The notes beneath the pieces are model-generated. The model did no database searches. It was not told the DNA's origin and saw only the letters and a program-made list of their open reading frames with translations. Of a stretch of DNA of 64,000 bases, positions 1 to 64,000 are shown piece by piece. Numbering within the stretch: position 1 is the first letter of the stretch; each line of letters starts with the position of its first letter. Position numbers and translations under genes: made by a program. This DNA comes from Siderastrea radians (Eukaryota > Cnidaria > Anthozoa > Scleractinia > Rhizangiidae), in the NCBI GenBank assembly GCA_964017195.1, contig OZ024895.1:16844034-16908033 (forward strand), in the 5' to 3' direction.

Positions 1-394
1 TTGCGGGCTGAGGCTTCAGAGGAAGACTACTGACCAGTCACTAAAGAACAAATTTATGGCGTTTTCTTCCAGCGATTTTTCGCGATACCTTGCAATGCCT
101 TGCAGCATACACAACCACCTCTAACCCTCCTCCTAGGGTGCCCTTATTTGGACGGAAACTAGACCAAGGGAGGTGCCTCACCTCCGGTCTTTGTTGATCC
201 CATACCTCTCTCTGCCAAGCCTCTGTAGCTACACACAGCTCAGGTTAGCTTCGAGTAGCTCAAACATAAGCATTTCTCAACACAATAATTGTAGCAAAAG
301 CAACCTTGGAGAGCTCACGTGACAATCACTTTTATTCACGTTCGTTACAATACAATTTCATCTGGTCAACTTGGTTCACTGCAAAGTCTCATGG

Positions 395-1108
395 TCAACT
401 TTCTTTGTCTTCTTCGTCTTCTTCCTCCTCCTCCTCCTCCTCCTCCTCCTCCTCCTTCTCCTCCTCCTCCTCCTCTTCTTCTTCTTCGTTCTTAGGGACT
501 GGCCGTGAATGAAAAATTCTGTTCAATAAAAATTTTCGCCTATCCACGGCTGCGTCTGCGGCCTCTTCATAATCCATATCTTCTTCTTCGTCCATGAAAC
601 GACGTAGGGTTTTCATGACTGCTTCGTGTACGGGATCACGTTTAAGACGACGGAACCACTTGAGATAGTGCAGGTACAGCCTCCGTAACTTTGCTCTGAA
701 AACTGGCAATAAAGCATTGAAAGCTTTGGCTTGAGCAACGGCTTCAGATGCCCCCTTTTCCAGTAGCCGCTCCACTTGCTTTCCGAAGCGTGAACTAAGG
801 CACTCTTTAACTTTGGCACGGAGATCTTCCCATGGATCAACGATGTCATATTCCACCTCACTGTCGTCTTCGTCCTCGGAATCGATTTCCATGTCTTCAT
901 CGTCATTTTCTTTATCCTCTGAATCCTCGTTTATGCTTCCTTCGTCTGACCCAACTTCAGACACCACGTCCTCTGGGGAGACAGTAGCCATGGTTGTACT
1001 TTCCCCTTGTTGTTGTTCTAAACATTTCCAACAACCCCGCTTCTCGTGACGGTCTCTATTGTAGCTTCGACTGAACGGTTTTTGACAATACTGGCAAAGA
1101 TGTGCCAT
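395..1108 (-). CDS. C2HC-finger protein with glutamate-rich tail, left-arm copy
   Basis: A 237-codon ORF starting at an ATG. Residues 5-25 form a Cys-x2-Cys-x12-His-x4-Cys zinc-knuckle-like motif. An acidic stretch follows at about residues 45-90, then a predicted helical basic region (about 95-205), and a C-terminal run of Glu encoded by GAG/GAA repeats. A TATATAAATA box lies about 60 bp upstream. The protein is nearly identical to the right-arm copy (for example Glu versus Lys in the acidic part). I do not recognise the family. The zinc finger and acidic character suggest a nucleic-acid or chromatin-associated role, which is inference. Location in an inverted repeat next to Polinton-like debris suggests a mobile-element gene rather than a host gene. 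Confidence 0.7.
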   Translation of the reverse strand: MAHLCQYCQKPFSRSYNRDRHEKRGCWKCLEQQQGESTTMATVSPEDVVSEVGSDEGSINEDSEDKENDDEDMEIDSEDEDDSEVEYDIVDPWEDLRAKVKECLSSRFGKQVERLLEKGASEAVAQAKAFNALLPVFRAKLRRLYLHYLKWFRRLKRDPVHEAVMKTLRRFMDEEEDMDYEEAADAAVDRRKFLLNRIFHSRPVPKNEEEEEEEEEEKEEEEEEEEEEEEDEEDKES

Positions 1109-1169
1109 ACACTAGCTCATGCAGACTCGGCGCTCTTTTACTCAAAATGAGCACCATGCACTTGGCGCC

Positions 1170-1657
1170 TATTTATATATGTTTGCAGTGCAACTCAATT
1201 TGAGTGAGTGACTCAAACTCATAATGAGCAATGCATTTTGAGCGCGAGTAACCCAGTTAATCGATGAGTTGCTCACCCATATACTCATAGCGCATGAGTA
1301 ACTCATAATGAGCAATGCATTTTGAGCGTGAGGGCAGCTCAAAGCAGTTCAGAGTAACTAAGAGTAACTCATAGTAAGTCGGTAATCAGCTCGGAGTAGA
1401 TCAGAGAGTAGCAGCTCAGAGTAGGGCAGAGAGTAGCTCAGAGTACCTCAGAGGAGCTCCAAGACCAACTCGGAGTGTTCTCTCCCAGGAACTGAGTAGG
1501 GCATGCATGCAAAACTCATTATGAGTTACTCATGCGCTATGAGTATATGGGTGAGCAACTCATCGATTAACTGGGTTACTCGCGCTCAAAATGCATTGCT
1601 CATTATGAGTTTGAGTCACTCACTCAAATTGAGTTGCACTGCAAACATATATAAATA
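1170..1657. promoter_or_regulatory. Symmetric bidirectional promoter between the two arm genes
   Basis: Mirror-image TATA boxes lie at 1170-1179 (minus gene) and 1648-1657 (plus gene). Between them are many ACTCATAATGAG and GAGTAACTC palindromes, plus perfect AP-1-type sites, TGACTCA at 1209-1215 and its mirror at 1612-1618. The layout reads as one control region serving both divergent genes. Confidence 0.55.
1313..1514. repeat. Spacer of short GAGTA/AGCTCAGAGTA repeats
   Basis: This is the unpaired centre of the inverted repeat. It consists of degenerate tandem copies of AGCTCAGAGTA-like units and ends in a GCATGCATGC run next to the right arm. No ORF is present. Confidence 0.6.
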
Positions 1658-1718
1658 GGCGCCAAGTGCATGGTGCTCATTTTGAGTAAAAGAGCGCCGA
1701 GTCTGCATGAGCTAGTGT

Positions 1719-2438
1719 ATGGCACATCTTTGCCAGTATTGTCAAAAACCGTTCAGTCGAAGCTACAATAGAGACCGTCACGAGAAGCGGGGTTGTTGGA
1801 AATGTTTAGAACAACAACAAGGGGAAAGTACAACCATGGCTACTGTCTCCCCAGAGGACGTGGTGTCTGAAGTTGGGTCAGACGAAGGAAGCATAAACAA
1901 GGATTCAGAGGATAAAGAAAATGACGATGAAGACATGGAAATCGATTCCGCGGACGAAGACGACAGTGAGGTGGAATATGACATCGTTGATCCATGGGAA
2001 GATCTCCGTGCCAAAGTTAAAGAGTCCCTTAGTTCACGCTTCGGAAAGCAAGTGGAGCGGCTACTGGAAAAGGGGGCATCTGAAGCCGTTGCTCAAGCCA
2101 AAGCTTTCAATGCTTTATTGCCAGTTTTCAGAGCAAAGTTACGGAGGCTGTACCTGCACTATCTCAAGTGGTTCCGTCGTCTTAAACGTGATCCCGTACA
2201 CGAAGCAGTCATGAAAACCCTACGTCGTTTCATGGACGAAGAAGAAGATATGGATTATGAAGAGGCCGCAGACGCAGCCGTGGATAGGCGAAAATTTTTA
2301 TTGAACAGAATTTTTCATCCACGGCCAGTCCCTAAGAACGAAGAAGAAGAAGAGGAGGAGGAGGAGGAGGAGGAGGAGAAGGAGGAGGAGGAGGAGGAGG
2401 AGGAGGAGGAAGAAGACGAAGAAGACAAAGAAAGTTGA
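1719..2438 (+). CDS. C2HC-finger protein with glutamate-rich tail, right-arm copy
   Basis: A 239-codon mirror copy of the left-arm gene with the same start, C2HC motif, acidic block and basic helical region. Its poly-Glu tail has a different length because of GAG-repeat slippage. Both copies remain open despite substitutions elsewhere in the arms, which suggests either recent duplication, gene conversion between arms or selection. A TATATAAATA box at 1648-1657 lies about 60 bp upstream of the ATG. The function is unknown. It is more likely an element-encoded regulator or structural protein than a host gene. Confidence 0.7.
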   Translation: MAHLCQYCQKPFSRSYNRDRHEKRGCWKCLEQQQGESTTMATVSPEDVVSEVGSDEGSINKDSEDKENDDEDMEIDSADEDDSEVEYDIVDPWEDLRAKVKESLSSRFGKQVERLLEKGASEAVAQAKAFNALLPVFRAKLRRLYLHYLKWFRRLKRDPVHEAVMKTLRRFMDEEEDMDYEEAADAAVDRRKFLLNRIFHPRPVPKNEEEEEEEEEEEEEKEEEEEEEEEEEDEEDKES

Positions 2439-2812
2439 CCATGAGACTTTGCAGTGGACCAAGTTGAACGAACGTGAATAAAAGTGATTGTCACGTGAGC
2501 TCTCCAAGGTTGCTTTTGCTACAATTATTGTGTTGAGAAATGCTTATGTTTGAGCTACTCGAAGCTAACCTGAGCTGTGTGTAGCTACAGAGGCTTGGCA
2601 GAGAGAGGTATGGGATCAACAAAGACCGGAGGTGAGGCACCTCCCTTGGTCTAGTTTCCGTCCAAATAAGGGCACCCTAGGGGGAGGGTTAGAGGTGGTT
2701 GTGTATGCTGCAAGGCATTGCAAGGTATCGCGAAAAATCGCTGGAAGAAAACGCCATAAATTTGTTCTTTAGTGACTGGTCAGTAGTCTTCCTCTGAAGC
2801 CTCAGCCCGCAA

Positions 2813-3671
2813 AAGCCTTAACGGGCAGGGGTCTTCTCTAATCGAGCTAGCCAGCAGTACTCCCCATTGGGCCAGGGCTCACGATCCCAATTCTCCAGAG
2901 AGCCTAGCCTGCTGGTTTGCCGTCTTTTTTCTGACCTGGTCCTAGTCAACGGTCTTATCCTAAGGCCTGAGCCTGCAATGTCTATCAGCCAGCAGTCTTT
3001 TTCTTTTAGACTGGACCCTGCAACCTTAATGGACGTCGCCTTTTCCTGAAATATGAGCCTGCAATCCCTACCGGTCAGCATAGGGTCATTCCCGCCACAT
3101 GGGAGCTGGTCAAAATTTAAAAAAGCTTAATAACATACATTCCCAACAGGTCAGCAGAGGCACGTGATCTATTATTATTATTATTATTATTATCATTATT
3201 GATATTATTATTATTGAGTTCCAAGTGAAATCGTTTTCCTTTGTACTCGCCCTCGCAAAAGATCCTGGGTAAAGACAAGAGGGGTAGGGGGCTACCCCTT
3301 CATTTATTGCCACGTGACAGGCCTCGCCCCCATGAAAGTTATGACGTGACAGACATCACGTGAGTCACCCACTTCATGAAGATTGGTTGCGTGACACCTG
3401 TCAGCTCCACCAAGATACCTGGTTGACCTGTAATGAAGGAGGGGTACCCCCACCCCCTATTTTCTCCTCTATTTTCCCAGCACCCATTGCATGCGTATTC
3501 CAAATGGGTGCCCCCTCTTCTAACCATCCAAATATGGTCCGTGCTTTCCAAGGAGCGTGGCAGTACTTTTCCAATTTTTTTTTACACTGTTGCTATGGTG
3601 ACTGGTGTCGTGGGGTACCCCCTTCCTCTAACCACCCAACAGTGACACTAAAAAACAACAAATATAAGAAC
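2813..3671. other. Non-coding stretch with CACGTG boxes and an ATT microsatellite
   Basis: I see no convincing gene. It contains an ATT microsatellite (about 3171-3215), CACGTG E-box palindromes at 3161, 3311 and 3357, and repeated GGGGTACCCCC-like palindromes near 3437 and 3609. A GGGGTACC motif recurs at about 5330 beside the paralogous ORFs, which suggests these are pieces of one element's control regions. Confidence 0.4.
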
Positions 3672-3746
3672 GTTTGAAACGCACCAATACAACGTGGCAA
3701 AACAGAGAGAGAGAGAGTTTGTTGTTGAAAAAATAACCAGTGTTTA
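3672..3746 (+). repeat. Direct repeat, copy 1 (polymerase 3'-end sequence)
   Basis: About 75 bp, running from GTTTGAAACGCACC through a GA dinucleotide run to CCAGTGTTTA. It is repeated nearly exactly at 4497-4572. In the second copy the first bases include the polymerase stop codon. Here no polymerase sequence precedes it, so this copy is a detached 3' flank. Confidence 0.8.
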
Positions 3747-3910
3747 ATTCAAATTTTCACAAAATTTGTTTACAAAAAATTGTCATTACTTCTTGACTCA
3801 CAGGTCTTGTCTGACAATCAAAATAACAAGTTTTCATTCAACATGATGACTGTGCCTCCTGCTCTCGTTTGATGTTGTTGTAGCACTGGGCGTTCGCCTG
3901 CTATGGACCT

Positions 3911-4037
3911 TTAATACTTGTGGCCTCCCTTAGGAGGCGTTTTCTTCTTCAGCACGTCGAATCGCTGTTTTTTGATGCTTGCGGACTCCCTCGGGGTGTG
4001 AGCAGTAAATTCCAATAAGCATAGGCAATTTTTGTGC
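3911..4037 (-). pseudogene. Basic C-terminal ORF fragment, family unknown
   Basis: The minus frame is open to a stop at 3911 and ends in a Lys/Pro/Gly-rich basic tail (KKTPPKGGHKY). The open frame continues past 4037, but that part lies antisense to the polymerase fragment and is ignored. It could be the 3' end of a convergent element gene joined to the polymerase fragment by deletion. The call is weak and rests only on composition and position. Confidence 0.22.
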
Positions 4038-4502
4038 CTTTCGGACGAAGCCCTCCGATTCCTTGGAAAACGCGTGTTGTACTTCGACACGGATTCCGTC
4101 GTTTTCTTAGAAGACACCGACGATCCCCAGCAACCTCAACCCGTTCTCGGCGATTACCTGGGTGAGTTCACCAACGAATTAGACGACGGTGATTACATTG
4201 TGGAATTCGTGGCAGCGGGTCCGAAAAATTATGGCTACAAAACAAAGAATGGAAAAATCGAATGCAAAGTCCGAGGTTTCAGGCTAAACAGCGAAGGAAA
4301 AACACAATTGAACTTTGATGTTATGCGCCAAAATGTATTGGATGAAATTCAACAACCACAAGACAAACCAAGAGAAACTCAAGTCATCAAAACACATCAA
4401 ATTGTGCGTGACGCCAAAAACTATAACATTTACACTTATCCGGAATACAAGTGTTACAAACTAGTGTTCAACAAAAGAGTTGTTGATCCCTTGACAGTTT
4501 GA
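4032..4502 (+). pseudogene. C-terminal fragment of a Polinton-type protein-primed DNA polymerase B
   Basis: The first residues read into YFDTDSV, the polymerase B motif C carrying two catalytic aspartates. They are followed by a GDYLGEFTNEL segment and GPKNYGYK, matching the KxY region downstream of motif C in protein-primed polymerases of Polintons and adintoviruses. The product ends with a TGA at 4500. Upstream the frame meets a stop near 3999 and the sequence no longer resembles polymerase. The exonuclease domain, TPR regions and motif A are therefore missing. This is a roughly 150-residue remnant of a protein normally around 1,000 residues or more, and it has no usable start codon. Family assignment is by recognised motifs only. 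Confidence 0.75.
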
Positions 4503-4572
4503 AACGCACCAATACAACGTGGCAAAACAGAGAGAGAGAGAGAGTTTGTTGTTGAAAAAATAACCAGTGTTT
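4497..4572 (+). repeat. Direct repeat, copy 2 (polymerase 3' end)
   Basis: The second copy of the 75 bp repeat at 3672. It begins in the last polymerase codons and covers the immediate 3' flank. The pair bracket the fragment 3747-4496. Confidence 0.8.
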
Positions 4573-4600
4573 ATTTGAAACTTATCCTTATGGATATCAA

Positions 4601-4652
4601 GCTGCTTCATAAACATTAACTTTAACAGGCTGCTTCATAAACATTAACTTTA
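4601..4652 (+). repeat. 28 bp tandem duplication
   Basis: GCTGCTTCATAAACATTAAC followed by TTTA occurs twice, starting at 4601 and 4629. Confidence 0.8.
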
Positions 4653-4857
4653 CACGATATAAGGAATAGTTGTATGTTTTCTATTTGTAATTAGTATTAG
4701 TATTTTTTATATTTTCAATAAACAGGGCATTACCCTATGTATGTGAACACTTTGGGTTTGTTTACCTTACCTAAACTGTTCATTTGCTTAGGGCAAATGT
4801 CAATAATTGTTGCTATGACTAACATCGTGACGTATTTCCTTTCCTATTGCCTCAACT

Positions 4858-5244
4858 TCAAATTGAGACCCCAACATCAAAGTCCTCATTGTCCATGGGT
4901 CTTGCCCACGTTGCTGTTGACGAAAAGTCATTACAATGACGGCAGCAAAACGGGAGCACGCGACCAAACAAAGTTCTAGAAAGGGATTCGTCGGCTACTC
5001 CACGATCGGAAGCGTGACGGATGCCATTCTCCTCTTCCAACCAGACAAGGGTCACCAAGTCAATAAAAGCCGCCACGCGATCCGCATTCAATGGTCTCCA
5101 TGTTTCCATTTGATTTTCTCTTATTCTTTCAATCAATCTGTACAGAGGAGTTCTCTCTCGTCTTGTAATCAAAGCAAGCCCTTCTCTACCAAAAATATTC
5201 TCAAAAGAAGCCAAACATTGTAAAGGTCTTCGCTTTGTCTTCAT
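4858..5244 (-). CDS. Unknown ORF, paralogue of the 5342-5815 ORF
   Basis: A 128-codon ORF from an ATG at 5244. I do not recognise the family. The product is rich in Arg, Leu and Glu, probably helical, with no signal peptide or membrane segment. It aligns along almost its entire length with the neighbouring 157-codon ORF. Both share an N-terminal MKxxRRPL start, an FGRE box, RVAAFI, a TLVW/EEN segment, an ADESL box and a conserved RHCNDFS motif near the end. The sequence upstream of the start (a CTTCAGACAxGAAxCAAA-like block) is also shared with the other copy, so the duplication included the promoter. The neighbourhood suggests an accessory gene of the Polinton-like element. Confidence 0.55.
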   Translation of the reverse strand: MKTKRRPLQCLASFENIFGREGLALITRRERTPLYRLIERIRENQMETWRPLNADRVAAFIDLVTLVWLEEENGIRHASDRGVADESLSRTLFGRVLPFCCRHCNDFSSTATWARPMDNEDFDVGVSI

Positions 5245-5341
5245 TGTTGAACTTCACTCGCTTCAGACACGAATCAAATGACACTACAAATCAACAATTC
5301 ACTGTCACGATACTTTCACGTGGGGGGAGGGGGGTACCCTG

Positions 5342-5815
5342 TCATTCAATACTTGTTACTATGACACTCATTGTGCAAACCTTACGCCAATGTCTCGATG
5401 TTTCACGCAAGTCTGGAAATTTAACATCCACACACGTTCTCATTTTTTCAAAGTCTTTCATAAACATCGGTCTTGCCCACTTTGCCAATGTTGAAAAATC
5501 ATTACAATGTCGTAAAGCAAACGGCAACACACGATGCAGTAATGTCCACGTGAGGGATTCATCCGCAGTTCCTCTCTCTGAAGCGTGACGGATGCAATTT
5601 TCTTCATCGACCCAGACAAGGGTCACCAATTCAATAAAAGCCGCCACGCGATCTCTATTCAACACACGCCACGTTTCTTCTCTTCTTTCTCTGATCCTCT
5701 CGGCCAATCGAGCCAAATGTGATCTCTCGGGTCTTGTTATTAAACGCAATGCTTCTCGTCCAAAAATATTCTGAAAAGAATCCAAACATCGCAAAGGTCT
5801 TCGACGTGGCTTCAT
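5342..5815 (-). CDS. Unknown ORF, paralogue of the 4858-5244 ORF
   Basis: A 157-codon ORF from an ATG at 5815. It shares the conserved boxes of the adjacent smaller ORF and carries about 30 extra C-terminal residues. Conservation at the protein level while the DNA has diverged substantially supports past coding selection. The two are tandem, same-strand and less than 100 bp apart. No family is recognised. The best guess is an element-encoded accessory protein. Both ORFs are unbroken. Confidence 0.6.
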   Translation of the reverse strand: MKPRRRPLRCLDSFQNIFGREALRLITRPERSHLARLAERIRERREETWRVLNRDRVAAFIELVTLVWVDEENCIRHASERGTADESLTWTLLHRVLPFALRHCNDFSTLAKWARPMFMKDFEKMRTCVDVKFPDLRETSRHWRKVCTMSVIVTSIE

Positions 5816-7199
5816 AATTTCTCCCTTACACAGTTACACGCTTCAGACATGAACCAAAATGACGCCGTTACCGACAAACAAACTAATGCAATCATAATTA
5901 ATAATAAACCTAAGATGCCTCGACCTCACATCGACACCCAACATGAAAGCGAGGTTTTTTGGAACATGAAAGCGAGGTAAATCACCCCAGCCCAGCCTAC
6001 CTTACTACTAATAGGACACCAAATTTGCTTATCAATGGAGCTCTGCTCTGCAGCCTTCGGCCACAAAGGAGCTCCGCTAATACCGGTATAGAGATTTAGC
6101 CTAAAAGCAGAGCTCCACATTTTTTTTCGCTGGTACTTATTAAAAATTACTCTCATTGGAGTTGTTAAAATATGGCATATACAACTCCTCAAGAGAAGAT
6201 TCCACAAAGAATAAATCATCAACTCCAATTGCAAAAATGCTGTTTCTATTTAACCTTAATTAATGAAGTTACATTGTCTTTTCTTTATTCCATACTTTTT
6301 GGTCGTGAAAGGAGTTTAAAATAAAGACAAAATTTATTTTCCCCTCCGAGAATGGAACCCAGGCCACCCGCTTCTCAGGTATGCGCAAAGTCCATTGTGC
6401 CACGCTGATTACGACTACAAAACTTGCGTTAATTTTAGTACTTATCTCTGTTCTCTTGACAACATGCGGGCTGTATATAGATTGCAGCTTGATCGAGATA
6501 ACCATGCTTTTTTTTTTCCTGGGAAAATGTGTTCGTACCCTGCAAAAACCATGGTTGTGGACAGAAAAATCTGAAGACAACAGTTCTGTTAAATTTGGTG
6601 TCAGAACTGCTGCCAAATGCTGCAAACTCAATTGATGTGCCAACTGAGATGAGATCACTGGAGGCAGTCACCTCTCGGTTAGAGAGCCTGGCAAACTTCC
6701 CGTATTGTGTAGGAGATAATCGTGCGGCCAACACAAAATTGATAGTGCAGCGACTCAAGATAATGAAGCGAGGGTTAGCCTCTCAGCTGGGCTAATCAGG
6801 GTCGTCCCTAACAGCCGGCAGCCGGCAGAATTAACCGGCTACTTGGGTATATATATATATATATTTTTTTTTTAAGACAAATTATTTGTTCCTTTACTGG
6901 CGCAGATATCTGAAAGTGAAACTTATTTCTCGTTGCAATTTATTGACTTAAAAATAATCAGGCTGGCACAGAGATACACGATTATTAGTTCTTCACGTTG
7001 AGTTCTGGGAATTACATGTAGAAAATTTAGGGCTCGAGACTAACGATAGCCAACTAGTCAGAGACTAGAAGAAATTCGGGTTTGGCTAGTAAGTCGGGCG
7101 CTTTCACGAGCCATTTTGGCTAATGAAAATTTCAAAGCACTAAAGCAAATTGAGTGAGCAGAATTTTAAAACTTATTCTGTAGAAGGATATCATAATGT
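5816..7199. other. Intergenic sequence without a recognisable gene
   Basis: Contains a possible tRNA-derived segment (separate entry), a TA dinucleotide run near 6847-6865, and a GGCTAGT-rich patch at 7031-7135. Related GGCTAGTGA sequence occurs at about 8275-8345 next to a CTCGAG, so the two may be decayed ends of one element. The ORFs here look like chance. Confidence 0.35.
6343..6407 (-). mobile_element. Possible tRNA-derived SINE head
   Basis: On the minus strand TGGCACAATGG resembles a Pol III A box, and GGTTCCATTCTC about 40 bases later resembles a B box. The stems do not fold into a full cloverleaf, so a functional tRNA is unlikely. Only the two-box spacing supports the call. Confidence 0.28.
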
Positions 7200-8010
7200 T
7201 CGTATGATACTTGTTTTGTCCTCTCAACGTTTTTCCCTACTAATTGTCGTCTCAGATGACGACGTTTTCTCCGTCATTTCTACGTTCGAACGAAACTAGC
7301 CGTCTTCAGAACGTTTCACCACACCTTTTCTTGCCAGGTCCAGTAGTGCGTTCATATGATATTTGTCTACACGTTAGTAGGTTCACACAATTCTTTAGTC
7401 TTCTGTGTTATGGACTGTTTTTTTACATTAATTGCTACGTTCGTACAATAGTTTCTGTTCACAGCATTTCTCTCTACGTAACGTCTTCACAACGTTTCTC
7501 CGTACGTAAGTAGGTTCGTCGATTTATTAGTCTATCCTTCTCAACGTTTCTTTGTACGTTAGCACGTTCGCACGACATTGTTCTGCTCTCCCTAATGTTT
7601 TCAGTGTGTTGGTACATTCGTACGATAAGTCGACACTGCTTAGCATTTCTCTGTACGTTCGTATGTTCATACGGCATTAGTCTTGTCTTCTCAACGTTTA
7701 TCCGTACGTTAGAGCGATTTTAGTTGTCTCATTGACATTTCTTCGTAATTTATTGTCCCACTGTATTAGCGCGGTCTGTCCGTTCGGCGTTCTTCCATAT
7801 GTCACACACGTTCTTAGTGTGCGGAATTACAGTGGTTTTGCCTGATAACGTTTCTACGTAAGTTAGTGGTTGCGTATTTTATTAGTCTCCGTATCTTGGT
7901 ACGTTGGCAGCGTTTCTCCCTACTGTAGTGCATTTCCAACCTACGTGTTTGATGACTTCTCAACGTTTCCCCGTACCTTTGTCTTCCCAACGTTTCTCAC
8001 TACGACGACA
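7200..8010. repeat. Strongly diverged minisatellite, about 50 bp unit
   Basis: Units built on CAACGTTTCTCCGTACGTTA followed by TACGTTCGTACGAT-like sequence recur about every 50 bp, most clearly between 7440 and 7720. Copies are highly degenerate. Open frames in it come from the repeat itself. Confidence 0.6.
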
Positions 8011-8367
8011 TGCTCATTTAAGGTTAACTGTTCGAGTTATTCGTCATGATCTGACCGAAACAGAAAAGAGAGGCGTGAACTACATCGCGCCTGGGAATTT
8101 GCCCTGAAGGCACATAGTACTTTATATTCCGCTGGTGAGGATATTTAACCGTTGGAAAAAACAGTCAACATTCCAGTTCTTCACTCTTGAGATTACACTG
8201 AGGCATGTTTACAGTATTTAACTCGGCTAAAAATTAGACATATTGAACACAGTATGAGATTATGCAAAAAAAGTCTGGCTAGTGAGAATTTATTTTGGCT
8301 AGTGAAATCAAACCTCTCACTAGCCACTTGGCTACTAAGCTGAAAAGTTAACCTCGAGCACTGAGAA

Positions 8368-8427
8368 AACCACTGAAGGCAGAGTTTATACAAATTTTAA
8401 TTTGTATAAACTCTGCCTTCAGTGGTT
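8368..8427. repeat. Perfect 29 bp hairpin with a 2-base loop
   Basis: The arms at 8368-8396 and 8399-8427 are exact reverse complements. The sequence runs from AACCACTGAAGGC to GCCTTCAGTGGTT. Confidence 0.9.
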
Positions 8428-8540
8428 AATTTAAAAATTGAAAAGATACGATTACTTTTGGAGCTGACATTATTGGAAATTTGTGCTCAGAATCAACGAA
8501 ATTCCGTTTATGGGGACTTAAAATGTAAAACTTTCCTGTA

Positions 8541-8553
8541 GGGGGGGGGGGGG
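8541..8553 (+). repeat. G homopolymer run
   Basis: A run of about 12 G followed by a G/C-rich flank. No function is inferred. Confidence 0.7.
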
Positions 8554-8959
8554 CATGCCCCCAGACCCCGCTAGAAGGAATCACCATCAGTGCTCCATAA
8601 TCACTATCCGGCTACTTAGACATTTTTGCCAGCTATTTGAAAAGTTGTGGACAACCCTGGCTAATGACCTTGTGGCCTCCTTGTACAGCTGTACCAGGTG
8701 TTTACTACTCTTAGGAGATATTACTGTCAGAATTTGCTGATAAGTTGCGAAGTCCATCTGCATCATATCCCAGTAACTAGAGCTGTCTCCAAGTCCCAAT
8801 TATTCAACAACGTTTTTCTTTTTGGAGCTTATTCAATTCGATCGTTTTCCGCATTTAACAGGAACATCCTCTTCTTTGTCATTAAACATGAACATGAGCA
8901 GTAAGCATGCAGCATCTTTTCGCTTGCATCAAAAATTTATTGCACGGGGCAGCCACCTA

Positions 8960-9889
8960 GCCATACACCATGTTTGTTTAGTCGCAATACATTGAACACG
9001 CAAACCACACACACGTTTGACCGAGTGGGACTAGGCCGGCTGATCAAACTTGTGGGTGCTTGTGATGACTTTCGCCCTAGTTGCATTTCCAAACTTGCGA
9101 TAACTTGCGACTCCATTTTTACGTTTCTTTTTAAAGGATTAAACAAAATTTGTTCTATAGAGGCTTTCAATTGTGTTCACTATTTAGATTGCTTGATTTT
9201 TCTTATTTGTGCCTTTATAAAAAAAACCACAACACAAAAAAAAACAAAGACACAGAAGACAACTTTTCTCAGCTGTTCAAGAGTAGTTAATATCCAAGAA
9301 TAGGGTCTACGTTACAAAGTAATTGATTCAAAAGTAGCAGCCAACCTGAAGCTGGCTAAGCGGAATGCGCGGAAAGTGGCGTCATGGTATACGGTAAACA
9401 GAGTGCAGTAAATTAATTCATCTTTAATGTACATGCATGTTAAGCTACTTTGCTATCTTCAGAACGAGGAACAAAAGCCATATGCCATGTTTGTTTAGTC
9501 ACAATACATTGAACACGCAAACCACGTACACGTTTGACCACGTGGGACTCGGCTGAACGACCAAACTTGCGGGTGCTTGTGATGACTTGCGTTCTAGTCG
9601 CATTTCCAAACTTGTGATTACTGGCCCAGGCTTTACGATTCTTTTCCAAGGATTAAACAAAATTCGTTCGATAGAGTCTTTCAATTATGTTCACTACTTG
9701 GATTGCTTCGTCTTTCTTATTTGTGCCTTTGTAAAGACACACAAAACCACTTTTCTCAGCTGTTCGAGAATAGTGAGTATCCAAGAATAGGGCCAGTTTG
9801 TCTTAGAAGCTGGCTACTTTGCAAAGTAATTGATTCAAAGGTAGCAGGCACCTTGAAGCTGGCTACGCGGAATGCGGAAAGTGGCGTCG
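8960..9889. repeat. Diverged tandem duplication, about 515 bp period
   Basis: Segments 8960-9383 and 9477-9889 align over most of their length (shared CCATGTTTGTTTAGTC start, ACACGTTTGACC, and GGAAAGTGGCGTC end) with many substitutions and a few indels. No coding signal is conserved between copies. Confidence 0.75.
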
Positions 9890-9890
9890 A

Positions 9891-10943
9891 TGTACAGCAG
9901 GGCGGGAAAAGGTTGGGCGATGAAACGAGCGTGTCCGAGCAAAAAGGTGTGATGCAGTGGACTGGGCTCCAATTGGGTGCTAGACCAAAATTCAAAATTC
10001 AAAGATCCAAATACAAAATCCTAATAATCTATTAATAGTTTCCGAAAAACGTTCTTTGTCTTTTCCGCCTTAATCGATGCTTAAAAACTGTCTTAAAACG
10101 AGCAGAGCAAAGTAAAAAGATGGAAAATGGCGTTTGGATGACGCGTGGCATGACGCGTATTTATAATTCGTGCAGCTCGTGCAAGGTTAATCAGGACACG
10201 TCCCTAGTTAATTAATTAAATCAAATCAACATTAACACCGCGCTTCTTCTTCTTTTTTCCCCAAAACCTCTCCTATGCTTGTCTGTTTCTTTAGGCACTA
10301 CAAATAGAATTGCTCCTCAGTTTAGACGGTTTTCTTTGCTTTATTTTTGTGAGATAAAGGGAGGAGAAGTCTGCAAATTTAATTTCACTTTTAATTTGTT
10401 TACATACAGTTGGTGGCGTTGCGACGAATCATCGCCATGGCGCGTTGCAAGGAGGCAAAGTTTAAAGTTGCAAAACGCCACTATCTCCAAATATCTCCAG
10501 CTAATTTTTTTTTATGTCATGTAAAATTTATCGGCCTTTAATATATGTAAGATTTAGGGTGGAGTAATTTGGAGCTTTTTTAAAAGAGACGAGGAAAGAC
10601 AACCATGTCATGTTCTTCGGCAAGAGCAAGCATTCGACACTCTCAAATTGAGCGCATTTTTCGGGAACTTACTGTGAAAAAGATTGACTAATGTCCACGC
10701 AGACATAAGCATTTTAAGCTGTGAGCCAGGACTGTGGAAAAACGTTTTAATCACAGTGCACGGCTGGCTGAAAAATAAAGAAAGAAAATGAGATTTCCGG
10801 TTTGTTGAAAGGTAAATTTTGCCGGCCACCAAACGCACCGGAAGCGCGGAAAGAGCGCTCGTGCCAGTCCTTCTCTGCATCACACATCGCTTGAAGAGCG
10901 GACTGCTCGTTTCATCGCCCAACCTTTTTCCGCCCTGATGTAC
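9891..10943. mobile_element. Candidate non-autonomous element flanked by about 80 bp inverted repeats
   Basis: 9891-9968 and 10858-10943 are imperfect reverse complements sharing GGTTGGGCGATGAAACGAGC and GTGTGATGCAG. No transposase ORF lies between them. Clear target duplications were not found, so the element boundaries are uncertain. Confidence 0.5.
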
Positions 10944-13269
10944 AGTGTACAGTACCGCTCAAAGGAAAGTTACCACCCTCTCTACGCGATTCTCGTCGCG
11001 CGCTACGCGATTCTCGTAGTGCGCGACACAACTTGCGTCGCGCGCGAGCCCCAAAAAACTGCAAGTACCGAAGCTTAAATTTCTCGCACGATTTTTATTG
11101 CCCATTGTAAAGCGATTGTAAAACATTTCCCTATTGTGAAGCGAGAATAACGTCGATTGGTAACGATCACAGAACCCGTACGGTGCCCTACCCGTTGTTT
11201 CGAGAAACACAAATGCGTGGATTTCACATGTAAGATTACATTAGATTGTTACCAACAGCAATTCTAAAACGAAAATTCTTATGTTCCTAAATATTAATCC
11301 TAAATATAAATACACCGTGGTTACAACAAATGGAAAGCAAATCTATAAAATTGCCGATTGATCGATCGCACCAGAAAGTAAACTTGCCAATCTCTGTATC
11401 CGAAGCGTACATACTTCGTTGCTTTGTGCGGAAAATGTGTTTTCAAGCGAAGAATTCGATAGAATTTTATAGTGAATGAAGGCTATGTGTGAATACAGCA
11501 GCCCGTGAGTTAACAAAATTCATTCCAAAGTTCTTGCAAGGCATCGTGAGTTTGTGGCAGGTTTCAAATTCGTAGTTACTAAAAGAAGGAATGAGCTACA
11601 ATGATCTACAATGACCTACAATGATCTACAATGACCTACAATGAGCTACAATGATCTACAATGAGCTACAATGACCTACAATGAGTATTGAAGTATTGAA
11701 GTAAATAATGACTACGATGAAATTTCTTGTACTAAGAAGAAAGTGGGGATGGAGTAGAAGTTGCTTTGTTGTATACTAAAACATATTTAAAAAATGTTAA
11801 TGTTTATTTAAATATATTTGTTTCTGTTAACGCCAAAATGTTCAGCCTTACTGTTCCCCCATTCCTACCACTGGATTTTAGATTAAATGGATCTTTTGTT
11901 TTAGAACCATCCTTCTCACTATTTCACTTTTATACTCTTTTGTTGTTGAAAGAAGAATTTAAAAAAATGGAACAATATTTCACTCATCTCATTGAATGTT
12001 TTTCACTTATCCCGTCTACTTGTTACGCCTCTGTGTATGTTTATCTTGTTCAATAATTATTTTACTAGAAGTAACAAATATATTAATTTTAATTAATCAC
12101 TTATCTCACTGGATGTTATTGGTAATGAAACAAAAAATCTAAATTTGATATATTATGAATACCAACCCAAACATGTATGGAAATTAATTTGAACTTGCTT
12201 TTTTACTTTATTTCTTTTGCTAGGAAAGAAATAATACAAAGTTTATTAATTTCTGCAGAGTGTTTCCTTTGTGCAATGCGACTGGTCTTAAGGAAACACT
12301 TATTAATCGTGGATGATCAATCGTTCGTGTGAAATTCCTCAATACGAAAGAAGGAAATGAAGGATAAGGGGAATGGGGTCTAATCGTCCTGCTTCCTGTT
12401 TCCCTTACACACGGTTTTTGCTCCTTTCTTGGCAGTCTTCACCTTTTTGTAAACTTTGCTTTCAGAATTTATCTCCTTCTTTCTCCCGTATATCTAGTCA
12501 TATCACGAATGTTTGTCGTCTCCTTCCCTTTCTGTCCCCCTAGTATCTTTTCCTTTCGCATTCTTGCAGGACCAAACAACATGAGCTAGCATGCAACCGA
12601 AACTTCCAAAACATAATAATAACAATCCTGCCAAGTTTATTTTGGTTGCCTTTGCTTACCACAACTCCTTGCTTTAGCGTGTTTAGTTTAAGAAATAAAC
12701 TATTTTCCTGGGGGATAGAGACTGTAAACAAAAAATCGCCTACAGGTGGTACATTTGCATCTTTTCTTGCACTTAGAACAGTGAAAATCAACCCATGTAC
12801 CGAACATAGCAAGTGTCTGCTTATGTCCATTTTTTAATGTTCTTTTACCGAATCGGTTTAACCCAGAGGGTCTTCCTGGATTCCTTTGGGATTCCTTTAA
12901 GTGCAATCCTATCTATCGTTTTAATGACCACGCTCGTTCCAATCCCCTGTTTAGGAATTTACCTAATGCGGTTTGAGACAACTGCCTAAAATAACTGACC
13001 TCACAAAGTCGATCCATGGTCGAAATCAAGGACATATTATGACTAAATACAGAATCATTACGACTCCATCGCGGTTTATTTGTGTCTTTCTGAAATGGGT
13101 AATACCGCTGGAAATTGTAGCCTGAAGGCTCCATTTATTCCTATGGGTATAAGTTTCGGCAGCCACCGAAAACGTGGCGCACAACTTCGGTTTCTTTCGT
13201 TTCAAAAAAGGTGAGATATTTTGGAAGACGCCGCCCAAGTGACTTCAAAAGACCGGAACAATAGCGCAA
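10944..13269. other. A+T-rich non-coding sequence
   Basis: No convincing exon was seen. It contains a duplicated CTACGCGATTCTCGT motif near 10980-11018 and a 10 bp tandem repeat (separate entry). Confidence 0.35.
11591..11685 (+). repeat. 10 bp tandem repeat
   Basis: About nine or ten consecutive copies of ATGANCTACA, where the variable bases give GAGCT, GATCT or GACCT versions. Confidence 0.9.
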
Positions 13270-13273
13270 TTAA

Positions 13274-16002
13274 GGTGGCCCGAAACAGTTTTGCTGGGTG
13301 CGCGCAGACTGGGTTCCAATTTACCCGTGAGACTCAAAAAAGGAACAAACAAAAATGGCGTCGCGCTCTCGTCTGGATTTAATATTTTGCGCCGGTCTTT
13401 TAAAAGCTGCGTGTAGGGAAGGCTCACTTACTTGGTTCTGTCAAGAAGAAATGAAAACGACTGGAACTTAGGTGACAATTCACTTGAATCATGTCCTCTT
13501 CAATGTTATCAACGCGATCGTCAACTCAGCCGCATATGGAGTGCAGTAAGCTTATGTTCAGAGGCTGTGCAACTGAACTGTGCTAGAGAGGACGGTGACT
13601 TCAAAACTCTATCATCTCCAGTGAAATCTTATAAAGGCCCTAGAATATTCGGATTTTTACCAAGTTGCTTTCACTGGCTGTTTTGACCACGGAAGCCTTT
13701 TCTACGTCCAGGTCGCAGGAAAAAAGTCTGGCAGCGTTTCCGTGACAGGGGAAATTTTTCGCGAACTCCGATTCGCGTTTCTGAGAAAACATTCCCATTT
13801 AGAAAAAAGACATAAAAAACACACACACACACGTTTATGGTGTTGTTAGCAAAAACAATGTAAACTGCAGTGGAAGGTTTTTATTGTCTTCACACCATGA
13901 AATAACAGGGAAAGAATTTAAAAGAAAAAATTAGTGTAGCAAAACTTGCAGTGAGCGAAAGAAATATCTTGTGAAACAGACAGATTTTGACTCAATAAAG
14001 AGACTTATTCATGTCGAAATGTTGACTAACCAGCCGCTACAAAGAAAATGTTACAAACAATTAGGTAAAAGATTCGCTTTCTATTTTGCTGAAGTGGTAG
14101 ATTCAATCTCAGTTTCACCGTAAATCTATTTTATACTTGCGAAACAAAATTAAAAAGCGTACAAGAGAAATTCAAAACAATTCACCGCGCGCTATATTTT
14201 TATCAGCAGTCGGTTCGCTAAAAACAAGTTAGTTTTTTTCACATTAGTTTTCTGGGAAATACTCCACATTTCCGGATAAAAGAAATGTTCTCTTATTTGC
14301 TTAATTAAGTGATAGTGCGATAGTTTGGTGGTTATACGTTTTTTTTTCCGTAATGCAAAGAAAAACCTACCTCTAGAATAATTTCAAAACATTTACCGCG
14401 CGCTATGTTTTGTAAATTCGTTTGGTACGAAATACTCCAAATGTTCAGATAAAAGAAATGGTTTCTATCTTGCCGAACTGGTAATATTGATAATTTGACT
14501 TTTATTGATTTTTCATAGGGAGAAAACAATTCTTCAAGCCTTCAAAGCGGTTCTTTCAATTGAGTTTTGATCGACAGCGAAAGGAAATCAGTCGAATAAG
14601 TTTCATCAACAGAAAATTCTTGACAACATTGACACTTATCAAAGATCATCAAAGATAGTTTTGTCCTCGTTTGAATACATACCTCTACATAAGGGACTTC
14701 TTCAAGGTATTGTTTTTATAGTCGGAAATTAATGTTGTCTTTTTGTTAATTCTGTCCTTACGCTCCTGCAAAACACGACATATAATCCCAAAGTGGTGTC
14801 TATGTACTCGTTGCTCAATCCTGAACTCCGTTGAAGGAAAACCTTGCCTGGTTGCAGTATTTTCGAAACTCCGTTGTTTTTAATAAAGATTTTCAAGCAC
14901 ATTCCACTTTGGCAGAAGTTCTTGCTCTCCATCGCATACGTTTCCAATCCTCGTTTAGGTTAAGAATCGTTGACTTGTAAATAATCGTACAGTGGTATAA
15001 ACAGTAATCTAAAATCCACCACCGCTCTCGAAAACATGATATTTGTGAACGAACGCTGCGAACGTTTGCAAACATTTGGAGATAAGTTGTTTTCACGGAG
15101 TTCAAATAGGCTCTTCAGGCAGACGATGAATCAAAACAAGTACAGAAAAGCAGCCTGTCTTACCAGGATTAAGACAATCTTTGTTCCCAAGGTGTAAAAG
15201 AAGCATTAGTCGCCATTCTGAACGAAGTGCCGATGAATTCACTTGAGAAAGAATCAATCTGCACGAGGAGGAAAACATTCCGCTATATTTGGTGCCAATG
15301 GTCCACAGATTTGAAAACAAATGAAGTAATGTTCTTCGACAAGCACCGATCCACCCAAAACGTTACCTTTTCAAACGTAAAGAAATTCATCAGGGCGCAA
15401 GAAACGCCCAACGAAATGAACCTGGAATAAACAGACTTGAAACCGCGTGCCGAGAGCGAGAGTGGCGTGACAACTTCTGCACATGCGCAATTGCCTATCT
15501 TGTCGTGTCGAAATTTTCAAAATTTTGTAACTTGGGAAAAACATATTTCCGCTTCCGCTCGGTAAATTTCTTTGATTTTTTGCATGTAAACTCTAATATG
15601 CCCAAAGAGTTTTTCAAGGGAGATTAAAAAAATTCTGTCGGACGGGAGAAAAGTTAAAGGTAAATTCGAATAAAAGCGTTTTTTGCTGAAAGTTTTCGAC
15701 AGAATTTTCTTAAACTTAATCCTTAGGTAGCTTATTAGAATCAAAGGACGTATGCAAAATTAAAAGAAATTTCACCGTCAAATTTTCAAGCAAACTCAGG
15801 ATATCTCTATTTTATGGTCATACTTCGAAACCCAACTGCGTTGCCATGGCAACAAATTTCTTAAGGAATCTACAAAAAAATGACACTTTGATATTATCAT
15901 TACTTTGTGGCAAAATTTGATCATGATTGGCCAACTCTAACCTAAATATTTTAACTCCCAAATATAATGCATCGAAAAAAACAAGAACCCTTTAGAGCCA
16001 CC
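13274..16002. mobile_element. Candidate 2.7 kb non-autonomous element with TTAA flanks
   Basis: The left end GGTGGCCCGAAACAGTTTTG follows TTAA (13270-13273). The right end, read as reverse complement, is GGTGGCTCTAAAGGGTT and is followed by TTAA (16003-16006). TTAA target sites with imperfect terminal repeats are known for Kolobok and piggyBac-like elements. No transposase ORF is visible inside. A lone similar end, TTAAGGTGG, occurs near 18290. Confidence 0.45.
15840..15853. promoter_or_regulatory. Perfect RFX X-box palindrome
   Basis: GTTGCCATGGCAAC matches the full X-box consensus bound by RFX factors. It lies about 150 bp inside the right end of the TTAA-flanked element. Whether it is used is unknown. 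Confidence 0.5.
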
Positions 16003-16639
16003 TTAAGCAACCTTGAGCGAACGGAGCTGTGAACGTATCCCTTTGTTCTTGACTTGTGTGATTGAACTTCTGATAACCACTACAGACATTTTGAAGATTT
16101 AAGTCGTTCGCAATGTATTTTTAGCTTTTATTTTTTTATATTAGTAAGGAGCGTGTTGAGAGCTTTAAAAAGAGATCTTGAACGAGTTGTTTTGATCGTT
16201 GTAGGGGAATTTGGTTTTGTTTTTTCCGAGCGCGGAGCGGCGGTATCAATTTACAGAGTTAATTATGCGTAGCCATATTCCAACGCAGTTGATAATTGTT
16301 TTTGCCCAGATCACTTTTTATAAATTTAAACTCTTCCTTTTGTTGCTGGAATTTTATTCAAGCTTTCTATGTGCACGCAAAGCGTTATTAATCGAGAATT
16401 TATTTCCTTGGTCTATCTAAGCCAAGTTTATGCGTGTCGAAGCGTTGTCGTCTGTTCCCCGCAGATTAAAAACAAGAGATTTGATTTTTTGATTTTTCCG
16501 CACAACAAAGCGAGTGAACCTTGATTTATAATATTGTGAACACGGGGAACTCTATAACTTTTATTTACCTAGCCTTCGTTGACGATTTAAACGATGCGTG
16601 TTAAATGTGAAACCGTGCTACACGCGAGTAAGCCTTTTG

Positions 16640-16938
16640 CCGAAATTTTATAATTTTCGCGAAGCTTTCAAAATATAATCTTTCAGTAGCTTAGCTTTAT
16701 CGTGTGTCACGCGTACGCCAAGCTTTTGGTTTACATTAAACAATTATTTACCAATTGAAAAGCATTTGTTAAGGTTTTGATTTGATTCGACCGAAATTTT
16801 ATAATTTTCGCGAAGCTTTCAAAATATAATCTTTCAGTAGCTTAGCTTTATCGTGTGTCACGCGTACGCCAAGATTTTGGTTTACATTAAACAATTATTT
16901 ACCAATTGAAAAGCATTCGTTAAGGTTTTGATTCGACC
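16640..16938 (+). repeat. Near-perfect 151 bp tandem duplication
   Basis: Two units starting with CCGAAATTTTATAATTTTCG lie at 16640-16790 and 16791-16938. They differ by only a few bases and a short indel near the end. Confidence 0.9.
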
Positions 16939-17654
16939 GAGTGCGCTTAAAATAAACTACTTCTTGGCTTTGTTATGTAAATACAGCCATGTTGTCATAA
17001 AAAGTGCAAGCATTCACTTGTGACTTCACTTGGTTAACAGAAATCATTCGCGAGCTTGCTTTGCTTTGCGCGCGTCCACTCCCGGCACTCGCTCTAAAAA
17101 AGTTTGCGGTTTTTTAGTAAGTCAATCATTCCACGCATTTAATAAAAGGCATAGAAAATAAAATCAGTCAAGCAGATTCCCAGGAGATTTTATTCAGTAT
17201 GTTAACAAAAGAAATACATCTCACCTACATCAAAGAGGTTGCGCTCTTCACGATCTTCGGAAGCATGCCAGCTTGTCGGCAAATAGATCGGAATGAATAA
17301 GCAATGACTTTAAACAATAGCTTGAATATATGAATGCTTAAATTGATCAAGATTAAGCAAACAAACATGGACGGGTTGGACGTTAGAACTGAAGGCGGTT
17401 ACAAGGTAACAGAACAAGATGTTACTGCCATCAGGATTCTATCGCCTGCTGATAAAATGGCTGCCTGTTGTCTGAGTTGTTTAAAAATCTTGCGATTAAA
17501 CTGCAACCAATAGGAAAAGAAATGAACTTACCTGAATTTGAAAGGAAAAATAGCGTCCCAAAGAACACGTAGCAGAGTGTCGGTATGCGAGCTGAGTTGG
17601 TGAAACCCATCTTCCCTACGTGAAAGACACAGTTGTCTCAGTTCCCTTGCGAAA

Positions 17655-17730
17655 TAACTCTGAGAATTCCTAGGAATTCCTAAGAATATCCTAAGAATTC
17701 CTAGGAAAACATTCTTCAGGAGTACCCAAC
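17655..17730 (-). repeat. AATTCCTAGGAATT palindrome repeat, copy 1
   Basis: A short copy of a dispersed family built on GAATTCCTAGGAATTCC and ending at GGAGTACCCAAC. The same end in reverse orientation (GTTGGGTACTCCTGA) starts the copy at 33648. CCCAGCCAG-rich sequence flanks both copies (17830-17990 and 33480-33610). Confidence 0.6.
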
Positions 17731-18464
17731 GACACATTTTTCAGAATTGAAGAATTATTGGCTAAAACGCTTTTTTAGTGTCCGCAAACACGTTTTGGGT
17801 TAATATTTAACTTCCGTGGGAAAAAAATATCCGCTCTTCAGTGCCAGCAAGCAGTAAATTGAACACTTGAAGATGCCAGCCAGAATTCGTGTTCGCCATC
17901 GTTTTTCCCAGCCAGAAAGAGATTTTGTGCGAGATTTTCCCAGCAATTGTTCTTGTGACACGATTTTTGCCAGCCAGGGGATTGTTTCCGACTCACGAGA
18001 AAAACACAAAGACCAATGGCGAGATAGTGCAGTAAAGTAATTTTTTCTGTTAAATCAGCATTTTCCCGTTAACATGTATTAATTAGCACTATGCATTTTA
18101 CTTACCTCGATGCTTTAACACGCTGAACTCACCACGGAAAAAGTCTACTTCCACTTCTCATGTGGGGATAGCATAAAGTCGTTGTCTTTTGTTAAACATA
18201 TGTCGCTGGATAGTGCATGCACATTTGAGTTTATGGTATTAAAGGACCACAACTCCTTTTTCCAGTTGTTAATCTCGAGTATATGATTTAAGGTGGTCTT
18301 CCACAGGAAAAACGAATTTTTTTAGAACAGAACTTTGTGGGAAACTTCTATCATCATTTTATAGGACTTCACGCCCTGACTTCAATGGGACCCTTTTCAG
18401 GTCACAGGTCATGATAGTTAACGATTAACTGGCCTACAGAAACTATGAGAGTCGCCCGGCTGTT

Positions 18465-18512
18465 CCTCCTCGCTGATTGGCCAGAAAAATATTTTTCTGG
18501 CCAATCAGGAGG
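18465..18512. repeat. Imperfect inverted repeat (about 23 bp arms)
   Basis: CTGATTGGCCAGAAAAAT is followed directly by its reverse complement. The outer arms CCTCCT and AGGAGG also pair. Confidence 0.85.
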
Positions 18513-18711
18513 CGGGATTTCAAACGCTTCTGGAACTCGTTCGGTAAGAGTAAGTGCCCAGGGGCTCTCCCGCTCTTGTTGTAAACTTTCGCCCATGAAA
18601 ATCCCGTCGTCTTGACTAGCTGCCCCTGGGTCTCCGAGGATGGTGTTATACCTACGTGTGGCGATATTACCTTATTTTTTTCCTTTAAGCTTTTTACACA
18701 TTTTTCTTTAA

Positions 18712-18830
18712 CACTCCGCATTTTCTACACTCCGCATTTTCCACACTCCGCATTTTCTACACTCCTCATTTTCCACACTCCGCGTTTTCCACACTTCGCA
18801 CTCCGCACTCCGCACTCCGCGTTTTCCACT
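18712..18830 (+). repeat. 15-16 bp minisatellite ACTCCGCATTTTCYAC
   Basis: About seven consecutive units, degrading at the right to CACTCCG repeats. The open frame across it is a by-product. Confidence 0.9.
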
Positions 18831-19889
18831 TAACCCAAGCTAGGTTGTCCTTTGCTTTCCCTCCCTCCCTCCCTGTATTGGTAGCTTTGACATTCCTCAT
18901 CTTTTAGATTGTGAACTTGGAACTACCATTCCCGAGTAAGCAAGGAACCCTTATTTAAGATTCTGTTATCTACTAAGAGCTGTTTCATTTATTACTGTTG
19001 TCAGCTAACCTTGTTGGGTACCATCATACCATCTGGACTATTTTCCTCACAGAAGGGCACCCCTCTTCTGGTCAATCCAATGTTACAACCTAACGGTTCC
19101 CATAGAAACGCCCCTACTCTAGGGGAAATAGGATCTGCCTTTCCTGCCACCCAAGGTTTGCCACAACAGTCAATTCTTTCTCACTGTTTTCTTGTGTCCA
19201 CCCAGCATGGGGGTTAAGTCCAAGGACACCCCCCTGTAGTGTAGCCAAGGGAATTTAACCATAGTTACAAGCATCATCAAAGTCTGCTTCCCCCTCTACG
19301 ATTTTGGTGTTATTTCCTTATAGTACAAACCGCAGGGACTCATTAAGTAATCAAAAATTACGTAGATCATTTATTGACAACGTCGTCTATCATAGATAAA
19401 AAACAAAAACAAATTCAAATATTGTGATTACAATAATGAGTAAAAAACGTTAACTGCATACCTGCTGGTCAAGTATGTCACTTGACAAACAGTCTTCATG
19501 GAGTGCCGTTGATCACATCTGTAAGCCTAAAACAAAAAAAATGGTTCAATTTAAACAGTGCGAAAATAGTTGAGAGTCATCGAATGCGTAACACCTGTGT
19601 CTTATCTGTTACTGTCTCTAAGTAAACAAGCTCTCAACAAATATGGAAGGAAGCGTAACACGTTTTTAACAACAACCAGCACGAAATTTTATAGACAATT
19701 GTGAAGACACCCGTTTCCGAAAATCGCAACACTCGATTGCATTTTGGCCAATATTCACCGTCTTGTGAACCATTTTAATAAAATGGATCGACAAACACTA
19801 AACAAATGAAGGAAAACCGAGGATGTAGTTCGACTTGCCCTAAACCAAACTTAATTGAATATCACAAACAGGGCAAACATGAGTTCACA

Positions 19890-22800
19890 ATCGGCAACAA
19901 GGACAAAATAAGTAGGCAATTTGTATATTGCAGTCCGGAATCTCAACTTCTTCGACAAAAGCAAAAAGAAAGCATCTAGACTTCTTTTCAGTGTCTTCTC
20001 GACGAACGGAACTGAATAACACAAACTGCAATTATTGTGTTTCTCACTGGATTATGGTCGCAACACCGGATGCAAGGAGTGCTCACATAAGTTGGCGTCG
20101 CAACCAAGGCAACAAGGACAAAATAATTAGGCAATTTGTATATTGCAGTCCCGAATTTCAACTCCTTCAACAAAAGTAAAAAGAAAGCATCTCGACTTCT
20201 TTTCAGTGTCTTCTCGACGAACAGAACTGAATAACACAAACTGCAATTATTGTGTTTCTCACTGGATTATGGTCGCAACACCGGATGCAAGGAGTGCTCA
20301 CATAAGTTGGCGTCGGCAACCAAGGCAACAAGGACAAAATAATTAGGCAATTTGTATATTGCAGTCCCGAATTTCAACTCCTTCAACAAAAGTAAAAAGA
20401 AAGCATCTCGACTTCTTTTCAGTGTCTTCTCAACGAACGGAACTGAATAACACAAACTGCAATTATTGTGTTTCTCACTGGATTATGGTCGCAACACCGG
20501 ATGCAAGGAGTGCTCACATAAGTTGGCGTCGCAACCAAGGCAACAAGGACAAAATAATTAGGCAATTTGTATATTGCAGTCCCGAATCTCAACTCCTTCG
20601 ACAAAAGCAAAAAGAAAGCGTCTCGACTTCTGTTCAGTGTCTTCTCAACGAACGGAACTGAATAACACAAACTGCAATTATTGTGTTTCTCACTGGATTA
20701 TGGTCGCAACACCGGATGCAAGGAGTGCTCACATAAGTTGGCGTCGCAACCAAGGCAACAAGGACAAAATAATTAGGCAATTTGTATATTGCAGTCCGGA
20801 ATCTCAACTCCTTCGACAAAAACAAAAAGAAAGCGTCTCGACTTCTTTTCAGTGTCTTCTCGACGAACAGAACTGAATAACACAAACTGCAATTATTGTG
20901 TTTCTCACTGGATTATGGTCGCAACACCGGATGCAAGGAGTGCTCACATAAGTTGGCGTCGCAACCAAGGCAACAAGGACAAAATAATTAGGCAATTTGT
21001 ATATTGCAGTCCCGAATTTCAACTCCTTCAACAAAAGTAAAAAGAAAGCGTCTCGACTTCTTTTCAGTGTCTTCTCAACGAACGGAACTGAATAACACAA
21101 ACTGCAATTATTGTGTTTCTCACTGGATTATGGTCGCAACACCGGATGCAAGGAGTGCTCACATAAGTTGGCGTCGCAACCAAGGCAACAAGGACAAAAT
21201 AATTAGGCAATTTGTATATTGCAGTCCGGAATCTCAACTCCTTCGACAAAAGCAAAAAGAAAGCGTCTTGACTTCTTTTCAGTGTCTTCTCGACGAACAG
21301 AACTGAATAACACAAACTGCAATTATTGTGTTTCTCACTGGATTATGGTCGCAACACCGGATGCAAGGAGTGCTCACATAAGTTGGCGTCGCAACCAAGG
21401 CAACAAGGACAAATAATTAGGCAATTTGTATATTGCAGTCCGGAATCTCAACTCCTTCGACAAAAGCAAAAAGAAAGCGTCTCGACTTCTTTTCAGTGTC
21501 TTCTCGACGAACAGAACTGAATAACACAAACTGCAATTATTGTGTTTCTCACTGGATTATGGTCGCAACACCAGATGCAAGGAGTGCTCACATAAGTTGG
21601 CGTCGCAACCAAGGCAACAAGGACAAAATGATTAGGCAATTTGTATATTGCAGTCCCGAATTCAAACTCCTTCAACAAAAGTAAAAAGAAAGCATCTCGA
21701 CTTCTTTTCAGTGTCTTCTCGACGAACAGAACTGAATAACACAAACTGCAATTATTGTGTTTCTCACTGGATTATGGTCGCAACACCGGATGCAAGGAGT
21801 GCTCACATTAGTTTGCGTCGCAACCAAGGCAACAAGGACAAAATAATTAGGCAATTTGTATATTGCAGTCCCGAATTTCAACTCCTTCAACAAAAGTAAA
21901 AAGAAAGCGTCTCGACTTCTTTTCAGTGTCTTCTCAACGAACGGAACTGAATAACACAAACTGCAATTATTGTGTTTCTCACTGGATTATGGTCGCAACA
22001 CCGGATGCAAGGAGTGCTCACATAAGTTGGCGTCGCAACCAAGGCAACAAGGACAAAATAATTAGGCAATTTGTATATTGCAGTCCGGAATCTCAACTCC
22101 TTCGACAAAAGCAAAAAGAAAGCGTCTCGACTTCTTTTCAGTGTCTTCTCGACGAACAGAACTGAATAACACAAACTGCAATTATTGTGTTTCTCACTGG
22201 ATTATGGTCGCAACACCGGATGCAAGGAGTGCTCACATAAGTTGGCGTCGCAACCAAGGCAACAAGGACAAAATAATTAGGCAATTTGTATATTGCAGTC
22301 CCGAATTTCAACTCCTTCAACAAAAGTAAAAAGAAAGCGTCTCGACTTCTTTTCAGTGTCTTCTCGACGAACGGAACTGAATAACACAAACTGCAATTAT
22401 TGTGTTTCTCACTGGATTATGGTGGCAACACCGGATGCAAGGAGTGCTCACATAAGTTGGCGTCGGCAACCAAGGCAACAAGGACAAAATAATTAGGAAA
22501 TTTGTATATTGCAGTCCGGAATCTCAACTCCTTCGACAAAAGCAAAAAGAAAGCGTCTCGACTTCTTTCCAGTGTCTTCTCGACGAACAGAACTGAATAA
22601 CACAAACTGCAATTATTGTGTTTCTCACTGGATTATGGTCGCAACACCGGATGCAAGGAGTGCTCACATAAGTTGGCGTCGGCAACCAAGGCAACAAGGA
22701 CAAAATAATTAGGCAATTTGTATCTTGCAGTCCTGAATCTCGACTTCTTCGTCAATAGCGAAAAGAAAGCATCTCGACTTCTTTTCAGTGTCTTCTCAAC

Positions 22801-23270
22801 GAACGGAACTGAATAACACAAACTGCAATTATTGTGTTTCTCACTGGATTATGGTCGCAACACCGGATGCAAGGAGTGCTCACATAAGTTGGCGTCGCAA
22901 CCAAGGCAACAAGGACAAAATAATTAGGCAATTTGTATATTGCAGTCCCGAATCTCAACTCCTTCGACAAAAGCAAAAAGAAAGCGTCTCGACTTCTTTT
23001 CAGTGTCTTCTCAACGAACGGAACTGAATAACACAAACTGCAATTATTGTGTTTCTCACTGGATTATGGTCGCAACACCGGATGCAAGGAGTGCTCACAT
23101 AAGTTGGCGTCGGCAACCAAGGCAACAAGGACAAAATAATTAGGCAATTTGTATCTTGCAGTCCTGAATCTCGACTTCTTCGTCAATAGCGAAAAGAAAG
23201 CATCTCTACTTCTACTCGACGAACAAAACTGAATAAAAAAAGGTGCAATGTTTGTGTTTCTTATTAGAAT
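19890..23270. repeat. Satellite array, about 16 copies of a 214-216 bp monomer
   Basis: Monomers begin at about 19928, 20143, 20359, 20574, 20789, 21004, 21219, 21433, 21648, 21863, 22078, 22293, 22509, 22725, 22940 and 23155. Copies are over 95% alike except at the edges. A diagnostic segment separates subtypes: A (CAACTCCTTCAACAAAAGTA), B (CAACTCCTTCGACAAAAGCA) and C (CGACTTCTTCGTCAATAGCG). Both strands have open frames of about 83 codons in each unit. Period changes between 214, 215 and 216 bp break any continuous frame, so I treat it as non-coding satellite DNA. Confidence 0.95.
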
Positions 23271-24550
23271 ATGCCATTTTGTTCTAAGAAACAAAAGTAG
23301 ATATTGAAACGAAGGTTTTCCCAATCGAGTAACGTAGTTCGAAAAATAAAGACTCGCTAGGATCGGAAGTTCTGCTCGACTTTGTTGTTCTATCATGTGC
23401 GTTTAGCAGCAGACACCGACTGCAAACAAAGTTAACATAATGAAGTTGTGGGTGACAATTCAGGTGAGAGTCACTATCATTCTCGCAATATACTAATACT
23501 ACAAGTAAATACCCGCAAAATCCCCGATAAGAAACTCTTAATCGCATTGTTTTTCATAAAACCGCATGTCAAACACTTTATCCACCTGTTAGCTGGAAAC
23601 AGGGTGGAAGTAAAGCACCTTACAACTTGGTGAGTTATGATGCTACAGACAGCTGTACCTAGTGTATGGTACAAATCAAACACATCAAAACACACTTACA
23701 ACGCGAAACCAACCCCAATGCTCTTAACTTTGAAAAGGTTTAAATAACAATACGTTATACACTACTCCATTGTGCTGCATATAGTGTGATGGGCAAGGAC
23801 AGAAAAAGATAATTAAAAATTATGTCGTAATGTTATGCGATAATACAAGAATGCGAAAACAACATTTTATTTGAGAGGGGTAGCAGAGGGGAGTGAGGTT
23901 TGCGCGTGCAATTTTTTTTTTGTGAACACAACAACCGTCTTCCCGCAAGTTAGGCAGGAACTTAATTCTCGTAAGCCAACTCATCCATCGCTTCTCCCCT
24001 CAGAAATACCCCTCATAAATAAAATGGTTCACCCTTAGTATTTCGTGAACCAAGAAAATCGTTGGCCATTTCTCTGGTAACCCGTCTGACAAGGCATGAC
24101 ACGGCTGATGGCACCCACTAGCTGCAAGGGAAATCTAAAACCGATAAGCAAATTATGTAAAAATAATACTGTAGTACAACGGTTGGAATTTGAGAAAAAT
24201 AATTAATTATTCACATTCTTTGGAATTGTTTTTCTTGTATGGTTTTCTCACATGGACCTGTTCAAGAATAAGAGGTTTTGCTTTAAAATAGTTCGCGACA
24301 TACAGCTATGCCTAGACGGGAGAGACGTTACAGGAGAGTGGAACTCATGCGCTCAGCGACTCGCGTGTTCGCACGCTCCTCTCGAAGACAGAAGCCTTTG
24401 TCGTAAGCGTCTAGTCAAGCAGTACCATGTCTTTATGATAAGACAACTGATAAGAAATATTCAATGATCCACAATTTTTATCTTTCATGAGGAAGACTTT
24501 AAAGCGTTGAGCTCCTGACAACTTGAGGAAGCTAAGGGACGTAACATTAG
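23271..24550. other. Non-coding sequence right of the satellite
   Basis: No convincing exon or element was found. A+T-rich with short chance ORFs only. Confidence 0.3.
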
Positions 24551-25035
24551 GGGCCGATTACATGAGGCGGGCATGCCTGGTTAGCCGGGCTGGCTAGCTC
24601 TGCCGAGATGACTAATTAGCCCAGTATTACATGAGGTGAGCCAGCCCACGGCCTGATTTTAGAGGTTGTCGTGTGAAAAGATGGTTAACTCAAAGGGAAT
24701 GAACCGAGTGATTTTACTTTTGCTAATCCATTATTTTGGTGTATTATTTTCAGTTTTATGTAGCTTTATGGCTTTACGGTTTGAGAAATATTGACCTTCG
24801 TGGTGCTCCATTTTGCTCTGAAGCGAAATTTAATGACGAAAAAGTGTTGGCCCGGTCCGGGAAATCGCGATTCTACATGGTAAATTTTCAGCCCGTCTAG
24901 CCGGGATCCCGGTATCGCGATATCGGGATTCCAGCTGGCCGGGCTGAGATTTTTCCAGGTAATCGCGAAGTTAAGTTTTATTGTATTTTTAGACGTGCCG
25001 AGATCCCGGCAAACCATGCCAGCCCGGCACCTTAG
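24551..25035. mobile_element. Possible decayed DNA-transposon fragment rich in CCCGGC/GCCGGG
   Basis: It starts with AGGGGCCGATTACATGAGGC, and a TTACATGAGG motif recurs at about 24630. Further inside are paired GCCGGG and CCCGGC blocks and a TATCGCGATATCG palindrome near 24912-24926. No matching right end or target duplication was found. Confidence 0.35.
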
Positions 25036-25055
25036 AAAAGATTTTTTCTTTTGGA

Positions 25056-25242
25056 GGGGGGGGGGGGGGGGGAGTACAGAAAAAAATCATGCAAGGGAAA
25101 ATTTAGAATAAAATGAGTGAAAAAAATTCATGGAAAGTGAGTAGCCTCGAAAAAAAGGCTCTTGAATACCCAAAAATATGTATTCCTATAAGGGAAATGT
25201 TAACGAAAAAAATTCGTGCAGCTCGAAATTCCCCCCCCCCCC
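25056..25242. repeat. G run and C run about 170 bp apart
   Basis: About 17 G near 25056-25072 and about 10 C near 25231-25242. They could pair, but they may be simple sequence. Confidence 0.4.
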
Positions 25243-27799
25243 TCATTACATTTCTAATGGTCCGTCTCTTAGCAGGCTGTGGAGAGGGCCTGACCTTTTG
25301 CGTTTCTCTGTCAAGTCCGCAGTCTTTTATCCGCGATTAACATGATTTTGCCGACAATAGTGTCAAATGTCCAATTGCCGCCACCTCCAAGTGTAAGAAA
25401 ATACACGACCTTGTCCAGTCATAAAAATTAACTGTTCTACAATTGAATCATGTTTGCGAGCACATTCGATCAATTAGATGCAAGAAGACCAGGAATAAAG
25501 TGAGATTATGTTTGACAAATTATAATAGCGGAAATTGTGGGCGCGCGATGGTTTCATCCCACAAAATGCCATGTCAATCACAAAGCGAGTCAGCCTGGCG
25601 AGTAAGTTTTCGTCGTCGCCAGCAATTGACAGACGAATAGTTCCTGCAAATTTCATTTTCCAAAACACGTTTGGCAGAAAAAAAGATGAACAAAACAATC
25701 AAATAATAAATTCAGGCAGGTTTCTGTGCTGACATTATCGGATTTCGGGACACATACATACACTACAAGAGCATGTTCAGAGAAAACAATTACAGGATTG
25801 AAATCAACTGTACGTCCACAGTAATTGGGTTTAGAAAGTTTAATATCTACGACATTTTCTGTGAAAGTGACTGGTTTCTACTTCCTTTAACACATTTCCA
25901 ACAGCGTGCGAAATAACGAGGACAAAAGGATTATAATCTCAAAAGCTAAAGACAACGCCTCGCGAGTGTCCAGTAATTTCCCGTCAAATTCACATCGGCG
26001 AGGGTAAATTCATAACGCGTAGAAAAAAATAGTTCAGTGTGAGTACAGAATATATAGAGAGCGACTACACATAACCGTAATCTAGTTACATTAATATCAT
26101 CACTGTTACTTTTAAAATGACTAATTGGCGGCTTCGAAAGTACATTTGTACACAACTGACTCAAAAAGCCTGTGAAAATCTTAACCAAACGAAAATTAGC
26201 GCGTTGAACAACAAACAACAATTGAGAAATTCCACACCATTTTCCACGTAATGTTTGTCCCTTTGAGCGGAGCGTCAACAATGTTTTTGGAGTAAGTCAG
26301 CATTGCACGGCAATCAATAGACGAGATAGACGAACAGCAGTCTCTCTTTCCGTTCACTGGGGATGGTCGATGCGCGAACGAAAAGAACACATGAGCGGGC
26401 GCGACAAATCGCCTTCTGCGTGTGAACGCAACGCGCGTGTCGGGTATTGTAGTGAGCCGATGGTTCTGATGGTTTCGTTTCGCCAGACTTTTCGCAAACA
26501 CATAGGGAAATGTCGCTACACCTTAAACATTACTTAGGTTTTCAATTGAGCGTAAAGTTGAGAATTGATTTAGATTTGTTGTGTGACTAAATATCAGTCA
26601 AAGTAGGCGTTGCCTGTACGCAGCCGCCTACTATTATTACTGAAGATTCGGATCAACGGATCAACACTTTTTTAAAAAACACAAAATCCATTTTTTTTTC
26701 AGCTTAGAGACTTTGAGCACTGAGCGCCGAGAACGGAGGTACCGCGTTCCCTCAAATCATGATGAAATCAGCCCAACAGAAAATTTGGGTGACATGATCT
26801 GGTTTATTTTTTCTTTTGACACATTTCCAGTTGGGTGTGGACAAAACCTGGGCCTGGGCCCATGGGCCAGCCCATGGGCTACCCTATGGGCTACCCTGTG
26901 GGCCACCCCCAAAATTATTAATTTTTTTTTTGATAAAAATGAAAAATGATAAACATAAGAAGAAATAAATTAAAAATTAATTTCTTATTAATTTATCAAT
27001 TATTGATGTTTTAAAAAAGTTGGTGGCTGTGGTGGATTAATTTATTAATTATGTAGTCAAGCAGACACATAAAACAAATTAAAACAAAACAAAAGAGAAA
27101 TCACAACCAAACAATGCAATGAATCCGAACTACGTGTTTATTCGAGGCCAATTTTTCTCTGTGGAATATGCCAAACAGCACAGGAACACATGCTGCGAAT
27201 TAGTGAAAGGTGTGTTTTTAGGAAAAAAAAAAATCAAATATAATACTGTATACCTGCCAACTTTTCGGAAGTCAAATGCGTGAGATTTTCATATGGATAT
27301 TAGCCGAATTTTCTAAAAAATTGTGACGACCTTAGCCTGCATAGCTGGCGGTATTGTCTGCGAAGGTAAGGTTTTGGTTGCAGAGCCTCCATGAGCAGCG
27401 AAAGCCGCGACAACGAGCGGCACAACTGCTAACGACAGTCATTAACATAGTGACTTTAACTATACTGACTGTCTGGTGTTAGAAGGTACACCGGAAGTTT
27501 TGTTTTATGCAACTCCCCCATCAGCGGTAAGGCTCTTGCATGGTTTTGCCGGGCGGTCGTCGGCCTGCATCGTTGAACTAGAGCTGGTCGCTTACAAGAG
27601 TGGTCGCAAGGGGGACCAAGGAGAGCTTTGACTGTGCCGCGAAGCACAAAGCTCACTATCGAAACATTGGCACAACTTTGTTGCAAATTGGTCTAGACAT
27701 TGTGGATGAGACATTACCGGAAAGCCTCATTGCCGAATTTAACTCGTTAAGTGTGATGTGATAACTGCTAATTACATCCCCTCCTTACCACTCCTGATG

Positions 27800-27865
27800 T
27801 AGTCTCCTACGCAGCCGTTTTTGAGCGTTGCGTGACGCCACTAAAAACGGCTGCGTAGGAGACTA
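27800..27865. mobile_element. 66 bp miniature element with 9 bp target duplication
   Basis: Perfect 23 bp inverted arms (TAGTCTCCTACGCAGCCG with TTTTT) enclose a 20 bp loop. The copy is flanked by CTCCTGATG at 27791-27799 and 27866-27874. It sits inside the larger MULE-like element, so it is the younger insertion. Confidence 0.8.
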
Positions 27866-27875
27866 CTCCTGATGC

Positions 27876-27876
<1 letters not shown>

Positions 27877-27906
<30 letters not shown>
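27877..27906 (+). repeat. CA microsatellite
   Basis: About 15 AC units directly after the 9 bp duplication of the 66 bp element. Confidence 0.9.
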
Positions 27907-27911
<5 letters not shown>

Positions 27912-28915
27912 CGCCTCTTCAAGAGTCATTACATAAGCCGACTAAAGTTCCAAAATTCAAAACTAATCTTATACTCTGACCAGTGTTGACTCGGTGAAGA
28001 GTATCCCCTAACAACACTGGCTTACGAAACGTCCTCAGACAAGCGAGGTGAATCCATTCAGAAAATTATTGGAGAGCTTTTCCAAGGTTGTCCGATGCAA
28101 ACCCAGTGCGTGCTATTATGTTTCAAGCAGTCCTGATAACATATTGGTGTCAAGATTGTTTTGCTCCCCGTGGACATAAGGCAGAACACTGCAGATCTCA
28201 AGACAACTATGTAAGAACGCCATAAGTCACTTAGTCATTTTTGACCATCTATTTATGTCTACAAAGGGGTAAATCGACTTTTTACACTGGATATGTGACA
28301 AACACGAGTGCTGTTTACGGCTAACATGCAAAAGAAAGACAGCATGAACTCATCTGGTGGGATCCCAGGAAGTAAACGTGCTGTGAAACCGCAAGGGGGC
28401 ACTCCCCCCAAAACAATTGCTTGTGAGCTTGGTGTAGGGAAAACCCTTTATTTAAGACCCTGTTTGAGGCAGATTCAGACCCCGTTTTGATGGGGCAGCC
28501 TTCCCTAAAATCAGATACCCTGTCTCAGAGCAAAGAGGCCAAAAACCATACAGAGAAATGCCGTGTCAGTATTACGTTTTGTCAAAGTTATTCTGTACCC
28601 CAGGGTAATATCAACAAAAACCACAACGTGGTATGTCCACTGACCACGTACAAGCGATCACATCCGTAAAGAACGATTTCTCACTCCTGACTCACAATTA
28701 CGTGAAAAATGGAGTTCACTTTCCAAACAAAATAGTCCAGCTGTGAACGGTGCTAAGTGCTGCGTGTGTGTCCTCAATAAGAACCTTACAAGATCACGCC
28801 AATTTCGAGCTTCGTACTGCGACATTTGGTAATCTTCAGAAATTATCGGAACCTCTTCGGGAATCTTCGGCAACAAATGTCTGAACATTGGTGCTGTAGT
28901 GTTCGGAGGTCGTCA

Positions 28916-29038
28916 TTGCCTGCGTAGCTGGCGGGATTGTTTGCACGAAGTTTGAGCGGCGGAGCCGGGATGCCGCTCACGGCGGCTCCGCCACCAAAAC
29001 TCTACCTTCGCAGACAATACCGCCAGCTACACAGGCTA
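28916..29038. mobile_element. 123 bp palindromic element with 9 bp target duplication
   Basis: The ends TTGCCTGCGTAGCTGGCGG and, reversed, TAGCCTGTGTAGCTGGCGG enclose a hairpin. It is flanked by AGGTCGTCA at 28907-28915 and 29039-29047. It spans the inner boundary of the right terminal repeat of the host element. Half of a related copy is present at the mirror position in the left terminal repeat. Confidence 0.75.
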
Positions 29039-31790
29039 AGGTCGTCACAATTTTTTAGAAAATTCGGCTAATATCCATATGAAAATCTCCCGCATTTGAC
29101 TTCCGAAAAGTTGGCAGGTATACAGTATTATATTTGATTTTTTTTCCCTAAAAACACACCTTTCACTAATTCGCAGCATGTGCTCCTGTGGTGTTTGGCG
29201 TATTCCACAGAGAAAAATTGGCCTCGAATAAACACGTAGTTCGGATTCATTGCATTGTTTGGTTGTTATTTCTCCTTTGTTTTGTTTTAATTTGTTTTAT
29301 GTTTCTGCTTAATTACCTAATCAATAAATTAATCCACCACGCCACCAACTTTTTTAAAGATCAATAATTGATAAATTAATAAGAAATTAATTTTTAATTT
29401 CTTTTTTCTTATGTTTACTATTTTTTATTTTTATTGAAAAAAAAAATTGGGGGCGGCCCACAGGGTAGCCCATAGGGTAGCCCATAAGGTAGCCCATAGG
29501 GTAGCCCATGGGCTGGCCCATGGGCCCAGGCCCAGGTTTTGTCCACACCCTTTCCAGTTGCGTAAAAAAAGCTGAAACGGGCATTTATTTACACAACGCC
29601 TGGCAAGTGCAGTTTTCTATAATTTCCAGTCACACCCATTTTAGGAAGGTAAAATTAATAACGCCTGCAGCACATATGAGGAAACTTTCTCAACTGTTCT
29701 GAACTGTGCATTCTCTGCATTCTGCTGTACAAATAAGCTTATTACCACCCATCACAGATATTAGGTTCGGACTTACTGAATAATTGTAGTGTCGATTTAA
29801 TACACTCTTACATTGTACACAGCCCGCAAAGCTGTCTCAACAACGGTGTCAACAAGAAAGTAAAATCTTGAACCAAACGAAAATCAGCGAGTGGGGCAAA
29901 CAAATATTAAGCAACAGACAAGTTTTCTGCTGGTTTTTAAAATCAAATTTTAAAATCATAAATCGCGAGGCCTTCTGATTTTATATCCCCACTTAGTTGA
30001 AGATGTCTTAAAATTATGTCTTTTCACCAGTTTCCAGTCGGGTAGCGTCCTTCGTTTTGAAAATTCAGCATCTTGAATTTCTGGCTTTTCACCCTACGTG
30101 ACACCAACATAGCGTCCGTGACAAAGGGCTTTCTGTTATGCAAGAAAGGAATCTCCTGTGGTGTTTTGATTTTTTGTATTGAGCGGCTCAGTCCGGCCTT
30201 CCGGCCAGCATTGTGCGGAAATCAACGACGAGGTTTCAATTTCGCCAAATTTTCGCAAACAGCGCAAACATCTAAATCATATTGTAGCACCTCTAAACAT
30301 TACTTAGGTATTGAATTCAGCGAAAAGATGAGATTTGATTGACATTTCTTAAGATGCACGTGTGAAACTCCCTTTTGAATAACATCCCGCTGATCCCATC
30401 CAAAGCCACCCGCTCACTTCGGAAAAGTGAAAGGGAGAGAAGAGCGAACGGTGGTACTCAAGCTATTAAAAGGGCCATAAATAAACCGCTAGAATCAGTT
30501 CATCGTTTATTAACCAAAAGAAAACTGAGACTCTTTCTTTTCTTGCTAGAGTGCAGACAATTTCTGATAGAATATCTGGTTGCTGTTTCCTTTGACACAT
30601 TTCCAACAATGAAAACAAAAAGGGCATTCATGAACGAACACCGCACCTCGCGAGTATTTCATGAGTTCCGGCGAAGATAAAAGAGGGACAGTCCACAAAG
30701 AGATTAAGCGATAACGAGAAAAATAACCAACATTTGCCCATTGCTGAAAATAAAAAGCAAGACTATATTCCCTGCACTGTTTGTCTCCGGCCAGTATTGC
30801 ACGGAAATCAACGATGGTGGTTCCGATTCGGCGGCTTTCTATGATTTCTCGCAGATATCTAAAAGTTATTGGTTGTGTACTTGCATATAAAGCTACACTG
30901 AAGAAAACAGCGGTGTTTAATTTTTACTAGGTTTTGAAAAATTGAGCAGCGCCGAGATTACAAGTTTTGAACCAGAATACCATAGACACGTAACATATAC
31001 CAGGTTCACTCAGACAATTTAGGAATCAAAAATCGGCCAAACAGAATATTTTGTGACATTATCTGGTTTTCATTTCCTAGACTAACAGTGTGAAAAACAA
31101 TTGCTGGTTTTCACGCGACGTCATGAAATTCTAAAATCATAAATCGCGAGGTCTTCTGATTTTATATCCCCACCAGGTTGAATATGACTTAAAATATATG
31201 TTTTCACATGTTTCCAGCCCGGTATCGTCTTTCGTTTTTAAATGCAGCATTTTAAATTTCTGGATTTTTACCCTTCCCCATGACACCAACTTGACACCAA
31301 CGACACCAGCGTCCGTGACAAAGCTTTCTCTTGTGACAGAAAGGACTTTCTATGTGATTTTTAGCAGTTCGAACGGAAATTAATGTAAATGTATATTAAT
31401 TCACTGGAAGAACAGAAGTGAATTCAAGATGTTTTAAGCGATTTCCGGCCGCCATGCCCGGGCCGTCATGTGCCCCTCCGAAGGACACCAACATGGCGTT
31501 TCCATGCTGAGTTCACTAAATTTCAGTCGAACATTTTGGCAAAAAAATCTACAACGGAATACCTTACAGATCTGAGGCTCGGCGGAGTTGTTTATTTGTT
31601 AATCTTTTCAAATTCTTGGCTCCCTCCATCAACTGGTTTCGATTGTATTATTTTATGGTGTGGCGGTGAAAACCGGAAATTGAAAGAAAAAGGGCATCCA
31701 TGAACAGCATGAATGCCAGTGAACACAACGCCTCGCGCGCGAGGACTCTATAATTTCCAGTCAAATTCACACCAGAGAGGATAAAATTCC

Positions 31791-33430
31791 AACTGATGAA
31801 TGTTATATAAAATAAAGCATGTTCAGCAAAACAAGTGTATGGAAGGCGAATACGCAGCGCGTTTACAGAAACTTGGCCATCAAAAGTTTAATCTAGCTGG
31901 TCATGAGAAAACACGTATTAACTATTTGGTTCAAATTGACTACGTGCCCTCATACACAGCAGGCCTTTGTAAAGAAACTACTGAAGCTACCCTTTCAACA
32001 AAGCGAGTAGATTTTAAAAACATAAACATACGTTTTTCTGTTCCTCGAATAAATACCAGACCAGTTTCCACATGTTCGCCTATTTGAGGGGTGCATCAAT
32101 AATGCTACTCCATGCCAGTAACTCGCTCAGTAGCTCGTTTTGAGTGGTTGATATTCAAAACGTTCGGCATCTGTTGCCAATTGACAATTTATCTTATGCA
32201 CATTTTCACTTTCAAAGTGAAAAAACCACGAATCGTACTACAGAAATATCTTAATTCAACCACACATAAACTCTGTGTGTATGAAGATAAGTTCGTACAG
32301 ACCAAACCATATGAATTACCTTTATTTGAAAATGGAAGCATTTTGGATTGCGAACATTTGTTCTTGGTTTCGTTAAGCCCTAGCTGCAAACAAGACGCCA
32401 GTAAACAAGAACTAAGCGCGCATCAATCAGTAGGCATTTGCGTTTGATTTGAATAAACCATTGAAAAAAACTCAACAAATCCGTTGATTTCATCAATTTG
32501 ATTCTGCGAGCTATGAACGGAAATTCTGTAGGCTACGTGAAACAATCACTGGACATTAAATCACCAAGTAGAAGCTGCGTAAACACGGGGTGGATGATCC
32601 ACAGTTGGTCATTTAAACTACCAGATTTGTTGGATCGAAATAAACACCAATTTTTAAATCACAGAAAACTTGAAAATGCTAGAATTCCTGGACACTATTT
32701 CTTTGAGGTAACTTATTCAAATTCAAATATGTAAAAATTGAGATAGATTTCATTTTTTTAGTGGTACTTAAAATCGGTCTTGGAATATGGTTGACCTACT
32801 ATCGCGAAATAAACTATATTCTGGGGTAAATATCAGAGATCTGGAAAGTCAGGCTTACCTCTGCGTCCACAGCTCGATCAACCAGAATTATAAACGACAA
32901 AAACACGATTTCATCCTGCCAAACAAAATAAATAGAAAAAAGGACTAAATTAATGAGGTCTGATGAATGAAGCTATTGGAAGAAGAAAAAAGCAAGGAAG
33001 AATCTGAAGAATAAGTAAAATTACTTCTCACCAAAACAACTCCAAATGTTGCCGAAAGCGGCGTCGGCACTCTCTCGCGTCTCTCTTCTCCAAGACAAAG
33101 CAAATACCTGGAACGAAAATGATAGAAAAATTACAAATCAGCACGGCTTATTAAAAATGTTCGAAATCAAGAAATGTGGAGAAATAAGAAAGCAAAACAA
33201 GGTAAATAGATGGACATACCTCTCACACTTTAACGGTCAGAACACCACGCCAAACTTGCACTGCGCGCACTGAGCTGCGGTGATGTTGAAAACCGCGTAC
33301 CGACAAACGGATGTGTCTGTTAATACTCAAATTTACAGAACACTGATAACAGCTGAAAACTAGATTGCGTGACAAGCTCAAACAGGGAGCAAAATTGACT
33401 TAATGAACTTCCTGAACTGACAACAAAACA
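31791..33430. other. Non-coding or unassigned sequence with short ORFs
   Basis: Open frames of 78-111 codons occur near 31800, 32112 and 32498 on the plus strand. They have no recognisable domain, and no paired splice sites could be chained. I would not call them genes. Confidence 0.3.
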
Positions 33431-33647
33431 AACATCTCGCGCCTGCCTTGAAGCTCTTCGATCCCGGGGCTCTTTCACCCAGCCAGCACGCTAAAAAAAA
33501 AAATCCCCAGCAAGGTTTTTGAAAATTAAACTCCCAGCAAAGGATTTATTTCATTACGAATTTTGCCAGCCAGTTCAACTCCAGGTTTCCGGATTTCCCA
33601 GCCAGATTGATTAAAGACCGTGGAGCGGTTTTCTTGCGGAGCGGTTT

Positions 33648-33960
33648 CGTTGGGTACTCCTGATTCTTAGGAATTCCTAAGAATCTGAGGTGTGAATTTT
33701 CACGGTAAATTTGGACTTGGAATTCCTAAGAATTCTTAGGAATTCCAAGCTTAAATGGTGCTGTCTTGAAATTCCTAGGAATTCCTAGGAATTCCAACTA
33801 AAAGAAAATCAAAGACAGAATTCCCAGTTACTTTCAGAAATTCCTAGGAATTCCAAGGAATGTTAAAGAATAACTGGGAATTTTTGGGAATATGTGGGAA
33901 AAAATAGGAATATGGTCAGGAATTTGTGGGAATAAATGGGAATTTCTTAAATAAGTGGGG
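33648..33960 (+). repeat. AATTCCTAGGAATT palindrome repeat, copy 2
   Basis: It begins GTTGGGTACTCCTGATTC, has several GGAATTCCTAGGAATTCC palindromes and then a run of TGGGAATWTGTGGGAA-like units. It shares its end with the copy at 17655. Confidence 0.65.
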
Positions 33961-34341
33961 GAAACATTAGAAACTTGATCCAAAATGGTAACAAAAAAAA
34001 CCAGCTGTTGGACACGATACAATATCCCTCAATTTAAAGGCCAGTTGCTGATATTTAAAGTAGACAAATCGAGGGTCTGGTTTTTTAACCAGGCTTGCAC
34101 CGGGGCAAAACCCTAGTTTTCCCGGGCTCTTGGTACAAGGGCACATTCAGTTTACCTCAGAATGTCTGTTTTCAACATATCTTCAACAGGAGTTAAATGA
34201 TAAAATTAATTCAATATCATTTTTGTACCTTATATTTTTGTTTATGAGGCAAAATTGGAAATACAATTCAACAATCATCAAGTACCGCCTTCACTGATTT
34301 TACATATACCGTAGGTCTTATCTGTTTTGGCTGCCTTTAGT

Positions 34342-34399
34342 TCACTTGCTGTTAGCAGTCTTCTGAGTTCGGTCCTCTGATGGCCTTATACACATGGTC
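34342..34399 (-). CDS. Putative terminal exon of a small three-exon gene
   Basis: A strong acceptor (polypyrimidine TTTTTTTCCTAG) precedes the exon. Entering in phase 2 it stays open and ends with TGA at 34342-34344. Its phase matches the putative exon at 35943-36000. Evidence is splice-site and phase consistency only. Confidence 0.3.
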
Positions 34400-35942
34400 C
34401 TAGGAAAAAAAATCGAAATTTTATATAAATTCTAGACCTGTCTTACACTCAACATTATTAATAGGTTGCAGCATTAATTTTCAATAAAATATGAGGTACA
34501 TATGTACATGTACAGGTTGTGGTTCAAAGTTTTCTTTGGTTTAAAAACTTTCAAACCAGTATAATTTTTATTTCCCTTTGTCTCAGCTTCATTACCAAAA
34601 TCTAAGGCAAAGGAAAATAAAAATTAATCTGGTTTGAAAAGTTTCAAACTAAAGAAAAATTTGAACCACAACATTTACAATTACAGTTCAAGTAGTAAAC
34701 AAAATAAAGTAAACAATCAAGTAGTGTGTTCCAAAGATGTGGAGGCCTGAGTGGCACAATAAGAATGATATCTGAAGCTAAGCTCTCACTTGAGTGACAT
34801 TCACATTGCTTTAGCATTACAGTGATAGACCATTTCAAATCCTTAAAACCACTAACCAGAGAAGAATTTTCTGATACACCATAAAAGAACACTGTAAGTT
34901 AGTGAATACATGGTGATGGCTTTCACATGTTCATGTATGGGTTCTCAAAATTCTCAAACTAATAATTATGTTCTAATTGAATGAGTGGGAAGGTAAGACA
35001 AGAAAATGTTTGGCTTAAGGCTTAATGTTTGGCGTATCGACCAAATGCAGGAGGTCTGTGTGCCATGCCTGAGAGCCAAATACATGGTATTTACCATCCA
35101 CCTGGACCTATGAGTGTAGATGTAGGTGTTGAAATGGAATGAGACCCCCAGAAAAGCTGAATCTGAGGTGTTCCCGTTTACCAATCAGGAGCTCTAACCA
35201 CTTTTATTGTACAGAATGAAGCTTACACGAGTCTAGAAGGAGCTATATTGTAGGTCATTGCTTACAAGGTCACCATACAGTCAGGATGCCCTCAACACTG
35301 CCCTTTCTAGCAAAATGCAGGACATGATGTAGTATGAACCTAGTAAGATTATCTACCTCACTACCAGTTTCCTTGCAGCTTAATTTATTTAGTAAAATGT
35401 ATCATGTAGTTCAGCTGGAGTGCAGAAGGTCAGGGGTTTGATTTAAGTCAAGGGATTATTTACTATAAATGTTCTGCTTGCTATACGCAACATGTTGAGC
35501 ACATTTTTAAAATTTTTAATATGTTTCATCCTGGTTACTCCACCATCTAAAAAAATATAATCATTTTTGGTTAATGCATGACCAATCTCTGTAGTTATTT
35601 ACAATATTTAGCACATGGTGTTTGTTTCAGTGACTGTTCAATATTGTAGTCACAATGTACATGTACATGTAGTCCACCATAATCTACATGAAGTATTCAT
35701 GTCTTAATAATTCAAGCAGTTATCACCAAGGAGATATTGCCTTGATATGACATGAATCCATGGAAAAGTTCAACAACTCCAAACTCTGTGTACGTAATTC
35801 TGTCATAATCCCTGAAGAACAGCCTGCGACCCAAAGCCTAATTACATGTTACACGTACTACCGGTATGTTTAAAGAAAACAGATCTAAGCAATACAAATT
35901 GAAGTGTTACAATGAGGATTCTAATGTATATGAGTAACTTAC

Positions 35943-36000
35943 CTGATCAAGTGTGATGCATTTCTTTGCCATGTACAATGTGAATCAACAAACTGTTTTG
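35943..36000 (-). CDS. Putative middle exon of a small three-exon gene
   Basis: 58 bases between an acceptor ending TTCTACAG and a consensus donor GTAAGT. It enters in phase 1, matching the upstream exon, and leaves in phase 2, matching the downstream one. It is open in that frame only. No domain is recognisable. Confidence 0.32.
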
Positions 36001-37095
36001 CTGTAGAACTGGGAGTACATACAATGTGTACATATGTAGACCCTGAAGAAAAATATTCTGATTAATAAAACTTTGGCTCATAAACAAATTTATTTACCAT
36101 GCACTAATATTAAGCTAAGGTGAACGTAAACCATACTCTAATTCTATCTACACCACAGTACATGTAGTACAGTACTTTGCAGATCCTACGAGATTGTTGA
36201 AGGAGCGATGTAGATGTATATGCATGCAGAGGTTCAGTTTTAACTGAAATTTAAGTTCTAGTATGTAACTAACAGAGTCAGCCATCTAGCCCAGTTGATT
36301 GTGTTACAGACTTTTCAATAATTTTGCAATCAAAACAAGAATTACGGTCATTCCCCCGAAATAAAATTTAACATATGATTTTTGTCAAACTTTCACTAGT
36401 TGTTATCTATCGTGCAATGTTTTGAAATATAAAATAAAAAGAATACATGTAGGTCCCCATGTCCGTTCACGAGATATCATCGTCTCAAGTTACCCCATAA
36501 TTCCATGCAATTTCGCGTGACAAACACATGTGTATTTGATCAGTTTATGCTACTTTCCATAGGAACAGGAAGCACATAATTAAAGCAAATCTTGAAACAA
36601 TCTACTAGATGTGAAATACCGATAACAAGAAACAATTTACTAGATGTTTTATAGCAGATGCTCGAAGCATCAAACGAAATTGACTTCAAATCTTCCTCAC
36701 ATGCGTGTTCTCGAGGTCGTGATTTCATCTCCATGAGTAAAGTGTTTCTAGCAATAACCTTTTTTTTGAACATGTGTTTTTTTCTAACTCTTTGAACAAA
36801 AAGAGGATGAATGGTAGGTCAAAAATAAGTGGAAAAAAAGATAGGTCACCATGCTTGTTTAAGAGTAAATGACCTTTCTTTTCCCTGGTGAGCTTAGCCT
36901 CATAGGAAATCCATTACTCCCTAGACATGCGCACGCTTTGAGCGCGCACCAATGATGCCACAAATCGTACGCATTTAGGATGCGCAATGCAATACAGGGC
37001 AATGACCTTAAAAAAATTAGTGTGATACAAAAGATGTTTAGTAAGTTTAATTAATATTTGGTTCATGCCAGTCGTGCAAAGAACTTACTAGAATC

Positions 37096-38309
37096 TAGCC
37101 TGCGAGCAGGCTCACTTAGTGTGCTATTCGTGCAAGTATGTTGGCGGCGGAAGTTGGCAAGCAAAGCGGGCCGGCGAGAATGGTGCGACGAAAAGTGAGC
37201 CTGCAGAAAAGCCACTGAATTTGGAATTCTCCGCATTCGTCCATGAACGCATCATTCTCATTGGTTTGAAATGACACCTGATAACAGACTTTATTATTGT
37301 GACAAATAACAAGCAAAGTGGTGTTACCGGTTGTCACCTTTCTCGGTTTCTTAGACTGCGAGCAGTCTCTTTCGTATTCTAATTTTAGCGAGAAGGAAAA
37401 TAGGATAGCTGTTCACAGTCTGTCAGTTTTTCAATCGATTCAATTTCTTAACATGACTCAGCTGGTTGCGTCTGGTTAGCGATTGCAGTTTTGTGTAATT
37501 TTTTGGAATATCAGCCACACTGGGTTTAGTGCATGGTGGTTTTCAAGTCTATCTTCTTGGGATCTCTGTAATGACAGGAAATGTAACATCTTTTTTTGAC
37601 CATGCAATGGGCATTATCTTGCAGTCATTGTTACACTGAGTTCGGTTATTTGTCATTGTGGGAAGATGGTATCGCTTGTTCCTGGTTACAGATGTTCGCA
37701 ATGCATAATGTAAGGGTGATTAGTCTTCTGAGGTAGCAGCTCGATACTCTTTGTTATTGCAAGTTTCATATCCCTGGAGTTTGATATTTTTAACTTCTAC
37801 AGTGTATACTGATTTCGAATCTAACACATTTTTAAAATGTACACTTTCAAAAAAGTCCTTTGTCTCATTTTATATGTTGCAGGACTTCGTCGCTCCACCG
37901 CTTTTGCAGCCTAAAAAGCTTGCTCCACTCACTTTACGGCTTTTGTGCTCTGAAACTCGTGAGGTCGACTTGTGGCAAGTCTAATTTAAACGTGGCTAAA
38001 ATTGTCAACTGTGTTTATAATTTTCGTTTACCCTATTCTGGCACACTCATAAGGAACTCGATCCTCTCGAGTGTGAAAATCTGCTGTGGCATTTGTTTAA
38101 ATTTTGCTTCACTTGCTGATTGGTTAGATAATTGATACCTTGACAGTTAAGACTTGTCACCTCACAAGGGCGGAATTCAAAATTCAACGGCTTTCGTGCA
38201 GGCTCACTTTTCCTCGCCCCATTCTTCTCGCTGGCTCGCTTTGCTCACCGACTTCTGCCGCCAAGATACTCGCACGAATAGCACACTAAGTGTGCCTGCT
38301 CGCAGGCTA
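37096..38309. mobile_element. MULE-like non-autonomous element, 1.2 kb, about 140 bp terminal repeats
   Basis: The ends TAGCCTGCGAGCAGGC and its reverse complement begin terminal repeats of about 140 bp (37096-37235 and 38170-38309). Flanks are ACTAGAATC (37087-37095) and ACTAGAGTC (38310-38318), a 9 bp duplication with one mismatch. The TAGCCTGCG end resembles the termini of the two small elements nested at 27800 and 28916. No transposase ORF is present. Confidence 0.75.
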
Positions 38310-38945
38310 ACTAGAGTCAGTTCAACACACTTTACACAGGGCACGAAATTGTGCCTAATACAGTTGCCAATGTGCCTAAACTTTCTGCATTGTCAACCAA
38401 ATCCTGAAAATTAGTTGCCAAATTGGTAACAAGAATTCTTCATCACACCCTACCCAAAGACCATGTGGATTTTTCAGTTAAGAAATGGGGTTTGGAAGGT
38501 CTGCACGACTCCCACACTGTACTTCACATCTTTGTCCACTGCACTCTACATACATGTGTGTATCTCAGTCTTTCGACCAATGTTGCTTCTTGCATTTTTG
38601 TAGTGGGTTTAGATTGGAGGATTTTCAAATGGTGACTGAATTGAGCATTACAACTTAAAATAATGTCGCATTTTCAAGACTTTGATCTTGAGGTCACATC
38701 AATCTTTCTCAGATCACTATATGATGGAGTTCAGTTAAATATGACCTCGGATTGTATGTTAAGCGACATATAAGGTACGTTGAATTTACCTCATTTAAGA
38801 ACTCGATAGGTTTTTCAGCCTCTCATATTTGAATTTGTCACAGACAATGATTAAAGGATCTAAATTACAGTGCAACATGATGAGTTTCTTTCCTGATGTT
38901 TGTAATGCCCGGTCCGGCTTAATATTGTGTTTAATTCTGTCGCAG

Positions 38946-39011
38946 GATGTTGTGTTTCGCATCACGGAGTGTGATCCAAAGACCCCTTTCGTCAAGAAAT
39001 TGAAGTTTTAA
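38946..39011 (+). CDS. Possible terminal exon, unknown gene
   Basis: An acceptor (TTAATTCTGTCGCAG) is followed by 21 open codons and a TAA. No partner exon was identified and the opposite strand is also open here, so this is weak. Confidence 0.2.
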   Translation, partial: DVVFRITECDPKTPFVKKLKF

Positions 39012-39863
39012 CATTTTTAAAGCTATGCAACGTGTAATAGATGGCTGAACTCTGCTTCAATCAAACATGTGTCTTTAACCCTCTTGACAATGTGAGTTTC
39101 ACGTTTTGGGTCTTATATGCCCACATGATAAATTATTGCTCAGTACATGTATCTAGGCACAAACTGGACATTCACAAATGCTTGGAACAAATCCATGAAT
39201 CTGGTAACCACTTTAAATTGTTGATTGCAATGAAAATCTTCTATATGCAAACCCCTTAAAAAGGAAACTTTTAGAAATGCACAAAATTCCACCTTAAGCC
39301 ACTGGAGCATTGTCAAATGCAAATGGGAAAGACCTGAAGTTGCTATTATTCTAGGTCTCATTCTAATTTTAGGAAATCATGTTGTTACATATCAGTATCT
39401 TTGATTTAAAAAATCAATAATATATTTAAATCACACAAAACGTTTAAGAACTCACTCGTTCTAAATTGGCAAATGTATGTTCATTTCAAGTTCAATCGCC
39501 TTTGACTGGTGTAGGCTTTTAATGCATTCAATTTAATGTGCTCACATATCTGAGAGAAACTGAATTGTTGCTTAGCGTGTAGGCAACATGAAATTACCTT
39601 CAACTAAACTTATTATGAAAAGCGTTAGTCACTCTACTGACACATGGTTTTGAATTCGTTATTACTTTTAACCAGTGAGAATTAACACTGTCCACCCTGG
39701 GGGCAATTTTACTGAACAACGGCCCTTTTGATTTCTGTTCCTTGAAGAATTCCACGCTTTACACACTGTATTAAGGCTTGTTACACTCATTTGGCAGAAT
39801 GTCGCAAAGAAGGGAACTAATTTGTTTCAGCCCTCGATAGAGAATAAAATGTAAGTTACTCAC

Positions 39864-40089
39864 CTTGAAATCGGTTAGTCCGTTTACAACCATCTTGAAT
39901 CGAACAATTATCCACCATCTTTACTATCAACTTCCACTGAAGCAATTTGGGTTGAGCCTCACTTATCGTAAGCGAAAGTAGTCCAAAAGAATAGTGTAAT
40001 AAACCATTTTCGCGTATGATAAACTTGCAACTCTTGGCACATTGATCAACGTAATTTGAAAATGGCCGCCTCACCGGTAAGACAGCCAT
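39864..40089 (-). CDS. Putative first exon of a small three-exon gene
   Basis: 75 codons from an ATG at 40089 to a strong GTGAGT donor, leaving in phase 1. The start region contains AAAATGGCCGCC on the opposite strand, a motif common near metazoan start sites. Joined to the exons at 35943-36000 and 34342-34399 it gives an uninterrupted product of about 113 residues. No family is recognised. It could equally be a non-coding transcript or part of a longer gene with exons I missed. A MULE-like element sits in its first intron. Confidence 0.35.
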
Positions 40090-41444
40090 GCGACCGGGCC
40101 GCTTTCAAGAGGTCATGTGACTTACAACCGCACGCTTGAAAATTGCAGGCGCGCGTAACCAGTGACCGGTGTTCCTGGAGTGTTCGGATTGTTTGTATTT
40201 GGTGGCTATCGCCGTGTCGTTTATGTACGCCAGAAAGGAAAACATGGATAGTTTTTTTATTCCAGTGGTTGACGAGTCGTAGTATTCGATGCAGAGCTAC
40301 CTTCTCTTACATAAAGGTACAGTAGTAATCTTTAATTTCTTGAACAGATTCTAAACTATGTCTTATGCAGTTGGACGCCATTGGGCCATTCCATTTCATG
40401 TATGCACCCCCACTAAAAAAGGGAGATGTTTTTGAGAGATCAAAGGAACCGACATAGCTACTCCTTCATAAATGACTTTTGAAACCCCCTCCCTTCCCTT
40501 TAGGATTTCCCTGTACCTCAATGGGAGTGGGGGGGGGGGGAGTTGCAGACATTACATGGAATGGCCCATTTTGTGTCGACAGAAAAGCCGAGTATGGCGC
40601 CCACACATAAACATCCTGTGAAAAAAAGGGAGCTTCATTTGAAACATATTCAAATTTTAATAATGAGTTAGACTTTTAGAGGAATATAGAATATAATTCG
40701 GAGATATCGACTTTTCTTGCCATTGAATAGGTTGAATAAAAGAATTATTTGTATGCTGGAGTTTGTACAGCTTTATATCATCAAGGAGCACTCTCGTTCT
40801 GCAACCAGTTCAGAAACGATCTTTACAACAGCTCGCTTTGTATACAGTGCAGCAGCACAAACATTAATATTAATCAAACTGTTACTCAGTCAAAAGATTG
40901 GGTACAGCTGACCCTGTGGTCGACAAGCAAAAAATTAAGAATATCTGACCCCATTTGCATGTCATTGAATAAGAATGGTCTCTTTTGTTCATATTCAAAA
41001 CATTGATGCACTTGGAAATAAGTGGCTGGGGGTTCTTAAATCCCTTCCTCGACATTACCTACTGTTGTATTCATTTTCTTTACTAACATGAAATCCACAA
41101 GAAAGTGAAGTTATTAGAGTGAAATAATCACAAGTCCTGTCATCAATTACATGATACGCTCTTAAAAGTCGTTGTGTAATTGTCTCCTAATAATAATATG
41201 TACTTATTGACTGAGTGGGAGGGCTGGATGGGAAAGTATTTGCCTCTAGCGCATGGAATACGGGCAGAGTAGTTCCATGCGCCATGATCGAGATCCAAAT
41301 ATTTTGCCGTCCGGCGTAACCTAACTTACAGCGTCGTCAAGAAGTATGTTATCATACCACCATTTTAAGGCTGAATTTGATTTGAAAGTTACGGAAAGGT
41401 CTTGATAAATACTAAATGAATGAAGGCTTGCGTGCACACTATAG
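40090..41444. other. Non-coding sequence
   Basis: Contains an inverted pair of GGCCATTCCA-like motifs around a G-run (about 40384-40567: TTGGGCCATTCCATTTCATG and its approximate reverse complement), possibly a small decayed element. No gene was seen. Confidence 0.3.
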
Positions 41445-41447
41445 TAA

Positions 41448-42246
41448 TGCATCAGTCAATTCCAGCAGCGCCCATCCCCCCCCCCCCGGGCCAACCCCCG
41501 GGCATTAGCATTTTTCTTAAAAAAATGGCAAAATCCCAGGGGTGGGGACAAGTAAGTCCGTCAAATGCCCCGGGGTGGGACCAAAATAGAAGGCAAATGC
41601 CCCACCCCCGGGATCATCTAGAAAGCAACACTGCTCAAGATTTTTTAATAATAAATCATAACAAAAAGTGTCACTCATCATTATTATCAATGCGCTTCAG
41701 TTATTTTATAACTGTGCATCTCCCCTTCCGTTGTTCATTTGTTTTCAAAATAATGATCCTTTATTAATATTAATAACACGTTCATTTATTTGGTTTTGAC
41801 ATACACAACTTATAAGTGTTTTATTAAATAAGCTCTATCAAAAGAAATGCTTAAATAATTTCGAGGAAATGAAAATGCATGATCTGTATTTAACAAACAG
41901 CCAAAAACATAAATATTTTTACTAAACTGGTCACCTCGGATAGCTTAAAAATCCATATAGTACGTAGAATTAATTTCACTTCATACAGTATTTAATCGAC
42001 AAACGATGAAATCAATCAGCGAACAGCACCAAAGGAATGGAAGATCATGGACGACCTCAGACTGACTACACCGGAACGTTTTTTTCACCTGTTCAAATAC
42101 CACGGGGTCGTCCCGGGGGTAGGCAAATGCCCAACCCCCGGGCAGTGATAAAATTTCAAATGACCCACCCCCGGGATTAAAACGTGAGCAAATGCCCGAC
42201 TAATCCCCGGGGGGGGGGGGGGGCACTGCTGGAATTGACTGATGCA
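41448..42246. mobile_element. 799 bp MITE with TAA target duplication
   Basis: The ends are TGCATCAGTCAATTCCAGCAG and its reverse complement, flanked by TAA (41445-41447 and 42247-42249). Subterminal regions hold repeated AAATGCCCNACCCCCGGG-type motifs and long C/G runs. A TWA duplication fits PIF/Harbinger-like elements. No ORF of substance is present. Confidence 0.7.
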
Positions 42247-42249
42247 TAA

Positions 42250-43009
42250 TCAGGTGACAATGTGTGCGGAGCTGGACAGCTCTTCTGGACCAGCTCACAC
42301 CAACCTACATGTATCTGCCCCTACACACATCATCTCCTGAGTATGTTTTCAATAAAATTGCATGAGTGAGGTCGTACGGTAGTATGATAATAGTATTTAT
42401 TTGAAGGCATCATTTCGTGACTTCTCGTTTACTTTTATTTTATTCTTTATTTTCAGAGGTAAATTTCAACTGGCAAAGGAAGAGGACATTGTGGAAAAAA
42501 GTGTTCTTTCTCAAAGGGAACTCTGCAAATCCATGCCTAGTACACTGCCTAACTTCAATGGAGTGTGGTTGAAGCTGTGTCATGAACAAAATTTTTTTAA
42601 AAATACTTTATAGTTACTTGTGTCATGGACAATTTTTAAGGATATACTTTTTTTGTAAACAGAAAATAGTAGCATAATAAGATGCTTTTGCTGCTTTGGT
42701 ACATGTATGTATTCATCCTTTATTCAGTTGGTGTCCTCAATTCAACAAGCAAACTAACACATAATTTACACAAGGAATTTATTTATTTATTAATTTTTGA
42801 GTCATGTATGTACCTTTGAATTTTGTTTGCCTGACCTGTCCTCAAAGGTTCAGGAATACCTCAATGTTTAGAAAACAAGTTAAGACTTGTTTGACTGCGT
42901 GATACATTAAATGTCCTTCTTATAACTTCCTGGAAGTTCCAAAGACATTTTACTGAAATATCCTCAACTTGAAGTCTGTCAAGTATTTAAGTCAGGGACT
43001 TAAAGTTGA
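42250..43009. other. Intergenic sequence with one exon-like ORF
   Basis: A polypyrimidine-AG site near 42456 precedes about 50 open codons ending at 42613 (GKFQLAKEEDIVEKSVLSQR start). No partner exon was identified. The rest shows no gene. Confidence 0.25.
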
Positions 43010-43350
43010 TATTCCAAGTAAATTGCCAATATTTCTCATATTTAATTTAGTCATTCCTATTTATTCTCATAAATTCCCAACCATTTTTATTAGCCCAAGC
43101 CATTTAATTTAGCCATTCCCATATATTCTCAGACATTCCCAAGCCCTTTCATTATCAGTTTTGGTATTATTGGGAATTCCTAGGAATTTCTAATAATTCC
43201 AAGTACAGTTTTAACACATTGCCATATATTCCCAGAAATTCCAAGCTTTTATGTTTTTCCTAATTTGCATGTCTTGGAATCGTTTGGAATTCCTAGGAAT
43301 TCTTAAGAATTCCTAGGAATTCCATCTTTTCTGGGAATTCAGTTCGCAAG
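43010..43350 (-). repeat. AATTCCTAGGAATT palindrome repeat, copy 3
   Basis: Contains GGAATTCCTAGGAATTCT palindromes and ATATATTCCCAGAAATTCC-like units in the orientation opposite to the copy at 33648. It ends near TTCGCAAGGG, a motif also found beside copy 1. Confidence 0.6.
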
Positions 43351-44514
43351 GGTTGTGTTTGCAAAATAATACGCAGTTTGAAAGTTGGCCTAAATATAGT
43401 CCAACTTCCGTTTAAACCATTGTCACGTGGTTTTACAAAATTTCTGAAGGGTTCTATGACACTAAACAATTCACTCATCTGAAGGTCAAACTTAACATCT
43501 CCTTCTCACTTCTAACCCAAATTTAATTAACTGATACCAAAGAAATGGCTGTCAAACCGGCCTCGATGAGATGTATTTTGTCAACCCAACATGAACACCC
43601 GCAGAATGATGTATTTTCATTTGGCTTCCGTTACTTCCAAATGCGGGTAGCTACGATTTTTGTATGGCCCAAGATGTAAGATTTTTGAAGGGCTTTAGGT
43701 CACGTTTTTCAATATGACACGACTTCTGGGAACAGATGACAAACAACTTTGATTGGAGCACAGTTCAAACGTCTGACCCGCAAAAAGGCGTATCCAAAAC
43801 TTCGACCGAGAAAAATCTAGATGCCACTACCATCTTAGGGACCGGTCATGATTTATCGCCTGGGGGGGGGCGGAGGATTTAGGGGGGGATCATATGGTTA
43901 TCTGAAGGACTGAGGGGGGGATCAGCCGTTATTGATAGGCGTAAAGGGGGGATCAGACCAAAAAAAAAAGGAATTTTAAGTGGCGGCGGGACCCAGGGGA
44001 GAAGTCTGTAAATACTTTGGTAAGGATGTGCCGCTGGGACTCTAAAACCCCAACCCTATTCAAGTCCACGTTTAGCTGTATTTTGTAACTCTATTCTAGC
44101 CTAGACACAAAACCCATACCTTACCTCAGACCAGCTATTTTGTAGAAACAGTATCACTATCGTAGTTCAACATACGCTAAAACAATATATGACAAAAGCA
44201 ACATTTCAAAGTTTTATTCATGGATCGTCATAAATAATATAAAACATGTCAATTTATCGCCTCCTTTTGACGTAAACCTGCTATTTTTTATTTTTGTCTC
44301 TGTTTCTCTCTTATATTCAGGTACCATCTATTGAAATTAGATAGGTAATCAACTTTTGTGTATGTAGTATTCTAATGATAATAGCTCGAAATTATTTCAT
44401 AACGTTTCAATTTTTTTCAATAGAGAATCATAATGGGAATGTTCAGCCACAAGAAAAATAAACATATATCAAAAAGTGTTCGCGAATTCATTCTGGTAAT
44501 AATGTGTGAAGTGT

Positions 44515-45623
44515 TCATTCTGGTGACACTGATTCGCTATCCTGACCCCCTAACGCTTCTCTGGCAGACTCTTCCGCAGCCTTCTCTACTGGCTCTTGCA
44601 CAGCCTCCTCGTCAGATTCATCGGAATCCTCACCCGAGCCTGACCCTTTACCATCACCATTACCATTTCCTTCGTTCATACTGGCCACTACTACTTCCAT
44701 GTTTCGTGCTAGGTCTGTGTCAAAAACGCCTTTTTCCATCAGCCATAATAGAGGGTCCAGGTGGAGACGCCTAACAAATTTCCCGGTAAATTCTGCGTTG
44801 ATGCTTGAGACGCTTGTAAAATTCCTATTGTTTTCGAGTGAATCGAAAATTTCATCAGTTACCTCTTTTGAGGTAAGTTTTTCTAGGAGCATATATGCTC
44901 GCTGATGTAGTCTTTTCTCCTTAGTTTTTTTCACCTTTCTTTTGTTTTCTTTTTTTCTTCGCGATTGGCGATTGTTTCCCATGCGAGATGGAAACTTCCT
45001 CTTCAGGCTCATGAAGGTTGTTGTGAGCGTATTGGAGGCTTTCTGCAGCTCTTCGTATATCGCCTTTACTCGCTCTTGAGCTTCCTGAAAATATTTGAGC
45101 TCATCACTAGCGAACGGCTTCAGGTTATGCTCTTCTGTAAATAGGTTCTTTCGCTTGTTGTCGATGAATGACAACAAATCGGCTGCTGAATTAAAGGCGT
45201 CATTAACAGTGGTCAAGCAGGACTCACACTTCGCGACGTCATCACTGCCCTTACAGCCATCCACGCCTGAGATGAACTTGTTGATGTTTTGACACACTCC
45301 CCACTTCTCATTTCTCAGCAGGTTGGTTTCTTTATCGGACAGGGCTTTAATCTTTATGTTTAACTGCCAACGCATTTGCTGTTGCTCAAGAAGATACTGT
45401 TTGAAACCGGCTTGTTTACTTACAAAAGAAGATTCATAAATCTGCTGAACAATACTATTATAAAATTTCAGCCTATCGGTATGTGGGTTGGGAAGGAGAT
45501 ATTTTTCCCATGGCTCCTTTTCTGGTGCTGCTGATTCGTTCCTTAGGACTTGTAGCTGCCCGGAGCGTCCAAGTGACAAAATCGCTTGCTTGCGCTTCTT
45601 GGGAGCACTGGCGGACGTAACAC
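44515..45623 (-). CDS. SAM-domain transposon protein, exon 2
   Basis: It enters in phase 1 after an acceptor ending TCGGCAG and runs 369 codons to TGA. The first residues contain PKKRKQ, a classical monopartite nuclear localisation signal. The body is mainly helical with a Lys/Arg-rich block (about residues 215-240 of this exon) and two close cysteine pairs (CKGSDDVAKCESC). The C-terminus is Gly/Ser/Glu/Asp-rich and acidic. A minus-strand AATAAA lies about 300 bp downstream (44213-44218). Together with exon 1 it makes a 442-residue nuclear protein, probably a partner or regulator of the transposase. That role is inferred from linkage and the shared promoter. Confidence 0.75.
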
Positions 45624-45813
45624 CTGCCGATCACATTAGAAATGTTTGTCATTACACAATCATAGTATAAAGTATTGTATGAAGTATTGCGTTACGATGC
45701 ACCATGTTGCGTTACGTTTTTTAGATTTTTCATGGCTGGCTTGAAGTGAGGCACAAGCCATTTATTTAGAGGTCTTCAAAATAACCAGCTTATAAACATT
45801 TTAAACTAAATAC

Positions 45814-46033
45814 CTTCACTGCTTGCACCTCTTTGTTTTGATTCATCTTGTATCTGAGCGAAGAAACGCCTCAGACGGCGAGTTTGTATCTTAGTTAATC
45901 CAATGTCTTTCTCAAGAGTTTCGTCATCAACGTCCAGGAAATGCTCGACCTTTGCAACACCAATTTGTTGAAAATTTTCTGTGTAATTGGTCAAGTCAGC
46001 TTTTGTTAAAAGATAGTCAATTTCTCTATCCAT
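45814..46033 (-). CDS. SAM-domain transposon protein, exon 1
   Basis: 73 codons from an ATG at 46033 to a GTATTT donor, leaving in phase 1, which matches exon 2. Residues 5-63 resemble a sterile alpha motif: a leading YLL helix, hydrophobic ENF and FLDVDDETL segments, then GLTKIQTRRLRRFF, typical of the SAM fifth helix. SAM domains mediate protein oligomerisation and sometimes RNA binding. Placement at the N-terminus before a nuclear signal suggests a self-associating accessory factor of the element. Confidence 0.75.
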
Positions 46034-46221
46034 TAAAAAGGCTTAATGAAAGCAAGTCAGCGCAGTTATAAAACGAGTTATGTGTCCACGTTTGATGGTA
46101 TCGGCTTGCATGTCAAAGTTTTATATGTCACAACAATAAAGTTAATATGTCACAACAATAAAGCATTATTTAATATATATGGTTAGCGCGCTGCGGAGAT
46201 TTCAGACATTGGAAAGCAAGG
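46034..46221. promoter_or_regulatory. 188 bp divergent promoter of the transposon
   Basis: This is the region between the two start codons. It contains a direct repeat ATATGTCACAACAATAAAG (46121-46139 and 46143-46161) and an A/T-rich TTTAATATATATGG box ahead of the transposase exon. Both genes must start here unless they have undetected upstream exons. Confidence 0.55.
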
Positions 46222-46389
46222 ATGGAAGACATGACAGAAAAGCTTAGCAATCTGGACGACAAAGGCGATCGGTTTGGACAGCATTTGGATTTAAGTGTTG
46301 GAAGTACCCAAAAACGAGGCCATAACGAAAAGCGAAGTGAGCGAAGGGCGAGAACTAAGCGCCTTGTATCAGATATCGACAACGACCAG
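46222..46389 (+). CDS. Putative transposase, exon 1
   Basis: 56 codons from an ATG at 46222 to a GTAAAT donor, phase 0. It is rich in Lys and Arg (QKRGHNEKRSERRARTKR), a likely nuclear signal. The next acceptor in phase 0 is at 47366, after TTTTAACTTCTTCAG, giving a 977 bp intron. The exon is inferred from start codon, frame and splice-site agreement rather than from homology. Confidence 0.6.
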
Positions 46390-47366
46390 GTAAATAAATG
46401 ATGAAGAAATACAAAGCTATTAAATGTTGTCTGACGTTTCGATGTTACTAAAACCACGACGAAGGAAAAAAAGTAACAGTTTCTTCGTAGTTCGAATGTA
46501 AAGTAATGAGTGAAAACTGTATAATACACATGCAATAGTAATATCAACATTGAAACGTCGAAATGTCGCGCGGACATTAATCATACTTAAAGAGATACTT
46601 TGTATTTGAAGACTGTAAATCCTGGTATCTGTGGTACTAAAATTTAGATAGGACTGTTCCCATCTGAATGACCTCCTTATAATTTGCAGGTCAAAGGTAG
46701 ATATGTTAAACTATGCTTACAATTATTAAACTTTACTTAAAACGGCAATGTGACACTGCCATAAATAAAACCGGCGGATCGGTGTGCGTCAAATGCAGAC
46801 TACAGTCCATCAGACTTCTCAGATTACCTTTAATATTACAGCGAAATTAACGCGATTTAAATTAACGCAAAGTGAAGGGAAAATACTTTCCTATAAAAAA
46901 AGGAAATCGAAAGATTTCAAACTTAAGAAAATTAACGCGACCTCACAAAGAAACGGAACTTGTAGAAACAATAGGAACAAATTTATTGTAACACACTGTC
47001 AACATGTTAACAAAATACTAAACTCAAACGAATTTCGCTACTTCGAGCGTTCTTTGCAGCGCCAACGATACCGGTGGAACTCCACCCTGATATAAAAACA
47101 ATGCTAAAAAAAATCCAACTTAATTATTGAGAATAAGGCGAGTCCGCGCCAGCGCTTTTCGCAGCTCGCGGTTTCGCCGCTCGCTACAAGATCTAGACCG
47201 CGTCGCACGCAGTCTAGTCTGCAGTTGTCGCGCACCTATGCCTTCCTGGGTGAATCGTTAATATTCATTTCTCAAGCCCATAGTTTCATTAAAAAATATT
47301 TAAGATGTGTAAATAACTGTGAATTTTTCGATCTATAAAGACGTTATTACCTTTTAACTTCTTCAG

Positions 47367-50300
47367 GGAAAAAAGAAGATGGTGATTCTAAAATCTCAAC
47401 AAAGCTGCACTCTAGAGCAAAATAGGGGTATTATTGAGGAAGAATTATCGAGAGCAATTTCAGAGGAAAAAAAGCACAAATTTCAAGGTCTGCTCTATGT
47501 CTTAGATCAACTTTTCCTTCCGGTGCAAGATGCCAATGCTAAAACACGAATTAAGTCTTCAATCTCCTTTGAAGAAGCACTGGAGTACTTTCTCGCGTTT
47601 CAACCTCTTCACTCTGGGGCACCGACAAAATATCAGAGAGTTGCCTTTCGCGAAGCTTTACTTCATGAAAAACATGGTCTCAGGATCAATATCATTCGCA
47701 TAAGTGAGGGTTTCGAGTATATCGCACTCCGTCCTGACAAAGTCGATTTGGAGTGGTTGCTTTTGGATATTTTTAGTGCATGTGGTACCAAAAGTGGAAA
47801 TAGTGCTCTTGTTCTTGATAAGGAAACCGTGCAAGGTATCGTTTCTACTATGGACTCAGAATGGGATAAAATTTGTCTTAGAGTTATTTTGCGATCAATA
47901 TACTCTAGGGAAGAAATGATAGTCCTAGGCTTCGATCCTGACAATCTTCCGTCAATGACGGAGAGAGTTAAATTCGTAGTTGAAGAGGTAAAAAATGCTA
48001 ATGAGGCGGCAGCCGACCTTGTTAGGTTGCGCTTAAATTCCAAGAAGGAAAAGCTAGAGAAGGAGATAAAAGAGAAGGAAAACCTTTATCAAAAGAAAAC
48101 AAGTATCTGGTCATCCAAAACGTTACAAGAAATCCAAAGCGAAGTACAAAAACTCAAGGAAAAAGTTAAAGACACGGAGGGGCTTCTTCACTGCGACCCC
48201 ACCGATAGTAATTATCAGAGAAAACGCCAAATGCTGAAGCGCCAAGCTTCAAGCCTTATCGAATGTAATCGACTAAAGAGGCGAAAGTTGTCAAACCAAG
48301 GTCCAAAGCTCCAGCTAGATGAGGAAGATGAAGAATTTATTGCAAAGGCAATTGAGGATAAATCATCTTATCATGGTAGACGGCATGATACGGTCCTCTA
48401 TACCGGCCAGAGGGTGAAGAAAAAAAACCTTCTTTCAATAGCCAACTACCGACTAGCTCAACGTGGGAAGAAGTTAATTAAATCCGCTACAACAGTGTAC
48501 AACAGGGCTAGACCGAGAAACAAAAGAAGTCTCCAAGCGAAGCGCCATTGTGGAAAAGGCCTTTTTTGTTGGAAAAAGCCACCAAAAGGCGAAGAGAACA
48601 CAAACGAAAACACTCACTACCAGCGAGCACACGTCAAAAACATAAAAAGACGATTCTGGGGTGCCCGAAATTCCAGCGCGAGAAAGTTTTGCTTCATGAG
48701 AAGCACCGATGATAAGGCCTACCTTAGACCAGGTACATCTGAAGGTTTTGACAAAGCCAGAATTCTTAGGATCTTGACAATATCAGATCACTCTAAAGCA
48801 AGGAAGTTGCCAAAGTACGACTGGCCTGAGAAAATGGTATATGTGACTCCGGGTTCTCACCGTGTTTTCACGAAGTCTAGTGTAATGAATGAAAGTGAAG
48901 AAAAGCTGATAACTGAGGAGGATCGGCATTATGTATTTGTCCGGCCCAAGGCAATAGTGGGATCGTCAGGCACTGTATGGGCCAGCGAAACGCTCCGTTT
49001 GCGATATGAGGATCCATTAGCTTTTGAGGTTGACGAACTGACACCCGGCAGTCCACAGTATTCACTGGGATTTCGTAAATGCTGCGCGCGACTACACGAT
49101 GACCTCTTTCTTTATTATGATATGACAGAGTCAGATGACCTAGACAACATAACCGGAGAAACAGAAAGTAACTGTAAATTCTTCACTTATGAAAAAGAGA
49201 GAGTGAAACACTTGAAATTGAGGATTGATAATTTGCTGCAGTTTTGCGAGGACACAGAAATGTCAGAGCACAACAGGGCTCTGTTTGCTAGTCAGATAAT
49301 ACCAGTCACGAAACGCATTTTAGATGCCGTTGATTTGTTTAAAGAAGAAGTTGATTCCATGGAAAAAGATGCGAGAAAGGACAGGATTTTGAAGGTAACT
49401 ACTTCATGTAAACATGGGCTTGAAGTTCTTGGAGATCTCTGCCTTCCACCTGTAAAGTCACGATGGGCTGACCTTACAGATGCTGGTCCGGGCGTTGGGG
49501 TTTCAAACTATGAAGTAAGATTTCGAGACGCTGAGTTAGCAAGGATTCACAATTCCGATTACCGAGTGCGATGTCATCGTTCAAGGGGCGACAGCGGGCA
49601 AGGTGAAGCCGAAAGGACAAACTCGGCAATTTCTGATGCTCTTGTGGATGGCGCAACTCTAGAATGGGAAAAATATAGGAGGTTTGAGGATCTTTCAGAA
49701 GAGGAAATCAAACAAATGTCTCTCCAGTCGTACGAAGAGTACGAAAAGAAACGAATGGAGAAAAATGCCTGGTACGTATGCAGTCAGGTTGCCGAGAGAA
49801 TTGACGATGCCCCTGTCCTTAAAGAATATATCAAGAGTAAAGTGAGTGAGCCCCCTGACGAATTATTCTTTTTCAATTCTGTTTACCTCGATAACTATCG
49901 GGGTGCATCAGAAAGAAACAAAGCAGAAGTGCCTGGTGCAGCATACTTCAGAAAGATCGAATCGTTTGTGGAAGACCACTATATTCGTGGAGAACTCTTT
50001 ATGGAATTCTGTCGTGATGCCTGTAGGGAGTCAAGAGATGGAAGTTCCAATCTCTGTTCTTGGTGTTCTCACAATAGATGGGTCGGACCAGAAACGGAGA
50101 GAATTCCGCAACCTGTGCCAGACCAAAACAATCCTGGACATTTCATGGATGTCTATCAAACGAAATCGACAGGCAGGACACCAGATGACTATCTCCCGAG
50201 AAAATGTCTTAAGGACCTGTATGATAAACATTCTGACAGTATTATAAACGATCGAGATACCATCAAGAGCTTCTGCACAAAATATAATGTCGATGAGAAG

Positions 50301-50759
50301 CATGTTATTACATATGTTAATCATCTGAAGGATATTGATATCAGAAAGGACATAAGAACAAGAGCAGCTGAGGAGCGAAGGAAGCAAGAGGCCGGACGAA
50401 CATATAAGGACTTTCAATGGAACACCCTCATTGAGGGTGGCAAGGTGGAAAAGTTGCGAGTAAGAGAACTTGACTTGTATCTTAACAAGCATGGTTTGAC
50501 TACTGTCGGTCGGAAGCTTGACAAAGTGAAGGCTATTCGATGTCACTATTACCGACACAACAATGAGGATGTAATTGCAGAAGAACTGTCGAGTGATGAA
50601 GATGAAGTGGAATCGGAGGATGAAGAATTCGAAAATGAGGAGGCAGAGAGCGACAATGACTTTGTTTTCGCGGATTTGGATGAACAGAGTAGCCCTTCCA
50701 CGACAATTCAGTTCATATCTGATGAACAAATAACCGCAGTTGTTGTTCAGGGTCCATGA
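47367..50759 (+). CDS. Putative DDE-type transposase with SAP domain, exon 2
   Basis: 1,130 codons plus stop, uninterrupted. With exon 1 the product is 1,186 residues (numbering below). A coiled coil lies at about 265-330 and a basic NLS-like block at 348-365. A RSTDDKAYL strand holds D504/D505. DAGPGVGVSN places D761 at a strand end, and GDSGQGEAERTN puts E803/E805 on the next helix, about 42 residues later, as in DDE RNase H-like transposases. C938, C942, C953, C956 and H958 may bind zinc. Residues 1084-1120 fit a SAP DNA-binding motif, and the tail (about 1128-1160) is acidic. The catalytic triad is inference and no named superfamily is claimed. An ATTAAA lies 33 bases after the stop. Confidence 0.8.
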   Translation, partial: GKKKMVILKSQQSCTLEQNRGIIEEELSRAISEEKKHKFQGLLYVLDQLFLPVQDANAKTRIKSSISFEEALEYFLAFQPLHSGAPTKYQRVAFREALLHEKHGLRINIIRISEGFEYIALRPDKVDLEWLLLDIFSACGTKSGNSALVLDKETVQGIVSTMDSEWDKICLRVILRSIYSREEMIVLGFDPDNLPSMTERVKFVVEEVKNANEAAADLVRLRLNSKKEKLEKEIKEKENLYQKKTSIWSSKTLQEIQSEVQKLKEKVKDTEGLLHCDPTDSNYQRKRQMLKRQASSLIECNRLKRRKLSNQGPKLQLDEEDEEFIAKAIEDKSSYHGRRHDTVLYTGQRVKKKNLLSIANYRLAQRGKKLIKSATTVYNRARPRNKRSLQAKRHCGKGLFCWKKPPKGEENTNENTHYQRAHVKNIKRRFWGARNSSARKFCFMRSTDDKAYLRPGTSEGFDKARILRILTISDHSKARKLPKYDWPEKMVYVTPGSHRVFTKSSVMNESEEKLITEEDRHYVFVRPKAIVGSSGTVWASETLRLRYEDPLAFEVDELTPGSPQYSLGFRKCCARLHDDLFLYYDMTESDDLDNITGETESNCKFFTYEKERVKHLKLRIDNLLQFCEDTEMSEHNRALFASQIIPVTKRILDAVDLFKEEVDSMEKDARKDRILKVTTSCKHGLEVLGDLCLPPVKSRWADLTDAGPGVGVSNYEVRFRDAELARIHNSDYRVRCHRSRGDSGQGEAERTNSAISDALVDGATLEWEKYRRFEDLSEEEIKQMSLQSYEEYEKKRMEKNAWYVCSQVAERIDDAPVLKEYIKSKVSEPPDELFFFNSVYLDNYRGASERNKAEVPGAAYFRKIESFVEDHYIRGELFMEFCRDACRESRDGSSNLCSWCSHNRWVGPETERIPQPVPDQNNPGHFMDVYQTKSTGRTPDDYLPRKCLKDLYDKHSDSIINDRDTIKSFCTKYNVDEKHVITYVNHLKDIDIRKDIRTRAAEERRKQEAGRTYKDFQWNTLIEGGKVEKLRVRELDLYLNKHGLTTVGRKLDKVKAIRCHYYRHNNEDVIAEELSSDEDEVESEDEEFENEEAESDNDFVFADLDEQSSPSTTIQFISDEQITAVVVQGP

Positions 50760-50801
50760 GACGTAAGTACCATTATAGATATCACTTGCATATTAAAGTA
50801 T

Positions 50802-50830
50802 GGGGTAAGGGTAAGGGTAAGGGTAAGGGG
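50802..50830 (+). repeat. Short GGGTAA tandem repeat
   Basis: About four GGGTAA units just downstream of the transposase gene. The unit differs from the telomere unit TTAGGG. Confidence 0.8.
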
Positions 50831-51207
50831 AGGGGGTGGTGTTAGTTTCGTCCTTTTTATCATTCTATTTTTAATGGGTGAGATAAATTTTATATACTTT
50901 TAATAGCATATACTTTAGTGTATTTTAATTTTAAGTCCTACGTTTTATACATGAGTCTCTGGCTCGAACATTGAGGGAGACCTCGTCCCACGTATGGGCA
51001 TTAAAATTGTATTCTATTGTATATTTTATTGTAAACTGTCATTTTTCGGTGGCTGTGAGAGGAGGGGGGGATCATGAAACCCTCCACTACCGATAAGGGG
51101 GATCATCAAAAAACTAAATACTTTACGGGGGGATCAGGTAAATCCTACGGTGTAGCAACGAAAATACTCCGCACCCCCCCAGGCGATAAATAATGACCGG
51201 TCCCTTA

Positions 51208-51966
51208 TTCCACATACTCCCTTGCAACACGCCTGGGATGTCTTCTTTGAAATTAAAAACAAAACAAAAACAAACAAAAAAAAAACGCTGCACCTGAGCT
51301 AATAAGTGAAGTTTTTTTTTTCTGGAACGTTCGACCTTGTGAAATTGTTATTTTTTATTTTATTTTTTTTTAACTAGAACTGTTGGAGAAATTGAAGTGC
51401 TTCGATTTATTAGAAGTATTAAGCATGCATTACTAACGAGTGGGGTATTTACGAACGTTTTTCTGTTGTTTATTTGCCTTTTTAGTAAACTTCATGTCAT
51501 TTCATGTACTAATCTCGATTCGACTATGGGGTCATTGCTAAAAACACAAAAAAAAAAGACATATCAATCATTTTGTTTTCCAATGTAAATTTTATGTACT
51601 TATTAACTGAGGGGGAGGGCCAGCCAGGAAAATATTTGGCTCGAGGTCATGACGTACGGACCGAGCTACTGAACATGTCAGTGTTTCAGAAAGCCATTCA
51701 TTTGGGAAGCCAGTAAAGTGTATTTGTAATGTGCAAGCTACAAAGTACAGCGTATAAATGTATTTTTAACAAAATATTGAGCCAAAGGTTCTCAATTTCA
51801 CTAAATTTGCCAACGTGTGATCCAACAACAACCGAGAGCACCGGTGAGAAAAAAAAATTGCTAGTCTTCCTCGTCTGAAGATTCGATAAATTGATGGCGA
51901 CGTTTCTTCGGAGCTGCTACTTGTGAAGCTTGTTTGGAGCCTGAAGGACAAGCGTCTGGGTGTTTA
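51208..51966. other. Non-coding sequence right of the transposon
   Basis: No gene was seen. A+T-rich with homopolymer A and T runs. Confidence 0.3.
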
Positions 51967-52265
51967 TCACACCTGAATGCTTGCTCCTAAAAATGTACCA
52001 TGCAATTGGATGGACTCTTCAACAGTACTGCCGTTTAACTGGTTTTGCAGACTTTCTTCCAGTGCTTGCTTTGGTTTCGGCTTGGAGTTTTCTTTCCCAC
52101 TGGGTATTTTAGACATCTGGCGTTGCTGTTGATGCAATGACACGGCATAGTTATCCAGACTGTTAAGGCTCTTGTGGCCACTTAGTTGAGCCACACTGTT
52201 GTGGGAGACTCCGGAATCAAGAAGCGTTTTGATGCAGGTTTTTCTCACTGAATGGCTGGTAATTT
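51967..52265 (-). pseudogene. Crypton-type tyrosine recombinase C-terminal fragment
   Basis: The frame contains SHSVRKT, with the catalytic Arg region, then SGHKSLNSLDNYAV, with the second His and the nucleophilic Tyr of tyrosine recombinases, and a QQRQMS segment. That arrangement is typical of Crypton elements and of the Crypton-derived domain in metazoan proteins. An in-frame TAG lies a few codons upstream and the N-terminal catalytic part is absent, so this is a remnant. The true ATG is missing. Confidence 0.65.
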
Positions 52266-52813
52266 CCTGCTACTTGACAGTAGCAACATTTCGTGGCGCT
52301 TGAAAGAAACTCGCCGATTTTGTTCTTCCTCATCGGACTGTTCAAGAATAATTATTTGATCATCTGATTTTCTCCTGAGACGAATGGCCATTAAGAAGGG
52401 ACTTTCCGGGGATTTGACCTTTCTGATCGCCTGTAAACAAACTTTTTAAAGCAACACACTGGACATTTTCTGTCACCTGTTTGGTACGCTTAGACGGAAA
52501 GATCCCCGATGCTTATTGTCGTCGCCGTGGCGGGTGATGCTTTCCCTTTCAGTTGTCCATTCCAGGGGCCCGTTTCTCGAAAGTCTTGATAACGTTTGGG
52601 GCCCGAAAAGCTATTTCATGTGCTTGATGTTTACATTAAAGACTCAAATTGTATTGGTTTTAAAAGCTGAGCAATAAAATTTGAAGTTGATAAATTGTGG
52701 GTTGCACTTGGTTTATGTGGAGAACGGTGGAGCTGCATTATTGGTAGGAACATGGCAACGTGAACAACAAGAATAAATTATGTCCATAGTATTCGCTTAA
52801 GATTTAAAATACT

Positions 52814-52940
52814 ATTTACAAGGCTAAAAAAAACTTTTAAAAAACCCCAACCTTTTCGACTAATTAAGTTATGTGAAGCGGACTTAATTAGTCGAAAACG
52901 TTTGGTTTTTTTTTTTTTACCTTTTTTAACCTTGTAAATA
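52814..52940. repeat. 127 bp imperfect palindrome
   Basis: Arms of about 55 bp (TTTACAAGG ... TCGACTAATTAAGT and ACTTAATTAGTCGA ... CCTTGTAAA) surround a 13 bp centre. Probably a MITE; no clear target duplication was seen. Confidence 0.75.
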
Positions 52941-53157
52941 ATTTTCAGCATTAATTACTTGAATGAAAAGCGTTCTTTGATACCGAGGGTATCAATTGGC
53001 CGATTTGAAAAAATGGATTTTGTTCTAGATTTTTACAACTTTCTGTGTTACCCTGGTGTGGAGAAAGGCTGCAGATCTTCATGTGTTGGCTAGAATGATC
53101 AGCGAGGTTGAAGTGTCGGGCGACTCAGGTTTGGTTGAGTTCTTGTCATTACTTTCA

Positions 53158-53247
53158 ACGTCTCCGTAGATGTTCGCGGAAACGGTCGCCTAGTCTCCTC
53201 CCTGTTTCGCCAATGTATATCTTTTTGCATAAAGTGCAAGTTATGCA
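53158..53247 (-). pseudogene. GIY-YIG endonuclease segment of the Penelope-like element
   Basis: CTLCKKIYIGETGRRLGDRF followed by REHL carries the YIG half of the nuclease motif and the conserved Arg helix. The Cys-rich sequence before it, on another frame (YCKRCNTC at about 53350), is the usual upstream part, displaced by a frameshift. Confidence 0.7.
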
Positions 53248-53380
53248 ACAGATACATTTGCGGAGGTGCTGTAAAGCGATCCAAGTGATTTTAATCGATC
53301 GGTGGGTCCTGTAATCTTGTCCGGCTGCATTGCAAATGAAATGCGGTGACAAGTGTTGCATCGTTTGCAGTACGGTATGT

Positions 53381-54385
53381 GGTCCTTGGTCCGCGAGGTC
53401 CTTGGTCCGCGACATTTCCGAACGTGATGTAATATTTGCTCGTCAAGTAGAATACGACACACACGAACGTGTCCGATGATTAATTGTTTAGTCTTCTTCC
53501 ATATGACGAAGTTTCGGCTTTCCTGCTTTTGGAGAAGACGCGGAATTCAAGTTTATTGACAGGTAGTCCAATTAGTCCTTTTTGAAGAGTTTACTTTTGC
53601 GGCTCCGTGAATTACTTGGTCTTGTTTACTTGGCTTGTGCATCGATGAAACGCAACGGGAGGACGTGTCTTTTTGATAAACAAGATTACAGATACACTTA
53701 TTTCTGCGGATGTGAACGAATTTGCTGCAGAGTTTGAAAGTTTTCTTTTACCGTCTCTTGAAAAATATCAACAATTTTCGCATATGGGTCCTTGGTCCGC
53801 GACTTATGACCCTAGAGAACTTACATTTCGCAAAGCAGGTGAACAGAACTAAAACTGGAAACGGCCCTTCTTTTTGCTGAATATTTTTAAAACCCTCTTT
53901 ATACATGTTTATGAATGGGGTTAACGTTTCTTGTATCCTAGAATACATATAAGCCTGTAGTCTTGCAATTATTTCCGACTGCGTGTGGGGCTTGTGTGAG
54001 AAACTGTTGTCTGAAAAGTAAAACATATCATTTTATACTCACAGCGACTTTCCAGTAAGACTGTAGCTTAGATATATCAAAGATAAAAAAGAATAAATAA
54101 AATATTGTTAAAATTTTCATTCTCCTACGGAAATTATTGGGATACACAGGTACTTTCCGTGCCGTTTACATGATTCGCGGACCAAGGACCACATTCGCGG
54201 ATCAAGGGCCCGCGAGCAGGGTCACCTTTTTTCGAATAACAAGAAAAATATTTAAGTTTGTAACTTGCCATTTTAAAATTATCGCGAGAAATATAAAATC
54301 TATATTCAGGGAAAACTTCAGTTCGCTTTGTTTTGATTCAGGTAAGATATTCAAGATTATAATTTTTACTCGCGGACCAAGGACC
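53381..54385. repeat. Six copies of a 16 bp motif GGTCCTTGGTCCGCGA
   Basis: Forward copies lie at 53381, 53397 (perfect tandem) and 53787. Reverse-complement copies lie at 54175, 54195 (two mismatches) and 54370. They bracket the segment that interrupts the Penelope remnant. Confidence 0.8.
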
Positions 54386-54847
54386 AAATACTGTACCGGG
54401 TTGATCATCAGATTTAAGCTCACTATTAAATAGAAAGTTCCCTATGTTTAAGTGAAATCAGTGAGGCTGTGAAAAGGTTGTACATGTTTTTTTCTCATTT
54501 TGTCTGCGAGGTTATGTGGATGATAAGTAAGCGTGAATGGAATTCTCTCGTTCTTTTCCTTCTGTGACGTTTGCAGCGCTGACTGTCCATTAATCTGTTG
54601 AGAGCGGTGTTGAGCCGTGCGGACAACAGAATTAGGATAGCCAAGCTTCTTGAAGAATTGGCACATTTCCTCCAAATTGTTGGAAAAATCCGACGAAGTC
54701 GAAGTGTAAGAAATTGAGAGAACGGGATGGGGTTTTTGACGTGGGAGTGATGAGAAGATGAATGTAACAAATAACTATGGAAATCTGTGGGTTTGTAGTA
54801 CACACTGGTAGATAGGCTGTTGCCGTTGATTGAAACTAGCGACTGAA

Positions 54848-54886
54848 CTTTCACCCAGCACTGTATGTTACAGTGCTGGGTGAAAG
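54848..54886. repeat. Perfect 18 bp hairpin, 3-base loop
   Basis: CTTTCACCCAGCACTGTA and its exact reverse complement are separated by TGT. Confidence 0.9.
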
Positions 54887-55870
54887 GAGTTGACAGCGGT
54901 TATAAAATAATTAAGTTCTTCTTCGTTGGATAAAGTAGCGCCAATAAATAAATCAAATAAATAATAGTTTATTGATCAGAACTCTCATCCAGTTGAGACT
55001 GTATTAACAAGTCAAAATACACTAAGTAAATACACATTGCAATCGTCGATTTAGCGACCGCAAAGTTCAGGTTTGGTTCCATCATATTGGTTGAAAAATT
55101 GACTTTTGATGTAAGCTACAAAAAGATTAGCGTAGCTAGGTCCCATTTTGGTACCCATATCGACGCCGTTGACCTGTTTGTAGTGGTTATCGGCAAATGA
55201 AAAACAGTTAAGTGTCAAAACTATTTCGACTAAATGGAGCAATGTTTCCGAGCTGGGTTCTTTAATAGTGCACTGTCCCCCCACCCCCCCCCCCAAAAAA
55301 AAATATTAAGTGCCTATAAAGTCCTTCGTTATTAGGAATTACAGTATATAAAGAGGTAATGTTCATGGTGAAAAGAAGTTTGTTTTCGCCGTAAAATTGA
55401 AATCGCGGAAAATTTTCAATGAGTGGTTAGTATCTTTGATGTACGATGGTAAAGATTTAACAATAGGCAATACAATCTTATCCAATTAGCTACAAATAAG
55501 TTCAGTAGGGAAACTACAGGCGGAAACAATTGGTCGGCCAGGATTGTTTCGTTTGTGAATTTTAGGTTTGAAGTAAATACGTGATGTCCTAGGAGAAGTA
55601 ACAATGAGATTTTGAGCGGTAACTGGTAATTCTTGTTAATCAATTAGATCCTGAATAGTTTTCGTGACAGCTCTTTGGTTGGCTGAAGCGAGATCTTTGT
55701 CAATTTTGGCTTAAAAAGAGGTGTCGGAAAGTTGCCGAAAAGCTCCTTCAGTCGGTGAAGGTCGGCCCGCCAAGCAACTGCTGGGCTGCCTTTGTCAACA
55801 GCTTTGATAACTGACAATAGGCCGGGTCTCACTAGAGCTCTTAAGTGCACTAGCTTGAAGTGCACTTGGT

Positions 55871-56559
55871 ACGTACTTGTAAAATGAACTCCTTTCAGAG
55901 GCGTACGTCTGACTTACGTTTCCACAGAACACATAGAAGCACTCATCTGTTTTATTTACAAGTTTAAATATCCTGGTAAAACGTGTCAATGAGGTAAAAA
56001 TTAATATCAGCTGAATGTTATTTTAAAAGGTTAATGATTTGCAGTAGCTCGTTTCCTATAAGCTTTTCAGTATAATTGCTCAGGTGATTATAGGGAAGTG
56101 CGCGCACTGATTGGTCGAGGATTACGTCATATCCCTAACCTAATCACCCCGCGCGAGGTGATTATAATACTGACGCACTAATTTTCAAAATGGCCACCGC
56201 GAGATTTTTGATGTTACAACCCCCTCCCAGGGGTGGCTGTTCACAGCCAAACTATTCATTTCCAATCCAAGATGGCGGATCCAAGATGGCTTCCATTTGA
56301 GAACACGACATAATTCTTACGTCATATGACGTTATCAACTCGTGTTGTGGACCCCAAAGGAAACATTTTTGGACGTACATTTCGTTTTCATAGCTTTAAA
56401 TTCTCGGAGTTAAGGAGAAAGGGGGAAATTGGTCCCCCCACCTAGTCCCAGAAGACCGAAAAAGTGTTTATTGATTTACAAAGTCTAATATTGTTCGGAA
56501 GAGAGATCCACAGCACTGGACATTTTCATTGCAATGCTCCTGTTTTTGGATAAAAATGT
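55871..56559. other. Non-coding sequence with GGTGATTATA and AAGATGGCGG motifs
   Basis: Two GGTGATTATA copies (about 56091 and 56158) flank a CG-rich patch with CGCGCACTGATTGG. AAGATGGCGGATCCAAGATGG lies near 56269. No ORF of interest. Confidence 0.3.
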
Positions 56560-56967
56560 TTAAGACGATTTCCACTCAACGTTCGAGCAGTAAGTGCAAA
56601 AATTAAGTTACCAAGAAATACTTGCAGCATAGTCACATTTTGAGAACAGATAAGAAGAAGTTATCGATACTTTTGCTCCCAAAGTGACCCCGCGAGAGAA
56701 AATTGGATTTGAAGTTATCCATATTTCAGTTAAAAAGACACTTCATGACAGTTCAAAACAAAATGGCGGCCATTTTTATCATATTTTTACGAGATTTGAC
56801 ATGAATTTTGGCGAGAATGCTTACAAATTTCATCGCGGGGTCACTTGGAAAAGTGAATTAGGGTGAGATGTTTCAAATAGCATTGAAAATGTTACCGTGC
56901 TATGAGTAGTTTTTTAGTAAATATTTTTTGCACTTATTGCTCGAACGTTGAGCGGGATCCGTCTTAA
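56560..56967. mobile_element. TTAA-flanked MITE, copy 1 (408 bp)
   Basis: The terminal inverted repeats of about 40 bp begin TTAAGACGATTTCCACTCAA and end with the reverse complement of TTAAGACGGATCCCGCTCAA. It is colinear with the copy at 63187-63595 over its whole length. TTAA at both ends in both loci suggests piggyBac- or Kolobok-like mobilisation. Confidence 0.8.
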
Positions 56968-58406
56968 TGTATATTTAAGTGCTTTGCCGGCCATTATGAA
57001 TTGCTTTCTGACCACCAACGGGACGATCTCAAGCTAGTTAGTTGTCAAAGGAAGAACGAGACTCAAGGGAAGAAGATGACCTTTGAAAAAGTTAGTACGA
57101 CTTGTCAAGTTGACATCTATTTTTTTAGGCTAATAAATCCTTTGGCTTTTCAAAATGAAACTTAAACTAACGTGACACAGTCCGTTGACTGAGAAGTTAT
57201 AATTGCAGAAATTGTAAACAACATAAACAAATAGAGGCAGAAATGAAGGGCACAGTTGAGTGGAAGGCAGAAAGGGAAAGATAAAAACAACAATCGAGAG
57301 ACCCAATGCAGGGTACTTGTTGCGTTTGTTTTTGTAATTGACATGAAATTTTTTAACTCCTCTGACGACTGAATTTGGTGTAGTATCACTAGCAGATAAA
57401 TCATCTTCCTCGAGTTTTGCTTATGTATACGTTCATTAAAGAAAAGTTATATAAGCTTTCACTTTGCTTAGCTGTAAATCTTTCTTTAAAAGCATTTTAT
57501 TCATTTACGTTTTCCAACATTCGAGCTCCCCAACTAAGGGTGTGGCCTATCTACGTGTGCTGCTTGTACACCGGTGTTTAAACGGTTAACAGAAAAATGT
57601 ACAAAATTGCAGCCTCACTACAAAAACGACAACTTACTTCCATTTATAACGCTTGCTTTATTTTAAATTTCCTTGACTCTTCCTCATTACATAAGCAACG
57701 TGAAGACCACATTAATTAATTAAAACCCTTAGTTATCCCAGGCTTTTAGCATCTATCCTGAGTTTTTGGAAAAAACGTCTTTGCTGTCTTTTATTGGTCC
57801 ACTAAAGCATGTCTCATCGATCGTCATTCCTTTAATGTGTTTCCTGTTTACCTGCATTAAAAAAAAACGAGGAGTCACATATAGATTAGAACGGGATCTG
57901 ATAAAGAAGATTAAAAAAAGAAAAGAAATCAAAATTAACTGTCTGAAAACTGAAATGCATAGTCTTATATGGATACTTGGAGTTTTATCATTTCTGTGTA
58001 AGTCTTAAAAAATGTTAGTCAGCAATCTTGTCCCCAGAGTAAAACCTCGGCGCTTATTTCAGAAAATACATTATAAAAATGTGCCCAACTTAAATGGCAT
58101 TGCAGCTAGGAGACCCCCCCCCCTCAGGGGGGTGTACACCTATGGAAAAATGACGAGTATCTCTAACAAGAGCACATTAAAGATCAGCTTGGTACTTTGT
58201 AGGAAGGAAGTCGGCCAAAACAGAAATTAACAGAAAACGTAACAACTTGTCGAAATTGAGCCACGTCCACTAAACCATTCTACTGCCGTTGAAGGATTCT
58301 TAGGGTTCAAAATTTCCTGCGAGCACCTCTGTCATTAGCTGAAGCCTTGTTATATGGAACGTCTTAAGCATTGCAGTCATATGATTGTCCCCTCCTTGTA
58401 CACTAC
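56968..58406. other. Non-coding sequence
   Basis: No convincing exon was seen. Contains a short C-run/G-run hairpin near 58110-58135. It may be an intron or 3' flank of the minus-strand gene that follows. Confidence 0.3.
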
Positions 58407-58543
58407 CTGGTGTAAACAAAGTTTGTTTTGGCATTCATCCCAACGCCATGGCCACGTTCATCAGTTTTGCATTTCGACGATGTGCCATACTTTTTGAAAT
58501 CAACCAATTTCCCATTCTTCGAAGTGTAGCAGCGGTTGACGCC
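58407..58543 (-). CDS. Extracellular modular protein, exon for second half of a Cys-rich (WSC-like) domain
   Basis: Preceded by an acceptor CCTTGTTCCCAACAG, entering in phase 0. The product begins GVNRCYTS and carries YGTSSKC and NFVYT. This matches the second half of a cysteine-rich domain common in cnidarian secreted proteins (pattern GECWSG...YGxSxxC...NxVY). A GTAGTG donor follows an AG at 58407. Alternatively the frame stops at the TAG straddling that site, which would make this the protein's C-terminus. The first half of the same domain is encoded by the next exon upstream (59079-59254). Confidence 0.6.
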
Positions 58544-59078
58544 CTGTTGGGAACAAGGATTTGTTTTCTTTAAGAAATTAGATGTCAGCAATTAAAATGG
58601 AGAATGTAGTACATTGTGTGAAAATAAATTAAGCAACGCCCATTTTAGTAACTGATGAGACAGACACTTCAGTCCCGGAGTCCTGCTCAATCTTTTGTAT
58701 TAAATTAGAAGGATAGGAAGGAACTGCAAATCATTATTGATATGATATTAAATTTGAGCGAGACCATTAACTCACCGACAGTCACTAATCTACCTTCACA
58801 ATAATTTCATAACGAGCTCTACATGTATCTTATATATTCAATCGTATCTAAATTGCGAAATGACAACAAAACGTTTTGAAATTTTCACACCTTTTCCACT
58901 CACCATTCAATTCTACTGTACGTCAACCTTCTCTTTAATGTCATCAAAGTGTTTTGTGTTTTTGAAACCAGGAAAACTGTAAAGAAAGTCTGGATTTTCT
59001 TTATCAAGCTCTTATAAATTTTTTCTAACTGTAGCTTATTTAATTAAACAATAATACAACACATTAAACAGGTCTTAC

Positions 59079-59254
59079 CCGGATGGTGAAAATTTCGTAT
59101 CCTTTTTTCTCCGCTATAGCTTTGCACTTGATTAAAATCAGCTCGATATCGGGGTTTTTCTTGTTGATTCCTTTGAGTACGACATTAAATCTCTTTTTAA
59201 GAAGGCTCCTCTTTCTCTTTTTCTCTTTAAAGCATCCCTCAGATTTCCAGTTTA
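59079..59254 (-). CDS. Extracellular modular protein, exon for first half of the Cys-rich domain (copy 1)
   Basis: A strong acceptor (TTTTTTAAATTCGTTTTAG) leads into NWKSEGCFKEKKRKRSLL, then a KCKAIAEKKGYEIFTIR segment, ending at a GTAAGA donor in phase 0. This fits the first half of the domain (GCYKD...C...A..KGYxxFxIQ). Joined to 58407-58543 it gives FTIR-GVNRCYTS, as expected for the whole domain. The exon enters in phase 1. Unusually many Lys/Arg residues occupy the loop after GCFKE. Confidence 0.6.
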
Positions 59255-59328
59255 CTAAAACGAATTTAAAAAACTCTATCATCCAGAAGCAAGATGGCTT
59301 ATGTTTGGCAATTTGTCGAGTGAGTTAC

Positions 59329-59504
59329 CCGGATGGTGAAAATTTCGTATCCTTTTTTCTCCGCTATAGCTTTGCACTTGATTAAAATCAGCTCGATATC
59401 GGGGTTTTTCTTGTTGATTCCTTTGAGTACGACATTAAATCTCTTTTTAAGAAGGCTCCTCTTTCTCTTTTTCTCTTTAAAGCATCCCTCAGATTTCCAG
59501 TTTA
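59329..59504 (-). CDS. Duplicate of the Cys-rich domain exon (copy 2)
   Basis: Same sequence as 59079-59254, created by a 250 bp tandem duplication. Its donor is GTAACT instead of GTAAGA, which is weaker. Because the exon enters in phase 1 and leaves in phase 0, splicing both copies in series would shift the frame, so at most one copy can be used per transcript. Confidence 0.45.
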
Positions 59505-59834
59505 CTAAAACGAATTTAAAAAACTCTATCATCCAGAAGCAAGATGGCTTATGTTTGGCAATTTGTCGAGTGAGCGATCGCGATGAATTCAGGACTAAGA
59601 AATTTCCTAAAACACTCCAGTTTTATTGATTATTCATTTTGAAGAAATATTGCACAATTTCCATTGTGGAAAAAAGTTGGGTTCTGTCTATGATGCACAG
59701 AGGATTGACATGTGTTACATTTGTTAGTGAGTCACTTTTAACTATTGAAATTCACTGATTTTCCTGATGGAGTAATCGTGTTCGGTAACTATGATTTCCG
59801 TTAAATCCCACTCTATTTTGTTTTTCTTTCCTTG

Positions 59835-59970
59835 GTCGCAGCAATCCTGTTTTCATAACACTTAGCACAATTGTAGTTCACCTGTTAAATCACCAAGCTA
59901 GTACTCAATCCCGCCTTCGTTACAGTGATTGCTTTTTGGGTAACACTCAGGACCGTTGCAATTTACTTAC
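59835..59970 (-). pseudogene. Two decayed partial copies of an EGF exon end
   Basis: Segments at about 59838-59884 and 59923-59970 resemble the 3' half of the EGF exon at 59996-60112 together with its downstream flank (TTAATCACCAA spacer). The spacing of about 82 bp suggests tandem duplications that then decayed. Frames are broken. Confidence 0.45.
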
Positions 59971-59995
59971 TTAATCACCAACTAATAAATCTTAC

Positions 59996-60112
59996 CGTCC
60001 TGACAGTGATCTCCTTTGTAACCCTCAGCACAGTTACACGTGTAGCTTCCAGGGGAAGAGTTGACACACGAACCGCCATTCTCACAAGGATCATTGGTGC
60101 ATTCGTCAATGT
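59996..60112 (-). CDS. Extracellular modular protein, calcium-binding EGF exon
   Basis: 117 bases between an acceptor ending TTTCTCTAG and a GTAAGA donor, phase 1 on both sides. The product starts DIDEC, the calcium-binding EGF signature, and has six cysteines spaced as in EGF domains, with ENGGSCVN and a final EGYKGDHC. Symmetric 1-1 exons are the normal form for EGF modules. Confidence 0.85.
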
Positions 60113-60715
60113 CTAGAGAAATAAATATGTATAAGAAAACGGCGAAATCTGATCAGCCAATAAGAAACAGAATACAGTCTAACGAAACTTCAGCGTGATC
60201 CTAAATTTAGTTTCATATTGCCGTATTTCCTTACAAGGACGTCCGGAAGCGCCGCATTTTGGAGTGAATAAGGCTGGTCTTGCACTGCTGTCTACGCGAT
60301 CAATTTTGTAGCGTTACTAGTCCAGTACCCGCTTCAATGAAGCTGCCATTTGAGATGATATAACGACCTCGAAACTCACTTACCAAGCCTCAAATACTAA
60401 CAGCAAGTGACTTTTCTGATTTCATAATTTACGATTGCATAGAGACTTTGACTCGAACACATGGAACCACGAAAGAAATCATTATTTATTTCTTTGTTTG
60501 TTTCACGTTTAATTGCAGGTACAATACACTAAAATCATTGAAGTTTTAGATGAATTAGGCTCCCGCCTGCTTGCTAAATTGCAAAGTAATTAGAAAACTT
60601 AAACCAAAGAGAATTTGTAAGATGTAATGCCTGACGAAACAATGTATAGAGTAAGTTAGACTTGTTGATTGGATTGTGAGATTCAAGGAAACATCTTTGA
60701 CCCTGGCGGGATTTG

Positions 60716-60786
60716 AAGCTCGTAGCTCAGTTGGTGGAGCGACGGTGATCTAATCCGGAGGTCGTGGGTTCAAATCCCCCCGGGGT
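60716..60786 (+). mobile_element. tRNA-derived SINE or tRNA pseudogene
   Basis: Perfect Pol III boxes are present: TAGCTCAGTTGG (A) and GGTTCAAATCC (B), at tRNA-like spacing, followed by an A run. The acceptor and anticodon stems do not pair, so it is not a working tRNA. An inverted copy of the B-box end lies directly upstream (60700-60717). Confidence 0.6.
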
Positions 60787-60831
60787 AAAAAAAAAATGAA
60801 GTGAAAGACTTGACAGCATTGTTATACTTAC

Positions 60832-61071
60832 ACAACACATTTACAGCTGTGATAGCTGATGTTCTATTGCCAGTCGGGCTAAGTGAGACGCAGATGTAGT
60901 TCCCTGCCTGTGACCTGTTCACACTTGCAATAAAAAGGAACATGCTTTGTCCAGTGTGCACGGGAATATTGTCCCTCATCCACACAATAGTTGAGCTCGC
61001 TTCCAAGCTAATGCGACACGTGATGTTCAGTTTATCGCCTTCTTTGACTTGCAAAGTCATATTTCGAGTAT
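60832..61071 (-). CDS. Extracellular modular protein, immunoglobulin-domain exon
   Basis: 240 bases between an acceptor ending TTATCTTGTAG and a GTAAGT donor, phase 1 on both sides. The 80-residue product has the Ig fold markers: VKEGDKLNITC with the first Cys, IVWMRDN with the core Trp, and SQAGNYICVS with the second Cys in the usual D/QxGxYxC setting. It lies upstream of the EGF exon on the same strand in the same phase, so both probably belong to one cell-surface or secreted protein. Earlier exons, including any signal peptide, were not found. Confidence 0.85.
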
Positions 61072-61168
61072 CTACAAGATAAGAACAACATTGGTATCAC
61101 AGGAACCTTTAAAAGAAAACTGCAAATTAGTTTGGAGAAATGCTGGACGGGAATTAAAATTTGGAAGC

Positions 61169-61178
61169 GATGATGATG

Positions 61179-61230
<52 letters not shown>

Positions 61231-61253
61231 GGAGGAGGAGGAGGAGGAGGAGG

Positions 61254-61294
<41 letters not shown>
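61169..61294 (+). repeat. GAT/GAG trinucleotide microsatellite
   Basis: About 40 units of GAT with an internal GAG block. It lies in the intron or 5' flank of the Ig-exon gene. Confidence 0.95.
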
Positions 61295-61295
<1 letters not shown>

Positions 61296-62953
61296 CTTTA
61301 TTAATAAATGATCATCGCGTCTATAAGAGGAATTACAAAATATTTAAAAGAATAAAATGTAAAGGATAAAAATGTTTTTCAGTAACTCAGAATGTATTAC
61401 AGCTAATGGGACTAGGTTATAAGTTAAAAACTAGTCTAAATGTTTAACAAACATAATTTAAAAAAATCCTTAGTCTATAATTATGAAATAACATCTACAA
61501 GGAGTGAAGAGCCGTAGTTGAAAAAAGCTCCTCTTATATCTATCTGTGGGCGGGCAGTTTGGCAGCGTGTAACTGGTGCTGTTACGGAGATTATAACCGT
61601 GACATAACAAAAGAATCTTTATTTGGAATATTTTTGCATTCATCAACCAGTAGAGTCCTGATTAACAAACTGAATTACACACTGCTCTTTATGCGATTTT
61701 CATCTATTCATGCAAACTCCATAATAAATTAATGACACTTTCTGACTTTGTCAACCAAATATCAAGGAAATACCATTTAGAGAAAATGTAAGCGTATTTC
61801 AACAACTCTGCTTCTTCATTGTTGTTTTTGTGCATTCTTTTTTTCTCCTTTCAATTTTAGAATATCTAATGTGCACTTTATTAACTTTTGTTACTAATAA
61901 CAGTTGAACTACGTTATGAATCTAGCATTAGTATGTTATACATAAATACATTTAACAATTATCCTGCGAAATCGCGCGGAATATCACCTGATACTTAGCC
62001 GACGAGGCCGTAGGCCGAGTTGGCTAAATCAGGGGATATTCCGCAAGATTGAGCAGGATAATTGTTTTATTATTAAACAAATTCTCATCGACTACCATTT
62101 TCAGAACGAGAAAAACTATGGTTCTACGATGAAAACGCTAAAAGCCAGCAACCGTAATAAAAATCAAAACAGAACTTCAAGAAATCGAAGTTTAATACCG
62201 TTCACTTAAGAAAGACTTATTTACAAACTCATGTTTGGAAATGAGAAGACAGAGTAAAAAAAATACTGCTACCTTACCGAGAATAAGTCCTCTTCCTGTG
62301 AATTAAAGTCTTTTCAACTTTACAACTTTCCGTGAGCAAGTGTGCTGCTTCGTTCGCAATACCATTTTCTTGGTTGAGTTCTCACTATGAAAATTCCAAG
62401 TCAACCTCTGGATATCTTTGTGAGCTGAAGCAAATACTTGTTGACTTTTTGAGAGCATTTAATCGTGGAAAGTTTCTTCCAGAGAGAGAGAGAGTTAAAA
62501 TTTCCGGAGAACACTGCTAAAACTGCCTCGCTTTTCAAAATGTCCGCCAAACAAGCAATGAAAGACATCTGCAGTGCACTTCCAAATATGGTCATTTACG
62601 TATATCGCAGGATATCTGTCATGTAGGATGACAGATATTGAGGGCTTCCTTACCATATATGGGCATAGTGACAATTTGTTGAATAATAAAATGTAATGTG
62701 TGTTACAGATAATGTAATGTTTGCAATGTTATGTATGCGTTTGTGTATACTACAATAAAATTATAAAAAAAATAAATAAATAAATAAGCGTGGCATCGCG
62801 AGCGAATGGAGGTGAATGGTGGTGTAAACGCCATCCCGGTTATTCTATCTTTTGAAGGGCTTTAAGGCATAGTTCGTATCTTCGATCGTCCAGGCAGCTG
62901 CAATTAGAAACAGCTAAGGCGTCTCGGTAATGGCCTCGGGGAAATAATTGCGC
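61295..62953. other. Non-coding sequence
   Basis: Apart from the palindrome at 61955-62065 I see no element or exon. Contains an AAATA run near 62770-62787. Confidence 0.3.
61955..62065. mobile_element. 111 bp palindromic MITE-like element
   Basis: Arms ACAATTATCCTGC ... GGAATATCACCTGAT and their imperfect reverse complement surround a GAGGCCGTAGGCC centre. Confidence 0.6.
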
Positions 62954-63166
62954 ATGGCGCGCTTGTTTATTTTATTTGTTGTTTATTTCTGTAGTATCAT
63001 TGGGTCTTTCTCTTCAGGAATTAAGGATTGCGACGCGGAGAAATTGTCAGATTTCAAAAAAGACGGATTAAATAGTATAACGACAAGTCCAAACGTACCC
63101 AACGAAAAAAGGGATATAATAGCATTACTTTCAAGGGCAAACGGCATAGGTCAGGTCCTCATTTAA
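62954..63166 (+). CDS. Possible first exon of a secreted protein
   Basis: From ATG at 62954 the product opens with MARLFILFVVYFCSIIGSFS, a good signal peptide, followed by about 50 hydrophilic residues with one Cys. The frame ends at 63166, but a GTCAGG donor-like site at 63150 could end the exon earlier. No downstream exon was identified in the window. A TTAA MITE lies 20 bp past the stop. Family unknown. Confidence 0.4.
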   Translation: MARLFILFVVYFCSIIGSFSSGIKDCDAEKLSDFKKDGLNSITTSPNVPNEKRDIIALLSRANGIGQVLI

Positions 63167-63186
63167 ATCATTCTCAAAAGAATTAA

Positions 63187-63595
63187 TTAAGACGATTTCC
63201 GCTCAACGTTCGAGCAGTAAGTGCAAAAATTAAGTTGCCAAAAAAATACTTGCAGCACTGTCACATTTTGAGAACAGATAAGAAGAACTTATCGTTACAT
63301 TTGTTCCCAAGCTGACCCCGCGAGAGAAAATTGGATTTGAAGTTATCAATATTTCAATTAAAAAGACGCTTCATGTCAGTTCAAAACAAAATGGCGCCCG
63401 TTTTTAGCATACTTTTACGAGATTTGAAATTAATTTTCTTGAGAATGCTTGGGAATTTCATCGCGGGGTCACTTGGGCAAGTGAACTAGAGTGAGATGTT
63501 TCAAATAGCATTTAAAATGTTACCGTACTATGAGTAGTTTTTTGGTAAATATTTTTTGCACTTATTGCTCGAACGTTGAGCGGAATCCGTCTTAA
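63187..63595. mobile_element. TTAA-flanked MITE, copy 2 (409 bp)
   Basis: Colinear with 56560-56967. Ends TTAAGACGATTTCCGCTCAA and the reverse complement of TTAAGACGGATTCCGCTCAA. A few point differences separate the two copies. Confidence 0.8.
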
Positions 63596-64000
63596 TAATT
63601 ATAATAAGTATATGAGAACAGTGCAGAATAATTCTCGCGTTTGTGGCTAACGAGAGGCTACTCGCCTTCCGCGTAGAAACAGCAATCGGCAAACAGTACA
63701 AGCGGGAAAAATCAAGGTCAAGTGGTTATTTCTCCCGCTCGACGTTTGCCGTAAACGTGATACTACATCTCTGCAATACAGAGTAAACTGGGCTACATCA
63801 ATCATGCTATTTTCCAAACATAGAAATAGATTAAATTCATTCATTGTTGCATTCACCATTGTCAACTAAAGAACTTGTTTTCTTACTCTTACTGCATATC
63901 AAATCTTCGTATATGGGTTGCCTCTGTTGTTGGTTATCGTTCTCGCTCCGATAGGTTTTTCTCCGGGTACTCCGGTTTTCCCCTCCCCTGAAAAACCAAC
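63596..64000. other. Unassigned sequence, probably repetitive
   Basis: No gene was seen. The last 70 bases (TTTTCTCCGGGTACTCCGG region) and the block around 63690-63780 look like dispersed repeats, but no second copy is in this window. Confidence 0.3.

What the first reader, a model, noticed from the sequence alone, without database searches (positions are those of the whole stretch)
43838..51204. Apparently intact 7.4 kb DNA transposon of unrecognised superfamily
Matching termini, a TTA duplication, two intact divergent spliced genes and subterminal motif arrays form a complete unit. The putative transposase (1,186 aa) combines DDE-like motifs, a coiled coil, a Cys/His cluster and a SAP domain in an order I do not know from named superfamilies.
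Basis: partly seen in the sequence, partly recalled or inferred. Interest (0 to 1): 0.9.

Follow-up and report, generated by a model that had tools for sequence, protein, structure and literature searches.

The report
Two-gene jumping DNA element, unclassified family
This 7.4-kb stretch of what is probably a coral genome is a recently mobile cut-and-paste transposon with two genes, and its very large transposase matches no transposase family that could be searched here, so it may represent an undescribed animal transposon superfamily.

Summary
Window 43838-51204 is a 7,367-bp DNA transposon with 43-nt inverted ends (40 of 43 identical), a TTA duplication, a spliced 1,186-aa protein and a divergent spliced 442-aa protein. 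Its ends recur in the host genome (31 exact matches, its own two included; control 0). 14 of 15 two-ended insertions examined carry a perfect TTA or TAA duplication, and an exact empty site with a single TTA exists for this copy. Full-length copies are about 99% identical. Relatives of the big protein occur in corals, an anemone, mussels, an acorn worm and amphioxus. Its predicted fold is an RNase H-like DDE core (D444, D701, E745) interrupted by a helical bundle. Five divergent relatives in the same genome (36-45% identity, three end types) all have GGGA-starting ends, TWA duplications and phased arrays in equal orientation at both ends; the three tested for it encode a relative of the second protein. 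The window protein matches no Pfam model; ordinary profile comparison with ISAzo13 is not significant, though anchored catalytic motifs resemble that bacterial family (kin of eukaryotic Zator). Repbase and Zator/Academ proteins could not be consulted, so 'new superfamily' is likely, not proven.

The parts
43838..51204 (+). Complete transposon, 7,367 bp
   Evidence: Inverted ends, TTA duplication, empty site, ~99% identical copies
43835..43837 (.). Left target-site duplication TTA
51205..51207 (.). Right target-site duplication TTA
43838..43880 (+). Left terminal inverted repeat, begins GGGACCGGTCAT
   Evidence: 40 of 43 bases agree with the right end
51162..51204 (-). Right terminal inverted repeat
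43884..43955 (+). Left subterminal array: GGGGGATCA at 43884, 43916, 43947
51066..51136 (+). Right subterminal array: GGGGGATCA at 51066, 51097, 51128, same strand as the left array
46222..46389 (+). Transposase exon 1 (56 aa)
   Evidence: 94-98% identical in 10 other copies
47367..50759 (+). Transposase exon 2 with stop; residue numbers in this report count from M at 47379 (add 60 for the spliced 1,186-aa protein)
48690..49643 (+). RNase H-like DDE core, residues 438-755; D444 (48708-48710), D701 (49479-49481), E745 (49611-49613)
   Evidence: Predicted structure; D444 in 106 of 109, D701 in 74 of 76, E745 in 69 of 70 rows with a residue there
49014..49448 (+). Helical bundle inserted in the core, residues 546-690
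47937..48266 (+). Long-helix, coiled-coil-like region, residues 187-296
   Evidence: predicted
50022..50141 (+). Conserved Cys/His cluster C882, C893, C896, H921
   Evidence: 51 of 51, 44 of 47, 46 of 49, 41 of 46 rows
50418..50561 (+). SAP-like C-terminal domain, residues 1014-1061
   Evidence: Pfam SAP in 4 of 46 relatives, best E 0.0014, below cut-off where shown; profile against PDB only E 0.15-0.23; helices in the model
45814..46033 (-). Partner gene exon 1, SAM domain
   Evidence: SAM_TNK E 6.5e-9, above cut-off; gene model
44515..45623 (-). Partner gene exon 2 with stop: lysine-rich protein with an acidic tail
   Evidence: relatives

Best explanation
An autonomous, recently mobile two-gene cut-and-paste DNA transposon. 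The + strand gene encodes a DDE transposase (D444/D701/E745, exon-2 numbering) with an RNase H-like core interrupted by a helical bundle, plus a coiled-coil-like region, a Cys/His cluster and a SAP-like end. It is inferred to bind the GGGA-starting inverted ends and the phased subterminal repeats (31-34 nt apart, about three helical turns), excise the element, and join it to a TWA target with a 3-bp stagger. The divergent gene encodes a partner protein with a conserved lysine-rich core and a variable N-terminal part (SAM here), inferred to help bind or pair the ends. The lineage is an animal superfamily that I could not match to a named one; its catalytic motifs hint at a remote link with ISAzo13/Zator within the wider IS630-Tc1-mariner assemblage.
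Confidence: 0.88

Rival explanations
1. It is a family already filed in Repbase, most likely under Zator or Academ, and only seems new because those sequences are not held here.
For: Zator shares 3-bp duplications with ISAzo13 (PMC10045372, introduction read). The anchored catalytic motifs resemble ISAzo13. Zator and Academ are reported from bivalves (PMC10294476, passages), and relatives of this element occur in Mytilus.
Against: Pfam's ISAzo13 model, which hits 8 of 8 ISAzo13 proteins tried at E 5e-115 or better, gives nothing for the window protein and is not among the 25 of 68 families shown for 46 relatives. It rings nowhere in the host genome (the control genomes were silent too). Profile comparison with ISAzo13 is not significant. 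No XPG domain was seen in the window's proteins; that XPG marks some Academ elements is recalled.
Confidence: 0.3
2. It is a highly diverged PIF/Harbinger-type element: two genes, G-rich ends, 3-bp duplications.
For: Canonical Harbinger makes 3-bp duplications, and Nuwa relatives encode a transposase plus a Myb/SANT protein (PMC12730594, passages). That the Harbinger target is TWA is recalled.
Against: The window protein has 0 Pfam hits and no Harbinger domain is among the families shown for 46 relatives. The partner carries SAM, not Myb/SANT. The transposase is more than twice the usual length (recalled).
Confidence: 0.06
3. The repeats are a non-mobile segmental duplication or a multicopy host gene family.
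For: The window copy lies in locally duplicated sequence (matches about 76 kb upstream of the window start and elsewhere on the contig); L023 and L024 share the same flank.
Against: Copies lie on many contigs in different flanks with a 3-bp duplication, and empty sites are exact.
Confidence: 0.01

Closest known systems
ISAzo13 (prokaryotic) and Zator (eukaryotic) transposons
   Same: 3-bp target duplications (PMC10045372); shared pattern around the catalytic residues: S-x-D-x-K-x5-G, D-x-G, H-x3-G-x-S-x2-N-x2-E
   Different: No significant profile match; far larger protein with a helical insertion, long helices, Cys/His cluster and SAP-like end; second gene. Zator proteins themselves could not be compared
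Mos1 mariner / IS630-Tc1-mariner group
   Different: 3-bp TWA duplication rather than 2-bp TA; 43 residues between D701 and E745; helical insertion; motif similarity to host Tc1-like proteins z 2.3 (3.0 if D445 is the first Asp)
PIF/Harbinger (and Nuwa)
   Same: Two-protein layout and 3-bp duplications (PMC12730594, passages)
   Different: No sequence match seen; SAM-type partner instead of Myb/SANT
Kolobok and piggyBac
   Same: TA-rich target
   Different: They duplicate TTAA, 4 bp (PMC9587614 and PMC2872659, passages); here 3 bp
Zisupton and relatives (KDZ)
   Same: Large Cys-rich transposases (recalled)
   Different: Zisupton makes 8-bp duplications (PMC12730594, passages); here 3 bp

Membership tests
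DDE cut-and-paste DNA transposons (general) | Terminal inverted repeats and fixed-length target duplication | tested here: met
   43-nt ends, 14 of 15 insertions with a 3-bp TTA/TAA duplication; 5 of 5 divergent loci fetched
DDE cut-and-paste DNA transposons (general) | RNase H-like catalytic core with conserved D, D, E | tested here: inconclusive
   Predicted topology and near-invariant D444, D701, E745 fit, but it is a prediction and no Foldseek hit is significant
DDE cut-and-paste DNA transposons (general) | Transposase catalyses excision and insertion | not testable with these tools
   Needs an assay
ISAzo13 / Zator | Transposase matches the ISAzo13 model (PF07592) or ISAzo13 proteins by profile | tested here: not met
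   0 Pfam hits for the window protein at E<=10, model not among the families shown for 46 relatives; hhalign probability 0.1%; positive control 8 of 8
ISAzo13 / Zator | Catalytic motif pattern of ISAzo13 | tested here: inconclusive
   Anchored blocks z 4.5, 0 of 2000, but post hoc and dependent on D444; free scan fails
ISAzo13 / Zator | 3-bp target duplication | tested here: met
   feature from PMC10045372
ISAzo13 / Zator | Grouping with eukaryotic Zator transposases | not testable with these tools
   No Zator protein held
Tc1/mariner | 2-bp TA duplication | tested here: not met
   3-bp TTA or TAA; empty site with a single TTA
Tc1/mariner | Core fold like Mos1 | tested here: inconclusive
PIF/Harbinger | Harbinger-type transposase domain | tested here: not met
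   0 Pfam hits for the window protein; not among the 25 of 68 families shown for 46 relatives
PIF/Harbinger | Myb/SANT partner protein | tested here: not met
   SAM domain in window and L152 partners; no Myb hit in those or in five further partner proteins or pieces at E<=0.1
Kolobok / piggyBac | 4-bp TTAA duplication | tested here: not met
   3-bp duplication
Academ | Academ transposase sequence | not testable with these tools
   No Academ protein held; its 3-4-bp duplications and XPG/helicase domains are recalled

The most novel reading that the evidence does not exclude
An undescribed superfamily of animal DNA transposons, found in cnidarians, molluscs, hemichordates and cephalochordates. 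It is defined by GGGA-starting ends, TWA 3-bp duplications, phased subterminal arrays in the same orientation at both ends (so the two ends are distinguishable), a DDE core split by a helical bundle, and a second protein whose lysine-rich core is conserved while its N-terminal part is swapped between families (SAM in two, something else in others).
Probability: 0.55. Interest if true: 0.8.

Novelty: new variant of a known kind. Interest (0 to 1): 0.72.

Why it matters
Eukaryotic DNA transposons are sorted into 24 superfamilies in Repbase according to PMC12730594 (passage). A further one, with an intact young copy, a second protein and a possible link to ISAzo13, would add a branch to the DDE transposase tree, would let annotators name many 'uncharacterized' cnidarian, mollusc and deuterostome proteins, and offers a two-protein system in which the role of same-orientation end arrays can be tested.

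Tried and rejected
Tried without result. Pfam and NCBIfam scans: no transposase model listed (searches show only the first 25 families). PDB by sequence: a CENP-O chain at E 0.07, two chains over the SAP-like end at E 0.15-0.23 (that these are SAP proteins is recalled), and chance hits. Foldseek with the whole model and the core: nothing significant. ISAzo13 and Tc1 profile comparisons: not significant. As a yardstick, ISAzo13 against Tc1 reached only 19% probability, over the DNA-binding helices, so the method is weak across superfamilies. Viral contigs: no relative. PF07592 in the host genome: none, but none in the controls either. Paper searches listed no description of such an element that I recognised from titles and abstract starts; the two papers holding 'GGGACCGGTCA' are unrelated by title. 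PMC2872659 describes TTAA piggyBac-like coral MITEs (passages). Of the other papers I saw passages only (PMC7386202, PMC5718144, PMC8533490, PMC10379824, PMC10294476, PMC9587614, PMC12730594), and of PMC10045372 the outline, abstract and introduction. Rejected: host gene family, segmental duplication, TA or TTAA duplication (see rivals).

A first scan of the partner in the copies used a wrong reading frame and was redone. The host-genome search for the partner protein did not complete. C8 and C220 were fetched as end pieces only, so their partner genes were not tested.
Full report
WHAT IS THERE. Window 43838-51204 is a discrete unit of 7,367 bp. Its ends are inverted copies that begin GGGACCGGTCAT (40 of 43 bases agree), each with TTA on the outside. 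A + strand gene with one intron (exons 46222-46389 and 47367-50756) encodes 1,186 aa; a divergent gene with one intron (46033-45814, 45623-44518) encodes 442 aa (splice sites inferred). Three GGGGGATCA repeats sit inside each end, 31-32 nt apart.

IS IT MOBILE? The terminus pattern occurs 31 times exactly in the 804.8-Mb host genome, the window's two ends included, and never in the reversed control. I fetched 20 loci around such termini. Thirteen have both ends and identical TTA or TAA flanks, one (L017) has both ends but unequal flanks, and six show one end only. With the window copy the 15 two-ended insertions are 7 with TTA, 7 with TAA and one mismatch. Full-length copies are 98.5-99.5% identical to the window copy over aligned pieces above 1 kb. 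In the protein search of the host genome, whose counts are lower bounds, 18 of 42 rows belong by my count of the listed places to 11 near-identical copies, the window included; three of these have exon 2 open over its whole length. The other 24 rows are 34-77% identical. The partner's second exon is free of stops in 7 of the 10 copies that matched. Shorter elements (L019, L020, L028, about 2.3 kb, and L017, 5.2 kb) share only about the outer 115 bp at one end and the terminal repeats, and look non-autonomous.

EMPTY SITES. The window's flanks, joined with one TTA, match C9:16767628-16767879 at 94% across the junction; the fetched stretch reads through with a single TTA, 39 of 41 bases identical around the junction, no gap. 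The joined flanks of L018 match six other places at 71-75%, all spanning the junction. Four were fetched; all four run through without a gap at the junction, with CTA where L018 has TTA.

THE FAMILY IN THE SAME GENOME. I fetched five divergent loci out of those, 36-45% identical to the window protein. All five have GGGA-starting inverted ends and a matching TWA duplication: L151 (C4) 23 of 24 bases, TAA; C8 24 of 24, TTA; L152 (C7) 23 of 24, TAA; C220 24 of 24, TTA; L153 (C2) 22 of 24, TAA. The search required TWA flanks; that did not. They represent three end types (L151 with C8, L152 with C220, L153). In a tree of 33 rows L153 groups with Branchiostoma (100/99), L151 with P0013 and the window with P0003 (both 100/100); the fork nearest the drawn root is weak (75/85) and 9 of 30 inner branches are unresolved. 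So the lineages in this genome are old, or moved between hosts; I did not test which.

PHASED ARRAYS. Positions from the two ends: window 46, 78, 109 and -139, -108, -77 (GGGGGATCA); C7 and C220 48, 79, 112 and -139, -107, -75 (CGGG); L153 71, 105, 137 and -117, -86, -53 (CCCTC, the opposite strand relative to the transposase); L151 45, 77, 109 and -153, -121 (GGGGGG); C8, shown with the transposase on the - strand, 136 and -117, -86, -54 (CCCCCC). Motif letters differ, but the spacing of about 31-34 nt and the equal orientation at both ends persist. The short motifs were picked by eye, and I made no significance test for the divergent relatives; shared inverted 8-mers also exist there. I infer binding sites on one face of the DNA helix, with the two ends distinguishable.

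THE PARTNER. Its N-terminus is a SAM domain in the window (E 6.5e-9) and in L152 (2.4e-10). The core matches L152 (1.7e-27) and L151 (4e-14) by tblastn, and L153 by profile only (hhalign 94%, E 1.2e-7; tblastn not significant). L151 and L153 showed no SAM domain in the frames scanned. A protein search with the second exon gave 26 relatives, one of them named (Oculina).

RELATION TO KNOWN SUPERFAMILIES. The window protein matches no Pfam family at E<=10, and no transposase model is among the 25 of 68 families shown for 46 relatives. I built a profile from 45 ISAzo13 proteins (46 found in 80 of the 118 loci); 8 of 8 tried match PF07592. Profile comparison with this family is not significant, also with the insertion removed, although that alignment runs through the second Asp and the Glu in order. 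With D444, D701 and E745 fixed as anchors and left out of the score, the flanking blocks resemble ISAzo13 with z 4.5 (0 of 2000 column permutations), against z 2.3 for host Tc1-like proteins and z 2.0 for ISAzo13 against Tc1; 12 of 12 shifted registers gave |z| below 1.8. With D445 as first anchor ISAzo13 falls to 2.3 and Tc1 rises to 3.0. I saw the motifs before I built this test, and a free block scan did not choose the register. So a remote link to ISAzo13, and through it to Zator, is plausible but not shown. Zator and ISAzo13 both make 3-bp duplications (PMC10045372, introduction read). Zator and Academ proteins are not held, nor is Repbase.

VERDICT. A real, young, autonomous-looking two-gene DDE-type transposon of a coherent animal lineage with its own end architecture. 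Its status as an undescribed superfamily is the likeliest reading, not a proven one.

Noticed in passing
L153 (G000:C2:33223300-33233299): The partner gene is on the same strand as the transposase and the end arrays face the other way, so the coding block seems rearranged relative to the ends.
   Followed up: partly
L151:6761-7228:+: An open frame next to the partner core may be its N-terminal part; it matches no Pfam family above chance and is not SAM.
   Followed up: partly
L166/L177/L167 (G000:C8:45134514-45139268): A 4.76-kb relative with perfect ends, perhaps too short for an intact partner gene; its middle was not fetched.
   Followed up: partly
G000:C9:16767628, 16807198, 16919934: Parts of the element's flanks recur on the same contig, so the insertion lies in a local repeat or duplicated region.
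   Followed up: partly
P0037, P0041: Relatives of the transposase with a C-terminal PHD finger (E 9.6e-9 and 3.6e-8).
   Followed up: no
P0011: A Stylophora protein named TRP channel A1 is 89% identical to this transposase over 52% of the query, so the name looks like a mis-annotation or a merged gene model.
   Followed up: no
L023, L024 (G000:C7): Two single-ended matches with the same outer flank, TGAAGAAATTAA, probably one insertion copied with its surroundings.
   Followed up: no
L017 (G000:C2:13761138-13769138): A 5.2-kb related element with unequal flanks (TAA and CAA).
   Followed up: no
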